Source of the DNA: Candidatus Thioglobus sp.
GTDB lineage: Bacteria > Pseudomonadota > Gammaproteobacteria > PS1 > Pseudothioglobaceae
Length of the DNA: 64,000 nucleotides
Direction: 5' to 3'
Assembly (NCBI GenBank): GCA_028352435.1
Contig: JAOMMB010000001.1
Span: 62,001-126,000, forward strand
The notes below the pieces were generated by a model, which was given only the letters and a program-made list of their open reading frames with translations, was not told the origin of the DNA and did not search any database. Positions 1-64,000 of this stretch are shown one piece after another (position 1 is the stretch's first letter; the number at the start of each line of letters is the position of its first letter). The translations under genes and the position numbers were made by a program.

Positions 1-1
1 G

Positions 2-214
2 AAAGATTTGTGGTTTAAGAGTCCATACAATACCTATCGACACAAGGGCTTGCCACCAGGGGCAATTGGCTCAGTTGGTCTAGAATCTTTACGGGCAGCT
101 ACACATCCTTTGAAGTCCGATTATTTATATTTTGTGGCAAAAAAAGATGGCACCCATGCATTTGCAAAAACTTATAAACAACATCTTATTAATATCAAGA
201 AGTATCTAAAATAA
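2..214 (+). CDS. mltG: Endolytic transglycosylase MltG, C-terminal fragment (5' truncated by window edge)
   Basis: C-terminal motif SPYNTYRHKGLPPGAIGSVGLESLRAATHP...YLYFV; directly upstream of tmk, a common arrangement. Confidence 0.85.
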   Translation, partial: KDLWFKSPYNTYRHKGLPPGAIGSVGLESLRAATHPLKSDYLYFVAKKDGTHAFAKTYKQHLINIKKYLK

Positions 215-219
215 AACCC

Positions 220-837
220 ATGCAAAAAGGAAAATTTATCACTATAGATGGCGTTGAAGGCGCTGGTAAAAGTACACAAATAAAATTTATTTGTGACTAT
301 TTAGAGGCAAAGGGAATTAACGTTGTTTTAACGCGAGAGCCCGGTGGAACTGATTTAGGTGAGAAAATTCGTGAGCTATTACTCAGTACCACAACTAAAT
401 CAATGCATAGTGATAGTGAGCTATTACTTATGTTTGCAGCTAGAAATGAACACATTCATCATAAGATTATTCCTGCTCTTGAAAAAGGAGACTGGGTATT
501 GAGTGATCGTTTCACTGATGCTTCGTATGCTTATCAAGGTGGAGGTAGGGGCTTAGATATTGAACGTATTGAGCACTTAGAGCATTGGGTTTTAAAAAAC
601 TTTACACCTGATATGACGTTACTACTAGATATACCCGTAGACTTGGGTATGTCACGTGTTGAATCTAGAGGTGAGAAAGACCGTATCGAATTAGAAGATC
701 TAGATTTTTTTGAGCGCGTTAGACAAGCGTATATTGATCGTTCAGAAAAATATCCACAACGAATTAAGCTGATTGATTCTTCGAAATCTCGTGAGCATAC
801 CAGTGCCCAAATTGAGAAAATTTTAGAAATATTATGA
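220..837 (+). CDS. tmk: Thymidylate kinase
   Basis: FITIDGVEGAGKSTQ P-loop, TREPGGT, DRFTDASYAYQGGGR motifs. Confidence 0.97.
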   Translation: MQKGKFITIDGVEGAGKSTQIKFICDYLEAKGINVVLTREPGGTDLGEKIRELLLSTTTKSMHSDSELLLMFAARNEHIHHKIIPALEKGDWVLSDRFTDASYAYQGGGRGLDIERIEHLEHWVLKNFTPDMTLLLDIPVDLGMSRVESRGEKDRIELEDLDFFERVRQAYIDRSEKYPQRIKLIDSSKSREHTSAQIEKILEIL

Positions 838-1847
838 ATCTTCCTTGGCACGATCAGGCACTTTCTAAACTGCAAAAAATGATTGATCAGAATCATCTAC
901 CTCATGCACTACTTATTACGGGCACTCAAAAAATTGGAAAATTTGAATTCATGCAGCAATTGGTAGGTATTTTACTCAAGGATGATGCAATAATTAGAAG
1001 GGATAACATTCTCGAAGAGCTCGATCACCCAGTATTAATAAGACGCTCTAATTACACCAATATGATTTATTGTCGAGCAGGTGAAATTAACGAAAAAACT
1101 AAAAATCGCTCTAAAGATATTCGCATAGACCAGGTGCGTGCTTTTTGTGAGGCACTAAATAAAACGGCTGATGATTTACAAATTGGCGTGATTTTTTACG
1201 GCGATCAAATGACTGTCAATGCGGCCAATAGTTTATTAAAAACATTGGAAGAGCCACGAGAAAATACATTAATCATTATCTTAGCGCATAATGTTCAAAA
1301 CTTGCCAGTGACTGTTGTTTCTCGTTGTCAAAATATTCATATTGCACCCAGCTTTGATGACAAAACTCAAGCGTGGCTTAAAGCGCAACTCAGCGAAACC
1401 CAAAATGCTGATTTTGATATTACACAGCTGCTGGAAAATACTCATGGAGTGCCGTTTAAAGTGCTTAGTGAATTAACAGAGGGTGGCTTTATTGCTTATC
1501 AAGCCTATCAGAATCAATTGCTTAATATTGCCATTCATCCCTTAACTATTAATCAAACACAAATATTTGAAGGTAATGAACTGGAAGTATTACACTGTTT
1601 GCAAAACTTAATTATTGAAGCAATTAAGCTTAAAACAACGCAACAAGAAGGTGGATTGGTTGAACTTAATCAGTTGGCTGAGCGTGCAAAATCAGATTTT
1701 TTATTCAAACTACTGGATGATGTGTATCAAGCCATTCGCTTGTCAAAAACCAGTGTCAACATTAAATTATTATTGGATAATATTTTAATTGTGTGGTCTC
1801 ACATCACCCATTTAAAGCAATATCCACAAATAAGTTCAAATTATTAG
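834..1847 (+). CDS. holB: DNA polymerase III delta' subunit
   Basis: AAA+ clamp-loader features ([30 protein letters not shown]); follows tmk. Confidence 0.9.
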
Positions 1848-1855
1848 GAGCAAAT

Positions 1856-3139
1856 ATGAGTCAATCAGATATCTTATTCGAACAAGCAAAAAAAGTTATA
1901 CCAGGTGGGGTGAATTCCCCAGTTCGTGCCTTTAATGGTGTCGGTGGAAATCCAATATTTTTTACTCGAGGCGAAGGCCCTTATTTATTTGATGCAGATG
2001 ATAAAAAATATATCGATTATGTAGGTTCATGGGGGCCAATGATTCTTGGCCATGCTAATCAAGTGGTGGTTTCTGCAGTTAAAGCGACCTTGGAAAATGG
2101 ATTGGGGTTTGGTGCTCCAACTGAAATTGAAACAATTTTAGCCACCAAGGTTTGCGAGTTGGTTCCTTCTATTGAAATGGTGCGCATGGTGAGCTCTGGA
2201 ACAGAGGCAACCATGAGTGCTATTCGTTTGGCGCGTGGCCATACTGGCAGAGATACAATTATTAAGTTTGAGGGTTGTTATCACGGCCACTCTGACTCGT
2301 TGTTAGTTAAAGCTGGCTCAGGTGCTTTAACTTTGGGGGTGCCAACCTCTCCTGGTGTGCCAGCTGATTTTGCCAAATATACGCTCACCCTTGAATACAA
2401 TAACTTAGAGCAAGTTCGTGAAACTTTAAGCGAAGTGGGCGATAAAGTAGCCTGTATTATTGTTGAACCTGTTGCTGGAAATATGAACTGTATTCCACCA
2501 GTTGATGGTTTTTTACAAGGATTGCGCAAGGTTTGTGATCAGCATGGCGTAATTCTGATTTTTGATGAAGTAATGACAGGATTTCGTGTGGCATTAGGTG
2601 GCGCGCAAGAACTTTATGGCGTTACCCCTGATTTAACTACTTTAGGCAAAGTCATTGGCGGCGGATTACCAGTGGGTGCATTTGGTGGTAAATATGACAT
2701 TATGTCATCGATTGCGCCGCTAGGCCCTGTTTATCAGGCAGGAACCTTGTCCGGCAACCCAATGTCTATGTCAGCAGGTTTGGCCATGCTTAATGTTTTG
2801 TCAGCTGATAAGAATTTTTATCAAAAGCTTGGCGCTAAAGTTCAAATGCTAACTGATGGTATTTTGGCCAAGGCCAAAGAGCACAATATTGGTATGACAG
2901 CTAATTCTGCCGGCGGAATGTTTGGATTATTTTTTACAGACTCGACATCAGTAACTAACTTCAACCAAACTTCAGAATGCGATGTTGAAAAATTTAAGAA
3001 GTTTTATCATTTAATGCTGGAAGAAGGCATATATATGGCGCCTTCAGCTTATGAAGCAGGTTTTATTTCTAGTAGTCATTCTGAGCAAGATATTCAAGAT
3101 ACCATTGATGCAGCTGGGCGTGCATTTGCTCAGCTTTAA
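1856..3139 (+). CDS. hemL: Glutamate-1-semialdehyde 2,1-aminomutase
   Basis: [54 protein letters not shown] at 1856 with upstream AGGAG preferred over the longer track start at 1793. Confidence 0.97.
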
Positions 3140-3145
3140 TATTTT

Positions 3146-3736
3146 ATGAATATTGAGGTTGTTGAATCAGAGCTAAAACAAGCTGCGATAACGCTAGATC
3201 GGTTTAACAATAACATCACTATTTTTGGCTCAGCAAGAGTTAATGATGATAGTGAATTGGCAAAAACTGCCTACCAGTTAGGTAGACGTTTATCTGACCA
3301 AGGGTTTAATATACTAACGGGCGCAGGTCCTGGCATTATGAGAGCAGCTAACCAAGGTGCTTTTGAAGGTAAGTCTAGTAGTATTGGTCTAAATATTAAA
3401 CTACCTAAAGAGCAAATTCCAAATCCATTTTTGGATCAATGCTTATTGTTTGAGCACCTCTTTACCCGTAAAGTGGCGTTAATTAAATACGCAGATGCTT
3501 GTGTGTTTTTTCCAGGCGGCTTTGGCACTGTTGATGAGCTTATGGAGGCTCTTGCTTTAGTACAAACTAGAAAAAGCAAGCCAATTAAAATATTCTTACT
3601 AGGGGAAGTTTTTTGGAAGCCTTTAATTAGTTTTTTTAAAACCCTTGAGCAATATCAATATATTAGACAATCTGATTTAGAATTATTTTGTATTGTTGAT
3701 AATATCGACAATATCATAGAACAAATTAAGGAGTAA
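3146..3736 (+). CDS. LOG family protein (TIGR00730-like, lysine-decarboxylase-like fold)
   Basis: GAGPGIMRAANQGAF and PGGFGTVDELMEAL motifs. Confidence 0.9.
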   Translation: MNIEVVESELKQAAITLDRFNNNITIFGSARVNDDSELAKTAYQLGRRLSDQGFNILTGAGPGIMRAANQGAFEGKSSSIGLNIKLPKEQIPNPFLDQCLLFEHLFTRKVALIKYADACVFFPGGFGTVDELMEALALVQTRKSKPIKIFLLGEVFWKPLISFFKTLEQYQYIRQSDLELFCIVDNIDNIIEQIKE

Positions 3737-3738
3737 TG

Positions 3739-4392
3739 ATGGCATTAGCTATTTTTGATTTAGATAAAACCCTTATTAATGGCGATAGTGATTTTCTCTG
3801 GGGTGATTTTATGAGTGAAATAGGTGTGGTTGATGCACATACCTATCAGGCAAAAAATCAATATTTTTATGATCAATATGCACTGGGTAAACTTGATATC
3901 AATGAATACTTAGAGTTTTGTTTAGAGCCATTATCTAAGCATGACATGAAAACACTCAATAATTGGCATAAGCAATTTATGCAGGAAAAAGTTGAGGACA
4001 TTTTTCTACCTAAAGCCCAAGCTGTGGTTAATGAGCACAAGGCTAAAGGAGATACATTATTAGTGATCACTGCCACCAATAGTTTTGTGACTGCACCGAT
4101 TGTAGAGCGTTATGGTATTAACAATCTATTAGCAACTAACCCTGAAATCAAAAACAATCAATACACGGGTAAGGTCGTTGGCGTGCCTTGTTTTCAACAA
4201 GGAAAAATTACACATTTAAAACACTGGCTAGAATTAACTGGAGAAAGCATGGAAGGCGCTAGTTTTTATTCAGATTCTCACAATGATCTACCCATGCTAG
4301 AGTTGGTAGATCATCCTGTCGTTGTGCATGCTGATCAAAAATTAAAAGCAATTGCACTAGATCGAGGTTGGCCAAGTTTGGATTGGACTTAA
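3739..4392 (+). CDS. HAD-IB family hydrolase
   Basis: FDLDKTLINGDSD N-terminal HAD motif, SDSHNDLPML C-terminal motif. Confidence 0.9.
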   Translation: MALAIFDLDKTLINGDSDFLWGDFMSEIGVVDAHTYQAKNQYFYDQYALGKLDINEYLEFCLEPLSKHDMKTLNNWHKQFMQEKVEDIFLPKAQAVVNEHKAKGDTLLVITATNSFVTAPIVERYGINNLLATNPEIKNNQYTGKVVGVPCFQQGKITHLKHWLELTGESMEGASFYSDSHNDLPMLELVDHPVVVHADQKLKAIALDRGWPSLDWT

Positions 4393-4420
4393 AATATTTT
4401 AATCTTAAATTTCAGACAAT

Positions 4421-4447
4421 AAAAAACCGCCTTTAGGCGGTTTTTTG
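4421..4447. terminator. Bidirectional intrinsic terminator
   Basis: AAAAAACCGCC-TTTA-GGCGGTTTTTT perfect hairpin between convergent genes. Confidence 0.9.
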
Positions 4448-4466
4448 TTAGTAGTTTCAGTAGAAA

Positions 4467-4982
4467 CTACATGTACAAGTGATGGTCACCATCAGCTGCT
4501 TCATCAAAGTAAGTTGCAGCACCTGCAAACTCAACACCATCAATGAAGTCATCTTTACTATAGCCAAACAACTCAACAGTCATTTCACAAGCAATAAACT
4601 TAACATCAAACTCTTGACACATTGAGCGAAGTTCTTCGATTTTAGCAACACCATGTTTAGCCATGGTTTTTTTCATTAACCATGTGACTAAAGACTCAGC
4701 GCCAGGAATATTCCATAGAATATTTGGGATTTTAGGACCAAAATCAATTTTTTGTAACCATTTAGGACCAAAAGGCATCTTCATTGGCATACTTGGGTTT
4801 CCAATTGGAGAAACTCTAAGTTTAGATGTGTCTTTTAATAAAAGATTTAAACCATAGAAAGTAAAGAAGATTGTTACCTCTTTGTCCATTGCAACACCAG
4901 TAGAGGCAATGATGAAAGGCGGGAATGCCCAGTCAAAAGTACCTTTAGTAGCGATGATAGTCATTTTATTGTTATCTGACAT
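4467..4982 (-). CDS. DsrE/DsrF/DsrH-like (DsrE2-type) sulfur-transfer family protein
   Basis: Family-like pattern TIIATKGTFDWAFPPFIIASTGVAMDKEVTIFFTFYGLNLL, C at CQEFDVKFIACEMTVELFG; next to TusA. Confidence 0.8.
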   Translation of the reverse strand: MSDNNKMTIIATKGTFDWAFPPFIIASTGVAMDKEVTIFFTFYGLNLLLKDTSKLRVSPIGNPSMPMKMPFGPKWLQKIDFGPKIPNILWNIPGAESLVTWLMKKTMAKHGVAKIEELRSMCQEFDVKFIACEMTVELFGYSKDDFIDGVEFAGAATYFDEAADGDHHLYM

Positions 4983-5010
4983 AGTTATTCCCCTTTAAGA
5001 TGATTAAAGA

Positions 5011-5235
5011 TTAAGCTCTTTCAATCGTGAAGATGTACTTACCAGCATCTTCAGTTGTAGAGATAAGCTTGTTACCAGTTTGATTACAGAAAGCCTCGAT
5101 ATCTTTTACCGAACCTGCATCTGTAGAGATTACATCTAAGACCTTACCAAGATCCATTTTTGATAAAGCTTTCTTAGTTTTTAAAATTGGTAATGGGCAG
5201 TTTAAGCCTGATGCATCTAAAGTTTCGTCAGCCAT
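5011..5235 (-). CDS. tusA: Sulfur carrier protein TusA
   Basis: LDASGLNCPLPILKTKKAL signature (CPxP). Confidence 0.93.
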   Translation of the reverse strand: MADETLDASGLNCPLPILKTKKALSKMDLGKVLDVISTDAGSVKDIEAFCNQTGNKLISTTEDAGKYIFTIERA

Positions 5236-5344
5236 TGGTGGACTCCTTTTTTTGTTTTTAATTAAAAAATATCATCTTGTTTTTTTGTAAACAAGTTTGG
5301 CTATTTTAGTCGCACAAGGCTAAAGAGTCAAATATAATGAACTC

Positions 5345-6676
5345 ATGATAAAGATTATTACCTTGTGTTCGTTTTTAGCTACTAATGCCTATGCATTAAA
5401 TCTACCTCAGACCAATCTATCTGAATCACTCCAAGAGCAAAAGCAAGGCAACGAATTCTTGCAAATTATCTGGAATACCGACAGAGTGGTTGGCGATGTG
5501 GAGACTCAGGTCTATTTAAAAAAAATTGGCCATGAATTAAGTACTTTTAGTGAAGACCCTTCTAAGCATTTTGATTTTTTAATGCTGAATGATAATAGTA
5601 TTAATGCTTTTGCTGGTCCTTATGGCTATATTGGCGTGCATACGGGTATGTTACTTAGTTCGGAGTCAGAGTCAGAGTTAGCAGGCGTTTTATCCCATGA
5701 AATGTCGCATGTTACTCAAAATCATTTGAGTCGCTTTAGTGAAAAAACTGACAAACAAACTTATCTCATGGTGGCTGGTATGATCGCTGCTGCATTGGTT
5801 GATAATACTAATGCATCCCAAGCCATTGCCGCTTCAACTGTTGCTGGAACGGCGCAACAAAATATTAACTTTACGCGTGAACACGAATGGGAGGCCGATA
5901 GAATCGGCATCAAAATGTTAAGTAAAACAGGTTTTGATCCAAGCGGCATGGCACATTTTTTTGAAAAATTAAAAGACGATCCTAATGCGCAAGAATTTTT
6001 AAGATCTCACCCATTAAGTATCAACCGAGTTTCTGATGCAATGCAGCGCTCTAGTCGACTAACGGGCGATTATCGAGAGGATTCGTTCGAGTATCAAACC
6101 ATTAAAGCTAAGTTGTATTACCATCAGAATAAGCGCATTAAGCTTAATAAAGACCTAAGTGTAACTTTGTATATGCAAGCCTATGAAGCATTAGAAGCGC
6201 AAAAATATACCCTTGCGAAGGGTTATATTAAGCAACTTTTAGAGCAAAATCAAAGCGAACCAAGCCATATTTTAGCGGGCAGAGTTTATTCTAAATTGGG
6301 CCAGCTAGAAATGGCGCAACAACACTTTTCAAATGTTTTACAAACGGAGTCAGGTGTTTATTATGCAGCTAAGGCTTATTTAGAAAATCGCCAAACTCAA
6401 AAAGGCATTCAACTTTTAAGACGCTATTTAAAGCAAAACTCAGGCACTTATCAATCGCACAAGTTACTATCTTCTTTATATGTGGATACAGGAGGCTTGG
6501 ATCGTGCGCATATTCATAATGCTAAGGCATTAGCAATTCAAGGCAAGCTTGATCAGGCGATAGATCGATATGAGAGAGCAAAGTCGACTACTCGCTCTCA
6601 AGATCTATTTGATGTGATTAATGTTGAAATCGAGCGCTTGGAAAAGCGAATAGATCTTTATAAAGAATTGCTTTAA
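5345..6676 (+). CDS. M48 family metalloprotease with C-terminal TPR region (BepA/YfgC-like)
   Basis: HEMSH zinc motif, EHEWEADRIGIKML, signal-like N terminus, TPR-like C-terminal half. Confidence 0.9.
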   Translation: MIKIITLCSFLATNAYALNLPQTNLSESLQEQKQGNEFLQIIWNTDRVVGDVETQVYLKKIGHELSTFSEDPSKHFDFLMLNDNSINAFAGPYGYIGVHTGMLLSSESESELAGVLSHEMSHVTQNHLSRFSEKTDKQTYLMVAGMIAAALVDNTNASQAIAASTVAGTAQQNINFTREHEWEADRIGIKMLSKTGFDPSGMAHFFEKLKDDPNAQEFLRSHPLSINRVSDAMQRSSRLTGDYREDSFEYQTIKAKLYYHQNKRIKLNKDLSVTLYMQAYEALEAQKYTLAKGYIKQLLEQNQSEPSHILAGRVYSKLGQLEMAQQHFSNVLQTESGVYYAAKAYLENRQTQKGIQLLRRYLKQNSGTYQSHKLLSSLYVDTGGLDRAHIHNAKALAIQGKLDQAIDRYERAKSTTRSQDLFDVINVEIERLEKRIDLYKELL

Positions 6677-6682
6677 AGGTAT

Positions 6683-7342
6683 TTAAGCACCTACAACTTT
6701 AACACCGTTAGGGGTGCCTAATAATAAAACATTGGCACCACGATTAGCAAACAAACCATTGGTAACTGTGCCAATAATACTATCTAGCTTTGTTTCCAAG
6801 GATTTAGCATCAGTAATCTTCAAACCTTTAATGTCTAAAATTTGGTTACCGTTGTCAGTAGTAAAATCTCGAAGAGTAGCTTGACCACCAATTTCTTTTT
6901 CAATAGTGCGTTTAACATAGTTAGCTGCCATTGGAATTACTTCAACAGGTAATGGGAATTCGCCCATAACTGATACTAATTTTGATTCATCGGCAATACA
7001 CACAAAGCGCTCAGCAACTGCAGCTACTATCTTTTCGCGTGTTAGCGCACCACCACCACCTTTGATAAGGTTCAAGCCATCATCAGACTCATCAGCGCCA
7101 TCAATATATACAGAAATTGATTCAACGTTGTTTAAGTCAAATACTTTAATACCATGAGCCTCTAAGCGATCTGCTGTTGCAACTGAACTCGCTACAGCAC
7201 CGATGATATCGTCTTTCATTGTGGCCAAAGCATCAATGAAAAAATTAGCGGTAGAGCCTGTACCCACGCCTATAATAGTACCCTTAACAACATATTTAAG
7301 TGCCTCTTGCGCAACGTCGAATTTCATTTCGTCTTGAGTCAT
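6683..7342 (-). CDS. rpiA: Ribose-5-phosphate isomerase A
   Basis: [43 protein letters not shown] start set at 7342. Confidence 0.96.
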
Positions 7343-7405
7343 GATGTGCTCCAATTTTTTTTATACATTCAATTAATTATACCCTGAGAGACCACTTTAT
7401 CTATT

Positions 7406-7993
7406 ATGAAAAAAATCATTCTTGCGAGTAATAACACTGGAAAAATACGCGAATTTAATGCCATGCTTACTGGTATTTACGAGGTAGTGTCTATGAGTGA
7501 TATGAATGTTAAAGAGGTGCCAGAAATCGGCCTAACCTTTGTCGAAAATGCTCTAATTAAAGCTCGTAACGCCTCAGAGCAATCAGGCTTGCCAGCACTT
7601 GCGGATGACTCGGGTATTGTGGTTGATGCATTGGGCGGTGCGCCCGGTATTTATTCTGCACGTTATGCAGGTAATCATGGCGATGATAAGGCTAATACAC
7701 AAAAAATACTAGATGACATGGCGCAAGTTGCGGATGCTCAGAGATCTGCACGTTTCTGGTGCGCCATTGTTTTTGTTGAGCATGCGAATGATCCAACACC
7801 AATTATTATTCAACGAGGATGGGAAGGCGAGATTATGCGTGAAAAGTCGGGTGAAAATGGCTTTGGCTATGATCCTATTTTTTACGTACCAACCCACAAA
7901 AAATCTTCTGCTGAGCTATCTTCAGAGCAAAAAAATAATATCTCTCATCGAGGTAAAGCACTACAAGCACTTTTGAGTGAGTTAAAAAATTAA
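7406..7993 (+). CDS. rdgB: XTP/dITP diphosphatase (HAM1 family)
   Basis: ASNNTGKIREF, LADDSGIVVDALGGAPGIYSARYAG, GFGYDPIF. Confidence 0.96.
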   Translation: MKKIILASNNTGKIREFNAMLTGIYEVVSMSDMNVKEVPEIGLTFVENALIKARNASEQSGLPALADDSGIVVDALGGAPGIYSARYAGNHGDDKANTQKILDDMAQVADAQRSARFWCAIVFVEHANDPTPIIIQRGWEGEIMREKSGENGFGYDPIFYVPTHKKSSAELSSEQKNNISHRGKALQALLSELKN

Positions 7994-7999
7994 ACCAAG

Positions 8000-9106
8000 A
8001 TGCTAGAATTACCCCCACTTTCACTCTACATTCATTACCCTTGGTGTGTTAAAAAATGCCCCTATTGTGACTTCAACTCTCACGAAAATGGTGATAAAAG
8101 TGGCTATATTGAAGAATTATTGATAGATTTAGACGAAGACTTAAGTTATATTCAAAGCCGATCTATTCATTCAATCTTTATAGGTGGTGGCACACCCAGC
8201 TTAATGTCTGAGCAAGATTTATCACAGTTATTTACTGGATTAAGGCAAAAGCTTAATTTTGATCAAGATATTGAAATTACCTTGGAGACCAACCCAGGTA
8301 CCTTTGAAATTGAAAAGTTTAAAGCTTTTAAAAAAATAGGCATTAACCGCTTATCAATTGGCGTTCAATCTTTTGACAACCAAAATTTAAAAGCACTGGG
8401 TCGGATTCATAGCGCTCAAGAGGCAACCAAAGCTTGTATTGAAGCGAGCAAGATTTTTGATAATTTTAATATTGACTTAATGTATGGACTGCAAGGGCAA
8501 TCCACAGCTGAATGTTTGTCCGATTTACAACAAGCAATTGATCTTAATCCTACGCATATTTCTTTTTATCAGCTCACCATTGAACCTAATACTTTATTTG
8601 CAAAATTTCCACCTTTATTACCAAAAGATGATGATATTTGGTCTATGGGTGAAGCGGGTGTAGATCTGCTAGAGAAAAATGGTTTTGCTAGATATGAAGT
8701 GTCAGCTTTCAGTAAACAGCCCTCAAAACATAATATCAATTATTGGGAGTTTGGTGATTACCTCGGTATTGGTGCAGGTGCACATGGAAAAATTACCCTC
8801 ATTGATGATCAAAAAATGATCAGAACACTTAAATCTAAAGCACCCAAAGATTATATTGAAAATCGTAAAAAAACGACCGAACTAATTGATAATCCGGCAT
8901 TTGAATTTATGCTTAATGCACTCAGACTAAAAGAAGGGTTTGATGAGTCTTTGTTCTCTAGTAGAACAGGAGAATCAATAACGCCAATCCATGATAAACT
9001 TAATCAAGCAAAGGATTTAGGGCTCTTAAAACAGCGCGGATCTAAACTTTATCCTACCCAAAAGGGTTTTGATTTTTTAAATGATTTACAGGCATTATTT
9101 TTATGA
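8000..9106 (+). CDS. hemW: HemW-type radical SAM coproporphyrinogen III oxidase-like protein
   Basis: YPWCVKKCPYCDFNSH radical SAM CxxxCxxC, FIGGGTPSLMS, adjacent to rdgB. Confidence 0.95.
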   Translation: MLELPPLSLYIHYPWCVKKCPYCDFNSHENGDKSGYIEELLIDLDEDLSYIQSRSIHSIFIGGGTPSLMSEQDLSQLFTGLRQKLNFDQDIEITLETNPGTFEIEKFKAFKKIGINRLSIGVQSFDNQNLKALGRIHSAQEATKACIEASKIFDNFNIDLMYGLQGQSTAECLSDLQQAIDLNPTHISFYQLTIEPNTLFAKFPPLLPKDDDIWSMGEAGVDLLEKNGFARYEVSAFSKQPSKHNINYWEFGDYLGIGAGAHGKITLIDDQKMIRTLKSKAPKDYIENRKKTTELIDNPAFEFMLNALRLKEGFDESLFSSRTGESITPIHDKLNQAKDLGLLKQRGSKLYPTQKGFDFLNDLQALFL

Positions 9107-9498
9107 AAATTTTAACAATTCTACTAAGTGCTTTATTACTAACAAGTTGCTTTGGTGATGATGCGCCAATAAGTAACGCCCAGTTAGGCCAAGTAACTTT
9201 TGAAAAAAACTGTGCCACTTGTCATGGAAAAGACGGAGAGGGGATTGTCAAAGATTGGAAAAAAAGACAAGCGGATGGAAACTATCCTGCGCCACCAGTA
9301 AACGGCTCGGCACATGCGTGGCATCACTCACCAAAAACTTTATTAAGTACCATTAATAATGGTGGCGCCAAATTGGGTGGACAAATGCCGGCTTTCAAAG
9401 ATCAATTAAGTGAAGAGGAAAAACAAGCCTTGTTAGATTACATGTATAGCCTTTGGCCTAAAGACATTCAAGCTAAATATAGCGCCCAATTTAAGTAG
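9103..9498 (+). CDS. Lipoprotein-type monohaem cytochrome c
   Basis: Lipobox LLTSC, haem motif CATCHG, distal Met region GGQMPAF. Confidence 0.9.
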   Translation: MKILTILLSALLLTSCFGDDAPISNAQLGQVTFEKNCATCHGKDGEGIVKDWKKRQADGNYPAPPVNGSAHAWHHSPKTLLSTINNGGAKLGGQMPAFKDQLSEEEKQALLDYMYSLWPKDIQAKYSAQFK

Positions 9499-9552
9499 TT
9501 ATTTTTTTTAAGCTGTTTAATAATAACTGTTATCGGTAAAATGCGTTGTTAA

Positions 9553-11302
<1,750 letters not shown>

Positions 11303-11344
11303 AATGAGGTAGGCTTTGCCTATTTAAAAAAATCGGTAAATAAT

Positions 11345-11983
11345 ATGATTGAACAAAACTTAGCAATAATTCACAATCGTATTAATACCGTTAAACATCC
11401 GCAAAAAGTTACACTCATTGCTGTTAGCAAAACCAAACCCGCCTCAGATTTACAACAAGCTATTGACGCAGGGCAAAAGAATTTTGGTGAAAACTACCTG
11501 CAAGAAGCCTTAGAAAAAATTCAAGCATTAAAAGGTCAAGATTTAATTTGGCATTTTATCGGCCCGATTCAATCTAACAAAACTAAGCAAATTGCTGAAA
11601 ATTTTTCCTGGGTTCATAGTGTAGATCGGCTAAAAATTGCAAAGCGGCTGAATGATCAGCGCCCAGAAAACATGGAAAATCTCAATATTCTTTTACAAGT
11701 TAATATTGACAACGAGTCTACTAAATCGGGCCTGTTAATTGACGAAATTGACGAAATTATTCCCCATTTTGAAAATTTCCGAAATATTTCTTTAAGAGGG
11801 TTTATGTGTATTCCAAGTCCTGATCATCCGGCGCAAAGCTTCGCTAAAATGGCTCAAATACTCAATAAATACCCAAATTTAGACACTTTATCCATGGGAA
11901 TGAGCTCTGATCTTGAGTTAGCCATTGAAAATGGCGCTACTTTCGTGAGAATCGGCTCGGATATCTTCGGAAAAAGGGCATAA
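11345..11983 (+). CDS. YggS/PLPBP family pyridoxal phosphate homeostasis protein
   Basis: LIAVSKTKPASDLQQAIDAGQKNFGENYLQEA, WHFIGPIQSNKTKQIAE, LSMGMSSDLELAIENGATFVRIGSDIFG. Confidence 0.95.
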   Translation: MIEQNLAIIHNRINTVKHPQKVTLIAVSKTKPASDLQQAIDAGQKNFGENYLQEALEKIQALKGQDLIWHFIGPIQSNKTKQIAENFSWVHSVDRLKIAKRLNDQRPENMENLNILLQVNIDNESTKSGLLIDEIDEIIPHFENFRNISLRGFMCIPSPDHPAQSFAKMAQILNKYPNLDTLSMGMSSDLELAIENGATFVRIGSDIFGKRA

Positions 11984-12031
11984 AGTCGTCCGTTTGTAAA
12001 ATTTCCAAATTTTTTTGATATAATAATCCCT

Positions 12032-12517
12032 ATGAAAATCAAAGTTTTAATCACTGGTGGCACAATTGATAAAGCCTACAAAGAGCTAACAGGTGAATTG
12101 TCATTCACTGAAACACATATGGTAGATATGTTTAATCGTGGACGCTGTATGGCAGATACACTATCTGAAGTGCTTTTTTTAAAAGATTCTCTGGAAATGG
12201 TGGATTCTGATCGAGGATTTATATTGGATAAATGTCTATCTTGTGATGAGCAACATATTCTAATTACCCATGGCACTGATACTATGGCACAAACGGCCAA
12301 GTTTTTAGCTGAAAAAATTAAAGATAAAACGGTAGTTTTATTCGGATCAATGATTCCTTACTCGGTTGATAACTCTGATGCATTGTTTAATTTGGGCGTA
12401 GCTTTAAGCGCTGTCCAACTTAAAAAACCTGGCGTTTATATTGCCATGAACGGGCGAGTGTTTGACTTTGATCAAGTCAAAAAAGACAAAAGCCTAGGAA
12501 TCTTTATAGACGCCTAG
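12032..12517 (+). CDS. Single-domain asparaginase-like protein (N-terminal domain only)
   Basis: LITGGTIDK and ITHGTDTMAQTA catalytic motifs; only 161 aa. Confidence 0.8.
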   Translation: MKIKVLITGGTIDKAYKELTGELSFTETHMVDMFNRGRCMADTLSEVLFLKDSLEMVDSDRGFILDKCLSCDEQHILITHGTDTMAQTAKFLAEKIKDKTVVLFGSMIPYSVDNSDALFNLGVALSAVQLKKPGVYIAMNGRVFDFDQVKKDKSLGIFIDA

Positions 12518-12524
12518 GCTTTTG
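12487..12524. terminator. Bidirectional hairpin terminator overlapping the 3' end of the asparaginase-like CDS
   Basis: CAAAAGCCTAGG (12487-12498) / CCTAGGCTTTTG (12513-12524), 12 bp perfect, between convergent genes. Confidence 0.75.
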
Positions 12525-12546
12525 TTTGAATAAAACTAAAAGCGTT

Positions 12547-12984
12547 TTATTTGATCATATGTTCGATTGCTGCTTTAATTTCGCTATCAGAACAATCCAT
12601 ACAAGTGCCTTTAGGCGGCATAGCGCCAACACCTGAAATAGCAACTTTTACAAGGTCGCTAATACCACGTTCAACTCTTGGCGCCCAATCTGCTTTATTG
12701 GCAAACTTAGGGGCACCCATAACGCCAACGCTATGGCAACTAGCGCAAGAAGCAGTATAAACATCTTCACCACTTCTTGCTTTAGCGGCTGTTTTAACAG
12801 GCGCTTTAACTGCATTAACGTCAATATCGCCTGCTAAGTAAACTTGACCTAAAGGCTTAATGCGTTCTACAACTGTCAAATTGTCATTGTAGCCAACGTG
12901 CACTAGATCGCTAAAGAATGCTTTAGTGCTAATAATAGCTGCAAAAATAATGATAATTGCTGCAACTGAGTTTTTAAAGTACAT
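12547..12984 (-). CDS. Cytochrome c5-like c-type cytochrome
   Basis: Signal/anchor helix, haem motif CASCH, MPPKG C-terminal region; ATG at 12984 preferred over 13026. Confidence 0.9.
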   Translation of the reverse strand: MYFKNSVAAIIIIFAAIISTKAFFSDLVHVGYNDNLTVVERIKPLGQVYLAGDIDVNAVKAPVKTAAKARSGEDVYTASCASCHSVGVMGAPKFANKADWAPRVERGISDLVKVAISGVGAMPPKGTCMDCSDSEIKAAIEHMIK

Positions 12985-13038
12985 GATGATTTCCTTGGTT
13001 AGTAAGATATAATTATCAAAGAGCAAAATTATAACAGA

Positions 13039-15525
13039 ATGATTAAGAGAACACTATCAAATGGCGTTAAAGTACTAAAAGTAAGCACTTGGTTGAGTGC
13101 TATTTTTTCTGTTTTATTGATCTTGATTGTTGGTTTTTTTGTCGTATTTCCAAGCTTTCTAAAAGCTCCAATTGAGTCCGAATTGAGCGAAGTAACAGGG
13201 CTTGAGGTTCAATTATCGGCCGTAAGTTTTGAGCTTGATTGGGATGGCGTTACCTTAAATGTCGATGAGTTGACGTTTAATGATCAAATTTCCAAGCAAA
13301 ATTTAGCCAAAATTCAAGATCTACATTGGCGTATTAAGTTATCAAGCCTCTTAGAGGATGAGTATCACCCTGACCAGGTTTATATTGATACACTTGTTTT
13401 AAATGCGAATCAAAAATCTGATAGTACTAGTTTTTCACTTGATGAACTTAAGCGCTTATTGTCATTAAAAACGCTAGAAATAGCTAGTTTTTTTGAATCG
13501 TTAAATATTAATAAAACACTAATTCAAGGTGAGCAAACGATTGAGATAGCACCTTTGAGTATTGGTCGTCATGACGACCAGTTATTGATGCGTGTTTCTA
13601 ATCAGCTGATAAATGATCAAAAATTTGATTTAATGATCACGCTATCTGCAAAACAATTGGATCATGATGGGTTCTTAACGCTGCCTATCGTGCTTAGCAA
13701 TGATGAAATATTATTATCTTCAAATCTTATGATTTATCGTCAAAATGATGATGATTATGTTGAATTTTCAGGTTTTATTGAGCAAATAAAAGCCACAAGA
13801 CTTGATGAATATTTGCCAGCGATGCTTATTGGGGAATCCACTAATCAGTGGATGAGGCGCGGATTTAAATCAGGATTACTTCAAGATATCAAGTTGAACG
13901 TGGTTAAAAATATCTCGCAAGATTTACCTATTAAAATTAATCTAGTCGCACATTTAACTCAATCGGAGTTGGTCTTTAATTCTGACTGGCAAGCGCTTCA
14001 AAATTTGGATGCTAATATTAGCACCAACGGCAAGTCTATCAATGTATTGGTTAATAGCACCACACTTTATGATTTGCCATTAAAACAAATTACCCTTGCT
14101 ATACCTGATATGAGTCAAGCTCAATTAGATGTGTCGATGGTTGGAAAAATCAATACCGATAGTGAAGCTTTGACTGCCTTTTTAGCAAACGCACCTTCGG
14201 GCAGCACCGTTAAAGATGTGATTAAACAGTTCACATTAAAGGGTCCACTTACTGGTGATCTTGACTTGATCATTCCACTAGATAATCGGGCTTCGACCTT
14301 AGATATCGATCTATCTATTAAAGATAACCAGCTAACAACGCTAGATGGCGCTGTGGTTGTTGAGAATTATAATTCTACCATTGCTTTTCATGATGATAAT
14401 ATTACTACTAGTGGCGTAGGAAAAATACGTAATATGCCTTTTGATATTCGCATTAATCCTAACAATAGGCACGATGATAAAGAAGCCTCTTTTGCGGTAG
14501 AGTTGATCAACAATGATAGCAATTTTGAGCTTTACTTAACAAGACGATTAGATGAATCTTGGCGCGCTAGAGTTGAATCTGAAACTCTTAAAACCAATAT
14601 AGAAATTGGACTAAGTGAAGGCCTGCCTAGTGTGAGAATTTTGGGTCTTCAGGCTACAACCTTTGATAGTATTAAAGGCGATTGGAATATTGAACCTAAT
14701 GATTTTCCAAGTATGTATTTAAGTGCTCACGGTGTATTTATTGATGAGCAAATAATTCCGAATTTTAGTGCCAAGCTAGAATCAAAAGATAATATATTAA
14801 AGATTAGCGATTTAACCCTTGAAGGTATTGGAGTTGGTGAGCAAGATTTGCATTTTAATGGTGCTTGGGTAGCTGGAAAAACTGGTTTAATAGCCAAAGC
14901 AAATGGCGACGCTTTGAGTGAATTTTTAGAGAAAATAAATTACAAAGAAAAAGTGAATGGCGGTAAGTTTGACATAGATATTCGTCTGTTTTGTGATTGT
15001 TCACCTTGGAATATGAATATAAAAGAAATTAGTGGCATTGCTAAAATGAATATTAAACAAGGTGTGTTTACTAATCAAGATCCTAATATTGGTCGAGTTT
15101 TGTCTTTGTTGAATATTAAATCTGCTGCCAAGCGATTAAAACTTGATGTGAAAGACCTGACAGATAAAGGCTTTACTTATGACAATATTAATGCGCAAAT
15201 TACCTTGCAAGATTCGGTTGCAAAAATCAACAGCTTTAAGTTAAGTTCAAGCTCTAGTGATATCACCCTGACTGGGCAAAGTAATATCAGTGATCAAGTG
15301 TATGATATTGAAGCGAAAGTGATTCCAGCTTTTGGAGATGCAGTGCCAGCAGTTACCTATCTTGCAGGCGGCGGTTTGATTGGGCTGGGTGTGTGGTTAG
15401 TGGATGAAAGTGTGTTTGAAGGAAAATTGATTGATAAGATTGTTGATCAAGTTGTAGAATTTAAATATAAAATTATAGGCCCGTGGGATGACCCCACTAT
15501 TGAAAACATATCAAGTATTTTATGA
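13039..15525 (+). CDS. YhdP/AsmA-like large membrane-anchored protein
   Basis: N-terminal TM helix followed by AsmA-like repetitive beta sequence; C-terminal AYLAGGGLIGLGVWLVDE-type segment. Confidence 0.75.
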   Translation: MIKRTLSNGVKVLKVSTWLSAIFSVLLILIVGFFVVFPSFLKAPIESELSEVTGLEVQLSAVSFELDWDGVTLNVDELTFNDQISKQNLAKIQDLHWRIKLSSLLEDEYHPDQVYIDTLVLNANQKSDSTSFSLDELKRLLSLKTLEIASFFESLNINKTLIQGEQTIEIAPLSIGRHDDQLLMRVSNQLINDQKFDLMITLSAKQLDHDGFLTLPIVLSNDEILLSSNLMIYRQNDDDYVEFSGFIEQIKATRLDEYLPAMLIGESTNQWMRRGFKSGLLQDIKLNVVKNISQDLPIKINLVAHLTQSELVFNSDWQALQNLDANISTNGKSINVLVNSTTLYDLPLKQITLAIPDMSQAQLDVSMVGKINTDSEALTAFLANAPSGSTVKDVIKQFTLKGPLTGDLDLIIPLDNRASTLDIDLSIKDNQLTTLDGAVVVENYNSTIAFHDDNITTSGVGKIRNMPFDIRINPNNRHDDKEASFAVELINNDSNFELYLTRRLDESWRARVESETLKTNIEIGLSEGLPSVRILGLQATTFDSIKGDWNIEPNDFPSMYLSAHGVFIDEQIIPNFSAKLESKDNILKISDLTLEGIGVGEQDLHFNGAWVAGKTGLIAKANGDALSEFLEKINYKEKVNGGKFDIDIRLFCDCSPWNMNIKEISGIAKMNIKQGVFTNQDPNIGRVLSLLNIKSAAKRLKLDVKDLTDKGFTYDNINAQITLQDSVAKINSFKLSSSSSDITLTGQSNISDQVYDIEAKVIPAFGDAVPAVTYLAGGGLIGLGVWLVDESVFEGKLIDKIVDQVVEFKYKIIGPWDDPTIENISSIL

Positions 15526-16946
15526 TCGAACAATTACTAGATGATCACCATCTAAATCAAGAAAAAATTTATTCATTATTATCGTCTTTATCAGACAAAA
15601 CTCCTGATTATGCTGATTTGTATTTTCAGTATTCGGTTGCCGAATCTTGGTTTTTAGAAGAAAGTATTGTTAAATCAGGCACTTACGATATTAGTCATGG
15701 CGTGGGTGCTCGCAGTGTTAATGGCGAACAAACCGGCTTTGCTTATTCAGATGATTTAAATATAGAGGCTATTGATAAAGCCATTAGTTTTGCTAAAGGA
15801 ATTAGCGCTAGCAATACACCTGTGCAAATGCAGACTTTTCAATCAGTGCCTGAAATAGCTAAATATAGTGGCCTAAACCCGTTGGGCAGTTTAAGCTCTA
15901 AAGAGAAAGTAGATTTTTTAAATCGTATTGATATACTGGCTAGAAAAGAGCCAAAAGTAAAGCAAGTCAGCGCATCTATTTCTGGCGCTTATTCTGAAGT
16001 GCTAATTGCTTCAAGTGATGGGGTTTATCAGAAAGATTATCGTCCTATGGTTCGCGTTAGTGTGAGCGTGATTGTTGAGCACAATGGACGCATTGAGTCA
16101 GCGTCAAGTGGTGGTGGCGGTCGTTATGATTATCGTTATTTTATTGACCATAATCTAGATGAAATTTATGTTGCTGAAGCAATCAGACAAGCGTTAGTGG
16201 CTCTAGAGTCGAAAGGTGCGCCAGCAGGCAATATGCCTGTTATTTTGGGCCCAGGTTGGCCAGGTGTTTTGCTACATGAAGCCATTGGTCACGGCCTAGA
16301 AGGAGATTTTAATCGCAAAGGCTCTTCGGTTTTCACCGACAGAATTGGTGAGCAAGTTGCTAGTTCAAAATGTAGTATTGTTGATAATGGTACGTTAGCT
16401 AACAGACGTGGCAGTTTAACGGTAGATGATGAAGGTGTGCCAACCCAAAATACGACATTGATTGAAAACGGCATACTCAAAGGCTATTTGTTCGACAAAA
16501 TGAACGCCAAGCTGATGGGGGTTGAATCAACTGGTAATGGTCGACGTGAATCTTATGCACATATGCCTATGCCAAGAATGACCAATACTTACATGCTTAA
16601 TGGTAATGATAATCTTGATGACATGATAGCTTCTGTTGATGATGGTATTTATGCCCTTAATTTTGATGGCGGCCAAGTTGATATCACTTCCGGTAAATTT
16701 GTATTTAGTGCCAATGAAGCGTACTTAATTAAAAATGGAAAAATCTCTCATCCTATTAAAGGTGCCACGTTAATTGGCTCTGGTGATGAAGTGTTAAAAA
16801 AAATCTCTATGGTGGCAAACGACTTAAAGCTGGATGGCGGTATTGGTGTATGCGGCAAAGATGGGCAATCTGTGCCAGTTGGTGTCGGCCAGCCAAGCCT
16901 TAAGATTGACGAATTAACTGTCGGTGGAACGCAGTTAAATTCATAA
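15522..16946 (+). CDS. tldD: Metalloprotease TldD
   Basis: VLLHEAIGHGLEGDFNRKG HExxxH motif, ARSVNGEQTGFAYSDD. Confidence 0.95.
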   Translation: MIEQLLDDHHLNQEKIYSLLSSLSDKTPDYADLYFQYSVAESWFLEESIVKSGTYDISHGVGARSVNGEQTGFAYSDDLNIEAIDKAISFAKGISASNTPVQMQTFQSVPEIAKYSGLNPLGSLSSKEKVDFLNRIDILARKEPKVKQVSASISGAYSEVLIASSDGVYQKDYRPMVRVSVSVIVEHNGRIESASSGGGGRYDYRYFIDHNLDEIYVAEAIRQALVALESKGAPAGNMPVILGPGWPGVLLHEAIGHGLEGDFNRKGSSVFTDRIGEQVASSKCSIVDNGTLANRRGSLTVDDEGVPTQNTTLIENGILKGYLFDKMNAKLMGVESTGNGRRESYAHMPMPRMTNTYMLNGNDNLDDMIASVDDGIYALNFDGGQVDITSGKFVFSANEAYLIKNGKISHPIKGATLIGSGDEVLKKISMVANDLKLDGGIGVCGKDGQSVPVGVGQPSLKIDELTVGGTQLNS

Positions 16947-17009
16947 AATGCACACTTTCACACATCATATAATGAATAAATTAGATATAATGTTCGGATT
17001 GAAATTTCT

Positions 17010-17381
17010 ATGTTGGAGCGCTGGGTGTTAGAAAACTATCTACCTATTGTTGTATTTATCATGTTGGGACTTGGATTTGGTGCTGGACCAATGTTAATTG
17101 GTTATTTGCTAGGTCCAAGTAAGCCTGACGAAGAAAAAAACTCTCAGTTTGAATGTGGGTTCCCTGCTTTTGACGATTCACGTATGTACTTTAATGTGCG
17201 TTATTATTTAGTCGCTATCTTGTTTATTTTGTTTGACTTAGAAGTGGCATTTGTTTTTCCATGGGCTGTCGTGCAATCTCAACTTGGATGGTTTGGATTT
17301 ATCGCAATTAGCATTTTTTTATTCTTATTAGTAGTTGGCTTTATTTTCGAATGGAAACATGGCGCACTGGAGTGGGAGTAG
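17010..17381 (+). CDS. nuoA: NADH-quinone oxidoreductase subunit A
   Basis: [39 protein letters not shown]. Confidence 0.97.
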
Positions 17382-17384
17382 AAG

Positions 17385-17864
17385 ATGGCTATTGAAGGTT
17401 TAATGAAAGAAGGGTTTGTTACCACTTCTCTTGATAGTGTCATTAATTGGGCGCGTACTGGCTCACTATGGCCAATGACATTTGGCTTAGCTTGTTGTGC
17501 GGTAGAAATGATGGAAGCAGGTTCTTCACGTTATGACTTAGATCGCTTTGGTATTGTCTTTAGACCAACTCCTCGTCAATCAGATTTAATGATTGTCGCT
17601 GGCACACTGACCAATAAAATGGCACCTGCCTTGCGCAAAGTTTACGATCAAATGCCAGAGCCTCGATGGGTTATCTCCATGGGTTCATGTGCAAATGGTG
17701 GCGGCTATTATCATTACTCTTATGCGGTAGTTCGTGGTTGTGATCGCATTGTCCCTGTTGATATTTATGTACCAGGTTGTCCGCCAACTGCAGAAGCATT
17801 GTTGTATGGTATTATGCAATTGCAAGATAAAATTCGTCGCACTAACACTATTGCCCGTACATAA
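17385..17864 (+). CDS. nuoB: NADH-quinone oxidoreductase subunit B
   Basis: [50 protein letters not shown]. Confidence 0.98.
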
Positions 17865-17866
17865 CC

Positions 17867-18481
17867 ATGCAAAAATTAATAGAACAATTAGAAGAAATTT
17901 TTGAAGGCGCTGATTTAGTTTCAGCTTATGGTGAGCTTACATTGACTGTTGATAGTGCCAATATTATTGATACTTGTCTAAAGCTTCGCGATCAACTTGC
18001 ATTTGATACTTTGATAGATCTATGTGGTGTTGATTACCTAACCTATGGGCAATCAGAGTGGGCTCATGATTCAAGTAACTCTGGCTATTCTAGAGGTCGA
18101 AGTGCACAAGGCGGAGAAGATAGGCATCAGCAGCGTTTTGCAGTGGTTTATCATTTACTTTCTGTCAGTAAAAATTATCGAATTCGAGTTAAAGCATTTG
18201 TTGATGAGGCTGAACCAATTATTAAGTCGGTGACTGATATTTGGGCATCGGCTGATTGGTATGAGCGTGAGGCGTTTGACCTAATGGGAATTTTGTTTGA
18301 AAATCATACTGATCTACGTCGAATTTTGACGGACTATGGTTTTGTTGGCCACCCACTGCGCAAAGACTTCCCACAGATTGGTGAGGTAGAAATGCGATAT
18401 GATGAAGAACTTGGTCGAGTTGTTTATGAAAAAGTAAGTATCGAGCCTAATATTAGCGTTCCTAAAGTAATCAGGAAGTAA
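17867..18481 (+). CDS. nuoC: NADH-quinone oxidoreductase subunit C
   Basis: [39 protein letters not shown]. Confidence 0.97.
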
Positions 18482-18483
18482 AT

Positions 18484-19737
18484 ATGTCTGAAATGCGTAA
18501 CTATACACTTAACTTTGGCCCTCAGCATCCAGCTGCGCACGGCGTACTGCGCCTAATTCTAGAGATTGATGGCGAAGTTATTGAACGTGCTGATCCACAT
18601 ATTGGCCTACTTCATCGCGGTACAGAGAAACTAGTCGAGTCCAAGCCATATAACCAATCTATTGGTTATATGGATCGTCTAGATTACGTTTCTATGATGT
18701 GTAATGAGCATGCTTATGTGATGGCAATTGAAACCATGCTTGAGCTTGAAGTGCCAGAACGCGCTCAATATATTCGTGTTATGTTTGATGAAATTACCCG
18801 GATTCTTAACCACCTAATGTGGCTAGGTACCCATGCATTGGATGTTGGTGCAATGAGTATTTTTCTATATGCTTTTCGTGAACGTGAGAAATTGATTGAT
18901 TGTTATGAAGCGGTTTCAGGCTCACGTATGCATGCAACTTATTATCGCCCAGGTGGGGTATATCGTGATCTACCAGATCGTATGCCAAAATATTTAAAAA
19001 CAGATTCTCGAAGCGACAAAGAAATAACAGCATTGAATGTAAATCGTCAAGGCTCATTACTTGACTTTATTGATGATTTTGTAAAAGAATTTCCACGCCA
19101 CATTAAGCAGTATGACGATTTATTGACCGAAAATAGAATTTGGAAACAGCGTTTAGTGAATATTGGTATTGTTAGTGCTAAGCGCGCAAAACAATTAGGT
19201 TTTACTGGTCCCATGTTGAGAGGATCTGGCGTCGCTTGGGATTTAAGAAAAAATCAACCTTATGCTGTTTATGATAAATTAGAATTTGATATTCCAGTGG
19301 GCGTAACAGGTGACAGTTATGATCGTTACTTGGTAAGAATGGAAGAGTTGCGTCAATCTAATAAAATTATTGGCCAATGTGTGTCATGGCTAAAAGCAAA
19401 CCCTGGTCCGGTGATGAGTGATGATAAAAAAGTTACACCACCTAAACGCACAAATATGAAAGACGATATGGAGTCTTTGATTCATCACTTTAAATTGTTC
19501 ACTGAAGGTTATTCATTGCCAGAGGGTGAAGTTTACAAAGCCATTGAACACCCTAAAGGCGAGTTTGGTATTTACCTTATCTCTGATGGCGCAAACAAGC
19601 CTTACCGCGTTAAGATTAGGGCGCCTGGTTTTGCACATTTGGCTTCTATGGATGAAATGTCTAAAGGGCATATGCTATCTGATGTGGTAACTATTATTGG
19701 AACGCAGGATATTGTTTTTGGAGAAATTGACAGATAA
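18484..19737 (+). CDS. nuoD: NADH-quinone oxidoreductase subunit D
   Basis: [35 protein letters not shown]. Confidence 0.98.
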
Positions 19738-20213
19738 TGATAATCTCAGATAATACGAAAAAACAAATAGATAGCTGGATTGAAAAATATCCACAAGGTA
19801 AGCAAAGCTCTGCAGTAATGGAAGCTTTAAAATTGGTTCAAGCAGAAAATGACAACCAGCTAACATCAGAAGCAATCCAAGCTGTAGCTGATTATTTAGA
19901 TATGCCGGGTATTGCTGCTGCTGAAGTGGCTACATTTTATGAAAATTACAATCATAAGCCTGTGGGCAAACATATTATTCGATTTTGTCATAATATTTCG
20001 TGCATGTTGAATGGTGCTGATGATTTAATTACTCATCTTGAAACTAAATTAGGCGTTAAAACCGGAGAGGTTACTAAAGATGGTTTGATTAGCGTGAAAA
20101 AAGTGGAATGTTTAGGTGCTTGCGTAGGCGCACCTATGTTCCAAATTGATGATCAGTATTATGAACACCTAACAGCTGACAAGATTGATGACATTGTGGA
20201 TGGTTTAAAATGA
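19737..20213 (+). CDS. nuoE: NADH-quinone oxidoreductase subunit E
   Basis: 2Fe-2S thioredoxin-like: [10 protein letters not shown]...[12 protein letters not shown]. Confidence 0.96.
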
Positions 20214-21478
20214 ATGAAGTTTGTTTTAAAAACATAGATAAAGACCAATGTTGGTCGCTAGAAACCTATGAGGCTACTGGTGGTTATAGCACTTGGCGTA
20301 AAATTCTTAAAGGTGAATATACACCTGATGAAATTATTAATGAATTAAAAACTTCAGGCCTTAGGGGTCGCGGTGGTGCAGGCTTCCCAACAGGGTTGAA
20401 ATGGAGCTTTATGCCGCGCAACGCGCAAGGGCAAAAATATGTCGTTTGTAATTCAGATGAGGGCGAGCCAGGTACTTGCAAAGATCGTGATATTTTGCGA
20501 TTTAATCCACATTCAGTCATTGAAGGTATGGCGATTGGTAGTTTTGTGATGAATGCAACTATTGGTTATAACTATATCCGTGGTGAATTTATGGAGCCGT
20601 TTAACCGATTTGAAGGCGCTCTTAAAGAAGCTTATGCAGCTGGCTTATTAGGTAAAAATATTAATGGTTCAGAGGTAAGTTTTGATCTTTACTCTCATCT
20701 AGGCGCAGGCGCTTATATTGTTGGTGAAGAGACAGCCTTATTAGAATCTCTTGAAGGTAAAAAAGGTCAGCCAAGATTTAAACCGCCATTCCCTGCAAAT
20801 GTTGGCCTATATGGCAAGCCTACCACTATCAATAACACTGAAAGCTTTGCTTCTGTGCCAGAGATTATGTCTAAAGGTGGTCAGTGGTTTGCTGATCTTG
20901 GTGTGGAAAATTCTGGTGGCACCAAGTTATTCTCAGTATCTGGACATGTTAATAACCCAGCTAATTTTGAAGTGTCTATGGGTATGCCATTTTCAGAGCT
21001 ATTAGAGCTTGCAGGCGGCATGCGAAATGGCGCAAAACTTAAAGCGGTCATTCCCGGTGGATCTTCTACCCCTGTTTTAACAGCAGAAGCTGCTATGGGT
21101 ATGACTATGGATTACGATGGTATTGATAAAGCAGGCTCAATGCTTGGTGCGGGTTCTGTGATTATTATGGACGAGTCAACCTGTATGGTTAAAGCATTGA
21201 CGCGTTTGGCACACTTTTATTATGATGAATCTTGTGGGCAATGTACCCCTTGTCGCGAAGGTACAGGCTGGTTATATCGAGTTCTAAAACGTATTATGGA
21301 CGGCAAAGGTAAAGCTGAAGATATTGATTTACTCATGAGTGTGCAAGAAAAAATTATGGGCAATACGATTTGTGCCCTGGGTGATGCTGCAGCAATGCCA
21401 GTTGAAAGTTTCTTGAGAAATTTCCGTGAAGAGTTTGAATACTATATTGAACATGGAAAAAGCATGGTGGAGAAATAA
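20210..21478 (+). CDS. nuoF: NADH-quinone oxidoreductase subunit F
   Basis: [48 protein letters not shown]. Confidence 0.98.
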
Positions 21479-23733
21479 TGGCCAGTATTACTATTGAAAT
21501 TGATGGCAATATCGTTAATGCGAAAGCAGGTGAACGATTAATTACTATTACTGATAGAGAAGGTATTAGTGTTCCAAGATTTTGCTACCATAAGAAATTA
21601 TCAGTCTCAACCTCTTGTCGAATGTGCCTGGTAGATATAGAGGGTGTTCCAAAGCCACAAACTGCCTGTTCAACCCCTGTTTCTGATGGCATGAAGATTC
21701 ACACACAAAATGAAAAAGCCAAAGCTTCTCAAAAAGCAGTGATGGAATTTTTGTTAATTAACCACCCATTAGATTGTCCAATTTGCGACCAAGGTGGCGA
21801 GTGTGAATTGCAAGATGTTGCGGTTGAATATGGCTCTGATGTCTCTCGTTTTAGCGAAGGTAAACGTGTTGTTGCACCTAGCGATATTGGGCCATTAATT
21901 CAAACAGATATGACTCGCTGTATTCACTGTACCCGCTGTGTTCGATTTGGTAGTGAGATTGCCGGTATTATGGAAATGGGTGGTACAGGGCGAGGCGAGG
22001 ATTTAAAAATTGAGCCATTTTTAGCAGAAGGCATTACTTCTGAGCTATCTGGAAACATGATTGATGTTTGTCCAGTAGGCGCCTTAACCTCTAAACCATT
22101 TAGATACGAGCTAAGATCTTGGCAAATGGCTTCAGCGGATAGTGTTGCTCGCCATGATTTAGTTGGTTCAAACTTATATGCACAAACCTATAAAGGGCTA
22201 GTTAAGCGTGTTGTTTCAGGTGATAATGAATTGGTCAATGAGACATGGATTTCAGACAGAGATCGCTTCTCTTATGAAGGGCTTGCACACGAAAATAGAC
22301 TCTTATTGCCACAAATTAAAGTAGAAGGCCAGTGGAAAGAAGTTGAATGGAATGTGGCACTAGATTTTGCCATTAAAGGTTTAAATAAAAATGCATTAAA
22401 CAGCCGAAAAGCTCACAAATTAGGTGGTTTAGCTTCAAGTACAGCAACTACTGAAGAGTTTTATTTGATGCAAAAAATGCTTCGAGAAATAGGCTGCGAG
22501 AATATAGATTATCGTTTAAATGTTAATAATCTAGATGATCCAATTCACCTAGATTCTAATATTAAGTTGAGTGATCTAGAATGCGTTGATAATGTGTTGG
22601 TTATTGGTGCGAATTTACGTTTAGAGCAGCCAATGATTAACCTTAGGTTACGCAAGGCTCAATTAGCTGGTGCTACTGTTTCTGCTTTAAATGTTAAGGC
22701 ATTTGATTACAACCATAAAACTAATCATTCAACAGTTTCACCTAATGAAATTGCGACGATATTAGCGGGCGCATTAAAAGTTATTTTAGAAAAGAATTCT
22801 TTAGAGGCTCCATCATATATCACTAATATTAATCCTAGCGAGTTGTCGATTAACTTAGCGGGTAAATTACTAAACTCTGAACGTTCAGTGATTGTACTAG
22901 GTGAGCATGTTATTAACAATACGCAAGCTGCTAGTATTGCTCAAATGGTTGCTCAGATCGCTAAACAAGTTAATGGTAAAACATTAAATGTGACTAGCAG
23001 TGCCAATACTCTCGGTGCGCAATATGCCCATTTTTTACCGAAGAGTAAAGGCATGAATACCAATGAAATGCTAACAGCAGATATGAGTGCCTTTTTGCTT
23101 TTAGATATATACCCTGAATACGATTTTCATCATTCAAACTCGGCTGTTGAAGCTTTGTCAAAAGATGATGTATTTGTAGTGTCCTTAAATAGTTTTAATA
23201 ATGAGTTAGTAGCTCAATACTCTGATGTTTTATTACCAATGGCAGCGATGTATGAAACATCGGGTAGTCATGTTAATATCAACCATGATATGCAATCGTT
23301 TGCAGCAGCTGTTAAGGCCCCAGAAGAGGCTAAGCCGGCTTGGAAAATTTTAAAAGTATTTGCTGATTTGTTAGAGCTTCAAGGTTTTCACTATGAAAAT
23401 ATTACCCAGGTATCAGAAGAGCTTAGACATCAAAAAATTTATAAGCATAAGCAAGATATAGCAATAGAGTTGGGAAAGAAGTCACCCGCTATTGAGACAA
23501 TTTGGATGCATTCTGCATATCATTCAGATGCCTTGTTAAGACATGCTAAATCATTAAGTAGTAGTAAAATTGGACAAACCAATTCAGCCTCAATGAACAC
23601 CGCTACTGCTAAAGAATTATCACTAGAATGTGGCAATACTTATTTAGGTGTTCCAGTAGTTGTTAGCGATAGCGTTGCAGACCGATGTGTCTTTGTCAGT
23701 AGTAATCAATCTACTGACATGGGGAGAGAGTGA
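21478..23733 (+). CDS. nuoG: NADH-quinone oxidoreductase subunit G
   Basis: [52 protein letters not shown]. Confidence 0.97.
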
Positions 23734-24812
23734 TGATGGAAATTTGGCAGTCTTTTGTTATGTTGGTGAACGAGTTATTACCTTGGTTTAATGGGAATGT
23801 TGCCGCGATTGTCATTATTTTAATTAAGGCAATGGCTCTCATTATGCCACTGTTACTAGTCGTTGCTTACTTTACTTATGCAGAGCGTAAGGTTATTGGT
23901 TATATGCAGCTGAGAATTGGCCCCAATCGTGTCGGCCCTAAAGGCTGGTTGCAACCAATTGCGGATGCCTTAAAGCTAATGACTAAGGAAATTATTTTCC
24001 CAAGCAAAGCTAATATTTATTTATTTTTACTCGCTCCTATCTTAGCGATTGCACCGGCGATTGCTGTATGGGCGGTCATCCCTTTTGATGAAGGTATTTA
24101 CGTCACTAATTTAGATGTAAGTTTGCTGTACGTTTTAGCGATTGGTTCAATTGGCGTGTACGGTATTATCTTGGCTGGTTGGGCATCTAACTCAAAGTAC
24201 CCTTTACTAGGCGCACTTCGAAGTGCATCGCTATTAGTGTCTTATGAAATCGTGATTGGCTTTGCCTTAGTAACGGTTGTAATGATTGCAGGCAGTGTTA
24301 ATCTTAATACCATTGTGACTGGCCAGCAGGGCGGCATTATAAATTGGTACTTTATTCCTTTATTTCCAATGATGATTATCTTTTTCATCTCAGCATTAGT
24401 TGAAACCAATCGTGCGCCTTTTGACGTAGTCGAGGGTGAATCAGAAATCGTAGGTGGAACCCATGTTGAATATTCTGGCATGACATTTGCTGTATTTTTC
24501 CTAGCAGAATATGCCAATATGATTCTAATGGCAGTGCTGGCAGTGGTTCTATTTTTTGGTGGCTGGCACTCTCCATTTGAAGGGATTGCTTATCTTGAAG
24601 CTATCTTTAACTGGATACCAGGCATTATCTGGCTATTAGCAAAAACAACATTCTTTATGTTCTTGTATTTATGGGTGAGAGCAACTTTTCCACGCTTTCG
24701 GTATGATCAGATTATGCGTCTGAGTTGGAAGGTATTTTTACCCATCACTATTTTTTGGATTTTTGTGGTCGCAATAATGACCCAATTACACATTGGTCCG
24801 TGGTTTTCATAA
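23730..24812 (+). CDS. nuoH: NADH-quinone oxidoreductase subunit H
   Basis: [39 protein letters not shown]. Confidence 0.98.
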
Positions 24813-24823
24813 AAGGTTAAGAG

Positions 24824-25315
24824 ATGATTAATAAACTGAAAAAAATAATAAAAAGCCTTAGCTTAAGTGAGTTACGTTCGGGCATGAAGATTACCGGCAA
24901 AGAACTTTTTAATACCAAAACTACCGTACAGTATCCGGAAGAAAAAACGCCAATTTCTCCAAGGTTTAGAGGATTACATGCATTACGTCGCTACCCAAAT
25001 GGAGAAGAGCGTTGTATTGCTTGCAAACTGTGTGAGGCGGTTTGTCCAGCTAACGCGATCACTATTGAATCTGAAATGCGTGACGATGGAACAAGACGCA
25101 CCACCCAATATGACATTGATTTATTTAAGTGTATTTTTTGTGGCTTTTGTGAAGAAGCATGTCCAGTGGATGCGATTGTTGAAACACAGATATTTGAATA
25201 TGCATTTGAATCAAGAGATGGCAGTATCATGACTAAGGATCGATTGTTAAAAGTAGGCGATGACAATGAAGAAAGCATTAGCCAAGCAAGATCTGAAGAC
25301 GCCAAATATCGATAA
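24824..25315 (+). CDS. nuoI: NADH-quinone oxidoreductase subunit I
   Basis: Two 4Fe-4S motifs: [12 protein letters not shown] and [12 protein letters not shown]. Confidence 0.97.
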
Positions 25316-25327
25316 GGATAAACAAAA

Positions 25328-25939
25328 ATGGGTTCCGAACAAATAATTTTCTATTTTTTATCATTTTGGCTGATAGCTTCCTCGCTAGCCATGATATTTT
25401 CTCGTAATGCAGCAAAAGCAGTATTATTTTTAGTGCTGAGTTTTTTTTCAGTAGCAAGTGTTTGGATCTTATTAGAGGCTGAATTTTTAGCCATTACTTT
25501 GATTCTTGTTTACGTAGGTGCTGTCATGGTACTGTTCTTATTTGTCATTAAGATGCTTAATATTGATAAGTCAACACTGCGTGCTAAGTTTGCTGGTTAT
25601 TTACCGCTTGGCCTAATTGTCGCGTTAATTATTATTGCTGAAATGACGTTAGTGTTAGGTAATGCCCAATTTGGATTAGACGTTATGCCAGCACCCGCAA
25701 GACATGGTGCAGATTATAGTAATATTACCGAGTTGGCTTTGCAACTTTATACAACCTATGTATACCCATTTGAATTAGCTGCAGTATTATTACTAATAGC
25801 TATTATTGCCGCTATCACTTTGGTGCATAAAAAAGAAATCAACCGAAAGCAACAATCTATTTCTGAGCAGGTTAATGTGAGAGCAAAAGATAGAGTGCGA
25901 ATCGTGTCAATCACCTCATCGTCTAAGGAGAATAAGTAA
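25328..25939 (+). CDS. nuoJ: NADH-quinone oxidoreductase subunit J
   Basis: Multi-[18 protein letters not shown]; operon position. Confidence 0.96.
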
Positions 25940-26244
25940 TGGTCAGTTTGAGTGATTACTTAATTTTAAGTAGTGTTATTTTCTGTATTGGCTTAGTGGG
26001 TATTTTTGTTAACCGTACTAATATCATTACTTTGTTGATGTGCGTAGAGCTTATTTTGGCTGCAGTTAATACGAATTTTATTGCTTTTTCTCATTTTCTG
26101 GGCAATGAAGCGGGTCAGATTTTTGTATTTTTCATCTTGACTGTTGCTGCTGCAGAAGTAGCCATTGGATTGGCCATCTTGACACTCTTATTTAGAGTGC
26201 GCGGATCGATCGATGTTGACGTCACTAATAGTTTAAAGGGGTAA
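25939..26244 (+). CDS. nuoK: NADH-quinone oxidoreductase subunit K
   Basis: [34 protein letters not shown]. Confidence 0.97.
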
Positions 26245-28211
26245 TGATGGAGCAAATATATTTAACAATTGCTTTGGCACCTTTGGTAGGAGCGATCTTT
26301 GCTGGATTTTTTGGCTCGTTACTCGGCAGAATGGCAACTACTGTTATAACAATTGCGGGCGTACTAATATCCACTATTCTATCTTTTTATGTATTCAATC
26401 ATCATGTACTAGAAGGCGGTGAAGTTTTTAATCAAAACCTTTACACCTGGATGCAAATTGGCGAACTTAATATCAGTGTTGGATTTTTAATTGACAACTT
26501 AACTGCCATCATGCTCGTGGTGGTATCGTTTGTGTCGCTTATGGTGCATATTTATACGATTGGCTATATGCACGATGACGCCGGCTACACTAAGTTTTTT
26601 AGCTATATTTCGTTATTCACTTTCTCTATGTTTATGCTGGTGATGAGTAATAACTTCATGCAGTTATTCTTTGGTTGGGAAGCAGTTGGTTTGGTCTCGT
26701 ATCTGTTAATTGGTTTCTGGCATCATAAAGAAAGCGCTGTTGAAGCAAACTTGAAAGCTTTTTTAGTTAATCGTGTAGGAGATTTTGGCTTTTTACTAGG
26801 TATTGCTTTGGTGCTTATGTATTTTGGCTCGCTAGATTATGTCGAAGTATTTGCAAGCCTAGGCAATGTCACTGGCGTAACCATGCTTGATGGCACTAGC
26901 GTTATTACTGTTATTTGTATTTTATTATTCATTGGTGCCATGGGTAAATCTGCCCAAGTACCACTTCACGTTTGGCTACCCGGTTCGATGGAAGGTCCAA
27001 CACCAATCTCAGCATTGATTCACGCAGCCACTATGGTGACAGCTGGTATCTTTATGGTGTCGCGCATGTCGCCAATGTTTGAGCTTAGTGAGACAGCACT
27101 TATAGTAGTAATGGTGGTGGGTGCGATTACTGCCTTATTTATGGGCTTATTAGGCATCGTACAAAACGATATTAAAAAAGTAGTGGCTTATTCAACACTC
27201 TCACAACTTGGCTATATGACTGTAGCATTAGGTGTGAGCGCATACTCAGTGGCTATTTTTCACCTCATGACTCACGCTTTCTTTAAGGCACTACTTTTCT
27301 TAGCAGCGGGCTCAGTAATTGTAGCCCTACACCACAAACAAGATATTCGTAAGATGGGTGGTTTGCGTAAAAAAATGCCAATAACTTATTGGACTTCATT
27401 AATTGGTACATTGGCACTTATTGGCTTCCCAGGCTTTGCAGGTTTTTATTCAAAAGATATGATTATCGAAGCGGTGCATTTCTCTCAACTACCATTTTCT
27501 GATTGGGTTTATGTCGCCGTTGTTATCGGTGTTTTTATTACGGCTTTCTATTCACTTAGGATGTTCTTTTTGGTCTTTCATGGTGAATCAAGAATGGATG
27601 AACATACGGCATCACATGTCAAAGAGTCACCTTTTAGTATTACTTTACCCCTTGTGGCTTTGGCGATACCATCTGCGCTGATTGGTTATCTTACTATTGA
27701 CCCAATGCTGTTTAATGGCTGGCTCGATAATGCCATCACAGTGGCTACAAATCATACTTCAATGGCAAGTCTTGAGGCTAATTTTCATGGTGCCAATGGA
27801 ATGATTCCTCATGCATTACAAACGCTACCTTTCTGGATGATGGTCGGCGGTATTGCTAGTGCTTGGGTGTTGACACTTTATAGATCGCAATGGGCAGACT
27901 GGATTCAAAAGAAATTTCATCGCAGTAACTACGTATTAGAATCACTTTATGGTTTTGATCGTTTAAACGATATTGTCTTTGTAGGTGGCATTAAAAAACT
28001 AGGTAACTTCTTATGGAAGGTGTCAGATTCTGGACTAATTGACAAAATACTCGTCAATGGCAGCGCAAGATTTGTTGGATTTATCGCCTCAATGGTTCGC
28101 CCAATACAAACAGGCTATGTTTATCATTATGCATTTTTCATGATTGTTAGTTTATTAATTATTTTAACTTGGGTACTGTTTGCAGGTGATAACCCACTAC
28201 TTGAGCTTTAA
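26244..28211 (+). CDS. nuoL: NADH-quinone oxidoreductase subunit L
   Basis: GWEAVGLVSYLLIGFWH, GAMGKSAQVPLHVWLPGSMEGPTPISALIHAATMVTAG. Confidence 0.98.
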   Translation: MMEQIYLTIALAPLVGAIFAGFFGSLLGRMATTVITIAGVLISTILSFYVFNHHVLEGGEVFNQNLYTWMQIGELNISVGFLIDNLTAIMLVVVSFVSLMVHIYTIGYMHDDAGYTKFFSYISLFTFSMFMLVMSNNFMQLFFGWEAVGLVSYLLIGFWHHKESAVEANLKAFLVNRVGDFGFLLGIALVLMYFGSLDYVEVFASLGNVTGVTMLDGTSVITVICILLFIGAMGKSAQVPLHVWLPGSMEGPTPISALIHAATMVTAGIFMVSRMSPMFELSETALIVVMVVGAITALFMGLLGIVQNDIKKVVAYSTLSQLGYMTVALGVSAYSVAIFHLMTHAFFKALLFLAAGSVIVALHHKQDIRKMGGLRKKMPITYWTSLIGTLALIGFPGFAGFYSKDMIIEAVHFSQLPFSDWVYVAVVIGVFITAFYSLRMFFLVFHGESRMDEHTASHVKESPFSITLPLVALAIPSALIGYLTIDPMLFNGWLDNAITVATNHTSMASLEANFHGANGMIPHALQTLPFWMMVGGIASAWVLTLYRSQWADWIQKKFHRSNYVLESLYGFDRLNDIVFVGGIKKLGNFLWKVSDSGLIDKILVNGSARFVGFIASMVRPIQTGYVYHYAFFMIVSLLIILTWVLFAGDNPLLEL

Positions 28212-28213
28212 CG

Positions 28214-29719
28214 ATGGATAATTCATTACTTAGTTTGTTAATTTGGCTGCCAATTTTTGGCGGTGCATTGGTTATTTGGCTGGGCAACGAGCGAGCTAAT
28301 ACAGCACGTTGGTTGAGCGTTTCTCTCTCTATTGTGGTGTTTATTATGTCACTGAGTTTGTATACCGAGTTTGACTCAAGTACTCATCTGATGCAATTTG
28401 AAGAGAAAGCTTCTTGGATCTCTCAGTTTGATGTTTACTATCATATTGGTGTAGATGGCATTTCAATGCCATTGATTATCCTTACAACATTTTCAAGTAT
28501 TTTGGTATTGATTGCAGGTTGGGAGGTTATTCAAACGCGCCCAGCACACTATATGGCTGCATTCTTGATGATGGAAGGATTAATCATTGGTGTGTTTTCT
28601 GCACTTGACGGCATTCTTTTTTACGCATTTTGGGAAGCATCACTGATTCCAATGTTGTTGATTATTGGTGTGTGGGGTGGCGACAACCGAGTTTATGCTG
28701 CGATCAAGTTCTTCTTGTATACGTTTTTGGGCTCGGTATTTATGTTGGTATCGCTCATCTACATGTACAACAAAGGTGGCTCATTTTCTATTCTAGACAT
28801 GCATAATCTTAGTTTAAGTGCTAGCGAACAGGCTTGGATTTTCTGGGCATTCTTCATGGCTTTTGCCGTTAAAGTGCCGATGTTTCCTGTACACACTTGG
28901 CTACCTGATGCTCACGTTCAAGCGCCAACGGGTGGCTCGGTTATCCTTGCCGCTATTATGCTTAAGATGGGTGGTTATGGTTTCTTTCGTTTTTCATTGC
29001 CGATCACGCCAGATGCTTCTTTAGAGTTTTCAGAAATCGTAATTATTCTTTCTTTGATTGCCATTGTTTATATTGGCTTTGTGGCTTTGGTTCAACGTGA
29101 TATGAAAAAGCTTATCGCTTATTCATCAATCTCACACATGGGTTTTGTAACACTTGGTGTCTTTGCTTTATTCCTAGCCTACACGCCAGGCGCAGCAGAA
29201 GGCGCGCTGCTTGGTCTTGAGGGTGCGATGATTCAAATGATTTCTCACGGCTTTATATCTGCTGCTATGTTCTTAGTAGTGGGTGTTTTATATGACCGTC
29301 TTCATTCAAGAGAAATCTCCACCTACGGCGGTGTAATCAACTCCATGCCAAAGTTTACAGGCTTTGCGGTGTTATTTGCTATGGCCAATGCTGGCTTGCC
29401 AGGCACCTCAGGTTTTGTGGGTGAATTTATGGTGATTCTTGGCGTGATGCAAGCTAATATTTGGTACGCTGTTTTAGCCGGAACCACGCTTATCGTTGGT
29501 GCTGCATATACTTTATGGATGGTTAAGCGCGTATTTTGGGGTGAAGTAACTAACCCAGCTGTTTCAACCTTGTCAGATATTAATGCTAGAGAGTTTGGCA
29601 TCTTGGCGATACTGGCTGTTGCAGTGGTTGCGATGGGTTTATACCCACAGCCCGTGATTGACGTTATGCATGTTTCCATTGAGCACTTATTAAACCAAGC
29701 CTTAACCTCTAAACTTTAA
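28214..29719 (+). CDS. nuoM: NADH-quinone oxidoreductase subunit M
   Basis: FWEASLIPMLLIIG, FAVKVPMFPVHTWLPDAHVQAPTGGSVILA. Confidence 0.98.
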   Translation: MDNSLLSLLIWLPIFGGALVIWLGNERANTARWLSVSLSIVVFIMSLSLYTEFDSSTHLMQFEEKASWISQFDVYYHIGVDGISMPLIILTTFSSILVLIAGWEVIQTRPAHYMAAFLMMEGLIIGVFSALDGILFYAFWEASLIPMLLIIGVWGGDNRVYAAIKFFLYTFLGSVFMLVSLIYMYNKGGSFSILDMHNLSLSASEQAWIFWAFFMAFAVKVPMFPVHTWLPDAHVQAPTGGSVILAAIMLKMGGYGFFRFSLPITPDASLEFSEIVIILSLIAIVYIGFVALVQRDMKKLIAYSSISHMGFVTLGVFALFLAYTPGAAEGALLGLEGAMIQMISHGFISAAMFLVVGVLYDRLHSREISTYGGVINSMPKFTGFAVLFAMANAGLPGTSGFVGEFMVILGVMQANIWYAVLAGTTLIVGAAYTLWMVKRVFWGEVTNPAVSTLSDINAREFGILAILAVAVVAMGLYPQPVIDVMHVSIEHLLNQALTSKL

Positions 29720-29730
29720 GTATTAGCATT

Positions 29731-31185
29731 ATGAATAATATGTACACATTTGACACATCAACTTTATGGGCTGCTTTGCCTGAAATATTCTTATTAGGTG
29801 CGATTGTGGTAGTGCTTTTATTAGACCTATTTTTAACCAAGCCTTTCAAGCAAGCTACCTATTATTTAATGCAAATTAGCTTATTCATCACAGGTGTAAT
29901 GGCTTTTAATTTAATCGATCAACCGCAAACCATCATCTTTAGTGGCTCGTTTATTTTAGACAACATGGCTTCGGTCTTTAAAGTCTTCATGATAGGCTCA
30001 ACTATGGTGGCTATGGTTTATACCCGCCATTACCTTATTCAGCATGCACTATTCAGAGGCGAGTATTTTGTCTTGGTACTTTTATCCGTATTAGGCATGA
30101 TGGTAATGGTTTCGGGCTATAGCTTATTAACGCTATATCTCGGATTAGAAATTTTATCTTTATCACTTTACACCCTTATCGCCATTGCACGAGAGCGAGC
30201 AGGTGCGGTAGAAGCAGCACTAAAATACTTTGTGCTAGGCGCTATCGCATCAGGCTTGTTACTTTACGGCATGAGCATGATTTACGGTATTAGTGGTAGT
30301 ATTAATATCACCGATATTGCTAATTTTGCTGCTAACGCCGACCTAGCTTCAAGAGAAACCCTTATTTTAAATTTTGGCCTAGTATTTTTAGTTATCGGTA
30401 TTGCCTTTAAACTAGGCGCTGTGCCGTTTCATATGTGGGTGCCAGATGTCTATCAAGGCGCACCAACTTCAGTAACGCTATTTTTATCCACCGTGCCAAA
30501 AGTAGCAGCAGTTGCTATGTTGGTTCGTATCTTGGTAGACGGTCTAGGTGCAATGCATGCTTATTGGGCAGATTTGTTTATGGTGCTAGCCGTGTTGTCT
30601 ATCGCACTTGGCTCGGTAGTTGCACTGATGCAAACCAACATCAAACGTTTATTGGCGTATTCCACCATCTCGCACGTTGGCTTTATTATGCTAGGCTTTG
30701 TTACCGGTGTTATCAGTGGATATGGTGCGGCAGTTTTTTACGTATTTGTCTATATTTTGATGAGCTTAGCGGCATTTGGTATCGTTATTCTTCTGAACAA
30801 AAAAGGCTTTGAAGCGGATCAAATCTCAGACTTTAAAGGCCTTAGTAAGCACTCACCTTGGTTTGCATTAATGATGTTAGTGGTCATGCTATCCATGGCA
30901 GGTGTGCCACCTTTTATTGGCTTTTATGCCAAATTCTTTATACTGCAACAAGTCATCTCAGCTGGCTTTGTAACACTTGCAGTGGTGGCGGTGGTGTTTG
31001 CTGTGATTAGTGCTTATTATTATTTACAAATTATCAAATCTATGTACTTTGAAGAGTCTGATAAAGACATCACTATTACCGCACCGATGGATATGCAACT
31101 AGTTTTATCAATCAATGCAGTATTAATTTTAGTGGTTGGTATATTCCCAGATTTTTGGATAAAACTCTCTCTTTCATTGTTCTAA
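29731..31185 (+). CDS. nuoN: NADH-quinone oxidoreductase subunit N
   Basis: FKLGAVPFHMWVPDVYQGAPTSVTLFLSTVPK; final gene of operon. Confidence 0.97.
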   Translation: MNNMYTFDTSTLWAALPEIFLLGAIVVVLLLDLFLTKPFKQATYYLMQISLFITGVMAFNLIDQPQTIIFSGSFILDNMASVFKVFMIGSTMVAMVYTRHYLIQHALFRGEYFVLVLLSVLGMMVMVSGYSLLTLYLGLEILSLSLYTLIAIARERAGAVEAALKYFVLGAIASGLLLYGMSMIYGISGSINITDIANFAANADLASRETLILNFGLVFLVIGIAFKLGAVPFHMWVPDVYQGAPTSVTLFLSTVPKVAAVAMLVRILVDGLGAMHAYWADLFMVLAVLSIALGSVVALMQTNIKRLLAYSTISHVGFIMLGFVTGVISGYGAAVFYVFVYILMSLAAFGIVILLNKKGFEADQISDFKGLSKHSPWFALMMLVVMLSMAGVPPFIGFYAKFFILQQVISAGFVTLAVVAVVFAVISAYYYLQIIKSMYFEESDKDITITAPMDMQLVLSINAVLILVVGIFPDFWIKLSLSLF

Positions 31186-31193
31186 AGAGCTAA

Positions 31194-31216
31194 TTGGCAA
31201 TATTTGCCAAATTTTT
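31194..31216 (+). terminator. Intrinsic terminator of nuo operon
   Basis: TTGGCAA-TAT-TTGCCAA followed by ATTTTTA just after nuoN stop. Confidence 0.7.
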
Positions 31217-31555
31217 ATTAGCTTGTTAAGTTTTGGTGTTTATATGCGTTATTTGACCTATAAATTGCCAAAATTCTTATAAAAAGCACGCTTTAAGCCC
31301 ATAAACCAAGGTTTTTACGAGTATTTATCTAGTAAAAATCCTTATTTGATAACAATTTAGCTCTATTTTGATTATTTCCAATATTTCTCAAAAGATAGTT
31401 TCATTAATCTGGCACTATTTCAAAGATATTCTAGTTTTAAATCAAGAAAACGCCAACCCTTGGAGTGGATTGCCTATAATGCATAAGTCATTACATGGTA
31501 TTACACATACTATTGAAATAAAAACTATTCGCACTCAACACAACACGCTCAACCA

Positions 31556-31810
31556 ATGAAAATATTAATAAGAAATCTTCCTCGCACACTATTAGAAAAC
31601 GGACTTAAAGAATTGTTTGAAGCCTATGGTGATGTGCAATCTTGCACAATCGTATTAGACAAAACAACAGGCGAATCTAAAGGTTTTGGCTTTGTCGAGA
31701 TCGCAAAAGTTGGCGATGCCAAAGCAGCCATACAAGGTCTTAATGGCAAACCTGTTAATGGCAATAAAATTAGAGTCAAAAAAGCAGAAAAAACAAACGA
31801 TGCTAAGTAG
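31556..31810 (+). CDS. RRM-domain RNA-binding protein
   Basis: RNP-like motifs ILIRNLP and GESKGFGFVEI in an 84 aa protein. Confidence 0.93.
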   Translation: MKILIRNLPRTLLENGLKELFEAYGDVQSCTIVLDKTTGESKGFGFVEIAKVGDAKAAIQGLNGKPVNGNKIRVKKAEKTNDAK

Positions 31811-31825
31811 TTTTAAGCATTAGTA

Positions 31826-32053
31826 ATGGGCTCGGATCAAGAAAACAATATTCATCATCAAGACCCACTCCACGGTCTTACACTTAAAACGATCGTCACT
31901 GACTTAGTACAGCATTTTGGATGGGAAGAGTTGGCCAAGCGTATTGACATAAACTGCTTTAAGAGTAATCCTAGTATTAATTCTAGCTTAAAGTTTCTAC
32001 GAAAAACCCCCTGGGCAAGACAAAAAGTTGAGCAACTGTATTTAAAGCAGTAG
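31826..32053 (+). CDS. VF530/DUF2132 family small DNA-binding-like protein
   Basis: [28 protein letters not shown]...[29 protein letters not shown]. Confidence 0.85.
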
Positions 32054-32095
32054 TTTTATTGCTATTTTTCTTTCTTATATAGCGGCATTTCACTT

Positions 32096-32911
32096 TTAGC
32101 TATTTTTTAGTTCAATATCACCAAGATCTGGTATTTTTTGCCCTTTAAAAGAGGTACTAGGTCTAACCCAAGCATGGCCATAAATCACTTCATAGCTAGC
32201 GGGGAGCTTGCCATCTTGTCGGTAAGATTCGTATATCTGGATCATTAGCTGAAACTTATCCTTGCCCATGAGTGATTTTGAGCGCGAGTTAACACTTTGT
32301 GCGCCGATGGCTTTTAAGTCTCTTAGAAGATCAATAACGCTTTGATAGGTGAGTGTTAGATGCTCCATTTCCATCACTGGAGATTGAAAGCCATTTTGTA
32401 AGAGTTGATCGCCAATATCGTGCATGTCAGTGAAGGTATTGACATGGGTTTCGTTGTCCACCACTGACCAGCTCTTTTTTAGCTCTTTAAGGGTATCTGG
32501 GCCAAAGGTAGAGAATAGGATTAATCCATCATTTTTAAGTACTCTATGGATCTCTGAGAATAACTGATTCAGATCAGGACACCACTGCATCATTAAACTG
32601 GATACAACGATATCAACACTATTATCTGCCAAAGGAAGATGACTAGCATTAGCACAAATTTTGTGGCTTGCTGGGTTATGCTTAAGAGAGTTTTGGGCAA
32701 AATCTAGGCAGATAATTTGCGAGTTCACAAAACGCTTTTCAAGCTGCTGAGACAGTAGCCCTGTACCAGAACCTAAATCAAGAATTACATCAGACTTGGT
32801 GGTAATAACATCAAGTTTTTTACTGAGTCGAGTGGCGATTTCTTTTTGCAAGAATGCATGCTCTTCATAATCACTTGAGGCTTTATTAAAAGCTGCTCTT
32901 ACTTGAGACAC
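32096..32911 (-). CDS. bioC: Malonyl-ACP O-methyltransferase BioC
   Basis: SAM methyltransferase ILDLGSGTGLLSQQL; BioC-like SSLMMQWCPDLNQLFSEIHRVLKNDGLILFSTFGPDTLKELK. Confidence 0.9.
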   Translation of the reverse strand: MSQVRAAFNKASSDYEEHAFLQKEIATRLSKKLDVITTKSDVILDLGSGTGLLSQQLEKRFVNSQIICLDFAQNSLKHNPASHKICANASHLPLADNSVDIVVSSLMMQWCPDLNQLFSEIHRVLKNDGLILFSTFGPDTLKELKKSWSVVDNETHVNTFTDMHDIGDQLLQNGFQSPVMEMEHLTLTYQSVIDLLRDLKAIGAQSVNSRSKSLMGKDKFQLMIQIYESYRQDGKLPASYEVIYGHAWVRPSTSFKGQKIPDLGDIELKNS

Positions 32912-33762
32912 TGAACAGCCTTATGAGTGATATCTTGTATGAGTTTAAAATAATGATCAGCACCCGGTTTAATATCAAAGCCGATAATATCAATATCTGC
33001 TGTTTTAATTTTCAAACCTTCGGTTAAGGTGTTAATACGCTTATGCTGGGTTTCAGTAGTGAAGAGCAAGCAAGTAACTTTCTCATCTTTGATGATTTGT
33101 TTGGCTTTTAGGATTTTAAAAATACTCAGGTTTTCACCATGTTGACTACTTACACTGCCAACACTCTTAAGCTCATAATTTTCAATAAAATGCTCAAAAG
33201 CATTATTATAAGTCATTAGTGGCTGGTTGGTATAGTTTGATAATTGTTGTTGAGTAATATCTTGAAGTTCATCAAGTTTATGTTTAAGTGTGTCCAAATT
33301 ACTAAGATAAATAGCTTTGTTTTTTACATCAATTTTTATAAGCCTTTGGCTTAGTGCTTGAGTAAAGCTGTGCATATCTTCTATATTTAACCAACTATGA
33401 TGATTAACTGAGCCGGCATGTTCGTGCTCATGCTCATGCTCGTGACCTTGCTCGTCTTCACTTTGATCAACCGTTAGTACTTTATCTGCTTGAATATTAC
33501 GAATAGATTTGGCTAAACCTTCTTCAAAATCAGGATGAACAATCACTACTAAATCAGCTTGTTCAAGTAAAGATATTTGTGACGGCCTTAGATGCGCATG
33601 GTGTGCTGATTGATTGCCACTCAGTAGTAATGTTGGTGTGCTAACGCCCTGAGTAAGAGCACTTACAATTGAATGAATGGGTTTAATGCTCACCACAATG
33701 TTTGGGCTTGCAAGGGTATTGGTTGCAAATAGCAGTGTGATAAAAGGTAGGTGAAATTTCAT
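32899..33762 (-). CDS. znuA: Zinc ABC transporter substrate-binding protein (ZnuA-like)
   Basis: Signal peptide, SIKPIHSIVSALTQG, His-rich loop GHEHEHEHEHAG, HSWLNIEDM. Confidence 0.9.
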   Translation of the reverse strand: MKFHLPFITLLFATNTLASPNIVVSIKPIHSIVSALTQGVSTPTLLLSGNQSAHHAHLRPSQISLLEQADLVVIVHPDFEEGLAKSIRNIQADKVLTVDQSEDEQGHEHEHEHEHAGSVNHHSWLNIEDMHSFTQALSQRLIKIDVKNKAIYLSNLDTLKHKLDELQDITQQQLSNYTNQPLMTYNNAFEHFIENYELKSVGSVSSQHGENLSIFKILKAKQIIKDEKVTCLLFTTETQHKRINTLTEGLKIKTADIDIIGFDIKPGADHYFKLIQDITHKAVQCLK

Positions 33763-33775
33763 GTTGGTGATTATA

Positions 33776-34729
33776 CTATTTTTGGCAAATGAAGACAGCC
33801 CGCTTAGGTGCAGGCAATCCTTCGATGGTTAAATTGTCATCATTTGGATCTAGAAAATCTTTGATAGATTGTGTGTTGTCACCAATCCAGTGTGTGGCTC
33901 GCTGCTCTTCTGGCGTGGTTTTGGTGACATCAACAAGTTTTATATTTTTAAAACCCGCTGTTTGTAGCCAAGTATGTAGCGTGTCAGTGGATGGTAAACA
34001 CCAAACATTTCGCATGCGAGCATAACGATCTTGTGGAATAATTTGATCACCATACTGCTGGTCGATAATTAAAGTTTCTAAAATAAGTTCAGCATTATCT
34101 GTCATGACGTTCATGAGTTGTTTAAGATGCAGCATGTGATCTTTTTGGTGGTACAAAACACCCATAGAAAAAACACTGTCGAATAAAGATCCTTCAGGCA
34201 TTTGCTCTAGTTTTAAAGGCAAAACATAAGCTTGTAGTGGCTGACTTATCAATGTACGAATAGCTTGGAATTGATAATTAAAGAGCAAAAATGGCTCGAT
34301 ACCAACAGCAATTTTAGCACCTTGCATGGCCATTAAATAGGTGAAATAGCCATTGCCAGAGCCAACATCCAAAACAGACTTACCAGCGAGTGGTTTTATA
34401 TGATCCTTGATTCGGTCCCATTTCATATCGCCACGCCATTCACTCTCAAGTGCTAAATTGCCAATTTGATAAGGGCCTTTTCGCCAAGGCATAAGCTGTT
34501 TTAAAGACTGGGTTAGATTTTCAATATCCACTTGAGTGTCAATACAAACATAAGGATGCTTAAACGTAGCTTTACCAGGCTGTATTTGTTGAATATCGGC
34601 AATTGCCCGCTCCCATTTGGGAATATTGCCATTATTTACTGAGAATGCTTGGTTTGATAATTCAACTAATTGATCACAAATAGGTGATAGGATTGTCATA
34701 TTACAATATTTTTCAAAATCGTTAATCAT
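33776..34729 (-). CDS. cmoB: tRNA U34 carboxymethyltransferase
   Basis: WRKGPYQIGNLALESEWRGDMKWDRI, VLDVGSGNGYFTYLMAMQGAK, MGVLYHQKDHMLHLKQL. Confidence 0.95.
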   Translation of the reverse strand: MINDFEKYCNMTILSPICDQLVELSNQAFSVNNGNIPKWERAIADIQQIQPGKATFKHPYVCIDTQVDIENLTQSLKQLMPWRKGPYQIGNLALESEWRGDMKWDRIKDHIKPLAGKSVLDVGSGNGYFTYLMAMQGAKIAVGIEPFLLFNYQFQAIRTLISQPLQAYVLPLKLEQMPEGSLFDSVFSMGVLYHQKDHMLHLKQLMNVMTDNAELILETLIIDQQYGDQIIPQDRYARMRNVWCLPSTDTLHTWLQTAGFKNIKLVDVTKTTPEEQRATHWIGDNTQSIKDFLDPNDDNLTIEGLPAPKRAVFICQK

Positions 34730-34795
34730 AAAAAACCAAGGTGATATAAAATGAAATGGTAAAGATGAATTTTAAATTATTTGGAGATTGAAGAT

Positions 34796-35203
34796 ATGAC
34801 GATTAAAACATTAACTTTTGTAGCAGCAATAACATTAGCGACTAGTATTATTGCCGGTGGCGATGACCGTGATATGGGCCCAGTAGAGTCTTTTGACTCA
34901 ATGCAGCCTGTGACTGGTAAAACTGTTATTACTGAGCAAGCGCCAGATACAATGACATTAAGTAAAGTGATTGGTAAAACGCCATCAGGTGTTGCGGTAA
35001 CACAAAGAGCACACCAAGCTTGTCAAGATAAATTAGGTTTATCAGATTCTAACATTGCTATATTTAAAGCTGCACTAGCTGTTGGTTCTGAATATAACAC
35101 TGGCCCTATTGATGCAATGGGTACGTTGTTCTCTCCTGAGCGTTGGGAAGATTACTATAACTGTATTGGACGTTTTAGCTTTAATGCTGAATCATTTAAA
35201 TAG
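34796..35203 (+). CDS. Putative exported protein of unknown function
   Basis: Signal-peptide-like N terminus MTIKTLTFVAAITLATSIIAG, upstream GGAG, followed by terminator; no recognised domain. Confidence 0.75.
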   Translation: MTIKTLTFVAAITLATSIIAGGDDRDMGPVESFDSMQPVTGKTVITEQAPDTMTLSKVIGKTPSGVAVTQRAHQACQDKLGLSDSNIAIFKAALAVGSEYNTGPIDAMGTLFSPERWEDYYNCIGRFSFNAESFK

Positions 35204-35216
35204 ACTATAGCAAGAA

Positions 35217-35249
35217 CAAAAAAAAGCCTGCAATTGCAGGCTTTTTTTA
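35217..35249. terminator. Bidirectional intrinsic terminator
   Basis: AAAAAGCCTGC-AATT-GCAGGCTTTTT perfect hairpin. Confidence 0.92.
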
Positions 35250-35264
35250 CGTCTAGAGAAAAGT

Positions 35265-35822
35265 TTAAATCTCTAGTAGTGAGTTTTCTTTATCAGCTAA
35301 TTTTGACTCTACCTCTTTCACGCTGATATCTGTTATTTTTTGAACATTGTCTTCTGCTTTTCTAGCCTCATCCTCTGAAACTTCCTTGTCTTTTAAAAGA
35401 TCTTTAAAATCAGAGTTAGCATCTCGACGAATATTGCGAATGGCAATTTTGGCATTTTCAGCTTCATCTCGCACAACTTTAACTAAATCACGTCTGCGCT
35501 CTTCAGTTAGGGGAGGAAGAGGGATGCGAATTACTTGGCCCATGGTTTGAGGATTAAGTCCTAAGTCTGAAGTCATGATGGCTTTTTCTACTGCCGCTGA
35601 CATATCTTTTTCCCAAACAGAAACCTTAAGTGTGCGTGAATCTTCAGCAACAATGTTACCCACTTGAGATAAAGGCACCATTGATCCGTAATACTCTACT
35701 TGAACCTGCTCAAGCAGTGAAGGGTGTGCACGACCTGCTCTAATTTTTCCAAAGTTAGTTTCAAGTGAAGCGATGCTTTTAGTCATACGATCTTGAGCAT
35801 CTTGTTGAATTTCATTTAACAT
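35265..35822 (-). CDS. frr: Ribosome recycling factor
   Basis: [48 protein letters not shown]. Confidence 0.98.
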
Positions 35823-35824
35823 AA

Positions 35825-36538
35825 TTAGTTCCTTACAATGGTTCCTAAGGATTCACCCTTAAGAATATTAGACAATGTGTTTGCATCTTCAAGCATGCTA
35901 AAGACACAAATTTCAATATGATGTTCACGACACATGGCAAAGGCTGAGGTATCCATAATCTGTAGATTTTTTGAAATAGCTTCATCAAAACTTAGTGTGT
36001 CGTAGCGAGTTGCACTAGCGTCTTTCATTGGATCAGCTGTATAAACACCATCTACTTTAGTGGCTTTAAATACTGCATCTGCACCAATTTCAATAGCTCT
36101 AAGTGTAGCGCCAGTATCCGTAGTAAAACAAGGTGCGCCTGTACCTGCTGAAAAAATAACCACTTTGCCTTCGCTCAGTGCTTGCTTAGCTTTGTTATGA
36201 TCCATTGGCTCACAAACACCACCACCAATTGGAAAGCCAGACATAACTAAGACATCAACATCATTTTTACGGCAAGAATCTGAAATAGCTAATGCATTTA
36301 TGACAGTGGCCAACATGCCCATATGATCACCAGTGACACGGTTCATGCCAGCTTGGGCTAGTGCTGCACCGCGAAAAATATTACCACCACCAACAACAAT
36401 ACCAATTTCCACACCTTGTTTCTGCACAGATTTAATAATGCCAACAACTTTATCCAAAGTGTCTGGATCAACAGTATTTTCAGGGCTGGCAAGTGCTTCA
36501 CCGCTAAGTTTTAATAAGATGCGTTTGTATTTGTTCAT
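35825..36538 (-). CDS. pyrH: UMP kinase
   Basis: [37 protein letters not shown]. Confidence 0.98.
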
Positions 36539-36640
36539 GCTTAGTTTAGGTATTAGTAATAGTCATATAAAGAATAGAGTGATTTTACCTAGCTTGCTCG
36601 TTATAATGAACCCTTTGTCCGACATAATTTAACCTTGCAT

Positions 36641-39466
36641 ATGGATCAGATTAGCATACGTGGCGCTCGCGTTCACAATTTAAAGAATATTGATATCAAC
36701 ATACCGAGAAATAAGCTTGTGGTAATCACAGGTTTGTCTGGTTCGGGTAAGTCATCTTTGGCTTTTGATACTATTTATGCAGAAGGGCAAAGGCGCTATG
36801 TTGAGTCTTTATCAGCTTATGCAAGACAGTTTTTATCTCTGATGGAAAAGCCAGATGTTGACCATATTGAGGGACTATCTCCAGCAATTTCTATTGAGCA
36901 AAAAGCCACATCGCACAACCCGCGCTCAACTGTTGGTACGATCACTGAAATTTATGATTATTTAAGATTATTATTTGCTCGCGCTGGTATTCCAAAGTGT
37001 CCAGAGCATGAGATTGATCTTCAATCACAAACTATCTCCCAAATGGTTGATAGTATTATCGCTTTACCTGAGGGTGAAAAGATTATGCTGTTAGCACCCA
37101 TCGTACAAAATCGTAAGGGTAGTCATAAAAAATTACTAGAAGAATTATCACATCAAGGATTCTTACGCGCCAGAGTTGATGGTGAAGTGATGTATATGGA
37201 TGAAATGGAAGAGCTGAACGGCAAAACCAACCATACAATTGAAATTGTTATTGATCGCCTTAAAGTTCGTGAAGACATTGCTTCACGCCTATCTGAATCA
37301 TTAGAAACAGCACTTAATTTAAGCAGTGGTTTGGTTAAAGTATTACCAATGGATGATGAGCCAACTTGGGATGAGATGGTATTTTCTGCCAAATTTTCTT
37401 GTATTGAATGTGGCTACTCACTTACTGAATTAGAACCAAGGCTTTTTTCTTTTAACAATCCAGTAGGCGCTTGCCCAACTTGTGATGGTTTGGGTGTTAA
37501 AGATAAGTTTGATGCACACAAAGTGGTTGCAAATCCAGGGCTTAGTTTGGCCGATGGTGCAATTTATGGTTGGGGTCGCTCAAATGCTTATTTTTATCAA
37601 ATCTTAATGTTGGTGGGCCAGTTTTACGGATTTGACATTGAAACTACTTATGAAGACTTAAGCGATGAGCATAAAAAAATTGTGCTTTACGGTAGTGGTG
37701 AAGATGAGATTGATTTTTCTAAAATAAAAGGGCGTAAAGGCTGGTCGAATAAAGCCAAACCTTTTGAAGGCGTTATTCCGCGCATGATGCGTCGTTATGA
37801 AGAGAGTGAAATTCGCTCAGTTCGTGAAGAGTTGTCTCGCTATGTGATCAGCCAAGATTGCATGGAATGTAATGGCGACCGACTGAACGAAGCAGCTAGA
37901 AATGTCTTTATTGGCGGAAAAAATTTGTCTTATATCACCAAGCTTTCCATTGCTAATATCTATGAATTTTTAAATTCACTTGAGCTAGAAGGTTCTAGGG
38001 CTAAAATTGCTGACACGGTTTTAAAAGAAATCATCCAGCGATTGGAGTTTTTGATAAATGTTGGACTTGATTATCTAAGCCTTGATCGCAGAGCAAACTC
38101 TTTATCGGGTGGTGAGGCTCAACGAATTCGTCTGGCTAGCCAAATTGGTGCAGGACTTATGGGTGTTTTGTATGTTTTAGACGAGCCTTCGATTGGTCTT
38201 CATCAGCGAGACAACCAAAAACTTTTAAATACATTGACGTATCTTCGAGATATTGGTAATACAGTGATTGTGGTTGAGCACGATGAAGATGCAATTATGC
38301 AAGCAGATTACGTGATTGATATTGGCCCTGGGGCTGGTATGCATGGCGGTGAAATTATTGCAGCTGGCACACCTCAAGAAGTGGCAGATAATCCAAAATC
38401 TTTAACGGGTGATTATCTTAGTGGCAGACAAAGTATTGAAGTGCCAAATGTGCGAAAAACCTCAGATCGTTGGCTTGAAATTAAAGGCGCCAATGGTAAC
38501 AACTTAAATCGGGTTGATTTGGCTATTCCTGTTGGTGTTTTGACTTGTGTCACCGGTGTATCTGGATCGGGTAAATCAACACTGATAAATGATACTTTAT
38601 ACGCTTTAGCAGCGCGTGATTTAAACCGCGCACAAACAACACCTGCAGAGTTTGATAGCATTTCAGGACTAGAGCATTTTGATAAAATCGTCAACATTGA
38701 TCAAAGCCCAATTGGAAGAACACCGCGCTCTAATCCAGCGACTTATACAGGTATATTTTCTTTAGTTCGTGATCTTTTCTCTCAAACGCTAGAAGCTAGA
38801 AGTCGTGGCTATAAGGCAGGACGCTTTAGTTTTAATGTCAAAGGCGGGCGTTGTGAAGCTTGTAAGGGAGATGGACTGATTAAAGTGGAAATGCACTTTT
38901 TGCCTGATATTTATGTGCCTTGTGACGTTTGTCATGGCGATAGATACAACCGTGAAACTTTAGAGATTATGTACAAGGGTAAAACCATTTCACAGGTGCT
39001 AGACATGACGGTTGAAACGGCTGTAGAGTTTTTTGAACCGATGCCAAAAATTAAACAAAAATTACAAACCTTGATGGATGTTGGCTTGTCATATATTACC
39101 TTGGGTCAAAATGCAACCACCTTATCAGGTGGAGAGGCTCAACGTATTAAGCTAGCAAAAGAGTTATCAAAACTTGATACGGGTCAGACACTTTATATTT
39201 TGGACGAACCTACAACTGGCTTACATTTTCATGATATTAAACAATTATTATCAGTGATTAATCGACTGCGTGAAAGAGAAAATACCATTGTCATTATCGA
39301 GCACAATTTAGATGTTATCAAAACAGCTGATTGGATTGTAGATTTAGGCCCTGAGGGGGGAGACAAAGGTGGGTGTATTGTGGCAACAGGTACTCCAGAA
39401 ACTGTGAGCAAAGTTAAAGGATCATATACAGGCCAGTACTTACAAAGTTATTTACAAAGCACCTAG
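36641..39466 (+). CDS. uvrA: Excinuclease ABC subunit A
   Basis: [35 protein letters not shown], two ABC cassettes, Cys4 zinc motifs; ATG at 36641. Confidence 0.99.
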
Positions 39467-40168
39467 TTGATAATTAGTAATTTGATAATGGTAATCTCTG
39501 CCATTTTTAACTTGTTTAATTGAGATAGGTAAGTACTGATACTCTGGAAAAAAATACGCTTCTAATTTGTCGCCATCATCAATTTTCTCAATTTTAATAG
39601 CTTTAACTGTTTTTTGATTTAAACTAATTGACTGGTTGCCAGTTTTTTTATAATGATGCTGTTTGACAGACTGCCCATTAGCTACCTGGTAAAAAAATTC
39701 GGTTTTATCTGGGGCTTTCTCTAAGTCATGAGCCAGTGCTAAAAATAAACTGAGTGGATCTACAACGCTACCAGGCTTGGTATCCCAAGTTAGGATAGTA
39801 GGCTGAGTTTTGGTTAGGTTTGAGATAACCTTAAAATGTTTAGAATTAATATCAATCGAGTAATTTTCTTTAACTTGCGCATCTTCTAATTCCATAATTT
39901 GATAACTAATATCATCAACACCTAGCTCATCGATTGTAAAAGAGGAGCTAGCAGCAGCAGAATATTTTTTAACAAGTGCGGCAATACCTGTGGTTTTAGC
40001 GTTAGCCATGTAGAAAAAATTATCTTCTAATTTATGCAATGTACGAGTCTCTTCTGCAATTTTTAAGCCATTAATAGATAACTGATATTTGGCAAAATGA
40101 GGTTCAAGCGCCTGAGTGCTCGCGCAAAATAGCCCTGCTATAACGATTATTGAAGTTTTTATAGACAT
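39452..40168 (-). CDS. DUF3108 family exported protein
   Basis: Signal peptide; [20 protein letters not shown] and DPLSLFLAL pattern typical of DUF3108; next to purN. Confidence 0.75.
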
Positions 40169-40764
40169 TGACCATCTAGTATAGCACGATTATCTTTAAG
40201 TGATAATCGCCCCTGGGTAAAGCAATGTATAACTTTAGGGAAGAGTTTATGCTCCTCTATTAAAACTCGTTTTGCGAGTGAATCAGCGGTGTCATTTTTA
40301 AGCACTTGAACATGAGATTGAGCAATAATAGGCCCACCATCTAGTTCATCAGTAACAAAATGAATGCTGACACCATGTTCACTCTCACCAGCATCAAGTG
40401 CTCTTTGGTGCGTATTAAGGCCTGTAAATTTAGGCAATAAAGACGGATGGATATTCAGCATTTTTCCTAAATATTTTTGCGTAAATTCTGCAGTGAGAAT
40501 ACGCATAAAACCTGCCAAAATAATAATACCAGGATTATATTGATCAATAATTTGGCTTAGCTGATGATCAAATGCTTCTCGAGTGGAGAATTGTGTGTGA
40601 TTGAGCGTATGGTTGGGGATGTTTGCATCTTGGGCGCGTTTAAGCCCATAAGCTTCTTCTTTGTTGCTAATAACTGCTTGAATATCTAGATCAATTTCTT
40701 CAGCATTATCAATGATAGACTGTAGGTTTGAGCCGCTTCCAGAAATTAGGATAACACCTTTCAT
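40159..40764 (-). CDS. purN: Phosphoribosylglycinamide formyltransferase
   Basis: LISGSGSNLQSIID, ILAGFMRILT, NIHPSLLPKFTGLNTHQRAL. Confidence 0.97.
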   Translation of the reverse strand: MKGVILISGSGSNLQSIIDNAEEIDLDIQAVISNKEEAYGLKRAQDANIPNHTLNHTQFSTREAFDHQLSQIIDQYNPGIIILAGFMRILTAEFTQKYLGKMLNIHPSLLPKFTGLNTHQRALDAGESEHGVSIHFVTDELDGGPIIAQSHVQVLKNDTADSLAKRVLIEEHKLFPKVIHCFTQGRLSLKDNRAILDGQCL

Positions 40765-41766
40765 TTAGATAATAACTTGATTACCTTCATTGGCAACTAT
40801 TTCACCAATTAGCCAGGCTTTCTCACCTTGCTCATTCATATGCTGAATGACTGCTTCACTTTGATCAGCAGGCACAACAAGAACCATACCGGCGCCACAA
40901 TTAAATACGCGATACATTTCCATGATGTCAATATTACCATTGTCTTGTAAAAATTGGAATATTTCAGGCATCACCCAAGATTTACTGTCTAGCTTTGCAG
41001 CTAAGTGATCCGGCAATACTCTAGGAATGTTTTCTATTAGTCCGCCACCAGTGATGTGTGAGATTGCATGGACTGAGTTCTTCTCAATCAGAGATAAAAC
41101 TGATTTAACATAAATTTTAGTAGGCTCGATAAGGGCCTGTAATTGGGCATCTGTGGGTTTGGACTGTTCTAAGACTTTACGAATAAGAGAGTAACCATTG
41201 GAATGAGGGCCTGATGAGGCTAAGGCAACAATGTGATCACCATTAGATACTTTTGAGCCATCGATAACTTTGTCTTTCTCTGCAATACCAACACAAAAGC
41301 CAGCTAGGTCATACTCTTCACCTTGATACATACCTGGCATTTCAGCAGTTTCACCACCAATTAAAGCGCAGCCAGAAATTTTACAACCTTCACCAATACC
41401 GTGAATAACTGATGTAGTCAATTCAATGTTTAGCTTACCAGTCGCATAATAATCGAGAAAAAATAACGGCTCAGCGCCTTGCACAATTAAGTCATTAACA
41501 CACATGGCTACCAAATCAATACCAATGGTGTCATGCTTATTAAGCATTTCGGCTACCTTAAGTTTTGTACCAACACCATCTGTTCCAGAAATTAAGACTG
41601 GATTTTTGTATTTATGCATTGGCAACTCAAACATAGCGCCAAAGCCACCAAGACCCGCTAATACACCTTCACGCATGGTGGATTTTGCAATTGGTTTAAT
41701 TTTTTCGATTAAGTCATTACCTTTGGTAATATCGACACCCGAGTCTTGGTAAGTTAATGATGACAT
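40765..41766 (-). CDS. purM: Phosphoribosylformylglycinamidine cyclo-ligase
   Basis: [48 protein letters not shown]. Confidence 0.98.
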
Positions 41767-41820
41767 ATGGTTTTTTCCGTATAATTAATTTTTTTAGATC
41801 TCAATTGAACTCGTCGAAAA

Positions 41821-42378
41821 ATGAATTTTTCTAGTGTGCCAAATGCACTTTCAATTTTACGCATTATTTTAACAGTACCTGTTGTAATGACTTTGTTAAA
41901 TGATCAATATTTTTTAGCAATGGTGTTGTTTTTTATTGCTGGTATTACAGATGGACTAGATGGCTGGATTGCTAAACGCTACTCATTTGAATCTCGCTTA
42001 GGCTCTATTCTTGACCCAGTTGCAGATAAACTACTATTAGTGAGTAGCTTTATCACGCTATATATTATTGGCTTGCTACCGATGTGGCTATTGGTGTTAG
42101 TATTTTTGCGTGATGTCATGATTGTATCTGGCACGGTAGGATGTTTTATTGGTTCTGGCAACGCTAAGGACGAGCTACTTACTCCTTCAAAGTTATCTAA
42201 AATTAATACCGCATTGCAAATTGCTTTAGTCTTGTTTTTGGTTGTTATGCAGCTATATCCATTGCTGGTAGAATGGAGTATGATATTTTTTATCATTGTT
42301 GCCACTTCTACAGTCTTAAGTGGTGCGGATTATATTTGGATTTGGATTGAAAAAGTTATCTCCCAAGAAAAAAAATAA
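41821..42378 (+). CDS. CDP-alcohol phosphatidyltransferase family protein
   Basis: DGLDGWIAKRYSFESRLGSILDPVADKLL (DGxxAR...DxxxD motif). Confidence 0.92.
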   Translation: MNFSSVPNALSILRIILTVPVVMTLLNDQYFLAMVLFFIAGITDGLDGWIAKRYSFESRLGSILDPVADKLLLVSSFITLYIIGLLPMWLLVLVFLRDVMIVSGTVGCFIGSGNAKDELLTPSKLSKINTALQIALVLFLVVMQLYPLLVEWSMIFFIIVATSTVLSGADYIWIWIEKVISQEKK

Positions 42379-42385
42379 GACGGAT

Positions 42386-43063
42386 ATGATGAAACAACTT
42401 GGATTGCCTATTTCTCTAAATACAAAGATGCTGTTAGGTAATTTTTCTGCTGAAAAAAATCAAGCATTACTTGCTTTTATTGACAATTTATTTCCTCAAG
42501 AGCATTCATCAGTTTTATTTGTCTCAGGGTATAAATCTACCGGCAAGACACATCTCTTGCAAGGCTGTATTTTTAAAGCATTAGAGCAGGATTTAAAAGC
42601 AGTTTATGTAGATATCAGACAAGTATTACCCACTCATTTTTTAAATACATTGTCTGATTATGATTGGGTCTGTATTGACAATATTGATCAATTAAGTGAG
42701 ATCCAGCAACAAGAATTGTTTGATCTTTATAATCAAATTAAGCAAACTAAAACCAAGTTAGTAGTTTCAGCTTCAAAGCCCCCTGGTGAATTAACTGTAT
42801 TAAAGGATCTTAAAACTCGATTATCTTTAGCGGTTGTTTACCGTTTGGAGCAGCTTGATGATCAAGAAAAGATTGATTTAATTCAGCGCAAGATGCAAGA
42901 TAAAAACCTTGATATCGATGATAAAGTTTATGCGTATCTATTTAAAGTCTTTTCTAGAGATTTAAGCGAAGTGTTGTCTGTGATTGATAAGTTAGATCAG
43001 GAATCTTTAAGGCAAAAAAGTCCAATTTCAATTCCTTTTGTGAAGAAAGTTTTAAAAATTTAG
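42386..43063 (+). CDS. hda: DnaA-related regulatory inactivator Hda
   Basis: DnaA-like AAA+ domain, VSGYKSTGKTHLLQG, CIDNIDQL; gene order purM/CDP-alcohol-PT/hda. Confidence 0.88.
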   Translation: MMKQLGLPISLNTKMLLGNFSAEKNQALLAFIDNLFPQEHSSVLFVSGYKSTGKTHLLQGCIFKALEQDLKAVYVDIRQVLPTHFLNTLSDYDWVCIDNIDQLSEIQQQELFDLYNQIKQTKTKLVVSASKPPGELTVLKDLKTRLSLAVVYRLEQLDDQEKIDLIQRKMQDKNLDIDDKVYAYLFKVFSRDLSEVLSVIDKLDQESLRQKSPISIPFVKKVLKI

Positions 43064-43467
43064 CGTTTTTTTCTAAAATTAAATTTAGCAATTCTAGGCA
43101 TAAGTTTTGAAAAAGGAATTGAAGATAAATCTGGATAATGTGCATTGATCTTATCCACTAAGATTGTAATATCATTAATTTTATCGCCATTATCCACCCC
43201 CATTAACTCCTGCAAAGCCAGTAAGCCACCCATTTTTATTTTAGACTGCTGACCAACCGAAAGATTGTTAACGTTGTGAGTTTTTAATACGAAATCACTA
43301 TTATCTCGTAAGTGATAGTAGACGGATTGACATGAGTCTGATGAGTCATGATTCAAACATGAGCCAAATTCTTTTTCAGCTACACAGTCTTTGGCAGCAA
43401 ATTTACAGCCACAGCGGCTGCTAAGAATTAAATGTGAAAAGGGACAAGTGAAGTGTTCATAAGCCAT
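43060..43467 (-). CDS. Uncharacterised protein with Cys-rich N-terminal half
   Basis: Cysteines at CPFSH, CGC, DCV, SCL, SCQ within first ~47 aa; intact ORF convergent with hda. Confidence 0.7.
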   Translation of the reverse strand: MAYEHFTCPFSHLILSSRCGCKFAAKDCVAEKEFGSCLNHDSSDSCQSVYYHLRDNSDFVLKTHNVNNLSVGQQSKIKMGGLLALQELMGVDNGDKINDITILVDKINAHYPDLSSIPFSKLMPRIAKFNFRKKR

Positions 43468-43545
43468 AACAATAGGTGTTTTGTGTATTTAATTTACGTT
43501 AAGACATTATAATGTAAGCTTTTATTTCGAACGATCGAATATCTG

Positions 43546-44931
43546 ATGAATTACCTACCTATTTTTATTGATATTAAGCAAAAGCCTTGTTTAGTGGTTG
43601 GCGGTGGTGATATTGCCTACCGAAAAATGTCACTTTTATTAAAGGCAAATGCCCAAGTAACTTGCGTTGACAAATCAGCTTGTGAAAATGTCCAAGCTTT
43701 GGCTGACCAAAACAAGATTGCTTTAATCAAGAGAAACTTTGAAGCCAGTGATATAAATACTCAAGCCCTGATCATTTCTGCCACTAATAATACTCAAGTG
43801 AATGCCCAAGTTTCCAAACTGGCTCATAGTGCTAATATTCCAGTAAATGTAGTGGATTCTCCAGATTTGTGTTCATTTATTATGCCATCAATTGTTGATA
43901 GATCTCCAATTATAATTGCCATCTCTTCAGCAGGAAAAACACCGGTATTAGCGCGTTTAATTCGTGCAAAGTTAGAGAGTACTATTCCCCATGCTTATGG
44001 AAAGTTAGCAGAGTTAGCAGGTAGTTTTAGAGATCAAGTTAAAGCAAAATTTACCAATATTGAGGATAGACGATTTTTCTGGGAGCGATCCTTTTCAGGT
44101 ATTGTTGCTGAAAAAGTATTCTCTGGACGAGTAGATGAGGCTAAGGCTACTATGCAGAAGCAACTTGACGACTCAACTGATAGTGATGTTGGTGAGGTGT
44201 ATTTAGTGGGTGGCGGTCCAGGTGATCCTGATCTACTAACATTTAAAGCCTTGCGCCTCATGCAACAAGCAGATGTTATTTTGTATGATCGCTTAGTTTC
44301 AGAAGGTGTGATGGAATTAGTTAGGCGAGATGCTGAACTTATTTATGTCGGTAAAGAGCGTGATAATCACAGCGTACCTCAAGAGGGCATTAACCAATTA
44401 TTGGTTGATTTGGCTAAAAAGGGTAGACGCGTTTGTCGCTTAAAGGGCGGTGATCCGTTTATTTTTGGACGTGGAGGCGAAGAAATTGAAACCTTAGCTG
44501 AAAATGGCATTCCATTTCAAGTTGTACCGGGTATTACTGCAGCATCAGGTTGCTCAACTTATTCAGGAATTCCATTAACGCATCGTGATTACTCACAATC
44601 TTGTCGTTTTGTAACAGGCCACCTTAAAGATGGCAGTATGAACCTACCTTGGGACGAATTGGCAGTTGAGCAGCAAACCATTGTGTTCTATATGGCACTT
44701 AAAGGTGCAAAGCATTTATCAGATAAGCTTATAGAACATGGAATGCGTGGCGATATGCCAGTGGCCCTAGTTGAGAAAGGTACAACACCTGATCATCGTG
44801 TATGGACAACAACGCTAGTTGAATTACCAACAATTGTGGCTACTCAGCCAATCAAGGCGCCAACGTTAATTATTGTTGGTGAAGTGGTTAAATTAAGAGA
44901 AAAACTTAATTGGTTTGATCCGAGTGATTAG
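43546..44931 (+). CDS. cysG: Siroheme synthase (trifunctional CysG)
   Basis: N-terminal FIDIKQKPCLVVGGGDIAYRK plus uroporphyrinogen methyltransferase GGGPGDPDLLTFKALRLMQQADVILYDRLVS. Confidence 0.97.
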   Translation: MNYLPIFIDIKQKPCLVVGGGDIAYRKMSLLLKANAQVTCVDKSACENVQALADQNKIALIKRNFEASDINTQALIISATNNTQVNAQVSKLAHSANIPVNVVDSPDLCSFIMPSIVDRSPIIIAISSAGKTPVLARLIRAKLESTIPHAYGKLAELAGSFRDQVKAKFTNIEDRRFFWERSFSGIVAEKVFSGRVDEAKATMQKQLDDSTDSDVGEVYLVGGGPGDPDLLTFKALRLMQQADVILYDRLVSEGVMELVRRDAELIYVGKERDNHSVPQEGINQLLVDLAKKGRRVCRLKGGDPFIFGRGGEEIETLAENGIPFQVVPGITAASGCSTYSGIPLTHRDYSQSCRFVTGHLKDGSMNLPWDELAVEQQTIVFYMALKGAKHLSDKLIEHGMRGDMPVALVEKGTTPDHRVWTTTLVELPTIVATQPIKAPTLIIVGEVVKLREKLNWFDPSD

Positions 44932-45146
44932 TCTTTAGCGCCCATTGATTTAAAGATTTTTCCTGCTGGACAAAAACCAGTAAAAGCAGATTGGAATAAA
45001 TTAAAACCCACAAAGAAAGTTAGCCATAACCAGTTTGCTTCTGCAAACATATTGCTGTTATTTACAAGTAATGAGATCATGATAATGGCGCCCGCCATAG
45101 CGGATACTGCGTTGTTAACTTTCATTTGTTTATTCCTTAGTTTCAA
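44928..45146 (-). CDS. DUF2892 (YgaP-like TM) small membrane protein
   Basis: GFNLFQSAFTGFCPAGKIFKSMG pattern. Confidence 0.85.
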   Translation of the reverse strand: MKLRNKQMKVNNAVSAMAGAIIMISLLVNNSNMFAEANWLWLTFFVGFNLFQSAFTGFCPAGKIFKSMGAKD

Positions 45147-45189
45147 AGCCCCATTATAATCCTATATTAGGTATAATTTCAAATTCTTC

Positions 45190-45274
45190 GCGGGAGTGGT
45201 GGAATTGGTAGACACGCTGGATTTAGGTTCCAGTGTCGTAAGACGTGAGAGTTCGAGTCTCTCCTTCCGCACCA
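45190..45274 (+). tRNA. tRNA-Leu (anticodon TAG), CCA encoded
   Basis: Acceptor GCGGGAG/CTTCCGC, anticodon stem-loop CTGGA-TTTAGGT-TCCAG, variable arm, TTCGAGT T-loop, ACCA end. Confidence 0.95.
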
Positions 45275-45293
45275 TATTTATACAAGGTGACAT

Positions 45294-46115
45294 ATGAAGA
45301 CGTTTATTCTACATAGTCAAGACTTGTCAATAGCAAAACTTGTTTCTAAAAAAGTTGACGCTGTTGTTCAACAAAAGCGAACTCATTTTCGCTTTACCAC
45401 AAATAAAATTATTGATTTAGACGCCTTAAGAGAGGCGTTTAAACTCGATTTTAATTTTGTGCCTGCGTCATTCTCACCCAATCAAACTGCACTTTTAGTG
45501 AGCGACATGGATTCAACTTTAATCAATATTGAATGTATTGATGAAATTGCCGATTTTGCTAATTTAAAGCCACAAGTAGCAAAAATTACCGAGCTTGCTA
45601 TGCAAGGCAAGATTGATTTTGACGCTTCTTTAGCGCAGCGTGTTGCCCTATTAAAAGGCTTAGATGTTTCAGTATTGGAAAAGGTTTATACAAATAAGCT
45701 TCAAGTAAATGCTGGTGGAAGAGAGCTGATCGATTTCTTAAAGAGTAAGCATATCAAAAGTGCAGTGGTATCTGGTGGATTTACTTACTTTACTGATCGA
45801 TTGACCAAAGATATTGGACTTGATTATTCTAGGGCTAATATTTTAGAAGTTGAAAATGGCTGTTTAACTGGTCTCACTCAAGGTGGTATTATTAACGCAA
45901 AAGCGAAAGCTGATTTTGTTCATGAACTGTGCCAAAAGCATACATTTGACGCCATTCAAGTGATTGCTGTTGGCGATGGTGCAAATGATTTGGCGATGAT
46001 GAAAGTTGCAGGACTGTCTGTTGCATACCATGCAAAACCAATTGTGGCAAAACAGGCGGATATCTCCATTAATGTTGGTGGATTAGATAAAATTATAGAT
46101 TTATTTGATGAATAA
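45294..46115 (+). CDS. serB: Phosphoserine phosphatase
   Basis: LLVSDMDSTLINIECIDEIADF, GGFTYFTDRL, VGDGANDLAMM. Confidence 0.97.
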   Translation: MKTFILHSQDLSIAKLVSKKVDAVVQQKRTHFRFTTNKIIDLDALREAFKLDFNFVPASFSPNQTALLVSDMDSTLINIECIDEIADFANLKPQVAKITELAMQGKIDFDASLAQRVALLKGLDVSVLEKVYTNKLQVNAGGRELIDFLKSKHIKSAVVSGGFTYFTDRLTKDIGLDYSRANILEVENGCLTGLTQGGIINAKAKADFVHELCQKHTFDAIQVIAVGDGANDLAMMKVAGLSVAYHAKPIVAKQADISINVGGLDKIIDLFDE

Positions 46116-46121
46116 TTTAAT

Positions 46122-48026
46122 ATGTTAGTTGAACTTGGACATTTCGCATTAGTTTTAGCATTGGCTTTTACTTTCTTGCAAGTTATATTGCCAACAATAG
46201 GGCTTATTAAAGGTGATTTTTCACTAGCCCAGCTATCACGTCCTATGTTGTGGGCTCAGTTCTTTTGGGTGTTGGTAGCATTTGCTGTTTTGATGTATGC
46301 GTTCGTTGTAGATGATTTCTCTGTTAAGTATGTAGCCAATAATTCTAATACTGATTTACCAGACATGTTTAAGATTTCAGCTGTGTGGGGTGCACATGAA
46401 GGATCATTATTATTGTGGGCGTTGGTATTATCAAGTTGGAGTTTAGCAGTTTCAATTTTTTCTAAACGGCTACCAAGAGACGTTCTAACTCATATTCTTA
46501 TTATTCTAGGTGTCATTAGTATTGGATTTTTATTATTCCTATTACTCACCTCTAACCCATTTGAGCGATTAGATATTATTCCTTTGCAGGGTCGAGAACT
46601 TAATCCGTTATTACAAGATTTTGGCCTGATTATTCACCCACCAATGCTTTACATGGGTTATGTGGGCATGGCTATACCATTTGCTTTTGTGTTGTCATCT
46701 CTTATTCGTGGACAGCTTGATTCTACTTGGCTAAGATGGTCTCGTCCTTGGACTTTGGTGGCTTGGTCATTCTTAACCTTTGGTATTACGCTAGGCTCAT
46801 GGTGGGCATATTATGAGCTCGGCTGGGGCGGTTGGTGGTTCTGGGATCCAGTTGAGAATGCCTCATTTATGCCATGGTTAGTAGCAACTGCGTTAGTGCA
46901 TTCACTCAGTGTGAGTGAAAAGCGTGGCGCCTTTAAGCATTGGACTGTATTGCTAGCCATTGCAGGATTTTCTTTAAGTTTATTAGGTACTTTTTTAGTC
47001 AGATCAGGCATTTTAACGTCGGTTCACTCCTTTGCGTCAGACCCTGCTAGAGGTGCATTTATTTTAGCCTTCTTGATTGTTGTTATCGGTGGATCATTAG
47101 CACTATATGCATGGCGGGCTTCACTCATGCGTAGCCAAAACTCTTTCTCTTGGCTATCTAGAGAGAGTGGACTGTTGGTTAATAACATTTTGTTAGTTGC
47201 CGCTATGTTGAGTGTTTTTCTAGGCACCATGTATCCTCTATTATTAGACTCTCTAGGTTTGGGAAAAATTTCAGTGGGCGCACCATACTTTGACGCTGTG
47301 TTTGTTCCGATTATGATTCCTGCTGTTTTAGCCATGGTTATTGCGCCATTCTTACGCTGGAAAAAAGATACGATTTCTCGAATCACGACTGTTTTGAAGC
47401 CAGTATGGTTAGGTGTAGGTTTGCTATTTTTGGCCAGCTTTTTAATCGTTGATAATACTTTTGTTTCGTTGGCGGTGTTCTTGTTTATCTGGATTGTTCT
47501 GCATTCTATAACATTATTAGTAACCCGAATTCGTCAGAAGGGCTCAATGAGTCTTGCTTTTATTGGCATGATTTTAGCTCATATTGGTATTGCAATATTC
47601 TTGCTAGGGGCGACAGTCACAACACAGCTTGGTATAGAAAAAGATATAAAAATGGAAGTTGATCAGCAAATAACCATCAAAGGTTATGAATTTGTATTTA
47701 AGGGCGTAGAGAGTTTTTCTCAACAAAACTATCAAGGCCATAAAGGTAAGATTGAAATTTATTTAAAAGGTGATTTGATTGCTAAATTGAATCCAGAAAA
47801 ACGTCAATACGTCACTGGCATGCCAATGACAGAAGCTGCTATCGATCCAAGCTTGTATCGAGACTTATATGTTGCCTTGGGTGAATCTTTAGGAGATGGT
47901 GCCTGGAGTTTGAGAATTTACTACAAGCCACTGATAAGATGGATTTGGCTTGGTGGCTTGTTTATTTCATTAGGTGCTTTATTTGCAGCATTTGATAGAA
48001 GATATCGTCTGAGGGTTAAATCATGA
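46122..48026 (+). CDS. ccmF: Cytochrome c maturation haem lyase subunit CcmF
   Basis: WGAHEGSLLLWALVLS, WAYYELGWGGWWFWDPVENASFMPW. Confidence 0.98.
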   Translation: MLVELGHFALVLALAFTFLQVILPTIGLIKGDFSLAQLSRPMLWAQFFWVLVAFAVLMYAFVVDDFSVKYVANNSNTDLPDMFKISAVWGAHEGSLLLWALVLSSWSLAVSIFSKRLPRDVLTHILIILGVISIGFLLFLLLTSNPFERLDIIPLQGRELNPLLQDFGLIIHPPMLYMGYVGMAIPFAFVLSSLIRGQLDSTWLRWSRPWTLVAWSFLTFGITLGSWWAYYELGWGGWWFWDPVENASFMPWLVATALVHSLSVSEKRGAFKHWTVLLAIAGFSLSLLGTFLVRSGILTSVHSFASDPARGAFILAFLIVVIGGSLALYAWRASLMRSQNSFSWLSRESGLLVNNILLVAAMLSVFLGTMYPLLLDSLGLGKISVGAPYFDAVFVPIMIPAVLAMVIAPFLRWKKDTISRITTVLKPVWLGVGLLFLASFLIVDNTFVSLAVFLFIWIVLHSITLLVTRIRQKGSMSLAFIGMILAHIGIAIFLLGATVTTQLGIEKDIKMEVDQQITIKGYEFVFKGVESFSQQNYQGHKGKIEIYLKGDLIAKLNPEKRQYVTGMPMTEAAIDPSLYRDLYVALGESLGDGAWSLRIYYKPLIRWIWLGGLFISLGALFAAFDRRYRLRVKS

Positions 48027-49183
48027 GTATGACAATTTGGTTTGGTGTTATGTTGGCTTTATCCATTGCTTGGGCGGTGTGGTTTTTAAAAAGACCATTG
48101 GCCGATAATGGGGTTGATTTAGAGCAATCAAACATTGACATTGGAAAGCAAAAAAAGCTTGAGTTACAAGCTGATCTTGCCCAAGGCTTGATTGATCAAG
48201 AGCAATTTGAACAAGCGCTTGAAGAGATATCAAATACATTGGCGTTAGAGCTTAAACAAGCAGACTCTAAAACACTGACTAAGTCAAATGCTAATATTTG
48301 GATCGTTGTGGTTGTTATACTGCTACCGATTTTTACAATCAGTGTTTATCAAAATTTAAGCAATTACACACCGACTAGTAAGTCAGCTTCTATTGACTTG
48401 CCACCTTTAACGCTTGATCAAAGTGTTGTTAAGATTGAGCAACATTTAAAAGAAAACCCGCAAGATGTTAAGGCCTGGAAAATGCTTGGTTTAAGTTATT
48501 TTGATTTAAATAAAATTGAAGAGTCACTTAAGGCTTATGAGAAAGCTTATCAAATTGATTCTAGTGACCCCAGGTTATTGGTTGAATATGCATCTGCTTT
48601 AATCAGTGCCAATGATGACCAATTTACACCAAAGCCTATAGGGTTGATCAAGAAAGCTTTAGAGATTGAGCCCAATGCCCCTGATGCACTTTACTTAGCT
48701 GGCTTGTTTGCCGCTAATGCTCAAGATTTTAAACTGGCTAAAACTCTATGGAATAAGGCATTAAGCGCACTACCTGAGCAAAGTGTTGACCGACAAGCGT
48801 TAGTCAGTATTTTGGCAGAGTTAAGTCGTGTTGAAAGTGGCGATATTAGTAATACAGTAACAGTTAATGTGGTGATTTCTGATGAAATATTAGCTAGCCG
48901 ATCTGCCGATGATTATTTAATGATTTACGCTAAGGCTGCCCAAGGCAGACCAATGCCGATTGCTATTCAAAAATTACCAATTAAAGCATTTAATGGCCAA
49001 ATAGTATTGAGTGATATGAATTCTATTATGTCAGATAAGCTTTTGTCACAACATGACAAGGCTATTGTTGTTGTGCGAATAAGTGCAACAGGTGGCGCTA
49101 TGAAGCAAGCAGATGATTTGCAGGTTGCTAGTGAAATTATTACCATTGCAGACAATCCAAGCGTAACCCTAAATCTAAAATAA
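48023..49183 (+). CDS. ccmI: CcmI-like cytochrome c biogenesis protein with TPR
   Basis: N-terminal [25 protein letters not shown] motif, second TM, TPR region [19 protein letters not shown]; follows ccmF. Confidence 0.85.
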
Positions 49184-49187
49184 ATCC

Positions 49188-50318
49188 ATGAGTAAAACAA
49201 TACAACTAGCTCAATCTCTGATTAAAATTGATTCAGTAACGCCTAATGATAAAGGTTGTCAGGCATTAATGACTGATCATTTAAAGCAGTCAAATTTTGA
49301 AATCAGCGATCTTAAATTTGAAGAAGTAGACAATTTTTGGGCCCAGCATGGTGCTGGATCTCCTGTATTTGTTTTTGCTGGGCATACTGATGTTGTGCCT
49401 GTGGGGGATACCTCAAAATGGGATTTAGATCCATTTTCTGGTGAAGTAAAAGACGGTATGCTGCATGGTCGAGGTGCGGCTGATATGAAAGGTTCTCTGG
49501 CGGCTATGCTAGATGCTAGTGAGCGCTTTGTAAAGGATTATCCGGACCATAAAGGCACGATTGGTTATTTGATTACCTCAGATGAAGAGGGGCCAGCTGT
49601 TAACGGCACTGTCAAGGTTTGCGAACATTTAAATAAAATCGGACAAAACGTTGATTATTGCTTGGTGGGTGAGCCATCAGCGACTAACGTTTTGGGTGAT
49701 GTCATTAAAAATGGACGTCGAGGCTCTCTTAATGGCACACTAACGATTGTCGGCAAGCAAGGCCATATTGCCTACCCTCATTTGGCAAATAACCCAATTC
49801 ATCTAGCTGTTCCAGTTCTGAATGAGCTGTGCGAAGAGTTATGGGATAAGGGTAATGAATATTTTCCTGCAACCAGTTTTCAAGTATCAAACATTCATTC
49901 TGGCACTGGGGTGACCAATGTTATTCCTGGTACTATTGAGGTTGTGTTTAATTTTCGTTATTCGACCGAGTCGACTCATGAAGGTTTACAAAAAAGAGTG
50001 TGCGATATTCTAGATAAGCACAACCTTAAATATGAAATCGATTGGAACCATTCGGGCTATCCATTCTTAACGCCTAAAGGCGATTTGGTGGCCAGCTGTG
50101 TTGACGCTATTAAAAAAGTCATGAATGTGGATACACAACTATCCACCTCTGGTGGCACTTCAGATGGGCGTTTCATAGCGCCGATTTTAAATGCTCAAGT
50201 TGTAGAGTTAGGACCTATTAATGCCACGATTCACCAAGTCAATGAGTGCGTTTCAGCCAAAGATTTAAATGATTTAAGTGAAATCTATTATCATATTCTT
50301 AAAAATATCTTAGTTTGA
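49188..50318 (+). CDS. dapE: Succinyl-diaminopimelate desuccinylase
   Basis: [49 protein letters not shown]. Confidence 0.97.
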
Positions 50319-50319
50319 T

Positions 50320-50997
50320 ATGATGCGTTTTGACGTCATCACCTTGTTTCCTGACATGTTTTGTGCGATTAAGGACGAAGGTGTTGTCGCTCGAGGTATT
50401 AAAAAATCATTGCTTGAAATTCATACCTGGCAACTCAGAGATTATTCTGATAACAAGTATCGTAATGTTGATGATAAACCTTATGGCGGCGGCGCTGGTA
50501 TGGTGATGCAGGTTAAGCCCATTCGAAGCTGCATTGAGCAAATAAAACAAAAAAATCCAAGTTCTAAAATTATTTACTTATCACCTCAAGGTCAAAAACT
50601 CACCCATCAACTAGCTATTGAAATCTCCAAACTTGAATCAGTCACACTATTATGTGGGCGTTATGAAGGTGTTGATGAGCGCGTGATTGAGCATGACGTA
50701 GACTTAGAGGTGTCCATTGGTGATTATGTGATTAGTGGGGGTGAGCTAGCCGCCATGGTTTTGATTGACAGTGTGAGCAGACATGTACCCGGCGTTTTGG
50801 GTAATGTAGAATCCCTTAATGATTCATTTGCTAATGGTTTACTTGATTATCCGCACTATACTCGTCCAGAAATTATTGATGGCCAGCAAGTGCCAGAAGT
50901 TTTGCTCAGTGGACATCAAGCAAATATTGATGCTTGGCGTGAGGATCAATCACTTAAAAGCACTAAAAAGAAGCGCCAAGATCTCATTAAAAAATAG
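50320..50997 (+). CDS. trmD: tRNA (guanine-N1)-methyltransferase
   Basis: DVITLFPDMF, YGGGAGMVMQ, LLCGRYEGVDERV, SIGDYVISGGELAAMV. Confidence 0.97.
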   Translation: MMRFDVITLFPDMFCAIKDEGVVARGIKKSLLEIHTWQLRDYSDNKYRNVDDKPYGGGAGMVMQVKPIRSCIEQIKQKNPSSKIIYLSPQGQKLTHQLAIEISKLESVTLLCGRYEGVDERVIEHDVDLEVSIGDYVISGGELAAMVLIDSVSRHVPGVLGNVESLNDSFANGLLDYPHYTRPEIIDGQQVPEVLLSGHQANIDAWREDQSLKSTKKKRQDLIKK

Positions 50998-51004
50998 CGC
51001 TTAT

Positions 51005-51032
51005 TTGCTTTTTTGGAAAAAAAATTTATAAT
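51005..51032 (+). promoter_or_regulatory. Candidate sigma70-type promoter of glnK1-amtB1
   Basis: TTGCTT (51005-51010), 16-nt spacer, TATAAT (51027-51032). Confidence 0.5.
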
Positions 51033-51041
51033 AACTGCATT

Positions 51042-51083
51042 ATTTTACAACGTCGTAGAGTTTTGTAATCAAGCATTGTTGCT
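51042..51083 (+). promoter_or_regulatory. Candidate ANTAR-type two-hairpin element in glnK1 leader (weak)
   Basis: P1 ATTTTAC[AACGTC]GTAGAGT (51042-51061); P2 AGC[ATTGTT]GCT (51072-51083); both hexaloops A1/G4, but no strong terminator overlaps P2. Confidence 0.4.
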
Positions 51084-51154
51084 AACAAGTTGCCCATGAA
51101 GGGTTTATTTCTAATTGCGAATAATAATATTTGTAATTATCAAAGGAGAGAAGT

Positions 51155-51493
51155 ATGAAATTTGTAACGGCAATTCTACGACCGCATAAATTAGATGATG
51201 TTAGAGAAGCACTTTCAGAAGTGGGTATATCTGGCATTACAGTCACCGAAGTTAAAGGCTTCGGTCGTCAAAAAGGGCACACCGAGTTATATCGTGGCGC
51301 TGAATATCAAGTTGATTTTTTACCAAAAATTAAATTAGAGTTGGCAATACCTGCATCAAAACTTGATGTTGTTATTGACACCATTAGTAATATTGCCAAT
51401 TCAGGCAAAGTTGGTGATGGCAAAATTTTTGTAACTAATTTAGATAAAGTCGTTCGTATTCGCACAGGCGAAACTGATCAAGACGCACTTTAA
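51155..51493 (+). CDS. glnK: P-II nitrogen regulatory protein (paralog 1)
   Basis: GFGRQKGHTELYRGAEYQVDFLPK T-loop with Tyr, VGDGKIFV. Confidence 0.96.
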   Translation: MKFVTAILRPHKLDDVREALSEVGISGITVTEVKGFGRQKGHTELYRGAEYQVDFLPKIKLELAIPASKLDVVIDTISNIANSGKVGDGKIFVTNLDKVVRIRTGETDQDAL

Positions 51494-51503
51494 GGAGTAA
51501 AAA

Positions 51504-52778
51504 ATGAAAAAATTATTAAGTATGTTGGCTTTAATGCCAATGGTTGTGTTTGCCGAAGGGTTAGATGGTGCAAATACTTCATGGATTCTAACGTCTACAG
51601 CGTTGGTATTATTTATGACTCTGCCAGGTTTAGCATTGTTTTATGGTGGCTTGGTTCGCACCAAGAATATCCTATCGGTGCTTATGCAGTGTTTTGCCAT
51701 TGCAGGTATCGTGTCAATTCTTTGGTTAGTTGCGGGCTATTCAATTGCCTTTACAGATGGCAATGCGTATTTTGGCGACTTGTCTAAATTTATGCTATCA
51801 GGCATTACTGAAGATACGCTAAGTGGTGATATTCCTGAGAGTTTATTTGCATTATTCCAAATGACTTTCGCGATTATTACCCCAGCTCTGATCATTGGTG
51901 GCTTTGCCGAACGCATGAAATTTTCAGCCGTATTGTTGTTTAGTGCAATATGGTTAATTGTTGTTTATGCACCTGTTACTCATTGGGTATGGGGTGGTGG
52001 CTGGTTAGGTGAAATGGGTATTCTTGACTTTGCTGGCGGTATCGTCGTGCATATTACAGCTGGTGTTGCGGCATTGGTAGCAGCTATTGTGCTAGGCCCT
52101 AGAAATGGGTTTCCAAAAAAGCCGATGCCTCCACACAACATGACCATGACTATCACGGGCGCAGCGATGCTTTGGGTTGGCTGGTTTGGTTTTAATGGTG
52201 GCTCAGCACTCGCAGCCAATGGCGATGCAGCCATGGCGATGTTAGTGACGCATATTTCAGCAGCAGCAGGTGCGATGACTTGGATGTTTTATGAGTGGGT
52301 TAAATATGGCAAACCAACCGCATTAGGTGCAGTAACAGGTTTGATTGCAGGCTTAGGTACCATTACACCAGCATCTGGCTTTGTTGGCCCGGCAGGTGGC
52401 TTGGTGATCGGTATTGTGGCAGGTATTGTGTGTTTTAATGCCGTGATTTTGATCAAGCAAAAATGGAAAATTGATGACTCTTTGGATGTTTTTCCTGTTC
52501 ACGGTGTGGGCGGTATTATCGGAACCCTAATGGCGGCTGTTTTTGCATCAGATCAACTGGGTATATTCTCAGGCCAAGGCTTAGCAGAAGGGATGACCAT
52601 CATGTCGCAGCTAAATGTTCAAGTAATTGGTGTTGTGGCAACGATTGTCTATACCGCGATTGCAACTTATATCATTCTAAAAGTGGTTGGCATGATCACT
52701 GGCTTACGAGTGAGCGCCGAAGAAGAGCAACAAGGTTTGGATATTGTTTCTCATGAAGAAAGGGGATATGATTTGTAA
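51504..52778 (+). CDS. amtB: Ammonium transporter (paralog 1)
   Basis: FYGGLVRTKNILSVLMQ, HWVWGGGWLG, WVGWFGFNGGSALAANG; N-terminal signal-like segment. Confidence 0.96.
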   Translation: MKKLLSMLALMPMVVFAEGLDGANTSWILTSTALVLFMTLPGLALFYGGLVRTKNILSVLMQCFAIAGIVSILWLVAGYSIAFTDGNAYFGDLSKFMLSGITEDTLSGDIPESLFALFQMTFAIITPALIIGGFAERMKFSAVLLFSAIWLIVVYAPVTHWVWGGGWLGEMGILDFAGGIVVHITAGVAALVAAIVLGPRNGFPKKPMPPHNMTMTITGAAMLWVGWFGFNGGSALAANGDAAMAMLVTHISAAAGAMTWMFYEWVKYGKPTALGAVTGLIAGLGTITPASGFVGPAGGLVIGIVAGIVCFNAVILIKQKWKIDDSLDVFPVHGVGGIIGTLMAAVFASDQLGIFSGQGLAEGMTIMSQLNVQVIGVVATIVYTAIATYIILKVVGMITGLRVSAEEEQQGLDIVSHEERGYDL

Positions 52779-52795
52779 TTTTTATCTGACCTAAC

Positions 52796-52834
52796 AAAAA
52801 CCCGCTAAAAACTTTGTTCTAGCGGGTTTTTTTG
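52796..52834 (+). terminator. Intrinsic terminator after amtB1
   Basis: ACCCGCTA...TAGCGGGT followed by TTTTTT. Confidence 0.9.
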
Positions 52835-52889
52835 TGTCTATCAAAACCAATTGGTATATAATAATAATAATATTTTATTGTTTATTGTA

Positions 52890-53780
52890 ATGCGCATTAA
52901 TCACTCTTTAACTGGCTCAATGGTAGCTCTAATAACCCCAATGCACGATAATGGATCGGTAGATTTTGCCGCGCTTGAATCTTTGGTGGATTTTCATGTG
53001 GTGTCAGGCACTCGTGCGATTATCTCCATGGGTACCACGGGCGAAAGTGCAACCCTTAATCAAGATGAGCATATTGAAGTCATGCGAGCAACTGTTGAGC
53101 TTGCTAATGCGCGGATTCCTGTTATTGCAGGAACGGGTGCTAATTCAACTTCTGAGGCAATTGAGCTGACACAAGCTGCAAAAGATATAGGTGCAGATGC
53201 CTGTTTATTGGTGACTCCGTATTACAACAAGCCAACACAAGAGGGCTTATACCAGCACTATAAGTTGATTGCTGAAACGGTGGATATTGATCAAATTTTG
53301 TATAATGTTCCGGGTAGAACAGCGGTGGATTTATCGGTAGAAACGGCGGTGCGTTTGTCAGCTGTTAAAAATATTATTGGTATTAAAGATGCTACAGGTG
53401 ATTTGAATGTCGCTCGTGCATTGATTGATCAGTGTCCAGAAGATTTCTTACTTTATAGTGGTGATGATGCCACGGCGATTGAGTTTATCTTAATGGGTGG
53501 TCATGGCGGTATTTCTGTGAGTGCAAATGTTGCACCAGAAGCCTTGGCTAATGCTTATCAGGCTGCATTTGAAGATAATAAAGAGGTAGCTGTATCCATT
53601 AATCAGCCGCTGAAAAATTTACATCAAAGTTTATTTATTGAGTCGAATCCAATACCGGTGAAATGGGCGATGCATAAAATGGGCAAATGCGAGCGCGGTA
53701 TTCGCTTGCCGCTAACAAAATTATCACAAGAGGCTCGAACAATATTAGAGCGAGATTTATTCAATTTGGGAGTTATTTAG
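52890..53780 (+). CDS. dapA: 4-hydroxy-tetrahydrodipicolinate synthase
   Basis: GTTGESATLN, VTPYYNKPTQEGLYQHY, YNVPGRTAVD, GIKDATGD; ATG set at 52890. Confidence 0.97.
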   Translation: MRINHSLTGSMVALITPMHDNGSVDFAALESLVDFHVVSGTRAIISMGTTGESATLNQDEHIEVMRATVELANARIPVIAGTGANSTSEAIELTQAAKDIGADACLLVTPYYNKPTQEGLYQHYKLIAETVDIDQILYNVPGRTAVDLSVETAVRLSAVKNIIGIKDATGDLNVARALIDQCPEDFLLYSGDDATAIEFILMGGHGGISVSANVAPEALANAYQAAFEDNKEVAVSINQPLKNLHQSLFIESNPIPVKWAMHKMGKCERGIRLPLTKLSQEARTILERDLFNLGVI

Positions 53781-53781
53781 T

Positions 53782-54915
53782 ATGATTAAAACATCATTAA
53801 CAGCGCTACTTTCTTTATCTTTAGTGGGTTGTTTTTCTTTTGAAGAAAAAACCCAAGAACCAGCTCAAAGTTTGGGTGAAAGAGACATTAAATATTACTC
53901 TAATAAGACGGTTTCTTCATTGGAGATCCCACCTGATTTAACCAAGCCTAGTTTGCAAAATGCATTTAAGTTAGAGAACTATGTGTCTAATATTCAAGAA
54001 GACACGATTAGTTTTTCTAAAAAAGATGAGGCTATTAAAGAGGCATCAAGTATCTTGAGAACGCCATCTAATATTGAGGTGAAAAAATCTGGAGATCGTC
54101 GTTGGTTATCGGTTGATAAAACGCCAGAAGCAGTTTGGAATTTATCAAAGAGCTTCTTTAAGTCCAATGGTTTTGCTATTAAAAAAACCAATAAAAAAAT
54201 TGGTATGATGGAAACTGATTTCTTAGAAAATCATCCTGAAATTCCAGACCGTTCTCTAGGTATTATTCGTTCAATGTTAAAAAAAGCTATCGCAGCTCGC
54301 TATGCATTACCTATAGTTGATAAGTATCGCATTCGTATCGAACCAATGGCTGATGGTAAAAAATCAGAAGTTTATTTATCTTTAACTTCTATGGAAGAGG
54401 TGTTAACTAATGAGGGTAAAGATGAGGAGAACACCATTTGGCAATCTCGCCCTAAAGATAAGTCATTAGAAACAGAGATGCTATATCGATTAATGACCTT
54501 CTTAGGTGGTGATCATGCGGCATCTAGAGAAAAAATTATCCAAGCTAAAGAAGATAAAGTGTTGAATGTAGAGATAGGAAAAGGCATTGGTGGCTACGCT
54601 AAGTTGACTTTCTCGTTAGGTCAATATGACACTTGGGACAATATGGGCTGGGCACTAGATCAGCTAAATACTGAAATTGAAGACAAAGATGTTAAAGAAG
54701 GTAGCTTCTACATTAGTATTGCTAGAACTGAAGATCAGGGTATTTGGTCACGCATGTTTGGTGATGATGCGATTAAAAAATCATTTCAAATTATCGTTAA
54801 ACAGATTGATACTGGAAAAACAGAAGTGTACTTTAATGATCTTTCCGAAGAAAATGAACAAGCAACCATTGACTTTAGTTATGAATTCTTGGGAAGTGTT
54901 GCTAAGCAATTCTAA
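53782..54915 (+). CDS. bamC: Outer-membrane assembly lipoprotein BamC-like (NlpB/DapX)
   Basis: Lipobox SLVGC, LEIPPDLTKP motif, downstream of dapA. Confidence 0.85.
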   Translation: MIKTSLTALLSLSLVGCFSFEEKTQEPAQSLGERDIKYYSNKTVSSLEIPPDLTKPSLQNAFKLENYVSNIQEDTISFSKKDEAIKEASSILRTPSNIEVKKSGDRRWLSVDKTPEAVWNLSKSFFKSNGFAIKKTNKKIGMMETDFLENHPEIPDRSLGIIRSMLKKAIAARYALPIVDKYRIRIEPMADGKKSEVYLSLTSMEEVLTNEGKDEENTIWQSRPKDKSLETEMLYRLMTFLGGDHAASREKIIQAKEDKVLNVEIGKGIGGYAKLTFSLGQYDTWDNMGWALDQLNTEIEDKDVKEGSFYISIARTEDQGIWSRMFGDDAIKKSFQIIVKQIDTGKTEVYFNDLSEENEQATIDFSYEFLGSVAKQF

Positions 54916-54926
54916 TTAAGGCCAAG

Positions 54927-56825
54927 GTGACATTGTCACAACAGACGATTGATCAAATTATTCGCCAGGAAATCTTGGTGGATGATTTATCTGACCAAGA
55001 TTTAGCACAATTTTGCGAGTTGGCTAATGCCACTTATCGAGATGGCAATCCTATTGTTAGTGATCAGGACTATGATTTCGTTTACCTTCCTGTATTAAAG
55101 CAAAGACTTCCACAACATGCATTATTTCAATCGGTTGAACCAGAAGGAGAGGGGTTTTCTGAGGAGAAGGTTTTATTGCCTGAAGCCATGCTTTCTACCG
55201 ATAAAGCTTATTCTTGGATTGAAATTCACAAATGGATTGAGCGCTTAGAAAAATCAGCCATTGAAATCAATCTAGATATTCAATCTATTCAACTTAAAGC
55301 AACACCTAAGCTAGATGGTTTTGCAGGCTTTGATGATGGTGAGCGTTTATATACGCGTGGAGATGGAAAAAAAGGCAGTGATATTTCCAGAGTATTTTCC
55401 CGCGGTCTCCAAGTTTATAATGATTCAGGTCGTGGCCAGGGAGCTGGTGAAATTGTTATTAAGCAAAGCTATTTTCAAACACATTTATCTGATAGTTTTG
55501 AATATCCTCGTAATTTTCAAGCCAGTCTTATAAAAGAAAAAGCCTTAGACAAAAAAGCCCAGCAAGCCATTAACGAAAAAGCTGCTTTATTTGTACCATT
55601 TGCACAATTACCAACCTGGCAGGGCGGGGTTAAAGAGCTTGTTGATGGCTTTGATCTGATTGTGGCTGATGTATTGTCCATGGTTGATTTTGATGTGGAT
55701 GGCGTGGTATTTGAAGCTACTAATGAAGCGTTAAAAGTTCAGATGGGTGCAAATAGAAAGTTTCATCGTTGGCAGGTTGCTTTTAAGCAAAATAAAGACA
55801 CAGCTCAAGTTAGGGTTTTGTCAGTTACCCCGCAAGTTGGACGCACAGGAAAGATCACACCAGTTGCAGAATTAGAGCCAACACAGCTAAGTGGTGCAAC
55901 TATTGTGCGTGCGACTGGGCATCATTATGGCTTAGTCAAGGAACAAGGTTTGGGCGCTGGCAGTGTGATTGAGCTTATGCGTTCTGGATTAGTGATTCCT
56001 AAGATTAACAAGGTTTTAAAATCCGTAGATGTTGATATCCCTGCACTTTGTCCAAGTTGCCAAACACCACTAGAGTGGGAGTCTGATTTCTTAATGTGTA
56101 TTAATCATAATCTTTGCCCTGCACAAGTAATTGGTAAGATGGAGTATTTTTTTAAAATACTGGCTAATAATGATGGCTTTGGCATCGCCACCATTGAAAA
56201 ACTCTATGAGTATGGTATTCGCAAAATTTCACAAATTTATCTATTAGATCATAGCGCATTAATGGCGATGGGTTTTGGCGAAAAAACAAGTGAAAACCTA
56301 ATTAATCAACTAAAAAGATCACACACAGAACAGGTGGAAGATTGGCGTTTTTTAGCAGCATTTGGAATGGCAAGAATGGGGATGGGTAATTGTGAAAACC
56401 TATTGAAAGCTTATCCTTTGAAAGAAATATTTAGCTTAAACTTATCTAGCATATCCGATATAGATGGATTTGCTGAGTTAACGGCAAAAATGATTGTTAG
56501 CGGTTTAGTCGCTATTAAGCCAGAATTTGATTTATTAAAATCTTATCAATTTAATTTAGAAATAACAGCCTTGCAACAAGACTCCTCAGATTTTTCTCAT
56601 GAGTTATCTGGCAAGAGTATTGTCTTTACTGGCAAGATGAATTCTTCGAGAGAAGGCATGAAAAAACAAGCCAAAGCATTCGGTATTAAGGTTGCTAGTG
56701 GCGTGAGCCGAAAGACCGATTATTTGGTGGTTGGTGAAAATGTAGGCGCTAAAAAAATTCAAAGCGCACAAGAGTTTGATGTTGAAGTTTTGAGCGAATT
56801 AGATTATTTGAAGCTTATTAATTAA
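54927..56825 (+). CDS. ligA: NAD+-dependent DNA ligase, divergent
   Basis: KLDG adenylation motif, TRGDG, VDGVVFE, WQVAFKQ, VGRTGKITPVAEL, Cys4 zinc finger (CPSC...CINHNLC), C-terminal BRCT. Confidence 0.88.
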   Translation: MTLSQQTIDQIIRQEILVDDLSDQDLAQFCELANATYRDGNPIVSDQDYDFVYLPVLKQRLPQHALFQSVEPEGEGFSEEKVLLPEAMLSTDKAYSWIEIHKWIERLEKSAIEINLDIQSIQLKATPKLDGFAGFDDGERLYTRGDGKKGSDISRVFSRGLQVYNDSGRGQGAGEIVIKQSYFQTHLSDSFEYPRNFQASLIKEKALDKKAQQAINEKAALFVPFAQLPTWQGGVKELVDGFDLIVADVLSMVDFDVDGVVFEATNEALKVQMGANRKFHRWQVAFKQNKDTAQVRVLSVTPQVGRTGKITPVAELEPTQLSGATIVRATGHHYGLVKEQGLGAGSVIELMRSGLVIPKINKVLKSVDVDIPALCPSCQTPLEWESDFLMCINHNLCPAQVIGKMEYFFKILANNDGFGIATIEKLYEYGIRKISQIYLLDHSALMAMGFGEKTSENLINQLKRSHTEQVEDWRFLAAFGMARMGMGNCENLLKAYPLKEIFSLNLSSISDIDGFAELTAKMIVSGLVAIKPEFDLLKSYQFNLEITALQQDSSDFSHELSGKSIVFTGKMNSSREGMKKQAKAFGIKVASGVSRKTDYLVVGENVGAKKIQSAQEFDVEVLSELDYLKLIN

Positions 56826-56840
56826 TAGAATATTAAAATT

Positions 56841-57773
56841 ATGAATATTTCGGATCTTATTGTTGAACAAAAAAGCTTTCTAAAAGATCAACTTGGTGAA
56901 GGTTTAATGCAATTGTCAAAAGCTTGTGATAATTATCTTGCTGAGCAAAATGCTGAGCAATTAAACAAGTTATTGTTGTCTTATATGCAAAGCCATGGCT
57001 ACGCCAATTTGGCTTATGTTTTGGATGAAAATGGCGTGCAGATGAGTGCCAATGTTACCAAGTTAGAAATATCAGATGACTTTCAAGGGCAGAATTTATC
57101 AGATCGACCTTTTTTTAACGTCATTGATGATACACACCCTATTTATATTTCCGATGCTTATATTTCCAGTGCGACATTAAAGCCCTGCATTAGTGTCGTG
57201 CATACTGTTTGTCGAGATGATAAGATTATGGGTATGTTGGTGTTTGACCTTGATTTAGAGAAACTACCACTACCTAAGCAAGATTTTAATCATGAAGATT
57301 GGCGACAAATTAAAGGCGATCCCGAAATACGTTCAAATCTATTTAATCAGCAGCGTATTGAATCAGCCATGGACAAATCCTTGGACACGGTGCATGAGAT
57401 TGCGATAGAGTTATTGGCTGAGTTAGGTGTGTTTCATTTAAAGCTTCATTATCCTGCATCTAGGGCTACGGTTTGGTCTCTGGATGATCCTTATAATTAT
57501 CGTGTTCATGTTTTAGATGAAATTATTAACCCTAATATTCTTCTTTTGTACCCTAAAAAAGATTACCCTGGAAATGCTAAAGTCAGTCAGGATCAAATTA
57601 AAACTGTATTTGAAAAGTTTAAATATCTGCGTTTTATGGATGAAAATCTGTATTTAAAAACAGCCAGTTTAAATATCATGAATGGCTCTATAGGGTTAAA
57701 CTTCTCTTGTGATGGTAGTCATTATTTATCGATAGATGATTTCTTGAATAATTTTGAGGATAAGTTTGGTTAG
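56841..57773 (+). CDS. Soluble Cache/PDC-sensor-like protein of unknown function
   Basis: Cache-like pattern NLSDRPFFNVIDDTHPIYISDAYISS...CISVVHTVCRDDKIMGMLVFDLDLEKL; no signal peptide or TM evident. Confidence 0.7.
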   Translation: MNISDLIVEQKSFLKDQLGEGLMQLSKACDNYLAEQNAEQLNKLLLSYMQSHGYANLAYVLDENGVQMSANVTKLEISDDFQGQNLSDRPFFNVIDDTHPIYISDAYISSATLKPCISVVHTVCRDDKIMGMLVFDLDLEKLPLPKQDFNHEDWRQIKGDPEIRSNLFNQQRIESAMDKSLDTVHEIAIELLAELGVFHLKLHYPASRATVWSLDDPYNYRVHVLDEIINPNILLLYPKKDYPGNAKVSQDQIKTVFEKFKYLRFMDENLYLKTASLNIMNGSIGLNFSCDGSHYLSIDDFLNNFEDKFG

Positions 57774-57792
57774 TATTTTTTTAATATAAATT

Positions 57793-57822
57793 TTACAATT
57801 AAGTATATTTTTTTGATATAAT
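57793..57822 (+). promoter_or_regulatory. Candidate sigma70-type promoter of glnK2-amtB2
   Basis: TTACAA (57793-57798), 18-nt spacer, TATAAT (57817-57822); predicted start ~57829-57830, at the base of hairpin P1. Confidence 0.6.
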
Positions 57823-57829
57823 ATTCATA

Positions 57830-57873
57830 GTTGCTACCCAAAGACGGGAAGTTGACATCAAACATAGACGTTT
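57830..57873 (+). promoter_or_regulatory. ANTAR antitermination element 1 (P1 + P2 hairpins)
   Basis: P1 GUUGCUACCC[AAAGAC]GGGAAGUUGAC (57830-57856); P2 AAAC[ATAGAC]GUUU (57860-57873); both hexaloops A1/G4; P2 3' side lies in terminator 1 5' arm. Confidence 0.8.
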
Positions 57874-57917
57874 ATTTAGGTTCTTTTTAATTAAAGGATT
57901 TAAATAAACGTTTTTTT
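57868..57917 (+). terminator. Leader intrinsic terminator 1
   Basis: ACGTTTATTTA (57868-57878) / TAAATAAACGT (57901-57911), 11 bp perfect, then T-tract. Confidence 0.85.
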
Positions 57918-57921
57918 ATGC

Positions 57922-57962
57922 GCGCTTCATGGAGGAGTGATGCATCAATAGCATTGAAGCTA
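57922..57962 (+). promoter_or_regulatory. ANTAR antitermination element 2 (P1' + P2' hairpins)
   Basis: P1' GCGCUUC[AUGGAG]GAG-u-G-a-UGC (57922-57943, two 1-nt bulges); P2' UAGC[AUUGAA]GCUA (57949-57962); both hexaloops A1/G4; P2' overlaps terminator 2 5' arm. Confidence 0.72.
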
Positions 57963-58012
57963 GTTATTTTTTATTTGTAAGTATTACAAATTGAAATAAC
58001 TAGCTTTTTTTT
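57957..58012 (+). terminator. Leader intrinsic terminator 2
   Basis: AAGCTAGTTATTT (57957-57969) / AAATAACTAGCTT (57994-58006), 13 bp perfect, then T-tract. Confidence 0.88.
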
Positions 58013-58038
58013 GGTTGAAAGAAAATAGGATAAAGACA

Positions 58039-58383
58039 ATGAAAATAGTTACAGCAATTATTAAGCCATTTAAGCTTGATGAAGTGCGAGAGGCTCTATC
58101 ACAGGTAGGTGTTTCTGGCGTTACGGCAACTGAGGTAAAGGGTTTTGGTCGTCAAAAAGGCCATACAGAGCTTTATAGGGGTGCGGAATACACAGTAGAT
58201 TTTTTACCAAAAGTAAAATTAGAAATTGCAATTTCTGCAGACCAAGTGGATGGTGTGATTGAAGCAATTAGCTTGGCTGCTAAATCTGAGGATGGCAAGA
58301 TAGGTGATGGAAAAATATTTATTACTACGTTAGAGCAAGTGGTTCGTATTCGTACGGGCGAAACTGGTTCAGAAGCGTTATAA
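58039..58383 (+). CDS. glnK: P-II nitrogen regulatory protein (paralog 2)
   Basis: GFGRQKGHTELYRGAEYTVDFLPK, IGDGKIFI; ATG at 58039 downstream of terminator 2. Confidence 0.96.
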   Translation: MKIVTAIIKPFKLDEVREALSQVGVSGVTATEVKGFGRQKGHTELYRGAEYTVDFLPKVKLEIAISADQVDGVIEAISLAAKSEDGKIGDGKIFITTLEQVVRIRTGETGSEAL

Positions 58384-58393
58384 AGGAGACAAC

Positions 58394-59611
58394 ATGGAAA
58401 ATTCAATTTTAGAAATCCAATTTGCAATCGACACTTTTTATTTTTTAATGATGGGTGCGTTGGTTATGTGGATGGCAGCAGGCTTCTCAATGTTAGAAGC
58501 GGGTATGGTTCGTAGTAAAAATACGGCAGAAATTCTGACAAAGAATATTGGCTTGTATGCGATTGCTTGTACAACTTATATGATTTACGGTTATGACGTT
58601 ATGTATGGCGGCGGTGTTATGCTAGAAGGAATTGAAGTGGTTGCTAAAGATGCTACTTATGCAGCACCTTCTGACTTCTTCTTCCAAGTGGTCTTCGTTG
58701 CAACAGCAATGAGTATTGTTTCGGGTGCGGTAGCTGAGCGTATGAAGTTGTTTGCATTCTTTGCTTTTGCGGTTATTTTCACGGGTGTTATTTATCCAAT
58801 GGAAGGCGCATGGACATGGAACGGTGCGTCAGTATTTGGCTTATACACTTTAGGTGACTTAGGGTTTTCTGACTTTGCTGGCTCAGGTATTGTGCATATG
58901 GCTGGCGCAGCAGCAGCGCTTGCAGGTGTTCTTGTATTGGGCGCTCGTAAGGGTAAATACAATAAAGACGGCTCCTCAAATGCGATCCCAGGTGCAAATA
59001 TGCCATTAGCAACTTTAGGTACGTTTATCCTATGGTTGGGTTGGTTTGGCTTTAATGGTGGTTCAGTATTAGCAATGGCAAGTAAAGAAAGTGCTAACGC
59101 AGTAGCAATGGTATTTTTAAATACTAATGCTGCGGCTGCTGGTGGTGTTATTGCAGCATTAATTCTGGTTAAATTAGTATGGGGTAAGGCGGATCTTACT
59201 ATGGCTCTAAATGGTGCACTAGCAGGTCTTGTAGCAATTACAGCTGGACCTGATACGCCAACTGCTTTAGAGGCAACTCTTATTGGTGCTGTTGGTGGTA
59301 TTATCGTTGTCTATTCTATTACAACGCTTGATAGAGTATTTAAGATTGATGATCCAGTAGGTGCTATTTCAGTTCATGGTGTTGTTGGCTTGTGGGGCTT
59401 ATTGGCTGTACCATTAACAAACTCAGGTGTTTCATTCACAGGCCAGTTGGCAGGCGCAGGAACGATCTTTGTATGGGTATTCGGAACATCATTGGTTTTA
59501 TGGTTAATCCTAAAAGCAATCATGGGTATTAGAATCTCAGAAGAAGAAGAATATTCTGGAGCAGATCTTTCTGAATGTGGTTTGGAGGCGTATCCAGAGT
59601 TTACAAAATAA
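58394..59611 (+). CDS. amtB: Ammonium transporter (paralog 2, divergent from paralog 1)
   Basis: GFSMLEAGMVRSKNTAEILTKN, WLGWFGFNGGSVLAMA, ISVHGVVGLWG. Confidence 0.96.
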   Translation: MENSILEIQFAIDTFYFLMMGALVMWMAAGFSMLEAGMVRSKNTAEILTKNIGLYAIACTTYMIYGYDVMYGGGVMLEGIEVVAKDATYAAPSDFFFQVVFVATAMSIVSGAVAERMKLFAFFAFAVIFTGVIYPMEGAWTWNGASVFGLYTLGDLGFSDFAGSGIVHMAGAAAALAGVLVLGARKGKYNKDGSSNAIPGANMPLATLGTFILWLGWFGFNGGSVLAMASKESANAVAMVFLNTNAAAAGGVIAALILVKLVWGKADLTMALNGALAGLVAITAGPDTPTALEATLIGAVGGIIVVYSITTLDRVFKIDDPVGAISVHGVVGLWGLLAVPLTNSGVSFTGQLAGAGTIFVWVFGTSLVLWLILKAIMGIRISEEEEYSGADLSECGLEAYPEFTK

Positions 59612-59640
59612 CCTCCCGTAAAAATTTAATCAATTTTTCA

Positions 59641-59663
59641 CCTCGCTTATAGCGAGGTTTTTT
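59641..59663 (+). terminator. Intrinsic terminator after amtB2
   Basis: CCTCGCT-TAT-AGCGAGG followed by TTTTTT. Confidence 0.9.
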
Positions 59664-59804
59664 GGTATAAATCCCTTAGAAATTTCATGTTTAATTATGT
59701 AGAATGTAAATAAATGGAAAGCTAGTTGGTATTATTAGTATTGGCGATGTACATAGAGCCATTTTTAAATCTTGTATGACTCCGTAAGTTAGGACCCTAT
59801 TTTT

Positions 59805-60389
59805 ATGAATACAGCACTAAAAATCATCTTAGTTGATGAAAACTCAGGACGCTCTGCAATGTTACGCAGGGCTCTTCAAGACAAAGGACATGAGGTGATC
59901 TGTCGAATGAGTGGTAGTGCTCAGCTTCAAGACAGTAACGAGATGACACATGCTGATGTGGTGATTGTTAATGCCGATATTCCAGATGAAGAAGTATTTG
60001 CTAATTTATCTGATGTTAATAGAACCAAGCCTAAGCCTATTGTTATGTTTACTGAAGAGTCTAGTTCTGAAATGGCAAGCTCTGCTATTAAATCAGGTGT
60101 TAATGCATATATTGTAGATGGACTTGAAGAGAAGCGTGTTCAGCCTATTATTGATGTTGCTATGGCAAGATTTAGAGAGTTTCAAGCGCTAAAGGATGAG
60201 CTAGATGCCACTCGCAACCAATTATCTGAGCGCAAAGCAGTTGAAAGAGCCAAAGGTTTATTAATGCAGCACAAAAAAATTAATGAAGATGAGGCTTACC
60301 AATCGCTGAGAAAAATGGCCATGGATAAAAATAAGCGTATTGTTGATGTAGCAGAGAGTGTAATTAATGCTTTTGAGCTTTTAGAATAA
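59805..60389 (+). CDS. REC-ANTAR antitermination regulator (NasT/AmiR-like)
   Basis: REC-like N terminus; C-terminal ANTAR RNA-binding domain QLSERKAVERAKGLLMQHKKINEDEAYQSLRKMAMDKNKRIVDVAESVI. Confidence 0.93.
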   Translation: MNTALKIILVDENSGRSAMLRRALQDKGHEVICRMSGSAQLQDSNEMTHADVVIVNADIPDEEVFANLSDVNRTKPKPIVMFTEESSSEMASSAIKSGVNAYIVDGLEEKRVQPIIDVAMARFREFQALKDELDATRNQLSERKAVERAKGLLMQHKKINEDEAYQSLRKMAMDKNKRIVDVAESVINAFELLE

Positions 60390-60394
60390 GCTTA

Positions 60395-61318
60395 TTAAGT
60401 CTTATCCTTTTTAGGATCTTCCTCGTCTAATTTCTTTAGATAAGCGGCAAACTCTTCATCCATTTCTTGAAAATCTTCGTCAATTTTATCCATTTCAGCG
60501 TCGAACTTATCATCATCCCATTCCTCTTCATCATCGTCATCCTCTGATTTTGAAGGCTTATCTGGGTTACTAGGATCGGTATCATCAGGCTCAGTTTTAT
60601 CATCCTTGCGACTAAATAATGGCGCAAAAATAAGACCTGCTTCAAATAATAGCCACATCGGGATAGCAATTAATGTTTGTGAAATAATATCAGGCGGGGT
60701 TAATAGCATACCTAAGATAAAGGCGCCAATCACAACATAAGGTCGGTTTTTTTTAAGGTTTTCAATGGTGGTTGCGCCAAACATAATAAGCAAAATGGTA
60801 GCAATTGGCACTTCAAATGCCACACCAAATGCAAAAGAAACTTTGAGTACAAAATCTAAGTAATATTGAATATCAGGTGTGAAGTCAACAGTGCTAGGCC
60901 CGATGTCAGATAAAAACCCAAAGATAACCGGAAAAACCACATAAAAAGAAAACAACAAGCCTGCATAAAACAAAATGGTTGAAGAGATAACCAAAGGCAC
61001 AACCATTTGCTTTTCACGCCTATAAAGAGCGGGAGCAATAAATTTCCAGATCTGATAGAGTAGATAAGGCATGGCTATATAAACAGCCATAATTAGTGCC
61101 ATTTTAAGAGGCGTTAGAAAGGGCGATATAACCCCAATGGCAATAATATTGCCACCTTCTGGTAATACACTGATGATTGGCGCTGCAATGAAACTATAAA
61201 CTTCATTGGCAAAAGGGAATAAGCTAATAAAAACAACCAAAATAGCAATCACTGAGCGCAATAAAATATCACGCAGTTCAACCAAATGTTGAACAAAAGT
61301 CATTTCTTTAGAGGTCAT
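60395..61318 (-). CDS. tatC: Twin-arginine translocase subunit TatC with long acidic C-terminal tail
   Basis: FVQHLVELRDILLRS, FAFGVAFEVPI, GAFILGMLLTPPD; tail rich in D/E. Confidence 0.95.
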   Translation of the reverse strand: MTSKEMTFVQHLVELRDILLRSVIAILVVFISLFPFANEVYSFIAAPIISVLPEGGNIIAIGVISPFLTPLKMALIMAVYIAMPYLLYQIWKFIAPALYRREKQMVVPLVISSTILFYAGLLFSFYVVFPVIFGFLSDIGPSTVDFTPDIQYYLDFVLKVSFAFGVAFEVPIATILLIMFGATTIENLKKNRPYVVIGAFILGMLLTPPDIISQTLIAIPMWLLFEAGLIFAPLFSRKDDKTEPDDTDPSNPDKPSKSEDDDDEEEWDDDKFDAEMDKIDEDFQEMDEEFAAYLKKLDEEDPKKDKT

Positions 61319-61602
61319 GTTGTTGTTTTATTGACATCAGTTTTGATGTCATTAATTTCTTTCTTGGTTTCGTCTAAGATCTCAACAATATTGGCATCTT
61401 TGTCCATAGCACTGAGCTGCTCTTTAAGCTTATCAACTTCCAACTCTTCGCTTACATCTTCTTGAATTTTGGCAATAAATCGCTTGGCTTTTCCAGCATA
61501 CTTTCCTGCTGCTCTAGCAATACTCGGCATACGTTCAGGCCCCACAACGACCAAGGCGATAATACCTATTAAGGCAAATTCCCAAAAACCAATATCAAAC
61601 AT
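61315..61602 (-). CDS. tatB: Twin-arginine translocase subunit TatB
   Basis: MFDIGFWEFALIGIIALVVVGPERMP. Confidence 0.95.
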   Translation of the reverse strand: MFDIGFWEFALIGIIALVVVGPERMPSIARAAGKYAGKAKRFIAKIQEDVSEELEVDKLKEQLSAMDKDANIVEILDETKKEINDIKTDVNKTTT

Positions 61603-61611
61603 GAAGGTCGT

Positions 61612-61827
61612 TTATTTGGTATTTTTTTCGTTGTCGTTTTCAACAACTTTAGCTTCAATGACATCATCTTTGCTAGCTGGCTTATCGTTCTCACCTTCTT
61701 TCATCGATTTTTTAAAGCCTTTAATGGCGCCACCTAAGTCACCACCTATGTTTTTTAGGCGTTTACCACCAAAAAGTAGCAACACAATTACTAAAATAAT
61801 AATCAGTTCAAAAGGTCCTGGCATCAT
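61612..61827 (-). CDS. tatA: Twin-arginine translocase subunit TatA
   Basis: [35 protein letters not shown]. Confidence 0.96.
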
Positions 61828-61853
61828 AACTCTCTCCTATTTTGTTAGTTTCT

Positions 61854-62171
61854 TTATTTATCTCTATTGGCTTTTTCTTCTAATCCTGATAAGCCAAAGC
61901 GTCTAGATAATTCTTGCTCTATTTTATCGACTTCTATGTTCTTGTGTCGTAGTAATACTAACGTATGAAACCATAAATCAGCTATTTCATAAATAATCTT
62001 ACTATCAACCCCATCTTTGGTAGCCATAATAACTTCAGCAGACTCTTCTCCGATTTTTTTTAAAATCTCATCGGTACCTTTGCTATATAAAGAGGAGACG
62101 TAAGAGCTATTAGCACTTGCATTTTTTCGCTGTTCTAAAATAAGCTCTAATTGTTTGAAAATGTCATCCAT
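61854..62171 (-). CDS. hisE: Phosphoribosyl-ATP pyrophosphatase
   Basis: [38 protein letters not shown]. Confidence 0.95.
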
Positions 62172-62556
62172 ATATATCCTTTGGGTCTTTTATAACTTTA
62201 CTCATTGTTTGCCAGTTGTTGTCATCTAATTTTTGAAAGAAGCAAGAGGCTCTCCCAGTATGACAGGCGATACCACCAACTTGTTCAATTTTCAGTAGGA
62301 TAACATCACGATCACAATCTGCATAAACATCCTTAACGATTTGCATATGACCTGACTCTTCGCCTTTAAACCAGAGTTTTTGGCGAGACCGAGAATAATA
62401 CACAGCCTGTTGTTTTTCTATGGTCAATGCTAATGACTCTTTGTTCATCCAAGCAAACATAAGAATTTCATTGGTTTTGTGATCTTGAGCAATGGCAGGT
62501 ATCAACCCTTGCTCGTCAAATTTTAGCTGTTCTAATGCATCCATAGTTTGTGCCAT
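62164..62556 (-). CDS. hisI: Phosphoribosyl-AMP cyclohydrolase
   Basis: [45 protein letters not shown]. Confidence 0.97.
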
Positions 62557-62599
62557 TCATCAGATAAAATGAATAATTTTACCGCTACCAATATTGTAT

Positions 62600-63076
62600 A
62601 TGAAATTATTTGTTTTTGCCTTTCTTATCTCGTTAAATTCACTGTCTGATATTGGTAATTTGTCACTCAATAGTGAACGCTCTTTATATATTGTGGATGG
62701 CGACAGTATAAGCTTACAGATGCGTATTGCCGGTATAGATACGCCAGAAATTAAGCAAACATGTCGAAAGCATGCCAATAAAGTGATTGATTGTGGTCGA
62801 CTGTCTAAAAGCTATTTACAAAAATTACTTAAAAGTATCCCTGGAAAAATTGTAATACAGCCTACTGGTGTTGATCACTATGAACGTATCTTAGTGCGTA
62901 TTTTTAAAGGAGATACTAATATTGGCAAGCTTATGGTTGAATCAGGCATGGCGTTTTCTTATAAAGAGACTTATCGCCTGGAAGAGGATTTAGCTAAATC
63001 GGAAAAATTGGGTTTTTGGAGTTTTTATACCCCACCTATTGAGCCATATAAGTGGCGAAAAATGGGTCGTCATTAG
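62600..63076 (+). CDS. Thermonuclease-family (SNase-like) exported nuclease
   Basis: VDGDSISLQMRIAGIDTPEIKQTC, VDHYERILVRIFKGDTNIGKLMVESGMAF. Confidence 0.88.
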   Translation: MKLFVFAFLISLNSLSDIGNLSLNSERSLYIVDGDSISLQMRIAGIDTPEIKQTCRKHANKVIDCGRLSKSYLQKLLKSIPGKIVIQPTGVDHYERILVRIFKGDTNIGKLMVESGMAFSYKETYRLEEDLAKSEKLGFWSFYTPPIEPYKWRKMGRH

Positions 63077-63099
63077 TTTTGTATTTTTAAGAAGATCTT

Positions 63100-63705
63100 A
63101 TGGATATTAATATTGTCAATAAAATAGTTTTGTTTTGGGTGATTTTCTTTATTACTCCTGGACCAGTATGGTTGTCGGTTATGGAAGTAACCCGCAATTT
63201 GTCTTTTGCAAAAATTTGGACTTTTTTCTTTAAAATATTCTTGCCTGTCAATTTATCTATTCAAGTTCCTCAGGCTATTATTTGCGTTATTTTTGTAGAA
63301 TATATACTTAATATATTTTCTAATGTTGGTTTTTGGCTTTATATTTCAAGTGGGCTTTATATTATCTATCTAGCCTTCAAGGTTATGAATAGTAAGCGGT
63401 TAAATATTAATTCACAGCTGGGTTTTGTTAATCTTGCAATGGTGATGTTACTGTCACCAAAGATATGGCTGTTGTTTCCCTCTGGTGCAGTTATCGCCAT
63501 TCAGTTGCAACAGGGAATGTTGATAAACTCAGCTTTATTTGCCTCATCAATGTTGATAATATCAATCTTAATGTTTTTTATATATGTCATTATTGGAAAG
63601 ATAGGCGCCAAGTTGCTAAAAGATAACTTTACATATTTAACCTTTGTTCTTTTGATTTTGTTTGCGTTATTCTTATTTTATGAAGCGATAGACTTAGCCA
63701 GCTAA
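63100..63705 (+). CDS. LysE/RhtB-family-like membrane protein
   Basis: FFITPGPVWL motif near N terminus, ~6 hydrophobic segments. Confidence 0.7.
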   Translation: MDINIVNKIVLFWVIFFITPGPVWLSVMEVTRNLSFAKIWTFFFKIFLPVNLSIQVPQAIICVIFVEYILNIFSNVGFWLYISSGLYIIYLAFKVMNSKRLNINSQLGFVNLAMVMLLSPKIWLLFPSGAVIAIQLQQGMLINSALFASSMLIISILMFFIYVIIGKIGAKLLKDNFTYLTFVLLILFALFLFYEAIDLAS

Positions 63706-63713
63706 GATTGTTA

Positions 63714-64000
63714 CTAACGCATGGTGACAAGTTCTTCTGCACTAGAGGGGTGGATTGCTACCGTATCATCCAACTGTTTCTTGGTCGCTCCCATCTTAAT
63801 GGCAACGGCAAAACCTTGTAGCATTTCATCAGCGCCATGACCCATAATATGACAGCCAACTACTTTTTCATCGTCACCTTCACAGACTAATTTCAAAGCA
63901 GTGGTTGTTTTGTGATCGAGCAGTGCGTCAGCCATTGGTGTAAATTCTGATTTGTAAACTTTGACTTTGTCAAATTTTTCATTTGCTTGTATTTCAGTTA
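63714..64000 (-). CDS. gor: Glutathione-disulfide reductase, C-terminal part (5' end beyond window)
   Basis: [49 protein letters not shown]; reading frame open to window edge. Confidence 0.88.

Follow-up and report, generated by a model that had tools for sequence, protein, structure and literature searches.

A probable NasT-type antiterminator with a pseudo-receiver and its likely glnK-amtB leader target in Candidatus Thioglobus and its relatives

We examined a 64,000-nucleotide stretch of a genome of Candidatus Thioglobus, a marine sulfur oxidizer (hereafter the window), around a gene encoding a REC-ANTAR protein at 59805-60389. This gene follows glnK (58042-58383), which encodes a PII protein (PF00543, E 4e-30), and amtB (58394-59611), which encodes an ammonium transporter of the marine subtype (TIGR03644). 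A terminator-like hairpin read from the sequence (59640-59663) separates amtB from the regulator gene, and a gene for a Cache-domain protein, recognized by a weak dCache_1 match, lies upstream of the glnK leader (56841-57773). These genes, the hairpin, and the promoter and leader elements described below are all on the forward strand. No AmiC-type partner gene was found beside the regulator gene, whose neighbors are amtB, glnK, the Cache-domain gene, and the genes for DNA ligase, TatC and TatB. The glnK-amtB pair adjoins the regulator gene in most genomes of the family, by which we mean Thioglobaceae/SUP05 as assigned by the named relatives of the regulator (80-96% identity in Candidatus Thioglobus, SUP05 bacteria, symbionts of Bathymodiolus and vesicomyid clams, and Pseudothioglobus). 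In some relatives, the gap from amtB to the regulator gene holds TorF-like porin genes. The window contains a further glnK-amtB pair (51155-52778), which has no ANTAR leader.

The product of 56841-57773 had been put forward as a candidate partner of the regulator, but we rejected it as a general partner because the Cache protein is absent from many complete relatives in which the regulator is still present. It has no recognized output domain and precedes the glnK leader in Thioglobus-type genomes only. At one locus of a distant relative (L052), a distantly similar Cache-like gene precedes nasT.

The regulator has 194 residues, with a receiver domain (PF00072, E 5e-9) and an ANTAR domain (PF03861, E 5e-20) identified by Pfam; no other ANTAR protein was found in the assembly (928 kb, 67% complete). 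Its AlphaFold model (mean pLDDT 87.3) has strands ending at the canonical receiver positions: strand 1 (residues 6-11) at D11, strand 3 (52-56) at N56, strand 4 (79-83) at T83, and strand 5 (101-105) at D105. On the C-terminal side, the ANTAR domain comes after a coiled-coil helix, the model having a long helix (109-157) followed by two more. The top fold matches in the PDB were EutV and AmiR, and the model is closer to their extended conformation than to compact Rv1626; it is a model of the monomer, in which active and inactive states are indistinguishable.

An earlier note, made from the DNA alone, had read an asparagine at the phospho-acceptor position and proposed alignment with structures of the EutV/AmiR type as a check. 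The reading was confirmed: N56 (AAT codon, 59970-59972) occupies the column of EutV Asp54 (6wsh), the residue that is phosphorylated in EutV (PMC8934654), it ends strand 3 of the model, and it is invariant in 53/53 distinct family proteins, as are D11 and D58. Position 12 is more variable (E 39, K 11, G 2, V 1), and position 83 is threonine in 43 proteins and alanine in 10. The segment YIVDG, noted before as a NasT-like replacement for the usual lysine region, likewise stood up, with aspartate at the switch-lysine position in 52 of the 53 family proteins (asparagine in the other) and in 35/46 NasT-like proteins from other gammaproteobacterial families. The receiver is thus a pseudo-receiver in which both the acceptor aspartate and the switch lysine are gone. 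The protein is strongly conserved, receiver included, with a mean column identity of 85%. Pfam scans that covered tatC and tatB downstream and, upstream, most genes over about 16 kb found no histidine kinase. With both residues missing, an asparagine that never varies in the family, and no kinase seen nearby, the suggestion of phosphorylation-independent control is well supported.

The 46 NasT-like proteins served as an outgroup for the history of the acceptor residue, although one of them (L245) falls inside the clade of the window's regulator. The acceptor is D in 35, N in 3, G in 3, S in 2, and K, C and V in one each. Judged from these alignments, loss of the switch lysine characterizes the NasT-like group as a whole, within which the aspartate has been lost repeatedly. 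Aspartate-less receivers (ALRs) are a described class that is enriched with ANTAR outputs, and RitR carries the same residue at Asn53 (PMC4395418), so the asparagine alone is not surprising.

Neither does the asparagine seem to point to a partner of the NasS or AmiC type, which had been offered as one possible means of control. That no NasS- or AmiC-like gene lies in the window was borne out beside the regulator gene, and the NasS model (PF13379) had no match anywhere in the 67%-complete genome. Among 60 family genomes it gave weak matches only, in 5/60, one of them just at the cut-off, so NasS-like proteins are missing from this genome and essentially from the family. In the outgroup, NasTs accompanied by a signal-less NasS-like receptor or a cytosolic NrtC-type fusion kept the aspartate in 25/26 cases, whereas those without a cytosolic NasS-like receptor kept it in 9/19 and lost it in 10/19 (Fisher p 2.4e-4 on raw counts; L231 was borderline, and no class could be assigned to locus L227). 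Loss is therefore concentrated where NasS is absent, which argues against taking the asparagine as a sign of such a partner. When the tree is considered, 1-3 well-supported independent contrasts remain, so the tie between aspartate retention and NasS is suggestive but not established given relatedness, and the argument drawn from it is suggestive in the same measure. At three loci of other gammaproteobacteria, an NrtC-type fusion of a NasS-like domain with a nitrate ABC ATPase is encoded near NasT, and the NasT there has the aspartate.

The earlier note overlooked the likely RNA target next door, the leader of glnK-amtB. The 220 nt upstream of glnK fold with a z-score of -7.8 against shuffled sequences and contain two strong intrinsic terminators. 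A predicted sigma-70-like promoter of glnK-amtB (TTTACA ... TATAAT, 57792-57822, read from sequence) has a TATAAT-like -10 element at the same place in relatives. The leader that follows it (57832-58012, about 2 kb upstream of the regulator gene) holds a tandem pair of ANTAR dual-hairpin motifs, and each motif overlaps an intrinsic terminator. In module 1, the first hairpin, P1a (57832-57853), presents the hexaloop AAAGAC (A1, G4) in CCC-AAAGAC-GGG, and the second, P2a (57860-57873), reads AAAC-AUAGAC-GUUU (A1, G4) and has its 3' arm in common with terminator T1 (57867-57917, -19.7 kcal/mol, with a U-run). In module 2, P1b (57919-57944) has a CUUC stem and the loop AUGGA(G) and is the weakest of the four hairpins, P2b (57949-57962) reads UAGC-AUUGAA-GCUA (A1, G4), and its 3' arm is common with terminator T2 (57956-58012, -21.9 kcal/mol, with a U-run). 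In PMC3369931 and PMC8934654, ANTAR RNAs are defined by two hexaloop hairpins with A1 and G4, the second overlapping a terminator. Module 1 agrees with this definition fully; in module 2, P2b and T2 agree fully and P1b in part. Only some relatives have a clean hexaloop at P1b; the hairpin is non-canonical in many genomes, including this one.

Comparison with relatives supported these structures. Since MAFFT split the P1 stem when run on raw leaders, linkers were padded to equal length before pairs were counted. Across 40 distinct leaders, G4 of both module-1 loops was invariant (40/40), and 92.7% of P1 stem cells were paired, with 73 double-change cells vs 29 after shuffling. The covariation score of this stem was 0.512, vs 0.216 after shuffling and no more than 0.235 in slid versions, and the P2b stem varies among relatives as AGC/GCU, GGU/GCC and GGC/GCC. 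An Rfam scan of the window at gathering thresholds found only a tRNA.

We then looked for further leaders with two covariance models. The first, R1, was trained on glnK leaders alone and matched nothing but the glnK leader in the window's own genome, where at 67% completeness this is the one target leader. In relatives, many second matches with the same tandem layout precede nirB, which is followed by nasA in at least one of them. Of 30 nirB loci, R1 matched 26/26 of the closely related type 1 and 0/4 divergent ones, and paired terminators can be read in the type-1 leaders; nirB was not found in the 67%-complete genome of the window. The second model, R2, was retrained on both the glnK and nirB leader classes and matched 52/60 family genomes. 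On the window it scored the glnK leader, a copy included in its training set, at 54.5 bits, with the next best match at 12.1. R2 added leaders before genes for a NarK-type transporter and porins and before serC-serA and serB, where terminators were read by eye. Three genomes have R2 matches before atpB that probably arose by chance and have no U-run terminator. Vesicomyosocius has lost amtB or has it in decayed form, and both modules of the glnK leader are gone with their terminators; the nirB leader is nonetheless intact and the regulator is kept at 86-89% identity, as expected if the job of the protein is to act on these leaders. Counting against such a role are two draft relatives in which the leader is present but the regulator was not detected, along with the non-canonical P1b and the one target leader in the genome of the window.

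These results make it probable that the regulator is a NasT-type antiterminator with a dead receiver that acts on the glnK-amtB leader and, in relatives, serves as a general regulator of nitrogen acquisition. From the architecture, and from the ANTAR antitermination mechanism worked out in EutV, as described in PMC3369931 and PMC8934654, we infer that it binds the leader RNA and antiterminates. The ANTAR domains of an active dimer would bind the hairpin loops of the glnK-amtB leader, P1 and then P2 by analogy with EutV, and so block the terminator, as P2 folding in each module would consume the 5' arm of the next terminator. With T1 and T2 both prevented, polymerase would continue into the two genes. 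The reach of the protein in relatives would extend to nirB-nasA, narK and a few further genes, which would make it a general nitrogen-acquisition regulator in a family without NtrC (an NtrC model exceeded its cut-off in 0/60 family genomes and 1/14 control genomes). The most likely reading is that an antiterminator of the NasT type has been repurposed for general nitrogen regulation. Activation cannot use canonical aspartate phosphorylation, given Asn56, and the input would instead be non-covalent or set by abundance, through either a small ligand or a nitrogen-status partner. GlnK reports nitrogen status in the cell, and this role, the synteny, and the lack of NtrC make it the first candidate, tentative as that choice is.

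One specific form of the input left open by this reading is direct control by PII, in which GlnK binds the pseudo-receiver, holds the antiterminator inactive at nitrogen sufficiency, and frees it at limitation, as a PII analogue of AmiC-AmiR. The adjacency of glnK-amtB and the regulator gene in most family genomes is consistent with this, as are the absence of NtrC, at which the PII pathway usually ends, and the retention of glnK and the regulator close together in clam symbionts without amtB. However, this support is one of neighborhood, the usual partner of GlnK is AmtB, and the second glnK-amtB pair of the window carries no such leader, so we regard direct PII control as possible but doubtful. 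The receiver might instead be a dimerization scaffold only, with the output of a constitutive antiterminator set by protein abundance. A dead receiver and a model that fits extended EutV/AmiR better than compact Rv1626 would both be explained, but the conservation of the receiver exceeds what a scaffold would appear to need and a monomer model is blind to the activity state, which leaves this rather unlikely. That a constitutive antiterminator would not regulate is also counted against the preferred reading of a nitrogen regulator.

NasT normally reports nitrate via NasS (PMC3795266), and nirB-nasA stands under the same leader in many family genomes, so that a receptor of unrecognized type could have replaced NasS and kept the system under nitrate control. 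Ammonium uptake would be an odd target for nitrate, however, and three near-complete genomes in which nirB was not detected keep the protein and the glnK leader; we consider this explanation unlikely. Least probable by far is phosphorylation of D58 by an orphan kinase. D58 is as invariant in the family as N56 is, but it sits two residues beyond the end of strand 3, the switch lysine is missing, and relatives that keep Asp56 usually have D or E at 58 as well (DMESP, DLDSP). We therefore rejected D58 as a displaced acceptor, and neither it nor an adjacent cognate kinase, the two findings that would have overturned the earlier proposal, came to light in the model and the neighboring genes scanned.

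The regulator resembles several described systems in part. It shares the REC-ANTAR layout and the missing switch lysine with NasT of NasS-NasT (Paracoccus, PMC3795266; Bradyrhizobium, PMC6759348) and, in relatives of the window genome, a predicted target leader before nirB-nasA, but here NasS was not found, the acceptor is asparagine, and the main conserved target is glnK-amtB. With EutV of Enterococcus (PDB 6wsh/6ww6) it has in common the fold, the ANTAR region, and the logic of dual hexaloops with several terminators; unlike EutV, which EutW activates by phosphorylating Asp54, it has asparagine and no cognate kinase in the neighboring genes scanned. AmiR (PDB 1qo0) also has an aspartate-less receiver, an ANTAR output and a matching fold, although identity in the structural alignment is 22% and no AmiC-like partner was seen beside the gene. 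As in ALRs such as RitR, asparagine replaces the acceptor and the first acidic residue is kept, but a basic residue persists at the lysine position in most ALRs (70%), where the regulator has aspartate (PMC4395418).

SUP05 and Thioglobus bacteria abound in oxygen minimum zones and as symbionts of animals. In the literature searched, we found no paper joining SUP05 and ANTAR, and no regulator of SUP05/Thioglobus nitrogen uptake turned up. Ramesh et al. (2012) predicted ANTAR RNAs upstream of genes for P-II and ammonium transporters, which are of the same RNA class and precede the same gene class as the leader here. Ruthia, Vesicomyosocius, glnK and amtB go unmentioned in the main text of that paper (PMC3369931), but its supplementary tables may already cover these genomes. 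New here, as a variation on a known type of system, is that a dead receiver occurs with a conserved regulon of several operons while NasS and NtrC are both missing. The dead switch of the regulator and its likely leader target suggest that a bacterial family of the ocean and of symbioses controls nitrogen uptake by transcription antitermination. The Thioglobaceae (SUP05, Pseudothioglobus and bivalve symbionts) may conceivably have gone further and replaced NtrBC with a single phosphorylation-free pseudo-receiver antiterminator, probably acting via PII, that reads nitrogen status and, by way of leaders with tandem hexaloops and terminators, governs the uptake of ammonium, the assimilation of nitrate and, in some lineages, genes for porins and serine synthesis, a proposal we make only tentatively. 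If one antiterminator governs the regulon through an RNA signature that can be read in the sequence, the regulation of nitrogen uptake would become predictable from sequence and open to testing in vitro, and a pseudo-receiver conserved family-wide without a NasS partner is a natural case for studying how such receivers switch.

Some of the additional leaders merit individual mention. ANTAR-type leaders with two terminators precede a NarK-family transporter gene at three loci. Among the four porin-like loci, two porin-like genes carry their own ANTAR leader. Four loci in Pseudothioglobus-like genomes have ANTAR-type leaders before serC-serA and serB, which suggests that serine synthesis may have joined the nitrogen regulon there. 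At L157, nirB is cut to about 95 codons directly upstream of nasA and the ANTAR leader is intact, and at L304 (also L158) an ANTAR-type leader at 310-489 of that locus precedes an open reading frame for a 60-residue membrane protein. No carriage of the protein or the leader was found among the viral contigs searched, within the DNA matches listed.
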